This document shows, one piece after another, positions 1 through 60,033 of a stretch of 60,033 bases of DNA. The stretch covers positions 1-60,033 of the forward strand of contig CAMDXM010000003.1 of the NCBI GenBank assembly GCA_945878025.1, given 5' to 3'. Source of the DNA: Pseudorhodoplanes sinuspersici. Its GTDB lineage: Bacteria; Pseudomonadota; Alphaproteobacteria; Rhizobiales; Xanthobacteraceae. Each line of letters starts with the position of its first letter. The first letter of the stretch is position 1. Position numbers and translations under genes: made by a program. The notes below the pieces were generated by a model. It was not told where the DNA came from. It worked only from the letters and a program-made list of their open reading frames with translations, and did no database searches.

Positions 1-987
1 AGGCTGATGACGCGCACCGGCGGCTGGCCGCCGGTGGTCGTGGCGACGCAGGCTTTCGACGCCGAGGTCGCGCGCACCCTGATCCAGATGCGGGTATCGG
101 ATTTCCTGGTGAAGCCGATTTCGCCGGTCGAATTGGTGCGCACTTGCGCTCGCGTCGCCCATCCGACGACCACAGAAACGACCGAAGCCGAGATCTACAC
201 ATTCCTGCCAGCCGTGGGCGGCGCCGGCGTGACCACGCTTGCGATCCAGACCGCGTTGCTGCTGCTGTCGAGTGGGCCGCGCGGCCGCGCATCGGCCTGC
301 CTTGTCGATCTCAATTTTCAGCACGGCGCCTGCGCCGATTATCTCGATCTCGAGCCGCGGCTCGACCTCAACGAAATTGAGCCGCGTCCCGACCGTCTCG
401 ACAAACAGCTGCTCGACGTCATGATCTCGTATCACGCCTCCGGGCTTGCCGTGATCGCCGCGCCGAACCGTCCGGCCGAGATGCGCTCGTTCGACCCGGA
501 TGTCGTGACCAAGCTGCTCGATCTTGTGTCCACGCATTTCGATTATGTCGTCATCGACATGCCGCGCACCTGGTTTTCCTGGACCGACAGCGTGTTGTTC
601 GGCTCGAACCGGCTGTTCATCGTGAGCGAGATGACGGTGCCGGGTCTCAAGCATGCCCGCCAGCTTGTCGGCGCCATCCGCGAACGTCTGAGCGAGGGAC
701 CCTCGCCGCAGGTGATCGTCAACCGTTTCGAACAGCGTCTGTTCTCCGGCGGCCTGAAGAAGCGCGACATCGAACAGGCGCTCGGCAAGGACTTTGCCGC
801 CGTGATTCCGAATTTCTATCGCCTGGTGCGCGAAGCGATCGATCGCGGCGTGCCGCTTGAGGAAGTCAAGCGCGGCAACAAGATCACGCGCGAACTGAAA
901 AAGCTGATCTCGCCGCAACCGGCCAAGGACGCCGCGCGTAAAGCCCAACCCGAACAGAAGAAACTCAGCCTCTCGCTCGCGCGATGA
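1..987 (+). CDS. cpaE: CpaE/TadZ-like pilus assembly ATPase (5' truncated by the window edge)
   Basis: Reading frame is open to base 1. Receiver-like N-terminus (FLVKPISPVEL) followed by a MinD/ParA-like domain (FLPAVGGAGVTTLAIQTA), directly upstream of cpaF. Confidence 0.88.
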   Translation, partial: RLMTRTGGWPPVVVATQAFDAEVARTLIQMRVSDFLVKPISPVELVRTCARVAHPTTTETTEAEIYTFLPAVGGAGVTTLAIQTALLLLSSGPRGRASACLVDLNFQHGACADYLDLEPRLDLNEIEPRPDRLDKQLLDVMISYHASGLAVIAAPNRPAEMRSFDPDVVTKLLDLVSTHFDYVVIDMPRTWFSWTDSVLFGSNRLFIVSEMTVPGLKHARQLVGAIRERLSEGPSPQVIVNRFEQRLFSGGLKKRDIEQALGKDFAAVIPNFYRLVREAIDRGVPLEEVKRGNKITRELKKLISPQPAKDAARKAQPEQKKLSLSLAR

Positions 988-1012
988 GGCGGGCATTTGA
1001 GCGGACGCGATC

Positions 1013-2464
1013 ATGAACCGACCAGGCACAGCCGGACGTTTCAGCACCCGGCGCTTCGCGCCGGAGCCGCTTCCGTTGCCGGAAGAAGAGGCGCCGCAAA
1101 CGCTGGAAGGCATTTCCTGGACGGTGTTTCCGGAGGAGCCGGAGCGTCCAGCCGCGCCGCAGCCGCCCGCCGTCGCCGCGAGCGCGCTCAAATCCGACAA
1201 GATGCTCGACGCCAAGGTGCGCCTGCATCGCCGCCTGCTGGAAGAACTCAATCTCTCCGCGCTGGAAAAACTTCCCGAAGCGGAAATGCGCCAGCATGTC
1301 CAGCAGCTGGTCAGCCAGTATGTCGTCAACGAACGGCTTGCGCTCAATCAGCAGGAGTTGAACGACTTCGTCGCCGAAATCATCGACGAAATGACCGGCC
1401 TGGGGCCCCTCGAGCCGCTGCTCAAGGACGGTTCGATCAGCGATATCCTGATCAACGGACACGAATGCACTTACATCGAGCGTGGCGGCCTTCTTGAACC
1501 GGTCGCCTGCCGCTTCAAGGACGAAGCGCATCTTCTGCGCATCATCAATAAAATCGTGTCGGCGGTCGGCCGCCGCGTGGATGAATCGCATCCGCTTTGC
1601 GACGCGCGCCTGCTCGATGGCTCGCGTGTCAACGTCGCCGTGCGCCCGGTCGGCGTCGACGGCCCGCTGGTCTCGATCCGCAAATTCTCCAAGAAGCCTT
1701 TCCACATGAACAAGCTGGTGGAGATCGGTGCATTGCGCCCGCAGATGGCCGAATTGCTCGCCGCCGCCGTGAAGGCGCGCGTGACCACGATCATTTCCGG
1801 CGGCACCGGCTCCGGCAAGACCACGATGCTCAACGCCTTGTCGGCCTTCATTTCGGACAAGGAACGCCTGATCACGATCGAAGACGCGGCCGAACTGCAA
1901 TTGCAGCAGCCGCATGTCGCACGCATGGAGACGCGCCCGCCCAACATCGAAGGCAAGGGTGAAATCCGCCAGCGCGAACTGGTCAAGAATGCGCTGCGTA
2001 TGCGTCCCGAACGCATCATCCTCGGCGAGTGTCGCGGCGAGGAAGCCTTCGACATGCTGCAGGCGATGAATACCGGTCACGAAGGCTCGATGGCCACTAT
2101 CCACGCCAACAATCCGCGCGAGGCGATCTCGCGCCTCGAACAGCTGATCGGCATGGCCGGTCTGCCGATGACGGTCGGCTCGATCCGCGGGCAGATTTCC
2201 GCCGCCATCCGCATGATCGTGCAATTGCAGCGCATGTCCGACGGCAAGCGCCGCGTCACCTCCATCGCCGAAATCACCGGCATGGAAGGCGACATCGTCC
2301 AGATGCAGGAAATCTACAAATTCGTGCGCACCTCGACCGCCGAGGACGGCACCGTGGTCGGCCATTTCCAGGCCACCGGCGTGCGTCCGCGCTTTCTCTC
2401 CGACCTCATCGCCAAGGGGATCAAGATCCCCGGCAGCTATTTCGATCCGAGCCAGCCGTTATAG
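1013..2464 (+). CDS. cpaF: CpaF/TadA family type IV pilus/secretion ATPase
   Basis: Walker A [48 protein letters not shown]-type motifs (here [12 protein letters not shown]), in tad gene order. Confidence 0.96.
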   Translation: [483 protein letters not shown]

Positions 2465-2466
2465 AC

Positions 2467-3435
2467 ATGTCGTTCGATATCGATCCCGTTTATGTCTTTT
2501 ACGGCTTTGCCGCCGTCTCGGCGATCTTGTTCGTCGAGGGCTTCTATCTGCTGTTCTTCTCGGCCTCGTCCTATCGCAGCAACATCAACCGCCGTCTGGC
2601 GCTGATGTCGGATCGGCCCGATCGCGAAGGCATTCTGGTGCAACTGCGCCGCGAGCGCGGATTGACGAGCGGCGGCGATTATCGTCTTCCGCTCGTTGCG
2701 CTGAGCAAGCTCGTTCTGCAATCCGGATTGACGATCGGCTTCACCAAACTGATGATTTTCATCGCCATCGGCACCGTCGCGGCATTCGGCGGCGCTGCAT
2801 ATTTCCTCGGCGATCTGTTGTATGCGGCGGGCGCCGCCTTGTTCAGCGCGACTATCGCTCCCTATCTCTTTTTGCGCATCAAGCGCGGCCGCCGGCAAAA
2901 GGTCTTCGGCGCGCAATTCCCGGACGCCATCGACATCATCGTGCGCAGCTTGCGGGCCGGCCATCCGGTGCCGATCGCGATCTCGATGGTTGCGCGCGAA
3001 TTGCCGGATCCGATGGGTTCGGAATTCGGCATCGCTTCCGATGAGATCACCTATGGCGCCGATCTCGAAACCGCGATGCGCAATCTTTATTTCCGCGTCG
3101 GCCAGGACGATCTGCCGTTGTTCGTGACGGCGGTCGCCATCCAGGGCTCGACCGGCGGCAACTTGAGCGAAATCCTGGAAAATCTTTCCGCCGTCATCCG
3201 TCAGCGCTTCAAGATGCGCCGCAAGATCCGTGCGCTGGCCGCCGAGGGCCGCGCCTCCGCGCTCATCCTGTCGTCGCTGCCGATCGCCATGTTCGGCATC
3301 ATCCAGTTCGTCTCGCCGGAATTCTATTCCAGCGTATGGGGTGAGAGCATCACCAAGGTTGCGCTTGGCGGGGCGGCCTGCTGGATGGGTGTCGGCAATT
3401 TCATCATGTATCGCCTTGTGAATTTCAGGATCTGA
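2467..3435 (+). CDS. tadB: TadB-like type II secretion system F family protein
   Basis: ATG at 2467 in the 2029..3435 frame. MSFDIDPVYVFYGF... with multiple TM segments and 'DAIDIIVRSLRAGHPVPIAI...GNLSEILENLSAVIRQR', typical of T2SSF. Confidence 0.92.
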   Translation: MSFDIDPVYVFYGFAAVSAILFVEGFYLLFFSASSYRSNINRRLALMSDRPDREGILVQLRRERGLTSGGDYRLPLVALSKLVLQSGLTIGFTKLMIFIAIGTVAAFGGAAYFLGDLLYAAGAALFSATIAPYLFLRIKRGRRQKVFGAQFPDAIDIIVRSLRAGHPVPIAISMVARELPDPMGSEFGIASDEITYGADLETAMRNLYFRVGQDDLPLFVTAVAIQGSTGGNLSEILENLSAVIRQRFKMRRKIRALAAEGRASALILSSLPIAMFGIIQFVSPEFYSSVWGESITKVALGGAACWMGVGNFIMYRLVNFRI

Positions 3436-3437
3436 GC

Positions 3438-4385
3438 ATGGAACCGCTTTTCACCATGTTCGGCGACGACGCGTCCATCCTGGTGACGCTGCTCGTGTTT
3501 CTGGCGAGTGCGACCCTGGCATTCTCGATCATGGCGGTGCTGCGCGTGCGCGGATCGGTGCGCCGCCGGGCCGCCGGCATTTCGGCGATCGGCACGGACA
3601 CGGACGGTTCCGGTTCGCTGCGCGGATCGAGCAAGAAAGCGGCGCAACGGCTGGTCGATTACACGACGCGGCATTATTCCGCCGACGACAGCAAGGATAT
3701 GAAGATTCTGCGTCAGCGGCTGATCCGCGCCGGCATTTTCGATTCTTCGGGCGTTGCGTATTTCTTCATCGCGCGCACCGGTCTCGCGGTCGGCCTCGCA
3801 TTGGCGGCTTTTTTCTTCGCGCCGCTGGAGCAGGGTTCGTCCGTGTTCTGGATGGCGTTGGGCGTCGCGGGCATCGTCGGTTATGTCGCGCCGAGCGTCT
3901 ATCTCGACCGGCGCAACGCGGCGCGGCGCGCGGAGCCTAGCGCCGGCTTTGCCGATTTCATGGATCTGCTCGTGGTCTGCGCCGACGCCGGGCTCTCGAT
4001 GGAAGCCTCACTCGATCGCGTCGGGCGCGAGCTTGGCGACAGCTATCCGTCGCTCACGGCCAACATCCACATGGCCAATCTCGAAATCCGCGCTGGCCGC
4101 ACCCTGACGGAGGCGCTCGATCATCTTGGCGACCGGCTCGGGCTGGAGGAGGCGCGTTCGTTCGCGACGCTGATCCAGCAATCGGACGAACTCGGCTCCA
4201 GCATCACCGAGGCCTTGCGCGTCTATTCCGACGATATGCGCCACAAACGTCTCTCGCGCGCCGAGGAGAAGGCCTACAGCCTGCCGGCAAAATTGTCGGT
4301 GCCGATGATGGTCTGCATCTTCCCGGTGCTGTTCGTTGTGATTCTGCTGCCGGTTGCAGTGCGTTTGTACACTGGTAACTATTAA
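3438..4385 (+). CDS. tadC: TadC-like type II secretion system F family protein
   Basis: 'FADFMDLLVVCADAGLSMEASLDRVGREL...EARSFATLIQQSDELGSSITEALRVYSDDMR', immediately downstream of tadB. Confidence 0.92.
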   Translation: MEPLFTMFGDDASILVTLLVFLASATLAFSIMAVLRVRGSVRRRAAGISAIGTDTDGSGSLRGSSKKAAQRLVDYTTRHYSADDSKDMKILRQRLIRAGIFDSSGVAYFFIARTGLAVGLALAAFFFAPLEQGSSVFWMALGVAGIVGYVAPSVYLDRRNAARRAEPSAGFADFMDLLVVCADAGLSMEASLDRVGRELGDSYPSLTANIHMANLEIRAGRTLTEALDHLGDRLGLEEARSFATLIQQSDELGSSITEALRVYSDDMRHKRLSRAEEKAYSLPAKLSVPMMVCIFPVLFVVILLPVAVRLYTGNY

Positions 4386-4560
4386 GGCACGGCCCGGTAA
4401 CCGGCTCCGGCCTTCGTTGCGATGCCGCCTTTCCACAGACCCGCGTCGAGAAATCCTTAACTGTCCTCCCATAGCGTGAAATGGCCGGTTGCCCTGAACG
4501 GCCGGTCGTCGTGTGCCCGCGCCCAGTCGCGGCCGGGCACCTTCGCCGCCGGAGCGTGTG

Positions 4561-5121
4561 ATGCGTGAGAATGTGCTCAAGATTTTCGCGATCGCCGTAC
4601 TCGGCCTGTTCTGGCTTTCCGGCTGCCAGACCACGGACAACCAGACCGCCAGTGCCGACGGCCAGGAAACTACGGGCTCGATCGCGAGTCCGGTGACCGG
4701 CCCCGGTCCTGGACAAACGCCGTCATCGACCGGTCTGCAGGGCGAGGATCCGAAGGACGATCTCAGTCTTGGCAAAAAACATTATCGCGAAAACAGCTTC
4801 GGATTGGCGGAGCAGCATTTCCGCCGCGCGGTCGAAATGGGACCGAAAAGCATAGAAGCCTGGATCGGCCTCGCTGCGTCCTACGACAAGCTGAAACGCT
4901 TCGATCTCGCCGACCGCGCCTATCAGCAGGCGATCCGCCTTGCCGGACCGACGCCAGAAATCCTGAACAACCAGGGCTATTCCTACATGCTGCGCGGCGA
5001 TCGCCGCCGCGCGCGCGCCAAGCTGCTCGAAGCGCAGGCCAGGGATCCCGGAAATCCCTATATCCAGAACAATCTCGATCTGCTCGACGACAGCCTGCGG
5101 CAGGGCGCGGCGGTGAAGTAA
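4561..5121 (+). CDS. Tetratricopeptide repeat lipoprotein-like protein, TadD-like
   Basis: Lipoprotein-type N-terminus (LFWLSGCQT) plus TPR repeats. Position after tadC suggests TadD. Confidence 0.85.
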   Translation: MRENVLKIFAIAVLGLFWLSGCQTTDNQTASADGQETTGSIASPVTGPGPGQTPSSTGLQGEDPKDDLSLGKKHYRENSFGLAEQHFRRAVEMGPKSIEAWIGLAASYDKLKRFDLADRAYQQAIRLAGPTPEILNNQGYSYMLRGDRRRARAKLLEAQARDPGNPYIQNNLDLLDDSLRQGAAVK

Positions 5122-5221
5122 CCAATAAATTCACTCTGCGCGTCGCACCCGGCTCTCCCGTGCAATAGCCGCCGATCCTTCCTACATTGCAGACGATATC
5201 GCTTCGGGAGACCGGCCGCGC

Positions 5222-5680
5222 ATGCTCGACACCTTGAAAAACTTTCTGTCCGAATTCGGCGAAGGAACCAAAACCGCGCCGCTGTTCGAGTCCGGTGACT
5301 ACCGGCTCGCGGCCGCGGCCTTGCTCATTCATGTCCTGACCATCGACGGCCAGGAGCAGGAAGCCGAACACGAGCGGCTGCGGGCGATCCTGAAGAACCA
5401 GTTCGATCTCGACGACGAGCAAACCGACCGCCTGATCGAGGCCGCGACGGCGGCCGACCGCGAGGCGATCGATCTTTATCGGTTTACCAGTCTGCTCAAC
5501 CGTTCGCTCGATGAGGCCGGGCGGCTGCGCATCGTCGAGATGATGTGGGAAATCGTGTATGCCGACGGCAAGGTGAGCGAGTTTGAGGACAATGTCGTCT
5601 GGCGCGCGGCCGATCTGCTCGGCATCTCCTCGCGCGATCGCATCGAGATGCGCCGGCGGGTCTCCGGGAAAGATTCATGA
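5222..5680 (+). CDS. TerB family tellurite resistance-like protein
   Basis: 'LAAAALLIHVLTIDGQEQEAEHERLRAIL...LRIVEMMWEIVYADGKVSEFEDNVVWRAADLLGIS', typical TerB. Confidence 0.88.
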   Translation: MLDTLKNFLSEFGEGTKTAPLFESGDYRLAAAALLIHVLTIDGQEQEAEHERLRAILKNQFDLDDEQTDRLIEAATAADREAIDLYRFTSLLNRSLDEAGRLRIVEMMWEIVYADGKVSEFEDNVVWRAADLLGISSRDRIEMRRRVSGKDS

Positions 5681-6465
5681 GCGCGCCTGTTCCGGTCACC
5701 GTCATCACAGGCGCCTCCGCCGGCATCGGCTCCGAACTGGCGAAGGTTTTCGCGCGCAACGGTCATCGCCTCGTTCTGGTGGCCCGGCGCAAGGACAAGC
5801 TCGACGCGCTGGCCGACGAGATCGCGGCCGGCGGGCGGCCAAGGCCGGACGTCATCGCGCTCGATCTGTCGGTTGCGGGAGTGGCGGACGTTCTCGCACG
5901 CGAACTGGCATCGCGCAATCTGGATGCCGAAACGATCGTCAACAATGCCGGCTTCGGACTGACCGGGCGGGCCGCCGAACTCGATCGCGCCGAGCAGCTT
6001 GCGATGATCGATCTCAACGTGCGCACGCTCACCGATCTTTCGCTGGCCTTTGTCGATTCGCTCGCCCGCCACAAGGGCGGCATCCTCAACGTCGCCTCGC
6101 TCGCAAGCTTCCTGCCCGCGCCTGGCATGGCGGTCTATTACGCCACCAAGGCCTATGTGCTGTCCTTCAGCGAAGCGCTGCACCGGGAATTGCGAAAAAA
6201 AGGCGTGCGGGTGACGGCGCTTTGTCCGGGTCCGGTCCCGACCGAATTCCAGGCGCGCGCGGGCCTGACCGGCTCGCGGCGCGGCGGTCTGCTTGAATTG
6301 TCGGCATCCGAAGTCGCGGAAATAGGCTATCGCGGATTTGCGGCCGGCAAGCGGCTGGTCGTGCCGGGGCGATTGAACAAGCTCGTGCCATTGTTGCCGC
6401 GGATTTTTCCGCGCGCCCTCGTTCTGGCGATGTCGGATAGCCGCCAGAAGGGCCGCAAAACCTGA
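5677..6465 (+). CDS. SDR family NAD(P)-dependent oxidoreductase
   Basis: TGASAGIGSELAK, NNAG, YYATKAYV (YxxxK). Overlaps the stop of the terB-like gene. Confidence 0.95.
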   Translation: MSAPVPVTVITGASAGIGSELAKVFARNGHRLVLVARRKDKLDALADEIAAGGRPRPDVIALDLSVAGVADVLARELASRNLDAETIVNNAGFGLTGRAAELDRAEQLAMIDLNVRTLTDLSLAFVDSLARHKGGILNVASLASFLPAPGMAVYYATKAYVLSFSEALHRELRKKGVRVTALCPGPVPTEFQARAGLTGSRRGGLLELSASEVAEIGYRGFAAGKRLVVPGRLNKLVPLLPRIFPRALVLAMSDSRQKGRKT

Positions 6466-6589
6466 CCTTCTCCGAAGGCTGAAAGCTCTTCGCCGGGCTC
6501 ATGGCGGCTGCGCTTTCGCGCGGCTTGAAAACGCCCCGCAACGCGGTAGGAATGGGATCGATGATCCGTTTCACCGACCGTCCATTGAG

Positions 6590-7318
6590 ATGACCGCGCC
6601 TGTTCTGATCGTTCTGCATCAGGAACATTCGACGCCTGGCCGCGTCGGAAACATTCTCCGCAAGCGTGGCTTCAGCCTCGATATCCGCCGCCCGCGCTTC
6701 GGCGATCCATTGCCGGAGACCATGGCGGAGCACGCGGGCGCGGTGATTTTTGGCGGCCCGCAAAGCGCCAACGACAAGGACGATTTCGTCAAGCGCGAGA
6801 TCGACTGGGTTTCCGTTCCGCTGAAGGAAAACAAGCCGTTTCTCGGCATTTGTCTCGGCGCGCAGATGATGGCGCTCAATCTCGGCGGCAAGGTGGATTT
6901 CCACGCCGAAGGGCAGGTCGAAGTCGGCTATTACCCGATCCGCCCGACGGAGCAGGGCCGCGCCATCTGCGCGCTGTGGCCGGATCATGTCTATCAATGG
7001 CATCGCGAAGGCTTCGATCTGCCGCCCGGCTCCGCCTGTCTCGCCGAGGGCGACACGTTCCCATGCCAGGCGTTTCGGCATGGCGAGCATGCTTACGGCA
7101 TCCAGTTCCATCCGGAAGTCACGCACGCGATGATGTGCAAATGGACCATCCGCGGCGCGCATCGCATGGATCTGCCGGGCGCCAAGCAGCGCGTCGCGCA
7201 TTTCGAGGACCGCTGGGTCTACGATTACGGAATGCAGGCCTGGCTTTCGAACTTCCTCGATCACTGGCTGCGCGCGCCGGCCGCGCCCGCTCACAATCCG
7301 GCGACGCTCACGGCTTGA
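6590..7318 (+). CDS. Class I glutamine amidotransferase (GMP synthase-like)
   Basis: 'FLGICLGAQMMA' nucleophile elbow and 'GIQFHPEV' His/Glu. Confidence 0.92.
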   Translation: MTAPVLIVLHQEHSTPGRVGNILRKRGFSLDIRRPRFGDPLPETMAEHAGAVIFGGPQSANDKDDFVKREIDWVSVPLKENKPFLGICLGAQMMALNLGGKVDFHAEGQVEVGYYPIRPTEQGRAICALWPDHVYQWHREGFDLPPGSACLAEGDTFPCQAFRHGEHAYGIQFHPEVTHAMMCKWTIRGAHRMDLPGAKQRVAHFEDRWVYDYGMQAWLSNFLDHWLRAPAAPAHNPATLTA

Positions 7319-7336
7319 GATTTTTCTTTATTGGTC

Positions 7337-7380
7337 GCGCAATCTCACGGCGAACCGGCTTCCACTTCGCCGGATTGCGC
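7337..7380. terminator. Hairpin at a convergent gene junction, candidate bidirectional terminator
   Basis: GCGCAATC(tca)CGGCGAA - 11-nt loop - TTCGCCG.GATTGCGC: 15 bp with a 3-nt bulge between the convergent stops at 7318 and 7391. Confidence 0.6.
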
Positions 7381-7390
7381 TTCGCCTCCA

Positions 7391-8650
7391 TCATTGTTGC
7401 GTGGCGTCCAGCTTGTTGACGCGCAGCAGCGCCGGGAACAGCCGCATCCACAGAGCGACGATCAACAGCGTCCCGATTCCGCCGATGAGGACGGAGGCGA
7501 ACGCGCCGAACATCGCCGCCATCACGCCGGCGCGGAAATCCCCGAGCTGGTTCGACGTGCCGATGAAAAGCGAACCGACGGCGTTGACCCGGCCGCGCAT
7601 CTCGTCCGGCGTATTGAGCGGCACCAGCGTCTGGCGCACGACCACGCTTACCATGTCTGCTGCGCCAAGCACCGCGAGCGAGATCATCGCCAGCGGAAAC
7701 GATGTGGAGATCGCAAAAGCGATCGTCGCGACGCCATAGATTGCGACGCCGATGAACATCTTGACGCCTGCGGCCTTGCCGAGCGGCCAGCGCGCCAGAA
7801 CGAGCGCCATGCCGAGCGCGCCGACGGCCGGAGCGGCGCGCAGGAGACCGAGCCCCCACGGCCCGACATTGAAGACATCACGCGCAAAGATCGGCAGCAG
7901 GGCGGTCGCTCCGGCCAGCAGCACGGCGAACATGTCGAGCGAGATCGCGCCGAGAATGAGTGGATTGCGGCGGATGAAATTGATGCCCGCGAACAGGATC
8001 GAGAATGCCATCGGTTCATGCGCCGACTTCACCCGCTCGATGTGGATCAGGGAGATGAGCGTCGAGGCGGAGACCAGAAACGCGAATGCCGTCAGATAGG
8101 CCAGCGTCGGATTGATGGCGTAGAGCAAACCGCCGAGCGCGGGACCGGCAATCGTCGCCGTCTGGTTGGCGGATGCCGACGCTGCGACCGCGCGCGGCAG
8201 GAGCGAGGCGGGCACGAGGCCCGGCAGCAGCGCATGCAAGGTCGGCAATTCGAAAGCGCGCGCCGAGCCGAGAATGAAAATCAGCGCGAAGATGATCTCG
8301 CGCGTGAGCATTCCCCAAGCCGTGCCGATGGCAAGCGCGAAAGCCACGAGCGCCGCCACCGCCTGCGCGATGCGCACGATATGGCCGCGGTGATAGCGGT
8401 CGGCGACATGGCCTGCGACCAGCACGAACAGCACGGCTGGAATGAATTGCGCGAGGCCGACAAGGCCGAGATCGAGCGCGCTGTCGGTCAGTTCATAGAC
8501 CTGCCAGCCGACGCAGACGGCCAGCATCTGCAATGCGCTGGTTGCGAAAATGCGCGCGAACCAGAATTTCAGAAACGGCGCGTTCCGGGTGATTCGCTCG
8601 GCGGAGATGTCTGTTGCGTCCATCGGTCCCGGCGGCGGGCGGCCTGTCAT
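7391..8650 (-). CDS. MFS transporter
   Basis: 12-TM-like MFS sequence (GHVADRYHRGHIVRIAQAVAAL...). The ORF extends into the tRNA, so a start at 8650 or 8623 is preferred. Confidence 0.9.
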   Translation of the reverse strand: MTGRPPPGPMDATDISAERITRNAPFLKFWFARIFATSALQMLAVCVGWQVYELTDSALDLGLVGLAQFIPAVLFVLVAGHVADRYHRGHIVRIAQAVAALVAFALAIGTAWGMLTREIIFALIFILGSARAFELPTLHALLPGLVPASLLPRAVAASASANQTATIAGPALGGLLYAINPTLAYLTAFAFLVSASTLISLIHIERVKSAHEPMAFSILFAGINFIRRNPLILGAISLDMFAVLLAGATALLPIFARDVFNVGPWGLGLLRAAPAVGALGMALVLARWPLGKAAGVKMFIGVAIYGVATIAFAISTSFPLAMISLAVLGAADMVSVVVRQTLVPLNTPDEMRGRVNAVGSLFIGTSNQLGDFRAGVMAAMFGAFASVLIGGIGTLLIVALWMRLFPALLRVNKLDATQQ

Positions 8651-8683
8651 CTGTTCCGGGAGGTCTTCTTGATCCGGGAGGTC

Positions 8684-8759
8684 TGGTGGAGCCGAGGGGA
8701 TTTGAACCCCTGACCTCCTCATTGCGAACGAGGCGCTCTCCCAACTGAGCTACGGCCCC
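8684..8759 (-). tRNA. tRNA-Ala (anticodon CGC)
   Basis: Reverse complement ggggccgtagctcagttgggagagcgcctcgttcgcaatgaggaggtcaggggttcaaatcccctcggctccacca. Full cloverleaf, encoded CCA, anticodon loop TTCGCAA. Confidence 0.97.
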
Positions 8760-8937
8760 AGACTTTATGCCGCCCCGCCGCGGCAAAAGCCGCAACGGTA
8801 TTAAGCCTTTAGAACGCGGCCATTTAGGCCCCGCTCCGGAGAGTGTCAAGCAGATCGCTAATTGTCACGGCCCGACTATTGTCCCTTGTATCGTCCTTTG
8901 CCGATTCTGGGGATTGTATCGCATTGGAGGTTCTGAA

Positions 8938-8985
8938 ATGAGTTATCCTTCGATTCTCGGATTTTCCTGCGAGCGAGAGCCATGA
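8938..8985 (+). CDS. Candidate 15-aa leader ORF (MSYPSILGFSCEREP) overlapping the YggT start
   Basis: GGAGG at 8926-8930, ATG at 8938. Its TGA stop overlaps the downstream ATG (ATGA at 8982-8985). Confidence 0.45.
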   Translation: MSYPSILGFSCEREP

Positions 8986-9272
8986 TCGAGCTGTTGTCGT
9001 TCATTTCCTATCTGCTGACGCTTTACGTCTACATCCTGATCGCATCTGCGATCCTGTCCTGGCTGATCGCGTTCAATGTCGTGAACACCCAAAGTCCGGT
9101 GGTGGCGACCATCGCCGATTTCCTCTGGCGCATCACCGAACCGGTGCTGCGGCCGGTCCGCTCGATCCTGCCGAATCTCGGCGGCATCGACATTTCGCCG
9201 ATCATCGTCATTCTGATCATCATTTTCATCCAGAACGTGCTGATCGTGAATATCGCGAAGCTCTTCATCTAA
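8982..9272 (+). CDS. YggT family protein
   Basis: Two hydrophobic repeats with 'WRITEPVLRPVRSILPNLGGIDISPI'. Confidence 0.95.
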   Translation: MIELLSFISYLLTLYVYILIASAILSWLIAFNVVNTQSPVVATIADFLWRITEPVLRPVRSILPNLGGIDISPIIVILIIIFIQNVLIVNIAKLFI

Positions 9273-9280
9273 GCGTCGCG

Positions 9281-9601
9281 ATGGGCGCGCGCCCCTGGAC
9301 CGCGACCGCACGCGGGCTCGTGCTGGCGGTGCGCCTGACACCCAAGGGTGGACGCGATTCCATTGACGGCGTCGATTCCCTTTCGGACGGACGCTGCGTT
9401 CTGAAGGCGCGGGTGCGCGCCGTGCCGAGCGAGGGCGAGGCGAATGCGGCCCTCGTCAAAATGCTCGCCAAGGCGCTCGATATTCCGGCGCGGTCCGTTT
9501 CCGTCGCCGGCGGCGCCACCGCGCGGGTGAAGCGCATTGTCATCGAGGGCGACGCCACGGCGCTGATCGCGCGGCTGGAGAAATTGACGGCGGCACGCTA
9601 A
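9281..9601 (+). CDS. DUF167 (YggU-like) family protein
   Basis: 'VRLTPKGGRDSIDGV...LKARVRAVPSEGEANAALVKMLAKAL...VAGGATARVKRIVIEG'; adjacency to YggT is typical. Confidence 0.94.
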   Translation: MGARPWTATARGLVLAVRLTPKGGRDSIDGVDSLSDGRCVLKARVRAVPSEGEANAALVKMLAKALDIPARSVSVAGGATARVKRIVIEGDATALIARLEKLTAAR

Positions 9602-9637
9602 AGACGTTGCGTTTTATATCGCAACGAACGAGGTAAC

Positions 9638-10522
9638 ATGTCAGCAACGATCATCGACGGCAAGGCGATCGCGCAAAGTCTGCGCGGAAAAATCGCCGCC
9701 GCGACGGCCGATCTGAAAACCCGGCATGGTCTCGTGCCGGGTCTGGCCGTGGTGCTTGCCGGCAACGATCCGGCGAGCGAGGTCTATGTGCGCTCGAAAT
9801 CGAAGGCGGTGGTCGAAGCGGGCATGCAATCCTTCGATCACAAGCTGCCGCGGGATGTCACGCAAGCGGAGCTGATGGCGCTCGTTGCCAGGCTGAACGC
9901 GGACAAGAACGTTCACGGCATTCTTGTGCAATTGCCGCTGCCGAAGCAGATCGATTCAACGGCCGTGCTCAACGCCATCGACCCCGCGAAGGATGTCGAC
10001 GGATTTCATCCGGTGAATGTCGGACGGCTCGCCACCGGTTTGCCCGCGCTTGCCCCCTGCACGCCGCTCGGCTCCGTGCGGCTGGCGAAGTCCGTTCATT
10101 CCTCATTGTCGGGAATGGACGCGGTGGTGATCGGCCGCTCCAACATCGTCGGCAAACCGCTCGTGCAATTGCTGCTTGCCGAGAACGCCACCGTGACCAT
10201 CGCGCATTCGAAAACGAAGAACCTCGCGGACGTTTGCCGCCGCGCCGATCTTTTGTTTGCGGCCGTCGGGCGGCCGGAAATGGTGCGCGGAAACTGGATC
10301 AAGCCGGGCGCGACCGTGATCGATGTCGGCATCAACCGCGTGCCGGGGGACGCCGGGAAAACGAAGCTCGTGGGCGATGTCGCTTTCACCGAAGCCAAGG
10401 ACGTTGCCGGCGCGATCACACCGGTTCCCGGCGGCGTCGGGCCCATGACCATCGCCTGCGTGATCCTCAACACGCTGCGCGCGGCCTGTGCCGGCGCGGG
10501 CGTGCCGGAGCCGGATGTGTGA
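9638..10522 (+). CDS. folD: Bifunctional methylenetetrahydrofolate dehydrogenase/methenyltetrahydrofolate cyclohydrolase
   Basis: 'YVRSKSKA', '[13 protein letters not shown]', '[13 protein letters not shown]', '[18 protein letters not shown]', '[12 protein letters not shown]'. Confidence 0.98.
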
Positions 10523-10581
10523 ACTTCTTGCCTTCGCTGTGCGACCAAGCAATGAAGCGGTCTGTGGAAGGAACCGGCAAC

Positions 10582-11214
10582 ATGTCTCATCCGATCATCC
10601 GGACGTCCGGCCTTGCGCTGTCGCTCGCGCTATTCGCCGTCTTTCCGGCGGCCGCGCAGGAGATTTTCAGCGTCTATACCAAGTTCGACGCCGACAAGAC
10701 CTGCAAGCATACGCCCGGCACGGAAGAGGAAGACTACGGCTTCTGGCGCTGCCCGGGTTATGGCGGATTGATCGTCTACCTGTCGGCCGGCGACCAGCGC
10801 ATGACCGTGAGCTTCGGCGCCAGCGTGAAAAAGGCGCAAGACGAAGTCGCCGCCGGTGAGACCTTTCCCGGATTCAACAATGTGTATGAAGGCACGGTGG
10901 AATGGCGTGTCGAGAAATTGCCGAACGGCAAGACGCGACCCTTCGCTACCATCCTGCGCTGGAATCTGCGCACCAACGCCGACGGCGAGCGCGGCAACGT
11001 CAAGAGCACAGGCCGGATGCTGGTGGTGACGCGGCTCAATCCCGGCGGCGTCTGCCATGTCGGATATGTCGCTGGGCGCGACCCCAAGGCCAATGAACTG
11101 GCGCACGAGATCGCAGACAAGCAAGCCAAGACATTCAACTGCGAGAAAGACGATCCGCACGGCGGCGGCGACAATAATCCTTACGCGACCGAGAAAAAAT
11201 CGGAACGAAAATAA
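10582..11214 (+). CDS. Secreted protein of unknown function (signal peptide)
   Basis: Signal peptide MSHPIIRTSGLALSLALFAVFPAAAQ. No family recognised. An alternative start lies at 10552. Confidence 0.75.
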   Translation: MSHPIIRTSGLALSLALFAVFPAAAQEIFSVYTKFDADKTCKHTPGTEEEDYGFWRCPGYGGLIVYLSAGDQRMTVSFGASVKKAQDEVAAGETFPGFNNVYEGTVEWRVEKLPNGKTRPFATILRWNLRTNADGERGNVKSTGRMLVVTRLNPGGVCHVGYVAGRDPKANELAHEIADKQAKTFNCEKDDPHGGGDNNPYATEKKSERK

Positions 11215-11235
11215 GTCTGGCGGCGCAATTGAGCC

Positions 11236-11333
11236 GTCACTCCGGGCCGCGAGCGAATCTGGATTCCGGAAACGATTTTCAAGTGTGCGTCCGGATTCCA
11301 GAACAGATCAGCGTTGCGGGCTTTCCGGAATAA
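11236..11333. repeat. Degenerate member of the TCATTCCGG palindromic element family
   Basis: GTCACTCCGGG... ...TTTCCGGAATAA ends. Internal CTGGATTCCGGA (11259-11270) / TCCGGATTCCAG (11290-11301), at a convergent junction. Confidence 0.6.
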
Positions 11334-11343
11334 AATCGAAGGA

Positions 11344-11853
11344 TCAGCCCTGCCAGGCGAAGGCGACCTTGTCGAGCACCTTGGTGCCGAACCGCTCCGA
11401 GGAGCGCGCGACCGCGCGTCCGCCGAGCGCGCGATAGAATTCCACCGCCGGCTCGTTGTCGGACAGGGCCCACACCACCATGCTCTTCAATCCGCTTTGC
11501 GTCATATCCTTGCGCGCGGAGGAAAACAGGCGGCGGCCGAAACCCAATCCTTGAAATTCGGGGCGCAGATAAAGTTCGTAGATCTCGGCATCGTAATAGA
11601 GGCTGCGCGCGCGGTTGCGGCCGTAATTCGCGTAGCCCGCGATGTTGTCGCCGAATTGCATGAGGGCGATCCGGCTGCCTTTGCGGATCGCCGAATCCCA
11701 CCAATCCGGTCCGCGCCGGCTGATCAGCTTGTCGAGTTCCGCGCCGGGAATGATTCCCTGATAGGCTCCGCGCCAAGCCTCGTCGTGAGTCTCCGCGACG
11801 GCTGGGGCATCCGCTGGGCGGGCGCGGCGAATCTCTATAAGGACCGTGCTCAT
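11344..11853 (-). CDS. GNAT family N-acetyltransferase
   Basis: 'ARPADAPAVAETHDEAWRGAYQGIIP...IYELYLRPEFQGLGFGRRLFSSARKDM...VEFYRALGGR'. The ORF extends upstream to 11895. Confidence 0.92.
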   Translation of the reverse strand: MSTVLIEIRRARPADAPAVAETHDEAWRGAYQGIIPGAELDKLISRRGPDWWDSAIRKGSRIALMQFGDNIAGYANYGRNRARSLYYDAEIYELYLRPEFQGLGFGRRLFSSARKDMTQSGLKSMVVWALSDNEPAVEFYRALGGRAVARSSERFGTKVLDKVAFAWQG

Positions 11854-11897
11854 ACCCGGATATGAGCAAGGCCTGAGTCGGGCTTCAAGCCCCACGG

Positions 11898-11913
11898 TTA
11901 AAGATGGGTTAAC
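11898..11913. promoter_or_regulatory. Putative CtrA full site TTAA-AGATGGG-TTAAC
   Basis: Exact TTAA-N7-TTAAC in the region upstream of both the GNAT gene (-) and the hydrolase gene (+). Confidence 0.55.
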
Positions 11914-12013
11914 GGTTGTGGATTATCCGCCGGAATTGCGGCCTTCGTTGCCGGAAAGAAACAAGTTCGAACGGCTCCAGATCGCGTCTGGCGCCTTGAA
12001 ATCTTTCGCGAGA

Positions 12014-12931
12014 ATGCTCGCATTTTCTGCCGTCCTGATTGGCAGTTACGCCGATTCCTTGCGCGCACAAGCGCTGCCCGGCTCGCAAGGGCCCGAACGG
12101 GGCGCATTCCGGCAGCAGCTCTGGCTTGTCCCATCTCAGGACAGGTCGGTGCTGATGCGAACGGCGGTCTTTCGGCCATCCGGCCCCGGTCCCTTTCCGC
12201 TGGTCGTCATCAATCACGGTTCGACCCAGGACGAGGCCAAACGTGCTGAATATTCGCAGCCGGTTTATCAGGTCGCGTCGGAATGGTTTGTGCAACGCGG
12301 CTACGCGGTCGCGGTCCCGCAGCGGCCCGGACACGGCGAAACCGGCGGACCTTATTTCGAGTCCAGCAAAGGATGCGCCAATGCGGATTATCGTGCATCC
12401 GGGCTTGCGACGGCCGACAGCATCCAGGCTGCGATCGATTATTTCGTCCAGCAGCCCTTTGTGAAAAAGACCGATGTGATCGTGGTCGGGCAATCGGCCG
12501 GCGGCTGGGGCTCGCTTGCGCTCGCGAGCCGCAATCCGCGCAACGTGAAGGCGGTCATCAATTTCGCGGGCGGCCGCGGCGGGCGCATCGGCGACCGGCC
12601 GAACAACAATTGCGCGCCGGAGCGGCTGATCGAGGCCGCGCGCTCATATGGTGCGTCCGCGCGCATTCCGGTGCTGTCGATCTATGCCGAGAACGACACT
12701 TACTTCGCGCCGTCGATCTCAAAACCGCTCAACGACGCATTCCGCGGAGCCGGCGGGCGCGTGGATTTCCGTCTGCTGCCGCCATTCGGGCTGGAGGGGC
12801 ATTCGCTCCTGGGCGCACGCAATGGACGAGAGATCTGGGGGCCGATCGTGGCGGAGTTATTGAAAGGCGTTGCGGGGCATCGCTCGCCGACGTCCGGCGA
12901 ATCCGAGGTCGGCGGCACGCGTTCGCAATGA
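12014..12931 (+). CDS. Secreted alpha/beta hydrolase (dienelactone hydrolase-like)
   Basis: Signal-like N-terminus MLAFSAVLIGSYADSLRAQA. GQSAGGWGSLAL nucleophile elbow and a late His (LEGHSLLG). The ORF is open from 11846. Confidence 0.87.
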   Translation: MLAFSAVLIGSYADSLRAQALPGSQGPERGAFRQQLWLVPSQDRSVLMRTAVFRPSGPGPFPLVVINHGSTQDEAKRAEYSQPVYQVASEWFVQRGYAVAVPQRPGHGETGGPYFESSKGCANADYRASGLATADSIQAAIDYFVQQPFVKKTDVIVVGQSAGGWGSLALASRNPRNVKAVINFAGGRGGRIGDRPNNNCAPERLIEAARSYGASARIPVLSIYAENDTYFAPSISKPLNDAFRGAGGRVDFRLLPPFGLEGHSLLGARNGREIWGPIVAELLKGVAGHRSPTSGESEVGGTRSQ

Positions 12932-12943
12932 GCGGAAAGCGGT

Positions 12944-14773
12944 CTACGCCACTTCCGCTTCCTTGCGGCGCTCTTCCCGCTTGCGGTCGTTGGGATCGAG
13001 CAGCTTCTTGCGCAGGCGGATCGACTTCGGCGTCACCTCGACCAGTTCGTCGTCCTGGATATAGGCGAGCGCTTTTTCCAGCGTCATCTTGATCGGCGGC
13101 GTCAGCCGCACCGCTTCGTCCTTCGAGGTGGTGCGGATGTTGGTCAGCTTCTTGCCCTTGAGCACGTTCACTTCGAGATCGTTGTCGCGCGTATGCTCGC
13201 CGACGATCATGCCGCGATAGACCTTCCAGCCCGGCTCGATCATCATCGGGCCGCGATCCTCGAGATTCCACAGCGCGAAGGCGACCGCTTCGCCGGCATC
13301 GGTGGAGATCAGCACGCCGTTACGGCGGCCCATGACGTCGCCCTTGAAGGGCGCATATTCATGAAAGATGCGGTTCATGATCGCAGTGCCGCGTGTGTCG
13401 GTCAGCAATTCACCCTGATATCCGATCAGCCCGCGCGTCGGCGCGTAGAATACAAGCCGCAGCCGCCCGCCGCCGGACGGCCGCATCTCGATCATTTCGC
13501 CTTTACGTTCCGACATCTTCTGCACCACGATGCCGGAATGCTCTTCATCCACGTCAATCGTGACTTCCTCGATCGGCTCGGTCACTTCGCCGGTCTTTTC
13601 ATCCTTGAGGAACAGCACCTTCGGACGCGACACTGAAAGTTCAAAGCCTTCGCGGCGCATGGTCTCGATCAGGATGCCGAGCTGCAATTCGCCGCGCCCC
13701 GCCACCTCCATCGAATCCTTGTCCTCGGATTCCGCAACCTTCAGTGCGACATTGCCTTCGCCTTCGCGCAGCAGGCGGTCGCGGATCATCCGGCTCGTCA
13801 CCTTGTCGCCTTCGGTTCCGGCGAGCGGGGAATCGTTGACGCGAAATGTCATGGCGAGCGTTGGCGGATCGATCGGCTGAGCGGGGATCGGCTCCGTCAC
13901 TTCAGGCGCGCAGATTGTGTGCGCCACGGTCGCTTGCGGCAGCCCGGCGATCGACACGATGTCGCCTGCGCTGGCTTCGTCCAGCGCAAGGCGTTCAAGG
14001 CCGCGGAACGCGAGCACTTTCGAAATACGGCCTTCCTCGATCACCTTGCCGTCGCGGTCGAGCACTTTGGCCATTTGATTGGGCTTCACGCTGCCGGATG
14101 TGATGCGCCCGGTGACAATGCGGCCGAGATAGGAATTGGCCTCCAGGATCGTGCCGAGCATCCGGAACGGACCCTCTTCGACTCTGGGTGGCGCGACATG
14201 GCGCAGGATCAGATCGAACAATGGCTTCATGCCCTTGTCCTTCGGGCCTTCCTCTTTTTCCGCCATCCAGCCTTCCTTGGCCGAACCGTAGAGAATCGGA
14301 AAATCGAGTTGCTCGTCGGTCGCGTCGAGCGCGGCGAACAGATCGAATACTTCGTTGACGACCTGCGTCGCACGCGCGTCCGGGCGGTCGACCTTGTTGA
14401 TCACGACGATGGGCTTCAATCCCATCTTCAGCGCCTTCGAGACCACGAACTTGGTTTGTGGCAGCGGCCCTTCGGCGGCATCGACGAGAACGATCGCGCC
14501 GTCGACCATGTTCAGAATGCGCTCGACCTCGCCGCCGAAATCGGCGTGGCCCGGCGTGTCCACGATGTTGATGCGGATGTCGTTCCACAGGATCGAGGTC
14601 GCCTTGGCCAGAATGGTGATGCCGCGCTCGCGCTCCAGGTCGTTGGAATCCATCGCGCGTTCGGCGACCCGCTGGTTCTCGCGGAACGAGCCCGATTGCT
14701 GCAGGAGCCGGTCGACCAGCGTGGTTTTGCCATGGTCAACGTGCGCGATGATCGCGACATTACGGAGCTTCAT
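12944..14773 (-). CDS. typA: Translational GTPase TypA/BipA
   Basis: '[20 protein letters not shown]', '[10 protein letters not shown]', '[16 protein letters not shown]', BipA C-terminus '[41 protein letters not shown]'. Confidence 0.98.
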
Positions 14774-14881
14774 GATGTGGGTCCGGAAGTGAAAGCGCGG
14801 GCCAAGCGGGCCCGCGGCTATTTGCGGTGCAATATAGTCAGGGAAGCCGCCAAGGCAACCGTTTAGATGCCTGAAACGAGC

Positions 14882-16342
14882 CTATTTGCGCCGTTTTGGG
14901 CGGCGCGCGGTTAAAATCGCCTTCCGGTCGGCGATCGCGGACCGGGTCTGCTCGATGGAGAGCACGAAGGAGAGCTCCGATTCGCCAAGCGCCGAGCGTT
15001 CGGCGCGATGCACCGTCTCGATCACGAGTTCGTCGGCCTGCGCCTGCAATTTGTCGAGCGCCTTCATGGTCTGGACACGGCGCGCCCGCTTGCCGATATC
15101 CAGCAGCTTGTTGAGCAGGCGCAGATGATGCGTCCGCTCGCCGGCTTTCATGTAGGAAGCGATGCCGGCCAATCCGGAACCGAACAGCGGAACGATCATC
15201 AGAAACCAGAACAGGTGATCGCCGTACCGGTCGAAGAATGTCTTCTGCTCGTCGTCGAAATAGGCTTTCGCGCCCGGATGCACGGAGGCATTGGCGTCCC
15301 TGTTGGTATTCGGCTTTTCGATCCTGGCGAAACCGATCAATTCGGATGACAGCGTCTGCCGCGCCGAGAGCAGAAGCCGCGCCAGCTCTCCGACCGTGGC
15401 GTCGCTCACGGAATTGGCCGCGACGATATGGTGCGCCACCATCGCCGTTTCGATGTCCTCGTCCGGCCGCGACGGCGATCCGCCGAAAGCGCCTTTCGGG
15501 ATTTTGCTGCTTTCATAGGCCGGAAAACGTTCGGCGATCGCTTCGGACCCGCCGATCGGCAAGAACACCGGCGGCTTCCTGTTGGGTGTGATCGCAACGA
15601 TTGCGCCGATCGCGTCGGCGGTGGCCTTGCTGGTGAGCGGTCCGACCGCGAGTATGGCGTCGGGTTTCTGTTCGCGGATTGCGGCCGCGACATTGGTCTC
15701 CGGCAGATTGATGACCTGAACGCTGTCGAATGCGACTTCGTATTGGCCGAGAATCACTTTGAGCAATTCGATGTTGCCTTGCGCGTGCCCGACCACGCCG
15801 ATGCGTTTTCCGGCAAGATCCTCGACATTCTCGATCTTTGCCGCTTTCGCTCTCTTGTTTTTGTCCGGACTGGCGGCATCGAAGGGTTCGCCCGGCGCGA
15901 ACAGCACGGTGTAGTTCTTGCGCAGGATCGCAACCACCTGTCCGGTTCTCGGAAACGCCAGATCTTGGCGCACGACCGCGAGATCGGCCTTGCCGGAATC
16001 GATCAGCGCGGCGCTTTGCACGGAGCCGTCGGTGACTATCGGCTTGAGCCGCACCGGCGCGTTATCCTTTGTGAATTTCACGCTCAGGAACTGCACCAGC
16101 CGCAGATCGTCGCTGCCGGCGGGGCCGACCGCGATCTTGAACATCGTCGGTTGCGACTGGAGATAGTAAACGCTGGCGGAAAGACCGACCGCGAGCAGCA
16201 GGACGCTGATCAGCACCCCCCAGCGATGACGCAGCATGATCTCGATGCGGCGCTCGAAATCCTGCTCGATGGTGTCGAGGCTCGCGGCCTGCCGCACCGC
16301 GGTCGTGGTGGGGAGCAGTGCGCTGATGCGGTGTTTGGCCAT
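14882..16342 (-). CDS. TAXI-family TRAP-type solute receptor, membrane anchored with a C-terminal cytoplasmic extension
   Basis: Central domain 'FKIAVGPAGSDDLRLVQFL...DLAGKRIGVVGHAQGNIELLKVIL' is TAXI-like. TM near the N-terminus and a second TM (LFWFLMIVPLFGSGLAGIASYM) followed by ~100 charged residues. Confidence 0.8.
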   Translation of the reverse strand: MAKHRISALLPTTTAVRQAASLDTIEQDFERRIEIMLRHRWGVLISVLLLAVGLSASVYYLQSQPTMFKIAVGPAGSDDLRLVQFLSVKFTKDNAPVRLKPIVTDGSVQSAALIDSGKADLAVVRQDLAFPRTGQVVAILRKNYTVLFAPGEPFDAASPDKNKRAKAAKIENVEDLAGKRIGVVGHAQGNIELLKVILGQYEVAFDSVQVINLPETNVAAAIREQKPDAILAVGPLTSKATADAIGAIVAITPNRKPPVFLPIGGSEAIAERFPAYESSKIPKGAFGGSPSRPDEDIETAMVAHHIVAANSVSDATVGELARLLLSARQTLSSELIGFARIEKPNTNRDANASVHPGAKAYFDDEQKTFFDRYGDHLFWFLMIVPLFGSGLAGIASYMKAGERTHHLRLLNKLLDIGKRARRVQTMKALDKLQAQADELVIETVHRAERSALGESELSFVLSIEQTRSAIADRKAILTARRPKRRK

Positions 16343-16373
16343 GCGACGATATTCCGGATCAGGCGGCAGACTA

Positions 16374-17492
16374 TCACGCTCCGGCCGGGCGGCTCCATGG
16401 TCCGGCCTGCATTCCCTCCGGCATCGCCTCGCGCACCATCATCAATTCGCCGAGCGTCTCGGCGGTGACGAGGCCGAGAAGGCGGCCGTCGCTTTCGACG
16501 ACGGCGACGGCGGTTGCGGATTTATTCTGCAGGAGCTGCAACGCTTCCTCGAGCGGGCGGCGCTTGTCGATGGTCGGCAGCGTCGGGTTCATGGCCTCGC
16601 GCACGCGCGCATCGGGGCCGAGCGTCTTGAGCGCGCGGATGATGTCGGAGCGGCCGAGCAGGCCGGTCGGCTTTCCGGCGCCGTCGACCACGGGAAATTC
16701 GTTCTGGCTGGTGCGCAGCAAGGTCTGTACCGCCTCGTCGATATGCGCCTCCGGCGAGAGCGAAACGATCTGCGTCATGGTTGCCGCGGAGACCGGCACG
16801 CCGCGCGAGACCGCGCGCAAAGCCACCATATGCGCTTCCGAGGAGGCCGCGAGATAGACGAAAATCGCGATGAAGATCAGCATCGGATTGTAGAACAGCC
16901 CGACAAAGCCAAGGAGGAAAGCCGTGCCCTGACCGATCGCGGCCGCGATTTCCGTTGCGCGCACGAAGCCGAGCCTGGTCGCGAGCAAGGCGCGCAATAC
17001 GCGCCCGCCATCCATCGGGAAAGCCGGGATCATGTTGAACAAAGCGAGAAAAAGATTGACCGCGGCGAGCCGGTCGATGAGCGAGATTTTGGCGTCGTCC
17101 ATGCTCGCAACCGCGCCGTATTTCAGGTTCGCGCCCGTGAACGCGATCAGGACAATCGCGATGACGACATTCACCATTGGCCCCGCCACGGCGATCAGGA
17201 ATTCCTCGCGCGGCTTTTCCGGGATGCTTTCGAGCCGCGCCACGCCGCCGATCGGCAGCAGCGTCACGTCGGGCGTCTTCACGCCGAAGGCGCGGGCGGT
17301 GAAAATGTGGCCGAATTCGTGGGCGAGAACGCACAGAAAGAGCAGCACAAGGAAAGCCGTTCCGCTCCAGGCCGCCTCGGCGCCGCCCGACACATAGCTC
17401 GCCGCGAAAATCCAGGCGAGAAACAGTACGAATGTGACATGGATCCGGACCTGCGTTCCCGCGATCGAGCCGATATTGAACGACCAAGACAT
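16374..17492 (-). CDS. Site-2 protease family (M50) metalloprotease with CBS domains
   Basis: 'LAHEFGHIF' (HExxH), 'NMIPAFPMDGGRVLRALLA', C-terminal CBS pair. Confidence 0.95.
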   Translation of the reverse strand: MSWSFNIGSIAGTQVRIHVTFVLFLAWIFAASYVSGGAEAAWSGTAFLVLLFLCVLAHEFGHIFTARAFGVKTPDVTLLPIGGVARLESIPEKPREEFLIAVAGPMVNVVIAIVLIAFTGANLKYGAVASMDDAKISLIDRLAAVNLFLALFNMIPAFPMDGGRVLRALLATRLGFVRATEIAAAIGQGTAFLLGFVGLFYNPMLIFIAIFVYLAASSEAHMVALRAVSRGVPVSAATMTQIVSLSPEAHIDEAVQTLLRTSQNEFPVVDGAGKPTGLLGRSDIIRALKTLGPDARVREAMNPTLPTIDKRRPLEEALQLLQNKSATAVAVVESDGRLLGLVTAETLGELMMVREAMPEGMQAGPWSRPAGA

Positions 17493-17591
17493 GAAATCCG
17501 TAGCCTCCCGTGTCTGCTATCAAGGAAGGTAGTATCGTTGCGTGGCGTTTTCGAGGGCATGAGTGTCACGCCTCGACGAAGGGAGTAGCCG

Positions 17592-17879
17592 ATGCAGAAA
17601 CTGACAGGGGAGAGCCGCAAGGCGGCTTTGGCCAAATTGCTTGGCTGGTCGGAGGTACCCGGCCGCGACGCCATTGCCAAAACCTTCACCTTCAGGAATT
17701 TCAGCGAAGCCTTCGGCTTTATGACACGTGCCGCGCTCGTGGCCGAGAAACTCGACCATCATCCGGAATGGTTCAATATCTACAAGACCGTGGATGTGAC
17801 GCTTTCGACGCATGACGCCGGCGGATTGACCGAGCGCGACATAAAGCTGGCCGAGGCGATGGACAAGATCGCGGGCTGA
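17592..17879 (+). CDS. phhB: 4a-hydroxytetrahydrobiopterin dehydratase (pterin-4a-carbinolamine dehydratase)
   Basis: '[62 protein letters not shown]'. Confidence 0.95.
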
Positions 17880-17948
17880 AGAGTGGGTTGCGTCCTGTTC
17901 GTGCCGTGACCATGTTTGCGGACAGCGTTGCCACAAACGGAGGCTGGA

Positions 17949-18338
17949 ATGCGATTTGGCCGCACATCAACGGGAAGCAAGGCCTGGTCCGGCAAGCCGC
18001 GCCGCCCCGCGCCCAATGTGGCGGAAGACGAGCGCGTCGTGCGCTCCGGATTCTGGGTCAAGGTCAAGCGGCAGACCGCAAAGCTTCCCTTCATCGAAGA
18101 TCTGCTCTCCGCCTATTATTGCGCGTTCGACCGCGAGACGCCGCTGCACGTGCGCGCGGTGCTGCTCGGCGCGCTCGCCTATTTCGTGCTGCCTTTCGAC
18201 GGCATCCCGGACGTCTTGCCGCTGCTCGGCTTCACCGACGACGCGGCCGTGCTCGCCACCGCGATGAAGCTCGTGATCGATAATGTCCGGCCCGAACATC
18301 GTGAGGCGGCGCGGCGCAAGCTCGAAGGCATGAATTAG
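17949..18338 (+). CDS. YkvA family protein (DUF1232)
   Basis: 'HVRAVLLGALAYFVLPFDGIPDVLPLLGFTDDAAVLATAMK', the DUF1232 core. Confidence 0.92.
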   Translation: MRFGRTSTGSKAWSGKPRRPAPNVAEDERVVRSGFWVKVKRQTAKLPFIEDLLSAYYCAFDRETPLHVRAVLLGALAYFVLPFDGIPDVLPLLGFTDDAAVLATAMKLVIDNVRPEHREAARRKLEGMN

Positions 18339-18344
18339 TCGCCT

Positions 18345-18384
18345 GTCATTCCGGGTCCGCCGCTGTGCGGCGTCCCGGGATGAC
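18345..18384. repeat. Minimal TCATTCCGG-type palindromic element
   Basis: GTCATTCCGGGTCCGCCGCTGTGCGGCGTCCCGGGATGAC: near-complete inverted repeat with inner CGCCGC-TGT-GCGGCG, between convergent stops 18338/18395. Confidence 0.75.
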
Positions 18385-18394
18385 ATTTTTTGAA

Positions 18395-19369
18395 TTAAGG
18401 CCGCAAGATCGCCTTGCCCATGATCTTGCGCGCGGCGATGTCTTTGAGCGCCTGCGCGGTCTCGCCGAGCGGATAGACCGCGTGCACATGCGACGAGAGC
18501 TTCCCCTCCGCGCACCAGGCAACGATCTGCGCCATATTGGCGGCCTGCGCTGCCGGTTCGCGTTCGGTGAAGGCGCCCCAATACACGCCGACCACGTCGC
18601 AACCTTTCAGCAGCACCAGATTGAGCGGCAGCTTCGGGATGCCGCCGGCGGCGAATCCGATCACCAGAAACCGGCCTTTCCATGCGATCGCGCGTAGCGC
18701 GCTTTCTGCGTAGTCGCCGCCGACCGGATCGTAGATGACATCCGCGCCGCGCCCGCCGGTTGCGTCCTTGAGCGCGTCCTTGAGATCGGCCGTTCCGTAA
18801 TTGATCGCCGCATCCGCGCCGTGCTGTTTGGCGAAGGCGCATTTCTCGTCCGACGACGCACAGGCGATGACGCGCGCGCCCATCAGCTTGCCGATCTCAA
18901 CGGCCGCAAGGCCGACGCCGCCCGCGGCTCCGAGCACGGCGAGCGTCTCGCCCGCTTTCAGTTGGCCGCGATCCTTCAGCGCGTGAATGGTCGTGCCATA
19001 GGTGATCGACAGGCCCGCAGCGCGATCGAAATCGAGATTGTCCGGCATCTTCACGAGCGTCTCGGCCTTCACTGCGATGCGTTCGCGCGCACAGCCATAG
19101 CCCTGATAGCCCATGACCCGGTCACCGGCTTTGACAAGGCCGACACCGGACCCGATGCTCTCCACGACGCCCGCAAATTCGGCCGCCGGGGAAAACGGGA
19201 AGGCCGGTTTGGTCTGGTATTTTCCGGCGATGATCAGCGTGTCGAAGAAATTAAGGCCGGCGGCGGCGATCCTGACCACAGCCTCGCCCGGTCCCGCTTT
19301 GGGATCGGGAATATCCTCAAGCGTCAGATCGTCCGGCCCCCCGGGTTTTTTGCACAGGATCGCTTTCAT
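18395..19369 (-). CDS. NADPH:quinone oxidoreductase family protein (zinc-type alcohol dehydrogenase-like)
   Basis: 'AAGLSITYGTTIHALKDRGQLKAGETLAVLGAAGGVGLAAVEIGKLMGARVIA'. Confidence 0.95.
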   Translation of the reverse strand: MKAILCKKPGGPDDLTLEDIPDPKAGPGEAVVRIAAAGLNFFDTLIIAGKYQTKPAFPFSPAAEFAGVVESIGSGVGLVKAGDRVMGYQGYGCARERIAVKAETLVKMPDNLDFDRAAGLSITYGTTIHALKDRGQLKAGETLAVLGAAGGVGLAAVEIGKLMGARVIACASSDEKCAFAKQHGADAAINYGTADLKDALKDATGGRGADVIYDPVGGDYAESALRAIAWKGRFLVIGFAAGGIPKLPLNLVLLKGCDVVGVYWGAFTEREPAAQAANMAQIVAWCAEGKLSSHVHAVYPLGETAQALKDIAARKIMGKAILRP

Positions 19370-19488
19370 GGGCCGGTCCTAGCGAGGAGGCTTTCCCCAT
19401 GCAAGATCAGGGAACTGCCTTCACAATGCCGAGTTTTGCCTATTATTGCGGTCTGACCTTTGTTACGGCATGCGATCCGCGAGGCCTA

Positions 19489-20112
19489 ATGACCGATTTC
19501 AGACTATTTCCTTTTTCAATGGCGATCCTGCTGGCATTGATGTCGGCATCCGCTGCGCAAACGCAGCCTGCGCCTAAGCCCGCGGCGCCGACCGCCGCCG
19601 CTCCCAAGCCCGCCGCACCGAAGCCTGCCGCTCCGGCGGCCCAGCCGGCCGCCGCCAATCCCGCAGCCGGCGCTACATTGCTCGGCCAGTTCGGCGATTG
19701 GGGCGCCTATACCGCGAGCCCCGGCGGCAAGAAAGTCTGTTTCGCGCTCGGCAAGCCGAACGCCTCGACGACCAATCCTGCCGGCCGCCCGCGCGATCCG
19801 GCCTTCCTGTTCGTCTCCACCCGGCCGTCCGAAAAGGTGAAGGAGGAGGTCTCCATCATCATCGGCTATCCGTTCAAGGTGGGCTCGGAAGCCGCCGTCC
19901 AGATCGGCTCCACGAATTTCGCGCTCTACACCCAGAATGACGGGGCCTGGATCAAGAATGCCGCCGAGGAGGCGCGCATGGTGGACACGATGAAAAAAGG
20001 CGCCGACGCCGTGGTGAAGGGCGAATCCGGCCGCGGCACCAAAACGACCGATACATTCTCCCTCAAGGGCCTCGAACAGGCGCTCACGCGCATCGCGCAG
20101 GAATGTAAGTAG
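19489..20112 (+). CDS. Invasion associated locus B (IalB)-like family protein
   Basis: Signal peptide, Pro/Ala-rich linker, then '[23 protein letters not shown]...[42 protein letters not shown]'. Confidence 0.88.
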
Positions 20113-20161
20113 CCGCTCGCGTGACCGCGACAATGGCGCTGCCGCGCCCTATATAGCTGCC

Positions 20162-21358
20162 ATGACCGCCGTCGCCCCACTCGAGAAAACGCCGCTGGAG
20201 CGCTATGTCGCGCCCGCGAAGCCGTCGCTTGTGGGCCTCTCGCGCGTCGGATTGTCCGAAAAGCTCGCGCTGATCGGCGTGTCGGAGGGCGCGCGCAAGA
20301 TGCGCGCGCAGCAGATCTGGCACTGGCTTTACGTACGCGGTGCGAAACAATTCGACGAGATGACGAGCGTATCGAAGGAATTGCGCGGCGCGCTCGACGC
20401 GCATTTCACGCTGGAGCGCCCGGAGGTCGTCGCCGAACAGATTTCCGTCGATGGCACGCGCAAATGGCTGCTTCAGCTTCCCGGCGAACACGAAGGCGAG
20501 CGGCCGCATCAGGTCGAATGCGTCTATATCCCGGAAACCGATCGCGGCACGCTCTGTGTCTCGAGCCAGGTCGGCTGCACGCTCAATTGCTCGTTTTGCC
20601 ACACCGGCACGCAGCGTCTGGTGCGCAATCTCACGCCCGGCGAGATCGTCGGCCAGATCATGATCGCGCGCGACCGGCTCGACGATTTCATTGCCGCCAA
20701 GGACGTGCCGTCCGATTCGCCGCGCCTTGTTTCCAATATCGTGATGATGGGGATGGGCGAGCCGCTTTATAATTTCGAGGCCGTGCGAGACGCGCTGCAT
20801 GTCGCCTCCGACGGCGAAGGCATTTCGCTTTCCAGGCGCCGCATCACGCTTTCGACCTCCGGCGTCGTTCCCAATATCGCGCGCACCGGCGACGAGATCG
20901 GCTGCATGCTCGCGGTTTCCCTGCATGCCGTGCGCGACGATCTGCGGAACACGCTGGTGCCGCTCAATCGCAAGTATCCGATCAAGGAATTGCTCGAAGC
21001 GTGCCGCAATTATCCCGGCGTCTCCAATGCGCGGCGCATCACCTTCGAATATGTCATGCTCAAGGGCGTCAATGACTCGCTCAGCGACGCGAAGGAACTG
21101 GTGCGGCTGCTCAAGGGCGTTCCCGCCAAGATCAATCTCATTCCGTTCAATCCCTGGCCGGGCAGCACCTACGAATGCTCGGATTGGGAGCAGATCGAGA
21201 AATTCTCCGAGATCGTGTTCAACGCGGGCTATGCCTCGCCGGTGCGCACCCCGCGCGGACGCGACATTCTCGCCGCCTGCGGCCAGCTCAAAAGCGAGAC
21301 CGAAAAACTCTCGGCGCGCGAACGGCTGGCTTTGCGCGCCATGGCGATGACGGATTGA
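20162..21358 (+). CDS. rlmN: Dual-specificity 23S rRNA (A2503-C2)/tRNA methyltransferase RlmN
   Basis: '[13 protein letters not shown]' radical SAM motif, '[15 protein letters not shown]', '[14 protein letters not shown]'. Confidence 0.98.
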
Positions 21359-21431
21359 AAAGAATCGTTCCTCCCCGTAAGGGGAGAATGACAGGCGGCA
21401 TGCGAGTCGCGGCGTTTAACGGGGGTTCGTC

Positions 21432-21872
21432 ATGAGTCTTTTCATCCGCATCTTCGTGGTCTTCTTTGCGCTCATGCTGGCCATTCTCGCCGCGGGTTTT
21501 GCACTCGCCATCGGCGTGATGGTGCCCGATGTCGTGACGGTCACAGCCGACCCGGTCGAGCATTTTACCTTTTTCGCGGTGCAGTTTTTCGCCACGAGCT
21601 TCGTCGGCTACGCGGCCTTCGTGCCGGCCTTGGTATTGATCGCGATCGCGGAGACCTTCGATCTCCGCTCGATCTTCTATTATACGCTCGGTGGGGCGGC
21701 GATCGGCATGTTCGCCTATTACGGCTCCAACATTTCGGTGGCGCTGGAAAATACGACGGACATGCCGCCGGTGTCGTTCGGCCTGCAGCTTGTCGCCGCC
21801 GGCGGCATCATCGGAGGCTTCGTCTATTGGCTGGTTGCTGGACGCAAGGCCGGACGCTGGAAAGCCGGATAA
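21432..21872 (+). CDS. Small integral membrane protein of unknown function
   Basis: ~4 hydrophobic segments; no family recognised. Confidence 0.75.
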   Translation: MSLFIRIFVVFFALMLAILAAGFALAIGVMVPDVVTVTADPVEHFTFFAVQFFATSFVGYAAFVPALVLIAIAETFDLRSIFYYTLGGAAIGMFAYYGSNISVALENTTDMPPVSFGLQLVAAGGIIGGFVYWLVAGRKAGRWKAG

Positions 21873-21875
21873 CGC

Positions 21876-22517
21876 TCAATTCCCGCGCGCGAACAGAAGC
21901 CGCAGCGCGAAGGTCCCCATCACGCCGGCGAACATCCAGTCGAAAATCCGCATCGCGCGCGGCGAGCGGCGCATCGCGCCGGTGAACCGGTCGGCCATCA
22001 GGATCATCGCGCCGCAGATCGGGATCGAGAGCACGATAAAATAAAGTCCGAAGAACAGAAGTTTCTCGGGCGCATGCGGATCGGCCACGGACACGAATTG
22101 CGGCAGGAAGGTCAGAAAGAACATCACGATCTTCGGATTGAGGAGGTTGATGCCAATGCCCAGCAGGAAGACCTGCGCGACGGATTTGGTCCGGCCCGCG
22201 CCCTTCTTCAGCGTCAGCGCCGAGCCGTGACGGATCGCCTGCACTCCGAGCCACACGAGATAGAATGCGCCCGCGACCTTGATGACGGTGAAAGCGGTCG
22301 CGGACGCCACGAGCAAGGCCGACAATCCGAACGCCGCCAGCATCGAATGCATCACGAGGCCGAGACACGCGCCGAACATGGCGGCAAGTCCGCGCGCGCG
22401 GCCCGCGGTCAGGGTCTGGCCGAGAAAGAACGTCATGTCCGGTCCCGGCGTCAGGATCAGCAACAGGCACGCGGCGGTGAAAGCGAGGAGGATTTCCGGT
22501 GCGGGCAGGAAGGTCAT
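21876..22517 (-). CDS. LysE family translocator
   Basis: 'LLLILTPGPDMTFFLGQTL', 'GILLNLLNPKIVMFFLTFLPQFV'-type motifs (here GIGINLLNPKIVMFFLTFLPQFV). Confidence 0.95.
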   Translation of the reverse strand: MTFLPAPEILLAFTAACLLLILTPGPDMTFFLGQTLTAGRARGLAAMFGACLGLVMHSMLAAFGLSALLVASATAFTVIKVAGAFYLVWLGVQAIRHGSALTLKKGAGRTKSVAQVFLLGIGINLLNPKIVMFFLTFLPQFVSVADPHAPEKLLFFGLYFIVLSIPICGAMILMADRFTGAMRRSPRAMRIFDWMFAGVMGTFALRLLFARGN

Positions 22518-22705
22518 GGATGGAATCGTTTCCGGCGGGGATGGCTCGTTCAGGTCGGAGCAATGGGCGTCGATGGCGATTTCAACGATACAATAGAGGC
22601 GATCCTCGCGCCGCGGAATGGCCTTCGCGTCATGACCGTCCTGCCGCCGGAAGACTGTCTGAAGCCGCCGGCGCTGTGCTAGAAGAAACGTGAAAGGAAC
22701 CGATT

Positions 22706-23038
22706 GTGGCCGGGAAAAGCGATTTCACCTTGCATGATCTCGCCGCGCGCGTGAAGGAGCGCGCATCCGCGACCGGCGAGGAGTCCTACACGCGCAAGCT
22801 CCTGGACAAGGGAGCGGCGCATTGCGCCAAGAAATTCGGCGAGGAAGCGGTCGAGACCGTGATCGCTGCCGTCGATGGCGACCGCAAGCAGCTGATCGCC
22901 GAGACGGCGGATCTCCTCTATCATCTCCTGGTCGTGCTGGAAGCGCGTGGCGTGAAGCTGACCGAAGTCGAGGAGGCGCTTTCCAAGCGCAGTTCGCAAT
23001 CCGGTCTGGAGGAAAAAGCCTCCCGCAAACGCGATTGA
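22706..23038 (+). CDS. hisE: Phosphoribosyl-ATP diphosphatase
   Basis: '[52 protein letters not shown]'. Confidence 0.97.
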
Positions 23039-23997
23039 TGCCGATGGAACAGCGCGCCGAGCCGGAAGTCTCGCCTTACCGCACCTTCACCCGTGCGGAA
23101 TGGGCGGCCATGCGCGAAGACACGCCGATGACGCTGACGCCGGCGGAAGTCTCGATGCTGCGCTCGATGCACGACCGGCTCGACATGGCGGAGGTGGAAG
23201 ACATCTATCTGCCGCTATCGCGGCTTCTGGCGCTCTATGTGACGGCGACGCAGCGCCTGTTCCGCGCGCAGCAGAACTTCCTTGGCACCGAAGACACCAA
23301 GATGCCCTACATCATCGGCGTCGCGGGCTCGGTCGCGGTCGGCAAATCTACCACCGCGCGCGTGCTGCAGGCCTTGCTTGCGCGCTGGCCGCATACGCCA
23401 AAGGTCGATCTCCTGACCACCGACGGCTTTCTCTATCCGAACGCGGTTCTGGCGCAGGAAAACCTGATGGAGAAAAAGGGTTTTCCGGAAAGCTACGATC
23501 TGCCCGAATTGCTGCGCTTCCTCTCAGGCATCAAGGCCGGCAAGCGCCCGATGCGCGCGCCGGTCTATTCTCATATCGTTTATGACATCGTGCCGAACGA
23601 ATGGGTCGAGATCGACCGGCCGGATATCCTGATTGTCGAGGGACTCAACGTCTTGCAGACCGGCCGTCTGCCGAAGGATGGCAAGGCGGTTCCGTTCGTG
23701 TCGGATTTTTTCGATTTCTCGATCTATCTCGACGCCGACGAAGGCACCTTGCAGCGCTGGTATGTCGATCGTTTTCTCGCGCTGCGGCTGACCGCGTTCC
23801 GCGATCCGATGTCCTATTTCCACCGCTATTCGAAATTGTCGGATGAGGAAGCGGTGGAAACCGCGACCGGGATCTGGGAGCGGATCAATCTCGTCAATCT
23901 GCATGACAATATCCTGCCGACGCGCCAGCGCGCCGACCTGATCCTGAAAAAGGCCGAGAGCCACACCGTCGACGAAGTGTCGTTGCGCCGGCTCTAA
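23038..23997 (+). CDS. coaA: Type I pantothenate kinase
   Basis: '[25 protein letters not shown]', '[14 protein letters not shown]', 'NVLQTGRL'. ATG overlaps the hisE stop. Confidence 0.97.
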
Positions 23998-24003
23998 CTG
24001 TTT

Positions 24004-24175
24004 GTCATTCCGGGGCGCGGACACACGCAAGTCGGCCTTGGCCGACCTGCGCGACTTTAATTATCCAATCTCGGGTTCACCCGAGATTGGTGCCCGCGAA
24101 CCCGGAATCCAGACGCGTTGCCATTCTTTGTATTTCTGGATTCCGGATCGCCGCTTTCGCGGCGTCCGGAATGAC
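24004..24175. repeat. Full-length TCATTCCGG-family multi-arm palindromic element
   Basis: Outer GTCATTCCGG...CCGGAATGAC. Internal hairpins GCAAGTCGGCC-TT-GGCCGACCTGC (24028-24050), CCAATCTCGGGT-TC-ACCCGAGATTGG (24065-24090), CCGGAATCCAG...CTGGATTCCGG, and CGCCGC-TTTC-GCGGCG. Lies between convergent coaA and the olsB-like gene. Confidence 0.85.
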
Positions 24176-24183
24176 AGAGGACG

Positions 24184-25128
24184 TCACGCCGCGTGGCGGT
24201 CGGCGCTTGCGCCGAAATGCTCGATATAGCGCGCGTTGAGCGCGGATACCGGGAGGATAATCAGCACATCGGTGGTGCCGAATTGCCGGTCGATCACCGC
24301 GCCGTCGCCGATATAGGCGCCGAGCCGCAGATATCCTTTGATCAGCGGCGGCAGCGCGCGCAAAGCCTCGCGCGGGTTGATCGCGTCTTTCGGCATGCGG
24401 TTCATTTCGACGTGTAGCCGCGGCAGCGCATTCGCGCGCCATTCCTGCGGCGCGCGCGCGAAATGATGCAGGAACGACAGCGGCATCGCGAGCGCGTCGG
24501 GATCGGTGCCGTCGAGGCTGGCGCAGCCGATCATCACGTCGAGGCGATGCTGCAGGACGTAGGACCAGCAGCCATGCCAGAGCAACTCGACGGTGCGCTT
24601 GTTGCGGTATTGCGGCAGCACGCAGGAGCGGCCCAATTCAAGAAACCGAAGCTTCGGATGGCGCGCGACGAGTTCGTCGATGTCGAATTCCGCGGAGGTG
24701 TAAAACCCGCCGTGGCGTTGCGCGACGTCCTGCGGAAGCAGGCGATAGGTGCCGACGACATTCGGACCCTTTTCGCCATCCTCGCTCGCGTGGTCGATGA
24801 CCAGAAGATGATCGCAGATCGAATCGAAGGCATCGATGTCGCGCCGGGACAGTCGCGTCTTCGCGTCGGCGATGGCGGAGCCTTCCTTGTAGAAGACGCG
24901 ATAGCGCAGCCGCTGTGCGCGGCGCACTTCGGCGGCGTTGCGTGCGAGGCGCACTTCGAGCGTGCCGAGGCGGCCGAGCGTCTCGTCCGCGGGGATGATG
25001 CGCCCGGCGTGCTTGAAGCCGCCATAGGCCTTGAGCGCGGGCAGGAATCCGGCCCCGAGATTGCCGGGCGCTTCGATCAGACGGCCGATGAACCGGCGCG
25101 GCAAAGATCGCATTTGAATGTTTTGCAT
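24184..25128 (-). CDS. olsB: GNAT-family L-ornithine N-alpha-acyltransferase (OlsB-like, hemolysin-like acyltransferase)
   Basis: 'LEVRLARNAAEVRRAQRLRYRVFYKE', 'CDHLLVID', 'VGTYRLL', 'ELGRSCVLPQYRNKRTVELLWHGCWSYV', 'MIGCASLDGTDP'. Confidence 0.88.
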   Translation of the reverse strand: MQNIQMRSLPRRFIGRLIEAPGNLGAGFLPALKAYGGFKHAGRIIPADETLGRLGTLEVRLARNAAEVRRAQRLRYRVFYKEGSAIADAKTRLSRRDIDAFDSICDHLLVIDHASEDGEKGPNVVGTYRLLPQDVAQRHGGFYTSAEFDIDELVARHPKLRFLELGRSCVLPQYRNKRTVELLWHGCWSYVLQHRLDVMIGCASLDGTDPDALAMPLSFLHHFARAPQEWRANALPRLHVEMNRMPKDAINPREALRALPPLIKGYLRLGAYIGDGAVIDRQFGTTDVLIILPVSALNARYIEHFGASADRHAA

Positions 25129-25273
25129 ATCCGATTTCGATTCCGACGCGCGCTCAGGTTGCAGTCATCTCGGGCCGGCGGAACGAGATACCCGATTACG
25201 AAGCCGTCTGATAGCCGTCATAAAGCAGCGATTCGTCGCGTATTTATGACACTTCCGGCGTTGCACAAGGTTC

Positions 25274-27502
25274 TCAGGCCGCAACCGATGAGACGCGCGA
25301 GATATCGTCAAGTGTGCGCATCAGGCGTTCACGATCGAGCGGTTTGGTGACGAATCCGTCCATTCCGGCGGCAAGACATGCCTCGCGATGCTCGGGATAG
25401 GCGTTGGCGGTCAGCGCGACGATCGGGACGCGCGGTCCGCCCGTGCTTTCGGCGGCACGAATGCGCCGCGCCGCCTCGAGGCCGTCGATGCCGGGCATGC
25501 GCACATCCATAAGGATCAGGTCGAACGGCGTCCCTGCCGCGCGGGCTCCGAAATAGGATTCAAGCGCGTCCACGCCGTTCACCGCGACAACCGGGCGGTG
25601 TCCGAGTTTCGCAAGCAGGGCGCGCGCCAGGAGCGCGTTGATCTCGTTGTCCTCGGCCACCAGGATCGACAATCCTTCGGTTTGCGCGGACAGGTCTGGA
25701 ACGATCGAGGCGCCATCCTCGACGCGCTCCAGCATGAAGCGGCCCGCGTCGTCCGCGGCGTCGAGACGCGCGGCGAGCGACACCGCGCGCACCGGCTTCA
25801 CAAGATAATTGTTGAAGCCCGTTTCCTTCAGCGTGGGCAAATGGCCGCGCGCGGGCGGCGTGATCAGAACGATGCGGTGCGAGATCGTTTTCGCGGTCAT
25901 GCGCGCGAGAATGCCGATCGCCTCCTCGCCAAGCGCGTAATCCGCGATCATGGCGTCCCAGTCCCGCTCCGGTATCAGAGCGGCGGCGGCATCGGCATCC
26001 GGCACGACCGCGACCTTCGCATTCCAATGCACGAGGCGGCGCGCGATCAGCGGCGCCTCGATCGCGACCGGCGCCACGATCAGCACATTCTTGCCGGCGA
26101 AATCGGGCGCCGGCGCCGTCTCGCGCGCATCCTGATCGGCCGGAGCAAGCGCTATGGTGAATTCGAACAGTGCGCCGAGGCCGGGCGCGCTTTCGATCCG
26201 AATCGTCCCGCCCATGCGCTCCACGATACGGCGCGAGATCGCAAGGCCAAGGCCGGTTCCGCTGACATTGGTGGCGGCGTTTGCATCGCCCTGCTCGAAT
26301 TCCATGAAAATCCTGGATTGCTGTTCGACCGGAATTCCGATGCCGGTATCGCGCACCTTGAACGTGATCTCGCCCGGCCAGATGCCCGGCTCGACCACGA
26401 TGGCAAATCCGCCCTTGTCCGTGAACTTGATGGCGTTGCCCGCGAGATTGAGCAGGACCTGGCGCAGCCGCGCGGCGTCGCCGGTCACGCGCGCCGGGAT
26501 CCGGTCGTCGACGAAGGACGCGATCTCGATCCCCTTTGCCTGCGCGCGCGGCGCGAGCAGCTCCACCACCTCTTCGATCATGCCGACGAGATCGAAGGGC
26601 CGCGCTTCGAGGTCGAGGCGGCCGGCTTCGATCTTGGAGAAATCGAGAATTTCCTCGATCAGCGAGAGCAGCGTTTCGCCCGAGGTCTTCACGGCCTTTG
26701 TATAGGTCGTCTGCTCCGGCGTCAGCGAGGTATCGAGAAGAAGGTCCGACATGCCGAGAATGCCGTTGAGCGGCGTGCGGATTTCATGACTGACCATCGC
26801 GAGAAAACGCGACTTGGCGCGATTTGAATCTTCCGACTGGTCGCGAGCATCGCTTAAGGTCCGCTCGGCATGCACCCGATCGGTGACGTCGCGGCCGACG
26901 CTCTGGATTTCGGCCTTGCCGCCGGATCGCAGCGCGACATCCCGCCACGCGATCCAGCGCGCGCCGAGCGGGCTTTCGATTTTCTGATCGTGCACGCGCG
27001 TGCCGTCGGGCAAAGTCGCGGTCTCGCCCTGTTCGAGAATGTCGAATTGATGCGGCCGGCCGCAGAGCTCGGTGCGGGGAATTCCAGCGAGCGCGCAATA
27101 GGCGTCGTTGGCGTAAGTGACATGTCCATCGCCGCCGCGCCGCACGATCAGGTCGCCCTGCGCTTCCAGGAAGCCGCGCGCCCGCTCCTCGGCTTCTTTC
27201 ATTTCCCAGTTGTTGTCGGAGAGTTCCTCCGCGTGCTGTTCGAGCGTGCGCAGAGCGGCCTTCAGGCTGCGATTGCGGAAGAAAAGATAGGCAATGAAGG
27301 TGCAGGCCAATGCGAGCAGACCGGCGACGCCGATCGCGAAAAGCTGCGGATTATAGGCGCCCTCTCTAGCGGTTGCCTCGGACATCAAGCCAAAGCCGAT
27401 GCCGGCGCCGATCGCCAGCAGCGCGAGCCCCCGCAATACGCGCCAGCCCACGCTGCGCAGCGATTGTCCTTGCACCGGAAGGGGCGGTGTCATCAGCGCC
27501 AT
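25274..27502 (-). CDS. Hybrid histidine kinase: TM, PAS, HisKA, HATPase, degenerate REC, canonical REC
   Basis: 'FLAMVSHEIRTPLNGILGMSDLLLDT', 'GTGLGLAISRRIVERMGG', first REC lacking the acidic pair (VLIVAPVAIEA), second REC 'ILVAEDNEINALLARALL...DLILMDVRMPGIDG'. Confidence 0.95.
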   Translation of the reverse strand: MALMTPPLPVQGQSLRSVGWRVLRGLALLAIGAGIGFGLMSEATAREGAYNPQLFAIGVAGLLALACTFIAYLFFRNRSLKAALRTLEQHAEELSDNNWEMKEAEERARGFLEAQGDLIVRRGGDGHVTYANDAYCALAGIPRTELCGRPHQFDILEQGETATLPDGTRVHDQKIESPLGARWIAWRDVALRSGGKAEIQSVGRDVTDRVHAERTLSDARDQSEDSNRAKSRFLAMVSHEIRTPLNGILGMSDLLLDTSLTPEQTTYTKAVKTSGETLLSLIEEILDFSKIEAGRLDLEARPFDLVGMIEEVVELLAPRAQAKGIEIASFVDDRIPARVTGDAARLRQVLLNLAGNAIKFTDKGGFAIVVEPGIWPGEITFKVRDTGIGIPVEQQSRIFMEFEQGDANAATNVSGTGLGLAISRRIVERMGGTIRIESAPGLGALFEFTIALAPADQDARETAPAPDFAGKNVLIVAPVAIEAPLIARRLVHWNAKVAVVPDADAAAALIPERDWDAMIADYALGEEAIGILARMTAKTISHRIVLITPPARGHLPTLKETGFNNYLVKPVRAVSLAARLDAADDAGRFMLERVEDGASIVPDLSAQTEGLSILVAEDNEINALLARALLAKLGHRPVVAVNGVDALESYFGARAAGTPFDLILMDVRMPGIDGLEAARRIRAAESTGGPRVPIVALTANAYPEHREACLAAGMDGFVTKPLDRERLMRTLDDISRVSSVAA

Positions 27503-27633
27503 TGCCCTGTTGCGCGGCCGGTCATGGGTTTGAAAAACGCATGCCGCCCGTCATCTTGAACGGTCAATGTGCCCGATACCGCCTTGTAATTCGTTGCAAG
27601 AGCGGCGCGTGAATACGGTCCGTTTCGGATGCG

Positions 27634-27650
27634 GTTAACGGATGGTTAAG
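27634..27650. promoter_or_regulatory. Putative CtrA full site TTAA-CGGATGG-TTAA (minus strand CTTAACCATCCGTTAAC)
   Basis: Exact TTAA-N7-TTAA with TTAACCAT on the minus strand, ~130 nt upstream of the hybrid kinase start (27502, minus). Confidence 0.6.
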
Positions 27651-27667
27651 ATCGGGGTCGGACGGCT

Positions 27668-29206
27668 TCACGCCGCCGGCCGGACTTCGTCGGACGCGGC
27701 GCGGTAGGACAAGGCTTCGGCCAGATGAATGCGTCCCACATGCTCCGCGCCGTCGAGATCGGCGAGCGTGCGCGCCACCCGCAATACGCGGTGATAGCCG
27801 CGCGCGGACAGCCGCATGGCATCGGCGGCGTCCCTTAACAGCGACAATCCGGTCTTGTCCGGTTTCGCCACCTCTTCCAGCACCGGCCCCTGCGCCTGTG
27901 CGTTGGTGCGGATGCCGTCGAGACCCAACGCCGCATAACGTTCGGCCTGGATGTCGCGGGCGCGGGCGACGCGCGCCGCGATCTCGCGGCTTCCTTCCGA
28001 CGGCGGCGGCAGGATCAGATCGGCGGCGGTCACCGCCGGCACGTCGATATGCAGATCGATGCGGTCGAGCAGCGGCCCGGAAAGACGGCCCTGATAATCG
28101 GCGGCGCAGCGCGCATTCGATCCGCGCTTGCAAGCAAAGCCGGGATCGTTGGCGCGCCCGCAGCGGCACGGATTCATCGCGGCGACCAGCATGAAGCGCG
28201 CCGGATAGGTGACGCGATGGTTGGCGCGGGCAATCGATACTTCGCCGGACTCAAGCGGCTGGCGCAGCGAATCCAGAACCTGCGCGGCGAATTCCGGCAG
28301 CTCATCGAGAAAGAGCACGCCGTGATGCGAAAGCGAGATTTCGCCCGGCCGCGCGCGCAATCCGCCGCCGACCAATGCGGGCATGCTCGCGGAATGATGC
28401 GGCGAGCGGAACGGGCGGCGGCTCGTCAGCGCGCCGTCGGCGATTTCACCCGCGACCGACGCGATCATGGATATTTCCAGCAACTCCTGCGGCAGCAGCG
28501 GCGGTAGGATCGAGGGCAGGCGCGCGGCCAGCATGGATTTGCCGGCGCCCGGCGGTCCGCACATCAGGAGGTTATGTCCGCCGGCGGCCGCGACTTCGAG
28601 CGCGCGCTTGGCGCTTTCCTGTCCTTTGATGTCGGCGAGATCGAGCGGCACGCCGCCGACGTCGCGGATTTTCGGCTGCGGGCGCGATAGCACCTGCGTG
28701 CCGCGAAAATGATTGGCGAGTTGAATGAGCGACGACGCCGCGACGATTTCCATTTCGGGGCTCGCCCAGGCGGCTTCCGGACCGCACAGCGCAGGACAGA
28801 TCAATCCCTCGCTCCTGGCATTGGCGCCGATGGCCGCAGGCAGAACGCCCGCGACCGGCGCGATCGAACCGTCGAGGCCGAGTTCGCCCAGCACCGTGAA
28901 TCCGGCGAGCGCGTCATGCGGGATGGCGCCGATCGCGGCCATCAGGCCGAGCGCGATCGGAAGGTCGTAATGGCTTCCTTCCTTCGGCAGGTCGGCGGGC
29001 GCGAGATTGACGGTGATACGGCGGGCGGGAAGCGCGAGCCCGGAGGCGATGAGCGCAGCGCGCACACGCTCGCGTGCTTCGGAGACAGCCTTGTCTGCCA
29101 GCCCGACCACATGGAAGGCGGGCAAACCCGGCGCGACCTGTACCTGGACGTCGACGGCGCGGGCTTCGATGCCCTCGAACGCGACGGTCGATACGCGCTG
29201 GACCAT
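27668..29206 (-). CDS. comM: YifB/ComM family Mg-chelatase-like AAA ATPase
   Basis: 'GIEARAVDVQVQVAPGLPAFHVVGLADKAVSEARERVRAA', 'GPPGAGKSMLAARLPSILPPL', 'FRSPHHSASMPALVGGG', 'RPGEISLSHHGVLFLDELPEF'. Confidence 0.97.
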   Translation of the reverse strand: MVQRVSTVAFEGIEARAVDVQVQVAPGLPAFHVVGLADKAVSEARERVRAALIASGLALPARRITVNLAPADLPKEGSHYDLPIALGLMAAIGAIPHDALAGFTVLGELGLDGSIAPVAGVLPAAIGANARSEGLICPALCGPEAAWASPEMEIVAASSLIQLANHFRGTQVLSRPQPKIRDVGGVPLDLADIKGQESAKRALEVAAAGGHNLLMCGPPGAGKSMLAARLPSILPPLLPQELLEISMIASVAGEIADGALTSRRPFRSPHHSASMPALVGGGLRARPGEISLSHHGVLFLDELPEFAAQVLDSLRQPLESGEVSIARANHRVTYPARFMLVAAMNPCRCGRANDPGFACKRGSNARCAADYQGRLSGPLLDRIDLHIDVPAVTAADLILPPPSEGSREIAARVARARDIQAERYAALGLDGIRTNAQAQGPVLEEVAKPDKTGLSLLRDAADAMRLSARGYHRVLRVARTLADLDGAEHVGRIHLAEALSYRAASDEVRPAA

Positions 29207-29259
29207 GAACTGCCCCTGCCCTTCAGGAAAATCCTATCCGAAGCAATTAAGGCAAACAA

Positions 29260-29274
29260 GAACATTTGCAGAAC
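29260..29274. promoter_or_regulatory. Putative alphaproteobacterial LexA/SOS box GAAC-ATTTGCA-GAAC (minus strand GTTCTGCAAATGTTC)
   Basis: Exact GTTC-N7-GTTC on the minus strand, 54 nt upstream of the comM/yifB start (29206). Confidence 0.6.
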
Positions 29275-29322
29275 AAAACGACTCAGCTAGTTTGGTCAAA
29301 ACACCACAGGGACCCGCCAAAC

Positions 29323-29496
29323 ATGATCGACCGCAAAACTCTCGAAGCCGAATTGCAGGAAGCCCGCAAAGCCCGTCTGGAGGCGCAGGCCGCCGGCGGC
29401 GACCTCGAAGACCTGATCGACGCCATGCGGCGTTCCGGGGCCAATTGGCGCGGGCTTGAGCTTTACGATCTGGAGCAGGCCGTATCGAGCCACTAG
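29323..29496 (+). CDS. Small hypothetical protein (57 aa)
   Basis: MIDRKTLEAELQEARKARLEAQAAGGDLEDLIDAMRRSGANWRGLELYDLEQAVSSH. Good coding composition, divergent from comM. Confidence 0.65.
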   Translation: MIDRKTLEAELQEARKARLEAQAAGGDLEDLIDAMRRSGANWRGLELYDLEQAVSSH

Positions 29497-30458
29497 CTCG
29501 CGGATTTCAGCTTCGCGCGCAGCCGCTCCAGACTGTCGGCGAACGCATTGAGGTCGAAATTCTGCGGATCGTCATGCTTGTCGTAGATGCCCTCATCTAT
29601 CACCGCGTGATAGCCCGGAATCAGCCAGAAGCCCGCGCGCACGCTTGCGACAACATAGACCAGCGCCAACGCATCGTATTGCGCGGGTGAAAAACCCGGA
29701 ACGGGCGCCTGGAAATCGTTGCGGCGCTTGTAGCCGGGCTGATGCTTGCGCGGCTGGATGAGTTCGTTGTGCAGGAACAGCCCGCGCAAGGCATGCACGA
29801 AATTGGTCGCGGTTTCGAATTTGGTCGCGCGCCAGGGTTTTCCGAAATCGTGCGGATACAGGATTTCGCCCGAGCGGTTGATGAAGGTATGCGCGCGCTC
29901 GATGTTGTTCGAACAGGCATAGCGCTGAAGGTTGTTGATATTGGCGTCGCCGTCGATGTCCTCCGGCCAGGCCTTCCCGCCGAAATTCGGCGATGAAGTG
30001 TCGTGAATGACAAAGTAGGTCGCGCCGCGCGCGATCGGATCGTTGTCGTGCGCGTGTGAGACCGGGCTTTCGAGCGACGGGCCGAACATGTCCTCCAGGC
30101 CGCGCTCGCGCAATAACAGCCGCAACGATTCCCGGCCGGGCATGTCTTTCGCGTTCCCGACATAGTCCGCAAAAGCGGGCGGAAGTTTCTCCAGGCGTTC
30201 GCCGAGATAGCCGCCATTGAGCACCGGCGTGAGCAGACAGCGCGCCTGTTCGAGCGCGTCGCCTGAAAAGCTCGACGTTTCGGGGTCGAAATTGCACGGC
30301 CCCATCGTCTTCAACGTGACCGGCGGGCGCTTCGGAAAGTGGCATTCGCCCGCGCTCCATGCGGCCGCGGGCGCGAATGAAACAGCGAATGCGAGGCAAT
30401 GGGCGCTGAGGCGGCGGCGAAATGTCATGAAATGCGGAGCGGCGGACGGAGGCGGCAT
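29493..30458 (-). CDS. Secreted protein of unknown function, possible amidase_2/PGRP-like fold
   Basis: Signal peptide; 'ATYFVIHDTSSPNFGGKAWPEDIDGDANINN', 'RAHTFINRSGEILYPHDFGKPWRATKFE', 'LFLHNELIQPR' resemble zinc amidase layout. Adjacent to gshB. Confidence 0.7.
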   Translation of the reverse strand: MPPPSAAPHFMTFRRRLSAHCLAFAVSFAPAAAWSAGECHFPKRPPVTLKTMGPCNFDPETSSFSGDALEQARCLLTPVLNGGYLGERLEKLPPAFADYVGNAKDMPGRESLRLLLRERGLEDMFGPSLESPVSHAHDNDPIARGATYFVIHDTSSPNFGGKAWPEDIDGDANINNLQRYACSNNIERAHTFINRSGEILYPHDFGKPWRATKFETATNFVHALRGLFLHNELIQPRKHQPGYKRRNDFQAPVPGFSPAQYDALALVYVVASVRAGFWLIPGYHAVIDEGIYDKHDDPQNFDLNAFADSLERLRAKLKSAS

Positions 30459-30461
30459 AAT

Positions 30462-31400
30462 CTACCGCTTGCTTTCGATTTTGTCCCAGATTATCGCGGC
30501 GATATCCGGCCCGCCAAGATTCTTGATCGCGCGCAGGCCCGTGGGGGAGGTGACGTTGATCTCGGTGAGCTTGCCGTCGATCACGTCGATACCGACGAAG
30601 ATCAGTCCGCGCTCGCGCAGAGCCGGTCCGAGCCGCCTGCAGATTTCCTTCTCGCTCGCGGTCAGTTCGGTCGCCTGCGCCGCGCCGCCACGCACCATGT
30701 TGGAGCGAAGATCGTCGGCGGCGGGAACGCGGTTGACCGCGCCGGCAAACTCCCCATCGACGAGGATGATGCGCTTGTCGCCGTGCTTCACCTCGGGGAG
30801 GAATTTCTGCACCATCCATTGCTCGCGGAACGTCACGGAGAACAGGTCGTAGAGCGAGCCGAAATTCAGATCCTCTTTCGTCAGCCTGAACACGGCCGCG
30901 CCGCCATTGCCGTAAAGCGGCTTCATGACGATGTCGCCGTGCTCCTCGCGAAACAATTTGATTTCGGCGAGATCGCGCGTGACCAACGTGGGCGGCATCA
31001 GGTCGGAAAATTCCAGCACGAAAATCTTTTCCGGCGCGTTGCGCACATGCGCGGGGTCGTTGACGACCAGCGTTTTCGGATGGATGCGCTCCAGCAGGTG
31101 TGTGGTCGTGATGTAGGCGAGATCGAAAGGCGGGTCCTGCCGCAGCAGGATGACGTCGAAAGCGGTCAATTCGGTTCGCTTGGCTTCCCCCAATGTGAAA
31201 TGGCTGCCGGCCTGGTCGCGCACTTCGAGCGGCTGCACCGCGGCGAATACCCGGTCGCCGCGCTGAGCCAGCCTGTCGGGCGTGTAATAGGACAGCCGGT
31301 GGCCTCGTTTTTGCGCCTCCAGCAGCAAGGCGAAGGTCGAATCGCCGCGGATATTGATCCGCTCGATCGGGTCCATTTGTACGGCGACATTCAACGGCAT
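30462..31400 (-). CDS. gshB: Glutathione synthase
   Basis: '[30 protein letters not shown]', '[21 protein letters not shown]', '[18 protein letters not shown]', '[17 protein letters not shown]'. Confidence 0.98.
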
Positions 31401-31544
31401 GACGGTTCTTCAATTCCTGCGGGGCGGGTTTGCGGGCACTGAGCGTAAATCTTCGATCCGACAACCTATAGTTAACAATTTACCTCCAAGTTCCGTAAAA
31501 CGCCCGATCGGGAAGGGCATCAAGAGCTATGTGGAGATCATTAG

Positions 31545-33224
31545 GTGACTTTCCCCAGACTTTCGATTGCGGGCAAGCTTTACGCAATTTTCGGGCTGCT
31601 CGCGAGCGCCACGGTGGGGCTCGCGCTTGTCGGCGTCGTCAATTCGCGCCAGCAGGCAGCCATCACGCATGAATTCGAGTCGGCGTTTCTCGGCAGCATG
31701 AATGTCGAGCGCGTGAATGCGCTGATCTACGCGGTGGTGATGGAATCGCGCGGAATCTACATGTCGCCGGATATCCCGACCGCGAAGAAATACGGCGACG
31801 GTCTGCTCAAATTCAACGCGCGCATCGGCGATATTGTCAAGGAATGGCAGCAGCGCGTCGGCCCCGAGGATATTGCGCAATTCCGCGAATTCGCAAAGCG
31901 CATCGCGCAATTCCAGGAATTCCGCCGCGAACTCGTCAAGCGCGGCACGGAAATCAGCCCGGCAGCCGGGCGCGAATGGGGCGACAACGACGCCAATCGC
32001 AATGTGCGCATGGCGCTCAACAAGGATCTCGATGCGCTGGCGCAGCTTTACGCCAACCGCTCCAAGCAGCTTTATGCGCAAATGGAGCGGGGCATCACCA
32101 GCACCGCCTATTGGATGACGATCCTCGGCGTATTCGCAGTGATGCTCGCGGGCATCGGCGCGCTTGTCATCTGGCGCGGCTGCATCAAGCCGCTGGCGGA
32201 TATCACCCATGTCACCACGGAAGTGGCCGGCGGCCACGACGTCGAAATTCCGCATCGCGGCCGCAAGGATGAAATCGGCGCGCTGGCGGGATCGATCGCC
32301 GTTTTTCAGAAGGCGATGCTGGCGAATGGAGAGCTCAACAAGACCGTGAGCCGCGACGCGCAAGCGCGCGCCAAGCGCCAGGAAATCGTGGGACAGGAAA
32401 TCTCGCAATTCAGCGCCGACGTCGAATCGAGCCTGTCCGAATTGCTCGCCTTGTCTGGAAATGTGCGTCAGGGCTCGCAGCACATTGCCGAGGGCGTCTC
32501 CACGACCTCCGATCTGACCGCGCGCGCGGCGACCGCCTCCTCGGAAGCCTCCGCCAATGTGAGCGACATCGCCTCGGCGGCGGAAGAATTGACGGCATCG
32601 GTGCAGGAAATCGAACGGCAGGTCTCGCAATCCAACGACATCGCCATGAAGGCGGTCGAGGAAGCGGCGCAAACGAACACGACCGTGAAGGAATTGAATG
32701 AGGCCGCCGGCCGCATCGGCGACGTGGTCAAGCTCATCAACGACATCGCGGCGCAGACCAACCTGCTCGCGCTCAACGCCACGATCGAGGCGGCGCGCGC
32801 GGGCGAGGCCGGCCGCGGCTTCGCCGTGGTCGCCGGCGAAGTGAAGGCGCTGGCCGGGCAAACCGCGAAGGCAACCGACGAGATCACCTCGCAGATCGCC
32901 GCCATGCAATCGGCGACCGAACGTTCGATCGAGGCGACCAGCGCGATCGAGCGCACGATCCGCGAGATCGGCGACATCAGCGGCGCCATCGCCGCGGCCG
33001 TGACCCAGCAGGGCGCGGCGACCCAGGAAATCGCGCGCAGCGTCGAGATCGCGTCGAAGCGAACGTCGGAAGCGGCCGAGCAGGTCGGCGGCGTCAACCA
33101 GATCGCGGAGACGACCAGCCGCCACGCCACCACGGCGCGCGGCGTGGCCGACAATCTCGGCGTTGTGGCGTCGCGGATTCGCGAACAGGTCGATCAATTT
33201 TTCCAGCGGCTGAACGCGGCCTGA
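31545..33224 (+). CDS. Methyl-accepting chemotaxis protein (HAMP + MA domain)
   Basis: MCP hairpin tip '[48 protein letters not shown]'. Confidence 0.96.
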
Positions 33225-33227
33225 GAT

Positions 33228-33653
33228 TCAGCTTTCCGCTTCGAACGCGGCCTCGATGTGACGCGGCCAGCGCCGTGGCGCGACCAGGATCGCGTCGAAC
33301 CGCATGTCGCATTGCGCGTCGCCGTCATGATCCGCGAGCCAGATCGCGGCCGCGGCCGCGATGCGCCGCTGCTGCCGGGGCGTGACCGAATAGGCGGCGT
33401 CGTCGAACGATGCGCGCGCTTTCACCTCGACAAAGATCAGAAGATTGCCGCGTCGCGCCACGATGTCGATCTCGCCGGCGGCGCTGCGCCAGCGCCGCGC
33501 GACAATGCGATATCCCTTGGCAAGTAGATATGCCGCGGCGCGTGTTTCGGCCGATAGACCGAGCAGGAACGCGGCCTGCCGCTTCGGTTCCGCGCGGCGC
33601 GGCGTGACAATTCGCGGATTTCTGCCAGCCAAATCTTTTTTCTTTCGTGACAA
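33228..33653 (-). CDS. YraN family protein (UPF0102, endonuclease-like)
   Basis: '[46 protein letters not shown]'. Confidence 0.94.
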
Positions 33654-33654
33654 A

Positions 33655-34560
33655 TCACTTCTCTTTGGCGAGCGCCAGTGCGCGCTGATACACCTCGCGC
33701 CGCGGCACGCCGGTGGATTGCGCGATCTCGCTGACGGCGTCCTTCAGCGACAATCTCGCCAATGAATTGCGAATGATCTCGTCGAGCTGGTCCGGATCGG
33801 GCGGCGCTTCGCTTTCGTCGGGCGGCGCGATGACGATGACGATCTCGCCGCGCGTTTCCAGTCCCTGCGCATAATCACGCGCCAGCGCCGGGAGCGTATC
33901 CCGGCGCACCTCCTCATGCAGCTTGGTCAATTCCCGGCAGACAGCGGCAGGCCGGTCGCCGAGGCCGGACGCGAGCGCGGACAAGGCGTCGGCAAGCCGG
34001 GGCCCGCTCTCGAACAGCACGAGCGTCGCGGGGATGCGCGCAAGCTCCCCGATCCGCGCGGCGCGTTGCGAAGCCTTCGCCGGCAGGAATCCCTCAAAAA
34101 AGAAACGGTCGGTCGGCAATCCCGCATTGGTGAGCGCGGCGAGCAAGGCGGACGGTCCCGGCAGAGAGGTGACCGCGTGACCGGCCTCGTGCGCCGCGCG
34201 CACGAGCTTGTAGCCGGGATCGGAAATCATCGGCGTACCGGCATCCGAAACGAGCGCCACGGCTTCCCCCGCCGCGATCCGCGCCAGCAATTTCGGGCGC
34301 ACGCTCGCCGCATTGTGTTCGTGATAGGGCGTCAGCGATGTTGCGATGCCATAATGGTCCAGCAGCTTTCGCGTGACGCGCGTGTCCTCGCATGCAATGA
34401 CATCGGCGCCCGCGAGCGTCTCCAGCGCGCGGATCGTGATGTCGCGCAGATTTCCGATCGGCGTTGAGACGAGATAGAGGCCCGGACTTTGCTGCGGCGT
34501 CTGAAGCTCTTGCCCCGCGATGAAGAAACGCCGAGGTTCCTTCGTCATGTTAAGGCCCAT
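33655..34560 (-). CDS. rsmI: 16S rRNA (cytidine(1402)-2'-O)-methyltransferase
   Basis: '[41 protein letters not shown]', '[22 protein letters not shown]', '[10 protein letters not shown]'. Confidence 0.98.
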
Positions 34561-34600
34561 TTTGCGATGCTTCTGCCTTGGTTAACCATTCGCCGACAAT

Positions 34601-35881
34601 ATGTCAGATTGCAATCCTGGACTTTCCGCCTGTATGGCGCGGGGTCGCTTTAGGAAACTGGCTGTGTTCCGGACTTCGCGTGCTTTGGACTTTATCGCGA
34701 TTGCGCCTGCGAAGGCAGTGCGCGCCGGCTTTATCGCCGGGATGCTCGCCATATTGTCCGGCTGCGCGGGACAGGGGCAGGGTCCCGGTCCGGGCGCGAG
34801 CGGCCAATTGGCGGGACCCGCCCCGCAAGGCACGGCGATCGGGACCGGACAGATCAAGGTCGGTCTCATCCTGCCGCTGTCGGCTCCCGGCAATGCCGGC
34901 CTCGTCGCGCAATCGATGAAGAATTCCGCCGAACTCGCGATCGCCGAATTTAACACGCCGAATATCCAGCTCCTGGTCAAGGACGACGGCGGCACCTCGC
35001 TCGGCGCGCAGCAGGCGGCGCAGCAGGCGCTCGACGAAGGCGCCGAGATCATTCTCGGGCCGCTCTTCGCGCAATCGGTGCAGGCGGCCGGACAGGTCGC
35101 GCGCACGCGCGGCGTTCCGTTGATCGCGTTCTCGACCGATACCAGCGCCGCGGCGCGCGGCGTGAACCTGCTCAGCTTCCTGCCCGAATCCGATGTCAAC
35201 CGCATCATCAACTACGCGTTCGCCAACGGCAAAAGGTCCTTCGCCGCTTTGGTGCAGGACAATGCCTATGGTTCGGTGGTCGAGGCGGCGTTCAAGGAAG
35301 CGGTGGCCCGCCGCGGCGGTCGCGTTGTCGCGATCGAGCGTTATGAATTCGACCAGATCAAGATGCAGACTCCGGTCAAGACGATCGCGCAGGCGGCAAA
35401 CCAGGTCGATGCGATCCTGATCGCGGACGGTCCCGACGCCGCTCCGCTGGTCGCGCAGCAGCTGATCGCGAACGGCGTCAACACCAAGAAAGTGCAGTTC
35501 CTCGGCACCGGATTGTGGGACGACCAGCGCGTCTTTGCCGATACGGCATTGAGTGGCGGCTGGTTTCCGGCGCCGGATGCGGCCGGTTTTGCGAATTTCT
35601 CGAACCGCTATCGACAGAAATACGGACAGGATCCGGTCCGCACCGCGACCTTGTCCTATGACGCGACGGCTCTGGTCGCGGCGCTGGTGAAGACGCAAGG
35701 CGGGCAACGGTTTTCGCCCGAGGTGCTCACGAGCGGTTCCGGCTTCGCCGGGATCGATGGCGTCTTTCGCTTTCGCCAGGATGGGACCAACGAACGCGGG
35801 CTCGCCGTGTTTCGCGTCACGCCGTCGGGCGGGCAGGTCATCTCTCCGGCGCCGAGATCGTTCGGCGCCTCGGGCACGTAG
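34601..35881 (+). CDS. Penicillin-binding protein activator / periplasmic ABC-type ligand-binding lipoprotein (LpoA-like)
   Basis: 'MLAILSGCAGQ' lipobox; 'IKVGLILPLSAPGNAGLVAQSMKNSAELAIAEF...LLVKDDGGTSLGAQQAAQQALDEGAEIILGPLFAQSV'. Confidence 0.88.
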   Translation: MSDCNPGLSACMARGRFRKLAVFRTSRALDFIAIAPAKAVRAGFIAGMLAILSGCAGQGQGPGPGASGQLAGPAPQGTAIGTGQIKVGLILPLSAPGNAGLVAQSMKNSAELAIAEFNTPNIQLLVKDDGGTSLGAQQAAQQALDEGAEIILGPLFAQSVQAAGQVARTRGVPLIAFSTDTSAAARGVNLLSFLPESDVNRIINYAFANGKRSFAALVQDNAYGSVVEAAFKEAVARRGGRVVAIERYEFDQIKMQTPVKTIAQAANQVDAILIADGPDAAPLVAQQLIANGVNTKKVQFLGTGLWDDQRVFADTALSGGWFPAPDAAGFANFSNRYRQKYGQDPVRTATLSYDATALVAALVKTQGGQRFSPEVLTSGSGFAGIDGVFRFRQDGTNERGLAVFRVTPSGGQVISPAPRSFGASGT

Positions 35882-35920
35882 AGTGAGCGCTTGGAACGAA
35901 GCACCAGAGCCGGTTTATCA

Positions 35921-36027
35921 CCGTCACCCTGAGGTGCGAGGCGACGAAGTCGCCGAGCCTCGAAGGGCGACGGCCGCTCATCCTTCGAGGCTTGCTCGCT
36001 GCGCTCGCTCGCACCTCAGGATGACGG
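35921..36027. repeat. CCTGAGGT-family multi-arm palindromic element
   Basis: Outer CCGTCACCCTGAGGTGCGAG...CTCGCACCTCAGGATGACGG, inner GGCGAC-GAA-GTCGCC, inner GCCTCGAAGG...CCTTCGAGGC. Convergent junction. Confidence 0.85.
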
Positions 36028-36079
36028 ATTGAGAGTGCGAACGCGCATCACTCCGCAGCAATCATGTTGCAATTTTTTT

Positions 36080-37234
36080 TCAGGCCGCGAGATCGGCCAC
36101 CACAGCGTCGAGCACAGGGAAACAGGCCTGTGTCACCCGCAGATGGCCCTGTGCCGTGATTTCGACCGCGCCCTCCGAATGCAGGATCGCGACGCGTTTC
36201 GGATCGAGCTCGCGCCCGGATAATTCCTGATAGCGCGCCGGGTCGATCCCTTCCGCAAGCCGCAATCCCATCAGCAGATACTCGTCCGCGCGTTCTTCGC
36301 GCGTCAGCGGCTCGTCGACGACGAGCCCGTGGCCGAGCGATTCGACCCGCATCAGCCAGGTCTCCGGACGCTTCTCGGTCGCGGTCGCCATGCGGCCGTT
36401 ACCGATATTGAGGCGGCCATGCGCGCCGGGCCCGATGCCGGCATATTCCGCGCCGCGCCAATAGACGAGATTGTGCCGGCATTCCGCGCCCGGCCGCGCG
36501 TGATTTGAAATCTCGTAAGCCGGCAATCCGGCCTTCGCGCAGGTTTCAATGGTCAGATCATATAGCGTCCGCGCCGCATCGCTGTCCGGAATCGTGAGCT
36601 TGCCGGCCGATTGCAGCGCGTGGAACGCCGTCTCCGGCTCGATGGTCAATTGATAAAGCGAAAGATGCTCGGCGGCTTGCGCGATCGCCATTTTAAGTTC
36701 GGCTTCCCACGCGTCCGGCGCCTGACCGGGGCGGGCATAAATCAGATCGAAGGAATAACGCTCGAACACCGAGCGCGCCACGGCCACGGCGGCAAGCGCT
36801 TCCTGCGCGGAATGCATGCGGCCCAGTTCTTTCAGCACGCGATCGTCGAGCGATTGCACGCCAAGCGACACGCGGTTGACGCCGGCCGCGCGGTAGCCGC
36901 GGAAGCGCTCTGCCTCGACGCTGGTCGGATTGGCTTCGAGCGTGATCTCGACGTCGGGCGCCACCGTCCAGTGTTTGGCGACCGCATCGAGAATCGCAGA
37001 GACGGTCGAAGGCTGCATCAGCGACGGTGTGCCACCACCGAAGAACATCGTGGTGACGGTGCGGCCTGGAATGCGTCCGGCGGTCGCCGCGATCTCTGCT
37101 TCGAAGGCGCGCACGTATCGCGCTTCATCGATTGCCGCGTGCCGCACATGGCTGTTGAAGTCGCAATAGGGGCATTTCGACAGGCAGAACGGCCAGTGCA
37201 GATAGACCCCGAAAGCGTCTTTCTCAGCGGACAA
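36080..37234 (-). CDS. hemW: Radical SAM family heme chaperone HemW
   Basis: '[21 protein letters not shown]' (CxxxCxxC), '[13 protein letters not shown]'. Confidence 0.96.
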
Positions 37235-37865
37235 GGCAGGCCTCCGCGAGGTTCAGGAAGGCGCGGGCGCGATGCGAGAGGCCTTGTCCGCGCGGCGGCA
37301 ATCCATGTTTTTCGTCGGGAGACATTTCTCCGAATGTGCGGTCATGGCCGTCGGGCAGGAACATCGGATCGTAACCGAACCCTTTTTCGCCGCGCGGCGG
37401 CCAGACCAGTGTGCCGTCGACGCGCGCTTCGAATTCCTCCACATGTCCGTCCGGCCAGGACACGCACAAAGCCGAGACGAAATGCGCCGAGCGCAGCGCA
37501 GGCGTTGTCGCGCCATGATCGCGCAGCATGGAATCGATCGTTTCCATCGCGCGGCTGAAATTCTTGTCGGGCCCCGCCCAGCGCGCCGAATGAATACCCG
37601 GCGCGCCGCCGAGCGCATCGACCACGAGGCCGGAATCGTCCGCGAAGGCGGGAAGCCCAGATGCCCTGGCGGCGGCATCGGACTTGATGCACGCATTCGC
37701 GGCGAAGCTCGCGCCGGTCTCGTCCGGTTCGCTCAACCCGAGTTCTCCCGCCGACACCGCTTCGACGCCGTAGATCGAGAGCAATTCGCTCATCTCGCGC
37801 AACTTGCCTGGGTTATGCGTCGCGATCACGATCTTGCCCGAGATTGTCCTGTGTGCGCCGCTCAC
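37224..37865 (-). CDS. rdgB: RdgB/HAM1 family non-canonical purine NTP pyrophosphatase
   Basis: '[18 protein letters not shown]', '[25 protein letters not shown]', '[40 protein letters not shown]'. GTG start at 37865 overlaps the rph stop (GTGA). Confidence 0.95.
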
Positions 37866-38575
37866 GTCACCGCCAATTTCTGCAGATCGATGAGTTTGCC
37901 GACGCCTTTGCGCGCGAGCGCGAGCAGAGCGAGAAACTGCTCCTCGCTGAACGGTATCTTCTCGGCGGTGCCCTGGATCTCGATGATGTTGCCCGAGCCG
38001 GTCATCACGAAATTGGCGTCGGTGTCGGCCTCCGAATCCTCGGCATAGTCGAGGTCGAGCACCGCGACATTCTTGAAGATGCCGCAGGAGACCGCGGCGA
38101 CATGATCCTTGATGACGCCATCCTTCACCATGTTGCGCGTCTTCATCCAGGTCACGCAATCATTGAGCGCGACCCAGGCGCCGGTGATCGAGGCGGTGCG
38201 GGTTCCGCCATCGGCCTGGATCACGTCGCAATCGACCGTGATCTGGCGCTCGCCGAGCGCGACGAGATCCACGATGGTGCGCAGACTCCGCCCGATCAGC
38301 CGCTGGATTTCGACCGTGCGGCCCGATTGCTTGCCGGCCGAGGCCTCGCGGCGGGTGCGCTCGGACGTGGCGCGCGGCAGCATGCCGTATTCGGCGGTGA
38401 CCCAGCCGCGGCCTTGTCCCTTGAGCCAGGGCGGCAGCCGGTCTTCCAGCGTCGCCGTCACCAGCACATGAGTGTCGCCGAATTTCACGAAGCAGGAGCC
38501 TTCGGCATATTTCACCACGCTCCGCTCCAGCGAGATCGCGCGCAATTCGTCCGGTTGCCGGCGGCTTGGCCGCAT
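37862..38575 (-). CDS. rph: Ribonuclease PH
   Basis: '[70 protein letters not shown]'. Confidence 0.98.
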
Positions 38576-38622
38576 GTGGAGTCCTTTGAGTTTTGATCTG
38601 ACAGATTGCCGCGCTTTTTAAA

Positions 38623-38665
38623 GCATTTTCCGGCGGAGTGGGAACCGGTTCGCCGCAGAAAATGC
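38623..38665. repeat. GCATTTTC...GAAAATGC dispersed palindromic repeat
   Basis: gcattttccggcggagtgggaaccggttcgccgcagaaaatgc. Layout matches a repeat I recall as common in Bradyrhizobiaceae intergenic regions (memory, not searched). Confidence 0.6.
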
Positions 38666-38677
38666 GATAACTAAAAA

Positions 38678-38720
38678 CCTAGACCATGTGTCGATTTGAC
38701 TTGAATGGATATGGTCTAGG
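38678..38720. repeat. CCTAGACCAT...ATGGTCTAGG inverted repeat
   Basis: Perfect 10-bp arms (38678-38687 / 38711-38720), 23-nt loop, in the divergent rph / MFS intergenic region. Confidence 0.6.
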
Positions 38721-38781
38721 AGGCGGGGTCGCAACCGACAAGTGCTAGAAGACGAACCATAAGAGCAAATGTCGTGATTCC

Positions 38782-40284
38782 TTGCGAGAGGCGCAATTGA
38801 ACCTCTTTTCCAGCCTGCTGCGGCCCATTCATGCATTCCGGGCCACCTATGTTCCGCTCGTGATGGTCTATTTCGCCTATGGCGCACTCGGCCTGATCGA
38901 TGTCACGCGCGATCTGTGGATCAAGGAAAAACTGACCTTAACGCCGTCCGATCTCGCCGGGATCGGCGTGTGGCTGACCTTGCCCTGGACCGTGAAGATG
39001 GTGTTCGGGGAACTCGTCGATTGCGTTCCGATTTTCGGTTCGCAGCGCCGGGCCTATATCCTGATCGGCGCGGCGTTCACCGCGACGGGCCTCGTGATCC
39101 TCGCAGGCGCGGCCGGCGGCTGGCTCGTGTTCGCGCGGCCCGATCATCTTTACGTTCTCGGCGCCTTGTCGATCGTGCTTGGAACGGTCATTCAGGACGT
39201 GGTCGCCGACGCGATGTCCACCGAAGTCGTCTCGCGCGTCAATGCGGCCGGCAAGGCCGTGCCCGAAGACGAGGTGCGCGCCGAACTCGGCATGGTGCAG
39301 GTGCTCGGACGCCTCTCGCTCTCGGCCGGCATTCTCGCGGTCGCAGGCCTGTCGGGCTGGGTCGCGGGCCTGATGTCGCGCGAAGCTGTGTTCCTGCTCG
39401 GACTTGTCATCCCCGCGATTTCAGTCAGCGGCGTTCTGCTCATCAAGTCAGAGACCGTGGAGCGGCGGCCGATCGAATGGCGCATCCTCGGCGGCGGTCT
39501 TGCATTCGGCGCGGCCGTGGCCGCGCTCGCGCTCGGCGGCGTTCCGTTCGCGCAGGAAATCATTTTTGTCATATCGATCGGCGTGATCTGCACGATGCTG
39601 GTGCTGGTCACGCGCGAACTGCCATCCGCGACGAAGCGCGCGATCCTCTACACCACCCTCATCATCTTCGCTTTCCGCGCGACGCCCTCGGTCGGCGACG
39701 GATATTTCTGGTGGACGCTCGATGTCCTGAAATTCGACGCGGAATTCTACGGCACGTTGCGCCAGACCGGCGCTTTGCTGGCCCTGGTTGCGATGTGGAT
39801 GTTCGCCAAGCAATTGACCGAATATTCCGTCGCCAAGACTCTGTTCTGGATTGCCGTCGCGGGCTCGTTGCTCTCGTTGCCGGGCGTTGGGCTCTATTAC
39901 GGATTGCACGAATGGACCGAGCGCATGTTCGGTTTCGGCGCGCGCTCGATCGCGCTGATCGACGCTGCGACCGCCTCGCCCTTCGCGCAATTGAGCATGA
40001 TCCCGCTGCTGACGCTGATCGCCTTCTATGCCCCGGCCGGGCACCGGGCCACCTGGTTCGCCCTGATGGCGTCGCTGATGAATCTGGCTTTGGTCGCCGG
40101 ACAGCTGCAGACCAAATATCTTAACCATGTCTTTGTGGTCGAGCGCGGGGAGTATGGCGAACTCGGCTTGTTACTGGTGGCGGTCACAATCCTTGCCTTT
40201 GCGATCCCGATCTGCGTCATTCTTGTCTTGGGCCCTCGCTTGGGCCCCCGCCTGGGCCGCCGGATCCGAGGCAGGCGAATCTGA
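38782..40284 (+). CDS. MFS/BT1-like (folate-biopterin-type or AmpG-like) membrane transporter
   Basis: 12-TM-like; 'ELVDCVPIFGSQRRAYILIGAAFTATG', 'VIQDVVADAMSTEVVSR'. Exact start uncertain. Confidence 0.78.
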   Translation: MREAQLNLFSSLLRPIHAFRATYVPLVMVYFAYGALGLIDVTRDLWIKEKLTLTPSDLAGIGVWLTLPWTVKMVFGELVDCVPIFGSQRRAYILIGAAFTATGLVILAGAAGGWLVFARPDHLYVLGALSIVLGTVIQDVVADAMSTEVVSRVNAAGKAVPEDEVRAELGMVQVLGRLSLSAGILAVAGLSGWVAGLMSREAVFLLGLVIPAISVSGVLLIKSETVERRPIEWRILGGGLAFGAAVAALALGGVPFAQEIIFVISIGVICTMLVLVTRELPSATKRAILYTTLIIFAFRATPSVGDGYFWWTLDVLKFDAEFYGTLRQTGALLALVAMWMFAKQLTEYSVAKTLFWIAVAGSLLSLPGVGLYYGLHEWTERMFGFGARSIALIDAATASPFAQLSMIPLLTLIAFYAPAGHRATWFALMASLMNLALVAGQLQTKYLNHVFVVERGEYGELGLLLVAVTILAFAIPICVILVLGPRLGPRLGRRIRGRRI

Positions 40285-40375
40285 AGCAGGATTGCCGCTT
40301 GAAAGCCTCCGCCGGAATTGACAAGTCTTGGTCGGGTTTTCCTGATCAGGCGGCGGTTGCGAGGAGACAGATCTT

Positions 40376-41455
40376 TTGGCGTCGCACGATATTCCGATCG
40401 GCACATCGCAGGTCACGCTCGCCCAGTTGAGCGAGCGGTCGCGCGAGATTTTCCGCCAGATCGTCGAGAGCTATCTTGCGACCGGCGAGCCGGTCGGTTC
40501 GCGCAACGTGTCGCGCATTCTGCAGATGTCGCTGTCGCCGGCTTCGGTCCGCAACGTGATGTCGGACCTCGAGCAGCTCGGCCTGATCTATGCGCCGCAT
40601 ACCTCGGCTGGACGGCTGCCGACGGAAATGGGCCTTCGCTTCTTCGTCGACGCGCTGATGGAGATCGGCGACCTCAACGAGAATGATCGCCGCTCGATCG
40701 AAGGGCAGGTGGCGGCGACCGGGACCTCGGTTGAAAATCTTCTGACCCGGGCCTCAGGCCTGTTGTCCGGATTGACGCGCGCGGCCGGCGTCGTGCTCAC
40801 CGCCAAGCTCAATGTACGCCTCAAGCATATCGAATTCGTGCGTCTCGAGCCGGAGCGCGCGTTGGTCGTGCTCGTCGCCGAAGACGGGCAGGTGGAAAAT
40901 CGGATCCTGGCCATCCCGGCCGGCCTGCCGAGTTCGGCGCTGACCGAGGCCTCCAACTTTCTCAACGCGCGCATTCGCGGCAAGACGCTGAACGACGCCC
41001 GTTCGGAACTCGAAAATGCGCTCGAGGCCAGCCGCGCCGAGCTCGATCAGCTCACGCAAAAAATCGTCTCGGCCGGTCTCGCAAGCTGGTCGGGCGGGGG
41101 CAGTGACGAGCGCAAATTGATCGTGCGCGGACAGGCGCATCTGCTCGAGGACCTCCATGCGCTGGAGGATCTCGAACGCGTGCGGCTTCTGTTCGACGAT
41201 CTGGAAACCCGCCGCGAGGTGGCCGATCTCCTTGGCCGGGCGGAACGGGCCGAAGGCGTGCGCATCTTCATCGGTTCGGAGAACAAGCTGTTCTCGCTGT
41301 CCGGTTCCTCGACCATCGTCGCGCCCTATACCGATTCGTCCGGTCAGATCGTCGGCGTCCTGGGGGTGATCGGGCCGACACGGCTCAACTATGCCCGTAT
41401 CATCCCGATGGTCGATTACACCGCCAAGGTGGTGAGCAAGCTCCTGGCGGGATAA
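40376..41455 (+). CDS. hrcA: Heat-inducible transcriptional repressor HrcA
   Basis: '[75 protein letters not shown]'; precedes grpE. TTG start. Confidence 0.98.
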
Positions 41456-41553
41456 ACAAGCTCTTGGCCTGATGAACCTGTGCGCTTGATTTTTTCCTCC
41501 GCAATCCTGATATGCGTGGCATCACGCGAACCATTTGAACGGGACTTCACGTT

Positions 41554-42192
41554 ATGACGGACACCGACGGGCCGCACGACAAGGCCCCTGGATCCGAAGC
41601 CAACGCGCCACAGCAGGCTCCGGCGGCTGGCGCGGCCCCGGAAGCGCCGGCTGATCCGCTGGCCGCCGCCCAGCGCGAGGCGGCCGAATTGAAGGACAAG
41701 CTGCTGCGCACGCTCGCCGAGATGGAGAATCTGCGCCGGCGGACCGAGCGCGAAGTGGCCGATGCGCGCGTCTATGGCATCGCGTCCTTCGCGCGCGACG
41801 TGCTGACCGTCGCCGACAATATGGAACGCGCCCTGCAGGCTCTCGACAACGAGTTGCGCGAGAAGGCCGATCTCCTGATCAAGGGATTGCTGGATGGCGT
41901 CGAATTGACCGAGCGCGAATTGCTCAAGGCGCTTGAGAAAAACGGCATCAGGAAAATCGAGCCGAAGGGCGAGAAATTCGATCCGAATTTCCATCAGGCG
42001 ATGTACGAGGCGCCGGACGCGTCGGTCCCCGTCGGCCATGTCGTGCAGGTCGTGCAGCCGGGCTACACCATCGGCGAGCGTGTGCTGCGGCCCGCTTTGG
42101 TCGGCGTGTCGAAGGGCGCGCCGAAAACGAGTGTGCAGACCGAAAGCAACAGCACAGGCGCGGGCTCCAGCGCCAGAAACGCGGATTCCTAA
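41554..42192 (+). CDS. grpE: Nucleotide exchange factor GrpE
   Basis: '[47 protein letters not shown]...[13 protein letters not shown]...[19 protein letters not shown]'. Confidence 0.98.
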
Positions 42193-42674
42193 GCGCGCAG
42201 GCCTTCGACCGCATTGCGATCAAGCGTTCGCCGGAGCGAGTCGGTCCATTCCGCAATAAGCGACAGCAGCAAATTCCGCCACGGTTCGGCTCGCCCTGAT
42301 ACAGGGTCGAGCGTCACCGACCATTCGATGAAGGTGCGCGCTCCGTCCACGACCGGAAGCAGTTGCATCGTGCCTTCGTAACGGGTGCGGGCCGGTGTTT
42401 CGCATACCGCGCCAGCCGGAACTTCGAACGGGTCGATTCCGACATAGGTGAGGAAACGCTGATCGTCGGAATGCGCGCCAAGGCGCTGCCGGATCCGGTT
42501 GCCGCCGTAATGAAAGCAACGCACGGCTCCAACCTCGTCGCCGCGCCCGTCATCCTCGATGACGCTTTCGGTGACGCCGTCGATGTAAACCGGGTAGTTG
42601 TTGAAATCGCGAATGAGTGACCACACCGTTTCCACGGGATGGTCGAGGACGGTGCTGTAATAGGCTGCGGTCAT
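42189..42674 (-). CDS. SRPBCC family protein
   Basis: '[50 protein letters not shown]', START/SRPBCC-like. Confidence 0.88.
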
Positions 42675-42805
42675 CCTTTGCTCCGGGATGCTGGAGATCT
42701 CGATCTAGGCCGCCGCGATGCGGCACGACACCCGTTTCCTGCGCCCGAAACGGGCGAAAGTTCCGATTTACCGACCATTTACATGCCGTCTGTAAGTCTT
42801 GAGCG

Positions 42806-44053
42806 ATGGCGTGGGAATCCTTCGATGTCGCATCGTCACAGCCGGCGCAGGATCCATGGCGCGGGCAAGCGACCCGTTATCTCGAAATCCTGAGCTTCGT
42901 TTTCTTTATCGTCGCCGCGACCCTCTATGTGACATCGATCGCATGGACGCTTCCGCTGCCGCGCGATTACACGACGCTCGCGGTCGGCCGCGACTTCCTG
43001 AATTTCTGGATGTATGGACGCGCGGCGTTCGAGTCCGATCCTGGCCGCTTTTACGACGTCGCGATCTATAACGGCGTATTGCGCGCGCTTGCCGGCGGCA
43101 ATTATCCCGGACAGACTTGGTCCTATCCGCCGAGCGTCATGCTCGTTGCATGGCCATTCGGATCGTTGAGCTATCTGCAGGCGCTCGCGGCATGGACAAC
43201 CGGCGGCGTGGCTTTCCTTCTTTGGGCCGCGAGCCGGCTGCTGGCCGATCGCAGGCTTCTCGCGGCTCTGATCGTCTCGCCCGCCGCCATCCTCTGTCTG
43301 ATCTCGGGCCAGTTCTCATTCCTGACGGCGGGGATGATGATCCTGATTTTCGTCTGGCTGGATCGCAAACCGGTAGTCGCCGGAATCCTGATCGGGCTCC
43401 TGGTGATCAAGCCGCAGCTCGGGCTGTTGTTTCCCGTCATCCTGATCGCGTCCGGGCGCTGGCGCGTCTTTTCGGCCGCCGCGCTTACGGTCCTTGCGAT
43501 CACGTTCGCCACCGCCGCGATTTTCGGCCCGCAGGTCTGGATCGACTACATCTCAATCGGGCTGCCAAACCAGAATCTCGTTCTGATCGAACCGTATCGG
43601 CTGGGCGCTCCGCTGATGCCCACGATCTTCATGAATGCGCGCTGGCTGGGCGCCAATTACGCCACGGCGATGGCCATTCAATTGTGCTTCACGGCATTCG
43701 CCGCCGCGGCATTGTTCTGGGCCTATCGATATCGCAAGGACGCCGATCCCTGGCTGCTCGCCACCCTGTTTTTCGCGTGCTCGGTCTGCGGCTCGCCTTA
43801 TCTGATGTCCTACGATCTCCTGCCGATGACGTTCGCCGCCCTGCTGCTCCGCTCGAGCAGCAGGCTCGATGCGCAGGGGCACAGGCTCGCGGTTCTGGTT
43901 TATTGGCTGCCGCTCATTCAGTTCGCGCTCGGCCAGTTCTATCTGCCGGGCGCAGCGCTGATCGCGCCCGCTTTCGCGCTTTACCTTGTCGCTTTGCTGA
44001 AAGATTCGTCCCGCGGAGTGTCGTTGCCGTTCCCGGCGCCGGCGCGATCCTGA
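42806..44053 (+). CDS. GT87/DUF2029-like polyprenyl-phosphate-dependent glycosyltransferase
   Basis: 'GRDFLNFWMYGRAAFESDPGRFYDVAIYN...WSYPPSVMLVAWPFGSL...IKPQLGLLFPVIL'; multi-TM GT-C-like. Confidence 0.82.
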   Translation: MAWESFDVASSQPAQDPWRGQATRYLEILSFVFFIVAATLYVTSIAWTLPLPRDYTTLAVGRDFLNFWMYGRAAFESDPGRFYDVAIYNGVLRALAGGNYPGQTWSYPPSVMLVAWPFGSLSYLQALAAWTTGGVAFLLWAASRLLADRRLLAALIVSPAAILCLISGQFSFLTAGMMILIFVWLDRKPVVAGILIGLLVIKPQLGLLFPVILIASGRWRVFSAAALTVLAITFATAAIFGPQVWIDYISIGLPNQNLVLIEPYRLGAPLMPTIFMNARWLGANYATAMAIQLCFTAFAAAALFWAYRYRKDADPWLLATLFFACSVCGSPYLMSYDLLPMTFAALLLRSSSRLDAQGHRLAVLVYWLPLIQFALGQFYLPGAALIAPAFALYLVALLKDSSRGVSLPFPAPARS

Positions 44054-44056
44054 CGG

Positions 44057-45217
44057 TCAGCGCGGCACGACGCCGTCGCGCACCGCGCGAAAGCGCGTGA
44101 AGGAATCCTGCCATTTCTCGCGCGGCGATATGCCGACGACATGAATGAAGCTCGTGGCGCCGAACCGCACCCATTGCACCACGTTCACGTCCTTGCCGGT
44201 TTTCGCGGATTTGGCCTCGAGACGGATCTCGTAACCCGGCAATGCCCCGATCCGCATCGATTCGGCGAATGTGGTGCGCACGTCCTTCAATCCGGGCATG
44301 GCGCCGATCAGCTGCTCGGCGAAACGCGCGCGCTCGGCCGCTTGCGCCGGAGCGCCGGGATTGATCGACACAATGACCTCGGCCTCGTCGCCCGGCGCGT
44401 CGGCCGCCTTGTCGAGCGGCTTGTCCGTCTTCGACGCGGCGTTCGGTTTCTCTTCGTCGCTGAGCAGCACGCCGCGCCCGCCCGCGATCGGACGCAAGGT
44501 CCGGAAATTCGCAAGCTCGGTGACGCGGAACGGCAGCAGGCTCAGGATTTCGTCGTTGGGAACCTGGTCACGGAAGCTCAGCGTCGCGAACATCTTGCGC
44601 ATCGATGCGTCATTATAGGTCGCCTTGGCCGCATCCGGCACGATGGCGGTGATGAGCGCGGCGAAGTCCGTTCCGGCTTTCCATGTCACGAGCATCCATT
44701 TGCGGACCTTCGCACCCTCGTGCTCCTGATTTGCCGATATGAGATGCGCGGCTCCGCTCGCGGTCAGCAGAATTTCACGCTTGATGTTCGATACGCCCTG
44801 CGCGGCGCCGGGCGGCGCCTGCATGGACTTGAGCGTCGCCTCGTAGGCCTGCGCGGGCAATTCGGCCACCACGATCGCGACCTTGTTGGCGCTGTCCTCG
44901 AATCCGGGAAACGTCCGGCTGGTCTCAAGACCTGTGGATGGCGAAAGCCCGATCCGGGAGCCTTTGGGGAAGACCGGATCGGCGGCCTGCGCCTGCGCGC
45001 ACAGCACGACGCCCAAGAACGCCAATGCAAGGAATGCTCTGAATGCCAAGATAATGTCCTCGATGCATGAGGCCCGGATGACCGCCGCGCGGAAGGTGTA
45101 GGGAATGAGGTATGGAGCCTGGGCTTGCTCCGTCAAGGTGCCTTCGTGCGGTATGTGATGATTTGTCCCGTTCAGACAGCGGCTTTTGCAAGCGGATTGA
45201 GCCGGCTTTGCGGCCAT
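44057..45217 (-). CDS. Secreted protein of unknown function (true start probably internal, near the signal peptide)
   Basis: Signal-like 'ILAFRAFLALAFLGVVLCAQAQAADPVFPKGSRIGLSP'; no family recognised. Confidence 0.7.
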   Translation of the reverse strand: MAAKPAQSACKSRCLNGTNHHIPHEGTLTEQAQAPYLIPYTFRAAVIRASCIEDIILAFRAFLALAFLGVVLCAQAQAADPVFPKGSRIGLSPSTGLETSRTFPGFEDSANKVAIVVAELPAQAYEATLKSMQAPPGAAQGVSNIKREILLTASGAAHLISANQEHEGAKVRKWMLVTWKAGTDFAALITAIVPDAAKATYNDASMRKMFATLSFRDQVPNDEILSLLPFRVTELANFRTLRPIAGGRGVLLSDEEKPNAASKTDKPLDKAADAPGDEAEVIVSINPGAPAQAAERARFAEQLIGAMPGLKDVRTTFAESMRIGALPGYEIRLEAKSAKTGKDVNVVQWVRFGATSFIHVVGISPREKWQDSFTRFRAVRDGVVPR

Positions 45218-45236
45218 TAAGTGAAACGCAACCGAG

Positions 45237-47030
45237 TTGGTTCAAGGCTTGCGGATGCTCAAAGCAACGCCCGAAACCGGCCGGCGTCCTTATCCGTTCG
45301 CGGCGTATTTCGCGGCCGCGTTGGCTGCGATTATCGCCGGGCTTTTGATTCAGAACTGGAACAATACCGGCCGCACGCTGGTCGATACCGACGACGCGAT
45401 GCGGCTCGCGCAGATGCGCGACTGGCTCGCGGGCCAGGGCTGGTTCGATCTTCAACAGAAGCGGATGGCGCTGCCCTATGAGTCGCATTGGTCGCGTCTG
45501 GTGGACGCAGGGCTCGCGGGCGTCTTTCTGTTCTTCAATGCATTCGCCGACCACGCGCTGTCGGAGCGGCTTCTTCGCGTGACATGGCCGCTGCTGTTCA
45601 TCGCGCCGGCGCTCGCCGGCATGGCCGCGATCGCCTGGCGGCTCGCGGGGCGCGAAGCCGCATTGCTCGCTCTCCTGCTCGCGGTCGCGGGCGTTCCCGC
45701 CTATCAGCAATTCACGCCCGGCCGCATCGATCACCACAATGTCCAGATCGCGGTGACGATCCTGACCCTCGCCGCCGTCGTCTGGTCGGATCGTGTGCGC
45801 TGGTGCGCGATCGCAGCGGGCGCCTTGACGGGGCTCGGTCTCGCGATTGGATTTGAAGGACTGCCTTATCTCGCGGCCTGCGGCGCGGCTCTTGCGGTGC
45901 GTTATGTAGTCGATGCGGGGTCCGCCGGTGTCATGCGCCGCTACGGATGGTCGCTCGCCGCAGGCGTCATCGCCGCATTTCTTGTCGGCGTTGGTCCCGC
46001 GCATTGGACGCGCGCGCTTTGCGACAATCTCGCGTTCAATTCGGCTGCGGCGGTCGCGGCCGGAGGCATCGTGCTGGCGGCCGCGGCTTCGCTTCCGGGC
46101 AAAACCGTCATGGCTCGCGGCGCGGCTTTGATTGCGTCCGCGATCGCGGCGCTTGCGATCCTGATCGCAAGCGAGCCGCGCTGTCTGGCCGGGCCTTACG
46201 CCATGGTCGATCCCGCGATCTGGCCGATCTGGCTCGCCGATGTGCGCGAGAACCAGCCGCTGATCCATGTGCTGTCGGAAAATCCGCTTACCGGCGTTGC
46301 GATCGCGGCGTTTCCGTTCGCCGCGTTAATAGCGGGATTCATGCTCGCTCGCGACGGGGACATCCGCCGGCACTTCGCATATCTGGCGGCAGGCGCGATT
46401 TTTCTGATTGCCGTCGCGACGATGATTCTCGCGATCCGCGCCTATTCCTATGCCATGTGGCTCGGCATGCCGCTGATGGCCGCCGCCGGAATGAAATTGT
46501 TCGTAATGCTGCATCTGACAACCTTGCGGGCGCGATTGATCGCCGGATTGTTCCTGACGCCGCTCGCGCTCTCCTCCGGCGCGATCACGGTTGCGGTGGC
46601 CGCCGGCTTCGACGACAAAAACAGCTTCGCGCGGCTGGAAAGCAAGCAATGCTTCCGTAACGAGGCTTATGCGCCGCTGGCAACGCTTCAGCCCGGTCTC
46701 GTCGTCGGCGATGTCAGTTACGGGCCGTTCGTTCTGGCGCTGACGCCGCACCGGATCGTGTCGGCGCCCTATCATCGTTTCTCCGCCGGCATCATCGCGG
46801 CCTATCGCGCCATGACCTCGCCATCTGAGACGTCGCGCGAATTGCTGCGGCGTTTGGGTGCGGATTATGTCGTCATTTGCGGGCCGCGCCCGCCGGCAGG
46901 ACTTGTCGAGCCAGAACGCAGCGCGAGCCTGTGGGGAGAACTCCGCGCCGGTCATGTACCGGACTGGCTTGAGGCATTGCCGCAGGCAGACAGCAGGCAG
47001 GCATTCAACATCTATCGCGTGAAGCGATAG
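45237..47030 (+). CDS. STT3/AglB/PglB-like GT-C membrane protein, copy 1 (function unknown)
   Basis: 'LVDTDDAMRLAQMRDWL', 'QQFTPGRIDHHNVQIAV', 'WLADVRENQPLIHVL', C-terminal 'VVGDVSYGPFVLALTPHRIVSAPYHRFSAGIIAAYRA...LLRRLGADYVVICG'. Confidence 0.72.
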   Translation: MVQGLRMLKATPETGRRPYPFAAYFAAALAAIIAGLLIQNWNNTGRTLVDTDDAMRLAQMRDWLAGQGWFDLQQKRMALPYESHWSRLVDAGLAGVFLFFNAFADHALSERLLRVTWPLLFIAPALAGMAAIAWRLAGREAALLALLLAVAGVPAYQQFTPGRIDHHNVQIAVTILTLAAVVWSDRVRWCAIAAGALTGLGLAIGFEGLPYLAACGAALAVRYVVDAGSAGVMRRYGWSLAAGVIAAFLVGVGPAHWTRALCDNLAFNSAAAVAAGGIVLAAAASLPGKTVMARGAALIASAIAALAILIASEPRCLAGPYAMVDPAIWPIWLADVRENQPLIHVLSENPLTGVAIAAFPFAALIAGFMLARDGDIRRHFAYLAAGAIFLIAVATMILAIRAYSYAMWLGMPLMAAAGMKLFVMLHLTTLRARLIAGLFLTPLALSSGAITVAVAAGFDDKNSFARLESKQCFRNEAYAPLATLQPGLVVGDVSYGPFVLALTPHRIVSAPYHRFSAGIIAAYRAMTSPSETSRELLRRLGADYVVICGPRPPAGLVEPERSASLWGELRAGHVPDWLEALPQADSRQAFNIYRVKR

Positions 47031-47095
47031 GCCTTATGGCGTCGTGGCCGAGAAGTTAAGCGATCCTCAACGCTCTTGCGCCAAGAGAATGCGTC

Positions 47096-48913
47096 ATGAC
47101 ACGGCGGATCGCGCAGTCTCAATCCGGACCCTCAATGTCTCGCGGCCAGATGCGGCCGCCGGTTTTCGCCATTCTCCTTGCACTGGCCTGGCTGCTCGTA
47201 GCCGGACAATTGATCGCGGAATATTGGCCCGCGACCGCGTTCACCATGCCCGACGCCGACGACGCGATGCGGCTCGTCGAATTGCGCAAATTTCTTTCGG
47301 GCGGTCTCGCCGCCTGGTTCGATCTGCATGAACCGCGTCTCGGATTGCCTCCCGGTTATGACTCGCATTGGTCGCGTCTGGTCGATGCCGGTCTCGCGGG
47401 CATGTTTCTGCTGTTTCGCGTCTTTGCGGATAACACGCTTGCTGAGCGGCTGATGGCGGCCGTCTGGCCCGTGCTTTGGCTCATTCCGGTGATTGGCGGC
47501 GCGGCCGCGATCGCGTGGCGGCTCGCCGGACGCGAGGCGGCCATCATCGTTCTCCTGCTTGCGGTTTTCTCCGGTCCCGGCATCCAGCAATTCCGGCCCG
47601 GCCGCATCGACCATCACAATGTACAGATCGCCTTGTCGATCCTCGTGGTCGCGGCGGCGGTGTGGTCGGATCGCGTGCGCTGGTGCGCCATCGCGGCGGG
47701 TGCGCTCACGGGATTGGCGCTCGCCATCGGTTTCGAAGGATTGCCGTTTCTGGTTCTGTGCGGCGCGGCCTTCGCGCTGCGTTTCGTATTCGATGGTCGC
47801 GGCCGGGAGGAATTGCGGGACTATGGCCTCGCGCTCGCCGCCGGCACATTCGCCGCGTTTCTTTTGAGCGTGCCGCCGGGCCGATGGATGGCGCCGGTCT
47901 GCGACGCGATCGCCATCAACTCGGCCGCGGCGGTGACGATGACAGGCCTTGGCCTCGCGCTCGCGGCAAGCCTGCGCGGCGCAAATTCACGTGCGGTGCG
48001 ACTGGCGCTCGCCTCCGCGCCCGGCGCACTGGCAATCGCGATCTTCGTCATGATCGAGCCGCGCTGTCTCGGCGGGCATTATGCGCTGGTCGATCCGGCC
48101 GTGCGGCCGATCTGGCTCGACAATGTTTCCGAAACGCAGCCTCTCACCGACCTGTTCCGGCAGGCGTCTGCGACCGCTCTCGCGACGGCGGCCTTTCCGG
48201 CTGCGGCACTGGCGGCCGCTCTGATGCTGATGCGCGAGAAAAATCTCTATCGCGGCTTCGGCTCGCTCACCGCGCTCGCCGCTTTGCTGATGGCGTTGGC
48301 GTATATGATCGCCGTGGCGCGCGGCTCTTCTTACGCGATCTGGCTCGGCATGCCCATTGTCGCGGCGGCCATGTGGCAACTCTTCACGCTGATGGAGCTC
48401 GACAATCTCGCCGTCCGTTTCGCGGCGGCGTTGTTCGTGACCCCGACGGCGCTGACGCTCGGCGCCATCACGCTCGCCTCGGCGGCGGGCCAGCCGGAGC
48501 TTGCCAATCTCAATCCGTCGGAACGCGCCGGCTGCATCGCAAAGCCGAATTATGCCGCGCTTGCGAACCTTGCCCCCGGGCTGATGGCGATCAACGATCT
48601 GGAATGGGCGCCCTATATGCTCGCCTGGACGCCGCATTCGGTCCTGGCTGCGCCCTATCACCGGCTGTCGCCGTCCATCGTCCTGTCGTACCGGATTTTC
48701 GCGGCATCGCCGGACGAGGCCCGCAAACTCGCGGCGCAAGCCGGCGTGGCCTATATCGTCCTGTGCGGACAGCGCGGGACCGCGGGGCTTTCGGAGCGGG
48801 AGCGCAGGCTAAGTCTCTGGGCCGGTCTGCAATCCGGCCGCGCGCCGGGCTGGCTCGAACCGGTCCGGCAAGAGGGGGTCTCTGGCTTCCGGGTTTGGCG
48901 GGTGAGAGGTTAG
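47096..48913 (+). CDS. STT3/AglB/PglB-like GT-C membrane protein, copy 2 (tandem paralog)
   Basis: 'MPDADDAMRLVELRKFL', 'QQFRPGRIDHHNVQIAL', 'WLDNVSETQPLTDLF', 'MAINDLEWAPYMLAWTPHSVLAAPYHRLSPSIVLSYRI...AGVAYIVLCG'. Highly similar to copy 1. Confidence 0.72.
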   Translation: MTRRIAQSQSGPSMSRGQMRPPVFAILLALAWLLVAGQLIAEYWPATAFTMPDADDAMRLVELRKFLSGGLAAWFDLHEPRLGLPPGYDSHWSRLVDAGLAGMFLLFRVFADNTLAERLMAAVWPVLWLIPVIGGAAAIAWRLAGREAAIIVLLLAVFSGPGIQQFRPGRIDHHNVQIALSILVVAAAVWSDRVRWCAIAAGALTGLALAIGFEGLPFLVLCGAAFALRFVFDGRGREELRDYGLALAAGTFAAFLLSVPPGRWMAPVCDAIAINSAAAVTMTGLGLALAASLRGANSRAVRLALASAPGALAIAIFVMIEPRCLGGHYALVDPAVRPIWLDNVSETQPLTDLFRQASATALATAAFPAAALAAALMLMREKNLYRGFGSLTALAALLMALAYMIAVARGSSYAIWLGMPIVAAAMWQLFTLMELDNLAVRFAAALFVTPTALTLGAITLASAAGQPELANLNPSERAGCIAKPNYAALANLAPGLMAINDLEWAPYMLAWTPHSVLAAPYHRLSPSIVLSYRIFAASPDEARKLAAQAGVAYIVLCGQRGTAGLSERERRLSLWAGLQSGRAPGWLEPVRQEGVSGFRVWRVRG

Positions 48914-48955
48914 GGAAAATTCTCCAGGCCGCCCCGCGCGGAGCGCTCACAAGTC

Positions 48956-48983
48956 CTTGCGGCTCAAGGGCTGCCTCCTATAT
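48956..48983 (+). promoter_or_regulatory. Putative dnaK promoter (CTTGCG-N16-CTATAT)
   Basis: -35 CTTGCG (48956-48961), 16-nt spacer, -10 CTATAT (48978-48983); resembles rhizobial housekeeping promoters of CTTGAC-N17-CTATAT type. Confidence 0.5.
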
Positions 48984-49128
48984 GAGCCATAACACCGCAG
49001 GGGCCTGCGGTGACGTATTTACGAGGGGGTCGGAGAGGAGTTCCGCGGGACGCTTCCGCGAGATTTCCTTCGTCCGGGCGCCGGCTCAAGGGCTCGGCCG
49101 ACCTGCCTGAAAGAAAGGGATTAGAAAC

Positions 49129-51054
49129 ATGGCTAAGGTCATCGGTATCGACCTCGGCACCACCAATTCGTGCGTCGCCGTGATGGAAGGCAAGACCCCC
49201 CGCGTCATCGAAAATGCGGAAGGCATGCGCACAACGCCCTCGATCGTCGCGTTCACGGACGATGGCGAGCGGCTGGTGGGCCAGCCGGCGAAACGCCAGG
49301 CGGTCACCAACCCGGAAAAGACCATCTTCGCGGTCAAGCGCCTGGTCGGACGGCGCTACGACGACCCGATGGTCGAGAAGGACAAGAAGCTCGTTCCCTA
49401 CAAGATCACCAAGGCCGCCAATGGCGACGCCTGGGTGGAAGCAGACGGCAAGACCTATTCGCCTTCGCAGATTTCCGCCTTCATTCTGCAAAAGATGAAG
49501 GAGACGGCGGAAGCCAATCTCGGGCAGAAGGTCGAGCAGGCCGTCATCACCGTTCCCGCGTATTTCAACGACGCCCAGCGTCAGGCCACCAAGGACGCCG
49601 GCAAGATCGCCGGCCTCGAAGTGCTGCGCATCATCAACGAGCCGACCGCGGCCGCGCTCGCTTACGGTCTCGACAAGGCGAAGCAGGGCACCATCGCGGT
49701 CTATGACCTTGGCGGCGGCACCTTCGATATTTCAATTCTGGAAATCGGCGACGGTGTGTTCGAGGTGAAGTCCACGAACGGCGATACGTTCCTGGGCGGT
49801 GAAGACTTTGACATGCGTCTGGTCGAATATCTCGCGGCCGAGTTCAAGAAAGAGCAGGGCATCGACCTCACCAAGGACAAGCTCGCTCTGCAGCGGCTGA
49901 AGGAATCCGCCGAGAAGGCCAAGATCGAATTGTCGTCCACGACGCAGACCGACATCAACCTGCCGTTCATCACGGCGGATGCGTCCGGTCCGAAGCATCT
50001 CACGATGAAGCTCACCCGCGCCAAGTATGAAGCGCTGGTCGACGACCTGATCCAGAAGACGGTCGAGCCATGCCGCAAGGCATTGCAGGACGCCGGGCTC
50101 TCCGCGGCCGAGATCAACGAAGTGGTTCTGGTCGGCGGCATGACCCGCATGCCGAAGGTGCAGGAAGTCGTGAAGCAGTTCTTCGGCAAGGAACCGCACA
50201 AGGGCGTCAACCCGGATGAAGTGGTCGCCATCGGCGCCGCGATCCAGGCCGGCGTTCTGGCCGGCGACGTCAAGGACGTGCTGCTGCTCGACGTCACGCC
50301 GCTCTCGCTCGGCATCGAAACGCTTGGCGGCGTGTTCACGCGCCTGATCGACCGCAACACCACGATCCCGACCAAGAAGAGCCAGGTCTTCTCCACCGCC
50401 GACGATAATCAGGGCGCGGTGACGATCCGGGTCTTCCAGGGCGAACGCGAAATGGCCGCCGACAACAAGATGCTCGGCCAGTTCGATCTTGTCGGTCTAC
50501 CTCCTGCCCCAAGAGGAGTGCCGCAGATCGAAGTCGCCTTCGACATCGACGCCAACGGCATCGTGAATGTCCATGCCAAGGACAAGGGCACCGGCAAGGA
50601 ACAGCAGATCCGCATCCAGGCCTCCGGCGGTCTCTCCGAATCCGACATCGAGAAGATGGTGAAGGACGCGGAGGCGCATGCCGAAGAGGACAAAAAGCGC
50701 AAAGCCGCCGTTGAAGCCAAGAACCACGGCGAGGCGCTCGTGCACGCGACCGAGAAGGCCCTGTCCGAACATGGGTCCAGGGTTGGCGAGGCTGAGCGCA
50801 GCGCGATCGAGAATGCGCTCGCGGATCTCAAGGAAGCCCTGAAGGGCGACGACGGCGCCGCCATTCAGGCCAAGACCAATACGCTGGCGCAGGCGTCGAT
50901 GAAGCTCGGCGAGGCGATGTACAAGCAGCAGCAGGGCGGATCGGATGATTCCGATACGCCGGGCGGCGCGGCCGGGGCCAAGCAGGATGACGTGGTTGAC
51001 GCGGAATTCACCGAGGTCGATGACGACAAGAAGAACAGCAAGAAATCGGCCTGA
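49129..51054 (+). CDS. dnaK: Molecular chaperone DnaK (Hsp70)
   Basis: '[21 protein letters not shown]', '[38 protein letters not shown]', '[40 protein letters not shown]'. Confidence 0.99.
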
Positions 51055-51098
51055 TCGTTTGCTGCGAGGCCTGCATGGTCATCATTGCACTCAAATCA

Positions 51099-51127
51099 CA
51101 AACCCCCGGGCGCAATCCGGGGGTTTG
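51099..51127 (+). terminator. Intrinsic terminator-like hairpin between dnaK and dnaJ
   Basis: CAAACCCCCGG-GCGCAAT-CCGGGGGTTTG: perfect 11-bp stem. Confidence 0.75.
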
Positions 51128-51161
51128 TCTGTCCAAAACCGCGCGACGCTGACGGCAGAAC

Positions 51162-52304
51162 ATGTCCAAACGCTGCTTTTACGAAACCCTGAGTGTCTCG
51201 CGCACGGCGAATGACGGCGAACTGAAATCCGCCTATCGCAAGCTCGCGATGCAATGGCATCCCGACCGCAATCCGGGCGACAAGGATTGCGAACACAAGT
51301 TCAAGGAAATCAACGAGGCCTATGACGTGCTCAAGGACGGCGACAAGCGCGCCGCCTATGACCGTTTCGGCCATGCCGCGTTCGAGAACGGCCACGGTGC
51401 GAGCGCGCAGCACGGCTTCGGTTCCGATTTTGCGTCCGCCTTTTCCGACATCTTCGAAGGCGTGTTCGGCATGGCCGGCGCGCGCAGCGCCGGGCGTTCG
51501 GGGCGCGAGCGCGGCGCGGATCTGCGTTACAATATGGAGATCACGCTCGAGGATGCCTATCACGGCAAGGCCGCCGAGCTGCGCATCCCAACCTCCGTTA
51601 CATGTGAAACATGCTCCGGCACGGGCGCGAAAGCCGGCACCAAGCCGAAGACCTGCGCGGCCTGCGCGGGCGCCGGCAAGATCCGGCACGCGCAGGGCTT
51701 CTTCACCCTGGAGCGCACCTGCCCGTCATGCCATGGACGCGGTCAGGTGATCGACGATCCCTGCAAGTCGTGCTCGGGTTCCGGCCGCGTGACGCGCGAA
51801 CGCACCTTGTCCGTGAATATTCCAGCCGGCGTCGAGGACGGCACCCGGATACGGCTGGCGGGCGAAGGCGAAGCCGGCTTGCGCGGCGGGCCCGCGGGCG
51901 ACCTCTATATTTTTCTGTCCCTGATCTCGCATCCGTTATTCCAGCGCGACGGCGCCGACCTGCATTGCCGTGTGCCGGTGTCGATGGTGACAGCGGCTTT
52001 GGGCGGCGAGTTCGAAGTCCCGACCATCGAGGGGGCGAAAAGCCGGGTGAAAGTCCCCGGCGGCACCCAGTCCGGCCGGCGCTTCCGGCTGCAAAGCAAG
52101 GGTATGCCGGTGCTGCGTTCGAAACAGCTGGGCGACATGTATGTCCAGGTGGTGGTCGAAACGCCCCAGAATCTGACGAAAAAGCAGAAGGAATTGCTGT
52201 CGGAATTCGAAAAACTGTCCTCCACGGAAACCCAGCCCGAATCGACGAGCTTCTTCTCACGGGTCAAGGAGTTGTTTGACGGGCTTGGAACACGGACACC
52301 GTGA
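51162..52304 (+). CDS. dnaJ: Chaperone DnaJ
   Basis: J domain '[35 protein letters not shown]', zinc fingers '[28 protein letters not shown]...[24 protein letters not shown]'. Confidence 0.98.
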
Positions 52305-53008
52305 GCCTTTTTGACCCTGACGGCGTTCTTGACCCCAAAATACGGGGCCTATACCGATTATTCCTTAGGCAAGTCATATTAGTTTCGCATAAACTGCTTT
52401 TGCCCATGCGCCTTGAACCCATCACCGCCGGAAAAAAAGGACTTCGTCTCGACGACGAGGTCCGTTTCATTCGCTCATGGCTGGAAAAGCCGCTGGCGAC
52501 GGGGGCGGTGACGCCGTCGGGGCGGTTTCTGGCGCGCGCCATGGCGCGCAATGTCGATGTCGAGATTCCGGGCCCGATTGTCGAGCTGGGGCCGGGCACC
52601 GGCCCGGTCACGGAAGCGCTGGTGGACCACGGCGTCGATCCGGCGCGGCTCGTGCTGGTCGAATTCAATCCGGTTTTCTGCCGTCTGCTTCGTTCGCGTT
52701 ACCCGCGAGCGACCGTCGTGCAGGGCGACGCCTATAATCTCAAGCGCGTTCTGGAAAACGTCCTTGGCGAGCCGGCGTCGGCGGTCGTGTCGGGCTTGCC
52801 GCTGCTGACCAAGCCGATCAGGACGCGCATTCGCCTCATCAACGATGTGTTCCATCTCACCCGGCCTGACGCGTCTTTCATCCAGTTCACCTATTCGATG
52901 ACGACGCCGCCGATCCCGAAGGGTCTCGCGCGCGTTACGACCGAAGCCTCGGACCGCATCTGGCTGAATTTCCCGCCGGCCCGCGTCTGGGTGTATCGTC
53001 GGGCCTGA
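52301..53008 (+). CDS. pmtA: PmtA-like phospholipid N-methyltransferase / class I SAM methyltransferase
   Basis: '[43 protein letters not shown]...[11 protein letters not shown]...[14 protein letters not shown]'. A start at 52409 (MRLEPITAG) is also possible. Confidence 0.8.
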
Positions 53009-53053
53009 CCGCGCGGCGCTCTTAAGCAACGGCCGCCCGGCCGGAACCGCTCG

Positions 53054-53635
53054 ATGTCCAATCCACGCATTCTCGTCTTCGCCGGATCGATCCGCACCGG
53101 CTCGTTCAATGCGCGGCTCGCAGCGCTCGCGGCGAAGGAATTCGCGCTCGCAGGCGCGGATGTGACGCGCATTTCGCTGCAGGATTTTCCAATGCCGATC
53201 TATGACGGCGATCTGGAGGCGGCATCCGGCGCGCCGGCCAACGCGGTGAAGCTCAAGCAGATGATGATGGCGCATCAGGGCGTGTTCATCGCGAGCCCCG
53301 AATACAACGCCTCGATCACTCCGCTGTTGAAAAACACGCTCGACTGGATCTCGCGTGTGCGCGAGGGCAAGGAGACGCCGCTCGCCGCCTACCGCGATCG
53401 CGTATTCGCGCTCGGCGCCGCCTCGAACGGCGTCTATGGCGGCATGCGCTCGCTGTTGGCCTTGCGGCAGGTGCTGGAGATCGGTTGCGGGGCGCTGGTG
53501 ATCCCCGAACAGATCGCGGTCAGCCGCGCCGCCGAGGCCTATGACGACATGGACAATCTGAAGGACGAGCGCACGGCCGATCTGCTGCGGTCGGTTGTGC
53601 GCCGTCTCATCGATATGGCAAGACAATTCGCATGA
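53054..53635 (+). CDS. NADPH-dependent FMN reductase family protein
   Basis: '[25 protein letters not shown]...[26 protein letters not shown]'. Confidence 0.95.
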
Positions 53636-54345
53636 GCGGACAGGCAAAAATTGAACCGCGCGACAGATTGATCGTGGCGCTTGACCTTCCGTCCGTCGCG
53701 GACGCGGAGCGGCTGACCTGGCGGCTCGGCGACGCGGTGACGTTTTACAAGATCGGATATCAGCTTGGTTATGCCGGCGGGCTCGATTTCGCGCGCGAAC
53801 TCGTCGCCTCCGGCAAAAAGGTGTTTCTCGATCTCAAGCTGCATGACATCGGCAACACGGTTGGCAAGGGCGTCGAGAGCATCGTGAAGCTCGGCGCGAG
53901 TTTTCTGACCGTGCATGCCTATCCGCAAACCATGCAGGCCGCGCTCGATGCGCGCCGCGGCTCGCCGCTGAAGGTGCTCGCGGTCACGATCCTCACCTCT
54001 TACAACGACGCCGATGTGGCGGCGGCCGGCTACCAGGGCCATGTGGCGGATCAGGTGAAACGCAAATCCGCGCAGGCGCGCGATCTCGGCATCGACGGCA
54101 TTGTCTGTTCGGCGGAGGAGTCGGCGATGTTGCGTCCGCTGATCGGGCCGAATTTTCTGCTGGTGACGCCGGGCATCCGCCCGGCGGGGGCGGCGAGCGG
54201 CGACCAGAAGCGCATCATGACGCCACAGGCTGCGATCGCCGCGGGCTCGGACTACCTCGTGGTCGGCCGTCCGGTCACAGAGGCTGCGGAGCCGAAGGCG
54301 GTCGCGGAGGCGATCGTCGCGGACATCACCGCGGCCGCAAAATAA
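53632..54345 (+). CDS. pyrF: Orotidine-5'-phosphate decarboxylase
   Basis: '[16 protein letters not shown]', '[16 protein letters not shown]', '[23 protein letters not shown]'. Confidence 0.97.
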
Positions 54346-54368
54346 TAAAACGAAATCAGGAGGAGTGA

Positions 54369-54671
54369 ATGGCGAAGGGCTATTGGATCGCGCGCGTCGA
54401 TGTGGACAACGACGAGGGCTACAAGCCCTACACGGCGAAAAATCCCGCGATTTTCAAGAAATTCGGCGGGCGCTTTGTCGTGCGCGGCGGCCGGTTCGAA
54501 GCGGTCGAGGGCACGAGCCGCGCGCGCAATGTCGTTATCGAATTCCCGGATTATGAATCCGCGCTCGCCTGCTATCGCTCGCACGAATATCAGGACAACA
54601 AGAAAGTACGCCTCGCTTATGCCACCGGCGAGGTTCTGATCATCGAAGGCTTTGACGGCCCTCAGCCGTGA
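54369..54671 (+). CDS. DUF1330 domain-containing protein
   Basis: 'AKGYWIARVDVDNDEGYKPYTAKN...FGGRFVVRGGRFEAVEGTSRARNVVIEFPDYESALACYRSHEYQ'. Confidence 0.94.
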   Translation: MAKGYWIARVDVDNDEGYKPYTAKNPAIFKKFGGRFVVRGGRFEAVEGTSRARNVVIEFPDYESALACYRSHEYQDNKKVRLAYATGEVLIIEGFDGPQP

Positions 54672-54673
54672 TC

Positions 54674-54835
54674 GTCATTCCGGGGCGCGGCGGCGAACCC
54701 GGAATCCATAATCACCGCCGTTGAAACCGGATTCCGGGTCTCGCGGCACCCCCAAGTCGGCTATAGCCGACTTGGGGGTGTTCATTTGCCGATCTCGGGT
54801 AAACCCGAGATCGGGTGCCGCTCGCCCGGAATAAC
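54674..54835. repeat. TCATTCCGG-family multi-arm palindromic element (co-directional junction)
   Basis: Outer GTCATTCCGG...CCGGAATAAC. Perfect 34-nt palindrome CACCCCCAAGTCGGCTATAGCCGACTTGGGGGTG (54747-54780); GATCTCGGGT-AA-ACCCGAGATC (54791-54812). Confidence 0.85.
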
Positions 54836-54873
54836 ATTTGCGTGTATATCCGCCGGCGATTGGAGATTTCGTG

Positions 54874-55689
54874 ATGTCGGACATGCGGATTGTGGTGGCC
54901 GGCGCGGGCGGGCGCATGGGGCGCACGCTGGTGAAGGCCGTCGCCGAAATCGAGGGTCTGGTGCTCGCGGGCGCGCTCGAACAGGCGGGCTCGCGTTTCG
55001 TCGGGCATGATTCCGGCGAACTCGCGGGGCTCGGCAAGACCGGTATCGCGCTCGTTTCCGAGCCCGCGACGGCGCTGCTGAACGCGGATGGCGTGGTCGA
55101 TTTCACAATCCCCGCCGCGACCCGCGATCTCGCCGCCAGGGCTGCCGAGCGCGGCATCGTGCACATCATCGGCACCACCGGGCTTTCGGACGATGACGAG
55201 GCGAAAATAAAGGCGGCCGCCGCCAAGGCCGTGATCGTGAAATCCGGCAATATGAGCCTCGGCGTCAATCTGCTCGCCGCATTGGTGAAGCGCGTCGCGA
55301 AAACGCTCGACGAGGAATTCGACATCGAGGTGCTGGAAATGCACCACAACCAGAAGATCGATGCGCCCTCCGGCACGGCCTTGCTGCTTGGGCGCGCGGC
55401 GGCGGAGGGACGCGGGATCGATCTTGGCAAGCACAATGTCATGGCGCGCGAGGGACATACCGGTGCGCGCAAGGCGGGCGATATCGGCTTTGCCACGTTG
55501 CGCGGCGGCACGGTGGTGGGCGAACATAGTGTGATCTTCGCCGGTCCCGCCGAACGCATCGAACTTTCTCATCGCGCCGAGGACCGGATGATTTTCGCGC
55601 GCGGCGCACTGAAAGCGGCGCTGTGGGCGCGCGGGCAGAAGCCCGGGCTCTACTCGATGACCGACGTGCTCGGCTTGACGGATTTTTGA
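54874..55689 (+). CDS. dapB: 4-hydroxy-tetrahydrodipicolinate reductase
   Basis: '[18 protein letters not shown]', '[19 protein letters not shown]', '[28 protein letters not shown]'. Confidence 0.98.
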
Positions 55690-55710
55690 ATCTCGAAACG
55701 GACCAATGAA

Positions 55711-56334
55711 ATGAGCGATCGTCTTCTCGTGCTCGTGCGCCACGGCCAGAGCGAATGGAATCTGAAAAACCTGTTCACCGGCTGGAAGGATGTCGACCTG
55801 ACCGAAAAGGGCGTCGAGGAAGCGCGCGCCGCGGGCAAGAAGCTGAAGGCGCAAGGGCTGTCGTTCGATGTCGCCTTCACATCGGTGCTCAAGCGCGCGC
55901 AGCGCACGCTCGATCTTTTGCTGGTCGAAATGGGTCAGTCCGGCATTCCGATTCATCGCGATCAGGCGCTCAACGAGCGCGATTACGGCGATCTTGTCGG
56001 CATGAACAAGGACGACGCCCGCAAGAAATGGGGCGATGAGCAAGTGCTGATCTGGCGGCGGTCCTACGATGTGCAGCCGCCCGGCGGCGAAAGCCTGAAA
56101 GATACCGTGGCGCGCACATTGCCCTATTTCATCCAGGAGATCCTGCCGGCGGTGCTGGCCGGCAAGCGCACCATTGTCTCCGCGCACGGCAATTCGCTGC
56201 GCGCGCTGGTCATGGTGCTGGAAAAGCTCTCGCCCGAGGGTATTCTCAAGCGCGAGCTCGCGACCGGCGTGCCGATCGTCTACCGCCTGAACGCGGATTC
56301 GACCGTCGCCTCCAAGCTCGATCTCGCCGCTTAG
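55711..56334 (+). CDS. gpmA: 2,3-bisphosphoglycerate-dependent phosphoglycerate mutase
   Basis: '[34 protein letters not shown]', '[43 protein letters not shown]', '[11 protein letters not shown]'. Confidence 0.98.
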
Positions 56335-56453
56335 GATCGTCAGGCTTCCTTTTTCAGCGAAATAGCCGTCTCACCGGATTGCGCTTTGCGCATACTCATT
56401 TACGTTAATCCGTGATGGGTGCGCGGCTTTAACCGACCGCGCGGGGGGGGGAA

Positions 56454-57581
56454 TTGCTAATGATCGAAGCATCCTTTGCTTCGAGTATTGCTGTGCGTTT
56501 ATTGCCTCGATTCGTCTCGGCATTGATTGCCGCGCTTGCCGCGAGTCCAGCAATGGCCGCGGAGCGGCCGCCGCAATATATCGCGATCGCCTTCGACAAT
56601 TGCACCGAGCTCGAACGCTGGCAGGAATGGTCGGATTTCGCGGCCAACATGAACCGCGACGGCGACCGCGTTCATTTCACGTTCTTCGTTTCCGGCGTGA
56701 ATTTCATCGCCGACCCGAACAAGGCGATCTACCAGCCGCCGCATGAGCGGCGCGGCTATTCCCGGATCAATTTCGGCGGACCGCTCGAAGACGTGCGTTC
56801 ACGCGTCATCGTCATGAATGAATTGCGCCAGCGCGGGCATGACATCGCCTCGCATGCGGTCGGGCATTTCGACGGGCGGCATTGGTCGGCAGCCGACTGG
56901 AAGCGCGAATTCGACGCTTTCGATCAGGCCTTCAGTCATGCCGCGGCGAATAACGGATTGCCGGCGGATGCCGGATTCAATTTTCCGCTCGCCGATATTG
57001 TGGGCTTCCGCGCGCCGTATCTGGAGACCAGCCCCGGCCTTTATGCGGTGATGAATGCCGGCCGCTTCCGCTATCACACCAATGGCGACGCCGAATCCGA
57101 CGCGTGGCCGGTGAAAGAGAACAATCTCTGGCGGTTCAGCCTGGCCAATATCCGCGTCGCCGGCATGCGGCGCAAGACGCTGTCGATGGACTACAATTTC
57201 CTGGTCGCGCAATCCATGGGCGTCGATAATCCCAAGCACCGCGATCTCTTTCGCCAGCAGATGCTGGACACCTATCTCGATTATTTTAAGGGGAATTACA
57301 CCGGCAACCGCGCGCCTTTGCATATCGGGCACCACTTCACCGATTATCAGCGCGGCGCCTATCGTGAAGCGCTGAAGACCTTCGCGCGCGCGATCTGCGC
57401 TCTGCCGGAGGTGCGCTGCGTCAGCTACCGCGCGCTGGCCGATATCCTTGACAAGCAAAACCCGGAAACGCTCGCCGCCTGGCAGAAGGGCGATTTTCCG
57501 CATGCCGAGATGCCGAAAATCGATCCCGGCGTTCTGACGAGCGAAGCCCCAGTCGCGGCGGCAGCGCCCAAGGGGCGCTAG
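56454..57581 (+). CDS. Secreted polysaccharide deacetylase-like protein (NodB/chitin deacetylase superfamily, divergent)
   Basis: Signal peptide (ALIAALAASPAMA); 'YIAIAFDN', 'GHDIASHAVGHFDG', 'VGFRAPYLETSPGLY', 'PLHIGHHF'. Start is TTG 56454 or ATG 56460. Confidence 0.82.
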   Translation: MLMIEASFASSIAVRLLPRFVSALIAALAASPAMAAERPPQYIAIAFDNCTELERWQEWSDFAANMNRDGDRVHFTFFVSGVNFIADPNKAIYQPPHERRGYSRINFGGPLEDVRSRVIVMNELRQRGHDIASHAVGHFDGRHWSAADWKREFDAFDQAFSHAAANNGLPADAGFNFPLADIVGFRAPYLETSPGLYAVMNAGRFRYHTNGDAESDAWPVKENNLWRFSLANIRVAGMRRKTLSMDYNFLVAQSMGVDNPKHRDLFRQQMLDTYLDYFKGNYTGNRAPLHIGHHFTDYQRGAYREALKTFARAICALPEVRCVSYRALADILDKQNPETLAAWQKGDFPHAEMPKIDPGVLTSEAPVAAAAPKGR

Positions 57582-57595
57582 AACATCCTCTCAAT

Positions 57596-57689
57596 CCGTC
57601 ATCCTGAGGTGGCCGCGTAGCGGCCCTCGAAGGATGCACGGCCGTCCACCCTTCGAGGCCCGCCTTCGGCGGGCACCTCAGGGTGACGG
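57596..57689. repeat. CCTGAGGT-family multi-arm palindromic element
   Basis: Outer CCGTCATCCTGAGGT...ACCTCAGGGTGACGG. Arms GGCCGC-GTA-GCGGCC, CCTCGAAGG...CCTTCGAGG, GCCCGCCTTCGGCGGGC. Convergent junction. Confidence 0.87.
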
Positions 57690-57720
57690 TGAAAGAGTGA
57701 AGCGAGATGCTCCCTTAAGC

Positions 57721-58617
57721 TCACGCCACCTTCCCCGCTTCCCAGCCGAGCATGGCGCGCTTGCGCGTGATGCCCCAGTGATAGCCGGTGAGTTCGCCGC
57801 TTTTTCCCACCACGCGATGGCACGGCACCACGAACGAGATCGGGTTTCGCCCGACCGCGGCGCCGACCGCGCGCGAAGCTGAAGGCTTCTGGATTTTCGA
57901 GGCGATGTCCGAATAGGTCACCGCGCAGCCCATCGGGATCGTGAGCAGCGTCTCCCAGATCCGCACCTGGAAATCCGTGCCGATCAGGATCACCCGCAAG
58001 GGGCGTTCCGCGCGCCATTGTTTCGGATCGAAGATGCGCTGCGCGATCGCGCCGGTGCTTTCGCGGTCCTCGACATAATTCGCCTTCGGCCAGCGGCTGG
58101 TCATGTCGGCCATGGATTTCTTTTCCTCGCCCTCGTCGCCGAAGGCGAGGCCCGCAAGTCCGCGATCGGTCGCCATCACCAGCGCGGTCCCGAACGGAGA
58201 GGGATGAAAGCCGTAACGAATGGTGAGGCCCTCGCCGCCCGACTTCCATTCGCCGGGCGACATTGCCTCATGCGTGACGAACAGATCGTGCAGGCGGCCG
58301 GGTCCGGACAGGCCGACCTCGTATGAGGCGTCGAGCACGCTCGCAGAATCGCGAAGGAGCCGCCGCGCGCTGTCGAGCGTTAGTGCCTGCAGGAACGCCT
58401 TCGGCGTCAGCCCCGCCCAGCGGCGGAACAGGTGATGCAGTTCGGTGTCGGTGACACCCACTGCCGCGGCGATGGCGTCGATTTCGGGCTGGGCGCGCCA
58501 ATGTTCCGAGATATAGGCGATGGCGCGCTGCACCTTGGCGTAGTCGGCCGCCGCGCCCCGCAGGGAGCTCAGGTCTGGAACCCGGTCGGGGGAAAGCATG
58601 GTCGAAGCCTCCATCAT
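57721..58617 (-). CDS. Methylated-DNA--[protein]-cysteine S-methyltransferase with N-terminal AraC-type HTH (Ada/Ogt-like)
   Basis: AraC-like HTH 'LHHLFRRWAGLTPKAFLQALTLDSARRLL' plus 'AVGAAVGRNPISFVVPCHRVVGKSGELTGYHWGITRKRAML'. Confidence 0.96.
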   Translation of the reverse strand: MMEASTMLSPDRVPDLSSLRGAAADYAKVQRAIAYISEHWRAQPEIDAIAAAVGVTDTELHHLFRRWAGLTPKAFLQALTLDSARRLLRDSASVLDASYEVGLSGPGRLHDLFVTHEAMSPGEWKSGGEGLTIRYGFHPSPFGTALVMATDRGLAGLAFGDEGEEKKSMADMTSRWPKANYVEDRESTGAIAQRIFDPKQWRAERPLRVILIGTDFQVRIWETLLTIPMGCAVTYSDIASKIQKPSASRAVGAAVGRNPISFVVPCHRVVGKSGELTGYHWGITRKRAMLGWEAGKVA

Positions 58618-58671
58618 TTCCCTCCATCTACAGGGCCAGGTTCGAGACGCCCACCCGATTCCTGATCGACT

Positions 58672-59184
58672 TTAAGCCGTCACGGTCCGCGTCGGGCCAC
58701 GCCGTGCTTCGTGCAAGGCGTCCAGCAGCGCGCCGGCGAAGGCGTCCTTTTCCTTGGGCGAGAGAAATGCCGCGATGGCGAATTTCCGGCCGCGCGACAC
58801 GAGATACAATTTCCCGGCGCCGAATTCCGGGTCGGATTCCCGCTCGAGCTTGACCCAGAGCGGATTGAAGCTCAGTTCCGCTTTTCGCCCGCGATGACTG
58901 ATCTGCCGCACGACAATTTCCGATGCGGTGACGGTCACGGTCTCATAGGCCGCGGCGGCGCGGTAATTCGCGCGGAACGCCCAATAGATCAAAAGCACGT
59001 CGAGGCCGAAGAAACCCATCACCGGCCATGCGCCGGCGATGAGAAACACCATGCCTGCGATGAAGCTGATGCCGCCGACCGCGCACATGACGGCGATGAA
59101 TCCCTTTCGTCCGAGCGAGCGGTGCGGCGTGATCGTCGCGGAAAACAAGGGGGATTCGGAACCTTGGTCGTTGCCCGATGTCAT
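58672..59184 (-). CDS. DUF2244 domain-containing protein
   Basis: 'SPLFSATITPHRSLGRKGFIAVMCAVGGISFIAGMVFLIAGAWPVMGFFGLDVLLIYWAFRANYR'. Confidence 0.93.
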   Translation of the reverse strand: MTSGNDQGSESPLFSATITPHRSLGRKGFIAVMCAVGGISFIAGMVFLIAGAWPVMGFFGLDVLLIYWAFRANYRAAAAYETVTVTASEIVVRQISHRGRKAELSFNPLWVKLERESDPEFGAGKLYLVSRGRKFAIAAFLSPKEKDAFAGALLDALHEARRGPTRTVTA

Positions 59185-59204
59185 GGCCGCCAGTATAGGG
59201 ACAA

Positions 59205-59966
59205 ATGGCCAGAAAAACGACCCGGCAAGGTTTGCGAGCGGCGAAAAATGGCAAGGCCGCCAAGGTCGGGAAGCCGAAGGAGCGGGCTAAAGCCGACACG
59301 AAGGCTTTGCATGGCGATGTGAAGCCGCTGACAGCCGCCGATATCGAGAACGTGTTCCGGCGTTTCCACGCCGCCAATCCCGCGCCCAAGGGCGAGCTCC
59401 AGCACGTCAATTCCTACACATTGCTCGTCGCCGTGGTGCTCTCGGCGCAGGCGACGGATGCCGGCGTCAACAAGGCGACGCCGGCTTTGTTCGCGGCCGC
59501 CGACAGCCCGGAGAAGATGGTGAAGCTCGGCGAGGCCAAGGTCCGTGATTTCGTGAAGACCATCGGTCTCTTTCGCGGCAAGGCAAGGAACGTCGTCCTG
59601 CTGTCGGAAAAACTGATCGCCGAGCATGGCGGAAAAGTGCCGCGTACGCGCGAAGCTTTGGAAGCGTTGCCCGGCGTCGGACGCAAGACCGCCAATGTCG
59701 TGCTCAATATCGCGTTTGGAGAGCCGACCATCGCGGTCGACACGCATGTGTTTCGCGTCGGCAACCGCACGGGTCTGGCGATCGGAAAAAATCCACTCGA
59801 GGTCGAAACGCGGCTCGTCGAGGTGATCCCCGCCAAATACATGATGCACGCGCATCACTGGCTGATCCTGCACGGGCGCTACACATGTTTGGCGCGCAAG
59901 CCGCTTTGCGAAAAATGCGTGATCGCGGATATCTGCCACTGGCCGGGGAAAAGTGTGGCGGCGTAA
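59205..59966 (+). CDS. nth: Endonuclease III
   Basis: HhH 'LEALPGVGRKTANVVLNIAFGEPTIAVDTHVFRVGNRTGL'; C-terminal [4Fe-4S] cysteines 'CLARKPLCEKCVIADIC'. Confidence 0.98.
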   Translation: MARKTTRQGLRAAKNGKAAKVGKPKERAKADTKALHGDVKPLTAADIENVFRRFHAANPAPKGELQHVNSYTLLVAVVLSAQATDAGVNKATPALFAAADSPEKMVKLGEAKVRDFVKTIGLFRGKARNVVLLSEKLIAEHGGKVPRTREALEALPGVGRKTANVVLNIAFGEPTIAVDTHVFRVGNRTGLAIGKNPLEVETRLVEVIPAKYMMHAHHWLILHGRYTCLARKPLCEKCVIADICHWPGKSVAA

Positions 59967-59970
59967 AGCG

Positions 59971-60033
59971 CTCTATCTCCGTCACCCTGAGGTACCCGCC
60001 GACGGCGGGTACCTCAGGGTGACGGAGATAGAG
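59971..60033. repeat. Perfect 30-bp inverted repeat with 3-nt loop (CCTGAGGT family core), reaching the window end
   Basis: CTCTATCTCCGTCACCCTGAGGTACCCGCC - GAC - GGCGGGTACCTCAGGGTGACGGAGATAGAG. Confidence 0.9.

Follow-up and report, generated by a model that had tools for sequence, protein, structure and literature searches.

To our knowledge, STT3-type enzymes are known for a single reaction, the N-glycosylation of a sequon. In AglB of A. fulgidus (7e9s/3wak; TIGR04154) the metal ligands are D47, D161 and H163, the second DXD motif reads Asp-His-His, and E360 acts through waters (PMC8342417). Haloferax AglJ (TIGR04182) and AglB act on dolichol phosphate, which provides a case of an oligosaccharyltransferase (OST) working from a lipid monophosphate (PMC3871713). 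The tryptophan C-mannosyltransferase DPY19 (7zlh) is an STT3-like enzyme that glycosylates proteins by another motif, has no metal ligands in its active site and is metal-independent (PMC10154233). There is also precedent for systems composed of a donor synthase, a flippase and a GT-C enzyme (PMC11127046). In the Gtr-type and GT136 three-component systems the flippase is a GtrA, SMR or MATE protein, and their GT-C component is not reported to be related to STT3; the donor of GT136 is a ribofuranose derived from PRPP. Finally, alphaproteobacterial lipid A transferases that use bactoprenyl-phosphate-GalA exist: RgtD/E/F, of the RgtA-F galacturonosyl system, which have homologues in Caulobacter and Oligotropha (PMC7663294).

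The window analysed here, a stretch of 60,033 nucleotides from Pseudorhodoplanes sinuspersici (contig CAMDXM010000003.1), contains two genes, copies A and B, separated by 65 bp and oriented in the same direction (Table 1). The start of copy A is uncertain, being either a TTG at 45237 or the in-frame ATG at 45255 (residue 7). Full-length alignment of the two products gives 50% identity (E 2e-176); they share the blocks DDAMRL, SHWSRLVDAGLAG, PGRIDHHNVQIA, DVRENQPL/NVSETQPL and DVSYG/DLEWA. A first-pass annotation made from the sequence had described them as a tandem pair of STT3/AglB/PglB-like membrane proteins lacking WWDYG. The pair is real, since both ORFs are present and 81 aligned family members argue against chance. 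All the blocks quoted in that annotation were found, but LGADYVVICG, given there for both proteins, occurs in copy A only. The genes are indeed duplicated here; the duplication is old, however, and the family occurs widely and is not special to the window. Copies A and B are old paralogues that probably differ in acceptor position or sugar. The GT87-like enzyme noted nearby is likewise genuine, and GT87 also neighbours the family at loci L003, L007, L018 and L044, but of the 60 dereplicated loci only 5 have it at a distance of at most three genes from a family member.

Table 1. Features of the locus (positions in the window; residue counts refer to non-redundant family members unless given otherwise).
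Feature	Position	Strand	Details
GT87-family GT-C enzyme, neighbour on the same strand as the copies	42806..44053	+	Pfam GT87, E 2.3e-32
Exported protein, divergent from copy A	44057..45217	-	probable signal peptide, by eye
Copy A, predicted STT3-superfamily GT-C enzyme without WWD	45237..47030	+	597 aa; model pLDDT 94.7
Copy A D50-T-D-D53, first DXD equivalent (EL1)	45384..45395	+	D52 108/108; pairs with STT3 Asp
Copy A H84-W-S-R87, first periplasmic loop	45486..45497	+	W85, S86 and R87 invariant in 81 members; H84 101/109
Copy A D165-H-H167, second DXD (EL2)	45729..45737	+	D165 105/109, H166 106/109, H167 107/109
Copy A V-R-E338, EL5 TIXE/SVSE Glu	46242..46250	+	E338 105/109; pairs with E316 of L086
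Copy A R401, post-EL5 Arg of STT3/PglB	46437..46439	+	Arg 98, Lys 11 of 109; pairs with R374 of L086
Copy A D492-V-S-Y-G496, WWDYG position	46710..46724	+	register from AglB 3vgp against the family profile
Copy A Y512-H-R514, family-specific, periplasmic domain	46770..46778	+	Y512 106/109, H513 104/109, R514 97/109
Copy B, second predicted STT3-superfamily GT-C enzyme without WWD	47096..48913	+	605 aa; ATG start; model pLDDT 93.7
Copy B D53-A-D-D56, first DXD equivalent	47252..47263	+	
Copy B H91-W-S-R94 block	47366..47377	+	
Copy B D172-H-H174, second DXD	47609..47617	+	
Copy B V-S-E346, EL5 glutamate	48125..48133	+	
Copy B R409	48320..48322	+	
Copy B D501-L-E-W-A505, WWDYG position	48596..48610	+	

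Homologues of the two copies form an alphaproteobacterial family, for which 80 loci were fetched and which is present in 45 of the 290 Alphaproteobacteria genomes sampled. It was found in Rhizobium, Agrobacterium, Bradyrhizobium, Methylobacterium, Shinella, Sphingomonas and other alphaproteobacteria. The family alignment contains 81 members, residue counts are based on 109 non-redundant members, and the whole set comprises 124 sequences; neighbourhood counts refer to the 60 dereplicated loci and a window of three genes, and copy A numbering is used throughout. Database entries call the homologues either 'hypothetical' or, mistakenly, 'AcrB/AcrD/AcrF family protein'. In agreement with the view that the family is undescribed in alphaproteobacteria, no prior description of it was found in the literature searched for alphaproteobacterial STT3/PglB homologues. 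The Bradyrhizobium EPS gene blr2358 was considered and set aside; the paper on it concerns an unrelated phosphoglycosyltransferase.

Taken singly, the window proteins gave almost no matches to Pfam or NCBIfam: copies A and B did not match PF02516 (Pfam STT3), which was detected in one of the 81 members (E 0.082), and a phmmer search of copy A against the PDB gave no relevant match. The matches came from scanning the whole alignment. The archaeal STT3 model TIGR04154 matched 36 of the 81 members (best E 7.3e-14) and PMT_2 matched four (best E 1.2e-5). Scores stayed below the curated cut-offs of PF02516 and far below that of TIGR04154 (17.2 bits for copy B against a cut-off of 450), and the AglJ-like GT2s likewise score far under the cut-off of TIGR04182. 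The family profile retrieved from the PDB only C-terminal domains of AglB (E 0.01 and 0.29), and in this search the AglB WWDYG aligned with the replaced motif. High-confidence AlphaFold AF2 models were obtained for both proteins (Table 1), and the fold search with them returned AglB, STT3, DPY19 and PglB at E-values from 1e-6 to 1e-13, the best PDB match of copy B being AglB 7e9s (E 2.5e-13). ArnT and AftA appeared at E 1e-5 or weaker, trailing AglB/STT3 by about 4 to 8 orders of magnitude, and with TM scores of 0.32-0.47 against mostly 0.6-0.68 on the AglB/STT3 side. The structural comparison proposed in the first-pass annotation hence places AglB, STT3, DPY19 and PglB well ahead of the ArnT, PMT and Aft enzymes. 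The predicted models have, like AglB, a GT-C fold followed by a C-terminal globular, periplasmic domain and are nearest to OST structures; ArnT/PMT (GT83/GT39) is neither the closest fold nor the closest family. Together, the fold search, the TIGR04154 matches and the AglB-only profile matches support the placement of the modelled copies A and B in the STT3/AglB/PglB superfamily.

Judged from the alignment, the residues predicted to form the OST-type catalytic set hardly vary across the family. Equivalents of the two DXD motifs and of the EL5 glutamate characteristic of GT66 are present, as is the conserved arginine, all shared with archaeal AglB, including the Asp-His-His form of the second DXD; the residues preceding E338 are not strictly TIX or SVS in most members. 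D52, H84, D165, H167, E338 and R/K401 are all six retained in 109 of the 124 sequences. The family shares its fold with PglB (C. lari 5ogl) and the Pseudomonadota STT3-like proteins L084-L091, and hhalign with WWD-bearing gammaproteobacterial-type STT3s paired five catalytic residues: D52/D78, D165/D187, H167/D189, E338/E316 and R401/R374. In global mode hhalign scored the STT3 alignment at 24.7, and no PMT, GT87 or reversed control exceeded 7.5. In local mode there was no clear separation (STT3 35.7, one GT39-like pair 36.7, reversed controls about 31.5), and we therefore use the profile-profile evidence in support of the motif register and do not read it as demonstrating kinship. Because ArnT/PMT enzymes are not the best match and the acidic, His and Glu residues are conserved among homologues, the superfamily assignment survives the test that the first-pass annotation had itself set, namely a closer match to another GT-C group or residues not conserved among homologues.

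The family does differ from its relatives in the WWDYG motif by which GT66 enzymes bind the sequon. As first noted for copies A and B, the motif is replaced: tryptophan is absent from both Trp positions (492/493) in all 124 sequences, while the glycine is kept in 85 of 109 members and the D-position is Asp in 34 of 109. Proteins L084-L091, unlike the family, keep a W-D-x-G core (WWD or LWD), score above the PF02516 cut-off and have a longer C-terminus. Compared to AglB, the family is bacterial, lacks both WWDYG tryptophans and has a shorter C-terminal domain, and it adds the conserved HWSR and YHR motifs and a conserved Cys. The conservation of the metal and Glu residues together with the loss of WWD indicates that the acceptor is probably not a sequon.

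The recurrent neighbours of the family are an AglJ-like polyprenyl-phosphate GT2, GtrA or ArnE/F-like flippases and a PRK07208 flavoprotein. The neighbouring GT2 matches AglJ TIGR04182 over its full length (E 3.5e-61) and the SMR protein matches ArnE (E 5e-14); GtrA and EamA Pfam matches were also obtained. The AglJ-like GT2 is adjacent in 19 of the 60 loci, GtrA lies within three genes in 12 and SMR in seven, and at least one module gene does so in 38. Divergent members (L124-L127, L148, L163) likewise adjoin an AglJ-like GT2. Genome-wide, this GT2 was found in 27 of 45 family-positive and 28 of 245 family-negative genomes (odds ratio 11.6, Fisher p 1e-11, in a test that ignores phylogeny), and 18 of the 45 positive genomes are without it at E 1e-45. 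AglJ-like GT2s are widespread and occur also in organisms beyond the range of the family, and thus may serve other GT-Cs. At the window locus neither a GT2 nor a flippase is adjacent to copies A and B; the genome encodes an AglJ-like GT2 on another contig (C8) and one GtrA.

We judge it somewhat more probable than not that both copies are catalytically competent STT3/AglB/PglB-superfamily enzymes without the sequon-reading WWD pocket. The reading that we favour, with equal confidence, is that of a metal-dependent GT-C enzyme of OST type predicted to take a single sugar or short glycan from a polyprenyl monophosphate and attach it to a non-sequon acceptor in the envelope. On the cytoplasmic side, the AglJ-like GT2 would charge polyprenyl phosphate with a sugar, which a GtrA or SMR flippase would carry outward. 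A divalent metal on D52, D165 and H167, aided by E338 and R401, would then activate the leaving phosphate, and the STT3-like enzyme would hand this sugar or short glycan over to an acceptor in the periplasm that has no N-X-S/T sequon. A glycolipid or polysaccharide of the envelope, for instance LPS, is the most likely acceptor; a protein is less likely. The scheme would share the donor synthase, flippase and GT-C logic of the Gtr-type and GT136 systems and has its lipid-monophosphate precedent in haloarchaeal AglJ-AglB. On balance we lean, by a small measure, towards a new alphaproteobacterial GT-C family that is the counterpart of AglJ-AglB, a branch of the N-glycosylation superfamily that would keep OST chemistry, drop sequon recognition and use an AglJ-type lipid-monophosphate sugar.

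The first-pass annotation had instead proposed a lipid-linked glycan as donor. On this version the enzyme would be a true oligosaccharyltransferase transferring a pyrophosphate-linked oligosaccharide en bloc to protein with another motif. The OST-like fold and metal site agree with this, DPY19 is a case of an STT3-like enzyme using another protein motif, and, as Haloferax illustrates, an oligosaccharide can be begun by an AglJ-like GT2 on a single lipid phosphate. The neighbours, however, indicate that the carrier is a monophosphate and that the flippases (ArnE-like, GtrA) are of monosaccharide type, and neither a PglC/WecA-type initiator nor an oligosaccharide flippase nor a glycosyltransferase chain recurs among the conserved neighbours. 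We therefore narrow the donor claim, retain the non-sequon acceptor as probable and regard en bloc transfer as decidedly unlikely. A monophosphate donor would also suit a DPY19- or PMT-like enzyme placing a polyprenyl-phosphate monosaccharide on side chains of secreted proteins (Trp C-linked or Ser/Thr O-linked), and few folds come closer than that of DPY19 (E about 1e-9, TM 0.62-0.63); this is nevertheless unlikely, as the metal-ligand residues missing from DPY19 are all kept and near-invariant in the family, and its neighbours include no substrate protein that recurs.

It is very improbable that the proteins are ArnT/PMT/GT83-like transferases of lipid A or core sugars that resemble STT3 by convergence of loop motifs. 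The existence of RgtD/E/F, the ArnE-like neighbour and the few PMT_2 matches speak for such a reading; the far weaker ArnT and AftA fold matches, the preponderance of archaeal STT3 over PMT_2 matches and the profile hits to the AglB C-terminal domain speak against it. On the predicted fold it is largely refuted, and a lipid A acceptor could be compatible with the monophosphate-dependent, OST-type enzyme favoured above. The RefSeq name given to WP_347092546.1, a Sphingomonas homologue, points to a transporter, but the idea of an RND/AcrB-type or any other transporter can be dismissed: ACR_tran matched none of the 81 members and the fold search with both models returned no RND structures.

That a large family has the OST active site but no sequon pocket suggests that the choice of acceptor is exchangeable on a fixed catalytic core; the contributions of WWD and of the lipid pyrophosphate can be tested naturally by means of this family. 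In plant- and soil-associated bacteria it probably accounts for an additional, unrecognised layer of the cell envelope, and genetically tractable members exist in which its function is directly testable.

Given the grpE-dnaK location of the copies, the CIRCE heat-shock operator was searched for and none was found; promoter and terminator scans gave results at chance level only. The product of the divergent gene upstream of copy A had no match in Pfam. Its family (exp44k) lies within three genes in 8 of the 60 loci, and is a conserved neighbour in close relatives.

We recovered both members of the tandem STT3-like pair described in the first-pass annotation, copy A and copy B, as open reading frames at the positions assigned there. 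They lie on the same strand, 65 bp apart, and are 50% identical when aligned end to end; an in-frame ATG seven codons in may be an alternative start of copy A. All quoted motifs were found, with 'LGADYVVICG' restricted to copy A. The draft genome, 3.94 Mb in 365 contigs, contains no third copy.

Features of the STT3-like pair and associated genes (window numbering unless a contig or locus is given)
Feature	Location	Strand	Remarks
Copy A	45237-47030	+	ORF, 597 aa
Copy B	47096-48913	+	ORF, 605 aa
Exported protein, no known family	44057-45217	-	Cassette neighbour kept in close relatives (12 loci)
AglJ-like GT2 of this genome	G000 C8:27741-28733 (= L172:7742-8734)		Divergent from adjoining gene

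The AlphaFold2 models are very confident (pLDDT 94.7 for copy A and 93.7 for copy B). Searched against the PDB, copy A gave yeast STT3 (E 9e-12) and AglB (E 3e-11) as top matches and copy B gave AglB (E 2.5e-13), followed by human STT3, DPY19 (E about 1e-9) and PglB (E about 1e-6 to 1e-8); ArnT, AftA, AftD and ALG12 ranked behind, at E about 1e-5 to 1e-4 and lower TM-scores. The archaeal STT3 model TIGR04154 (NCBIfam) was matched by 36 of 81 members (best 7.3e-14), Pfam PMT_2 by four and Pfam STT3 by one (E 0.08). Among all PDB sequences the family profile matched just two, each a C-terminal domain of AglB (E 0.01 and 0.29), and there the AglB WWDYG pairs with the family's 'xxxxG'. The proposed STT3/AglB/PglB kinship, as against an ArnT-like one, is thus upheld, and judged by predicted fold and profile matches both copies are shown to be STT3-superfamily GT-C enzymes.

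The metal ligands of AfAglB are D47 in the first DXD and, in the second (sequence Asp-His-His), D161 and H163, while E360 of TIXE acts via waters (PMC8342417). Among 109 non-redundant members, D52, D165, H166, H167 and E338 (copy A numbering) are near-invariant, and position 401 is always Arg or Lys. The comparison set was eight STT3-like proteins of Pseudomonadota, with WWD or LWD, taken from a PF02516 scan; profile alignment with them equated D52 with the first-DXD Asp of STT3, D165 and H167 with both acidic residues of DTD, E338 with the EL5 Glu and R401 with the conserved Arg. In global mode STT3 scored 24.7, and none of the PMT-like, GT87 and reversed controls exceeded 7.5; the local-mode score was indistinguishable from one PMT-like control and not clearly distinguishable from reversed ones. 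None of 124 sequences has a Trp at either WWDYG Trp position; about a third of members carry Asp at the third position, and 85/109 keep the Gly. At the sequence level, the complete OST-type catalytic residue set is therefore present and, as the first-pass annotation had noted, the sequon-reading tryptophans are absent. Two blocks are conserved specifically in this family: H-W-S-R, located in the first loop, and Y-H-R, within the C-terminal domain. Four conserved cysteines (C262, C316, C472 and C548) possibly form disulfides, which might link the C-terminal dome to EL5, an arrangement reported for DPY19. The comparison proteins (L084-L091), from the phylum-level STT3 scan, are non-alphaproteobacterial, about 690-820 aa long, and probably true bacterial N-OSTs outside Campylobacterota.

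Since the defining WWDYG was tested for and is absent, we rejected filing the family as OST. The closest precedent for an STT3-like fold that uses a lipid-P monosaccharide is DPY19, which lacks a metal site (PMC10154233), whereas the family has the metal-site residues; hence the family belongs to neither OST nor DPY19. The Haloferax glycan is begun by AglJ on dolichol phosphate and then passed to Asn by AglB (PMC3871713). For the family described here, gene context suggests that the donor would be polyprenyl-monophosphate-linked, and the conserved residues that catalysis would depend on metal. The loss of WWD, together with what three-component systems usually do in Gram-negatives (PMC11127046), points to a non-sequon acceptor in the envelope.

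Neighbours were counted in the 60 loci that remained after dereplication at 70% identity. The adjacent gene encodes an AglJ-like GT2 (polyprenyl-phosphate glycosyltransferase) in 19, and very divergent family members adjoin this GT2 too; the flippase GtrA lies at most three genes away in 12, a small ArnE/F-like flippase in seven and GT87 in five. A PRK07208 flavoprotein, an FAD oxidoreductase that may modify a lipid- or nucleotide-linked sugar, lies within the same distance in 16 (e.g. L010:5812-7338). At least one of these five is present in 38. A representative GT2 aligned full-length with the AglJ model at E 3.5e-61, against 7.7e-17 for the runner-up, and a representative flippase matched ArnE (E 5e-14). 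Across the class, AglJ-like GT2 (E 1e-45) occurs in 27 of 45 family-positive versus 28 of 245 family-negative genomes (Fisher p 1e-11, shared ancestry ignored). It is not specific to the family: Enterococcus, Nocardia and haloarchaeal plasmids carry it too. The gene beside the GT2 on contig C8 reads, by eye, as a polyprenyl synthetase.

A scan of GTDB genomes that combined a pattern with tblastn gave 121 confirmed relatives; 80 loci were returned. Relatives are 26-54% identical to copy B and nearly all fall in named or probable Alphaproteobacteria, including Rhodoplanes, Bradyrhizobium, Rhizobium, Agrobacterium, Methylobacterium, Shinella, Caulobacteraceae, Rhodobacteraceae and others. Of 290 genomes sampled across the class, 45 contained the family by profile search. 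Tandem copies occur elsewhere too (L047, L056, L137, L142, L143, L163). In a FastTree of 124 sequences copy A clusters with dnaK-adjacent orthologues from related genera and copy B with homologue locus L003 (support 0.994); this grouping with different relatives indicates an old rather than a recent duplication. A few class members (L104, L108, L140) have an in-frame stop within the matched stretch, reflecting decayed copies, the gene end or assembly errors.

Homologues are annotated 'hypothetical' or 'AcrB/AcrD/AcrF family protein'. The latter is a misannotation for the Sphingomonas homologue L175:4875-6644 (NZ_CP155751.1, WP_347092546.1), next to which lies a divergent GtrA gene, followed by a methyltransferase gene. 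An earlier description of the family was not found in the open-licence papers searched, and we regard it as a variant of STT3-type GT-C enzymes not described before in that literature.

No CIRCE operator was found within the window. In many related genera the chaperone genes hrcA/grpE and dnaK/dnaJ flank a glycosyltransferase cassette, which often includes a conserved exported protein; this arrangement was seen at 40376-52304 of the window and at L004, L006, L007, L010-L012, L014-L018, L027 and L037.
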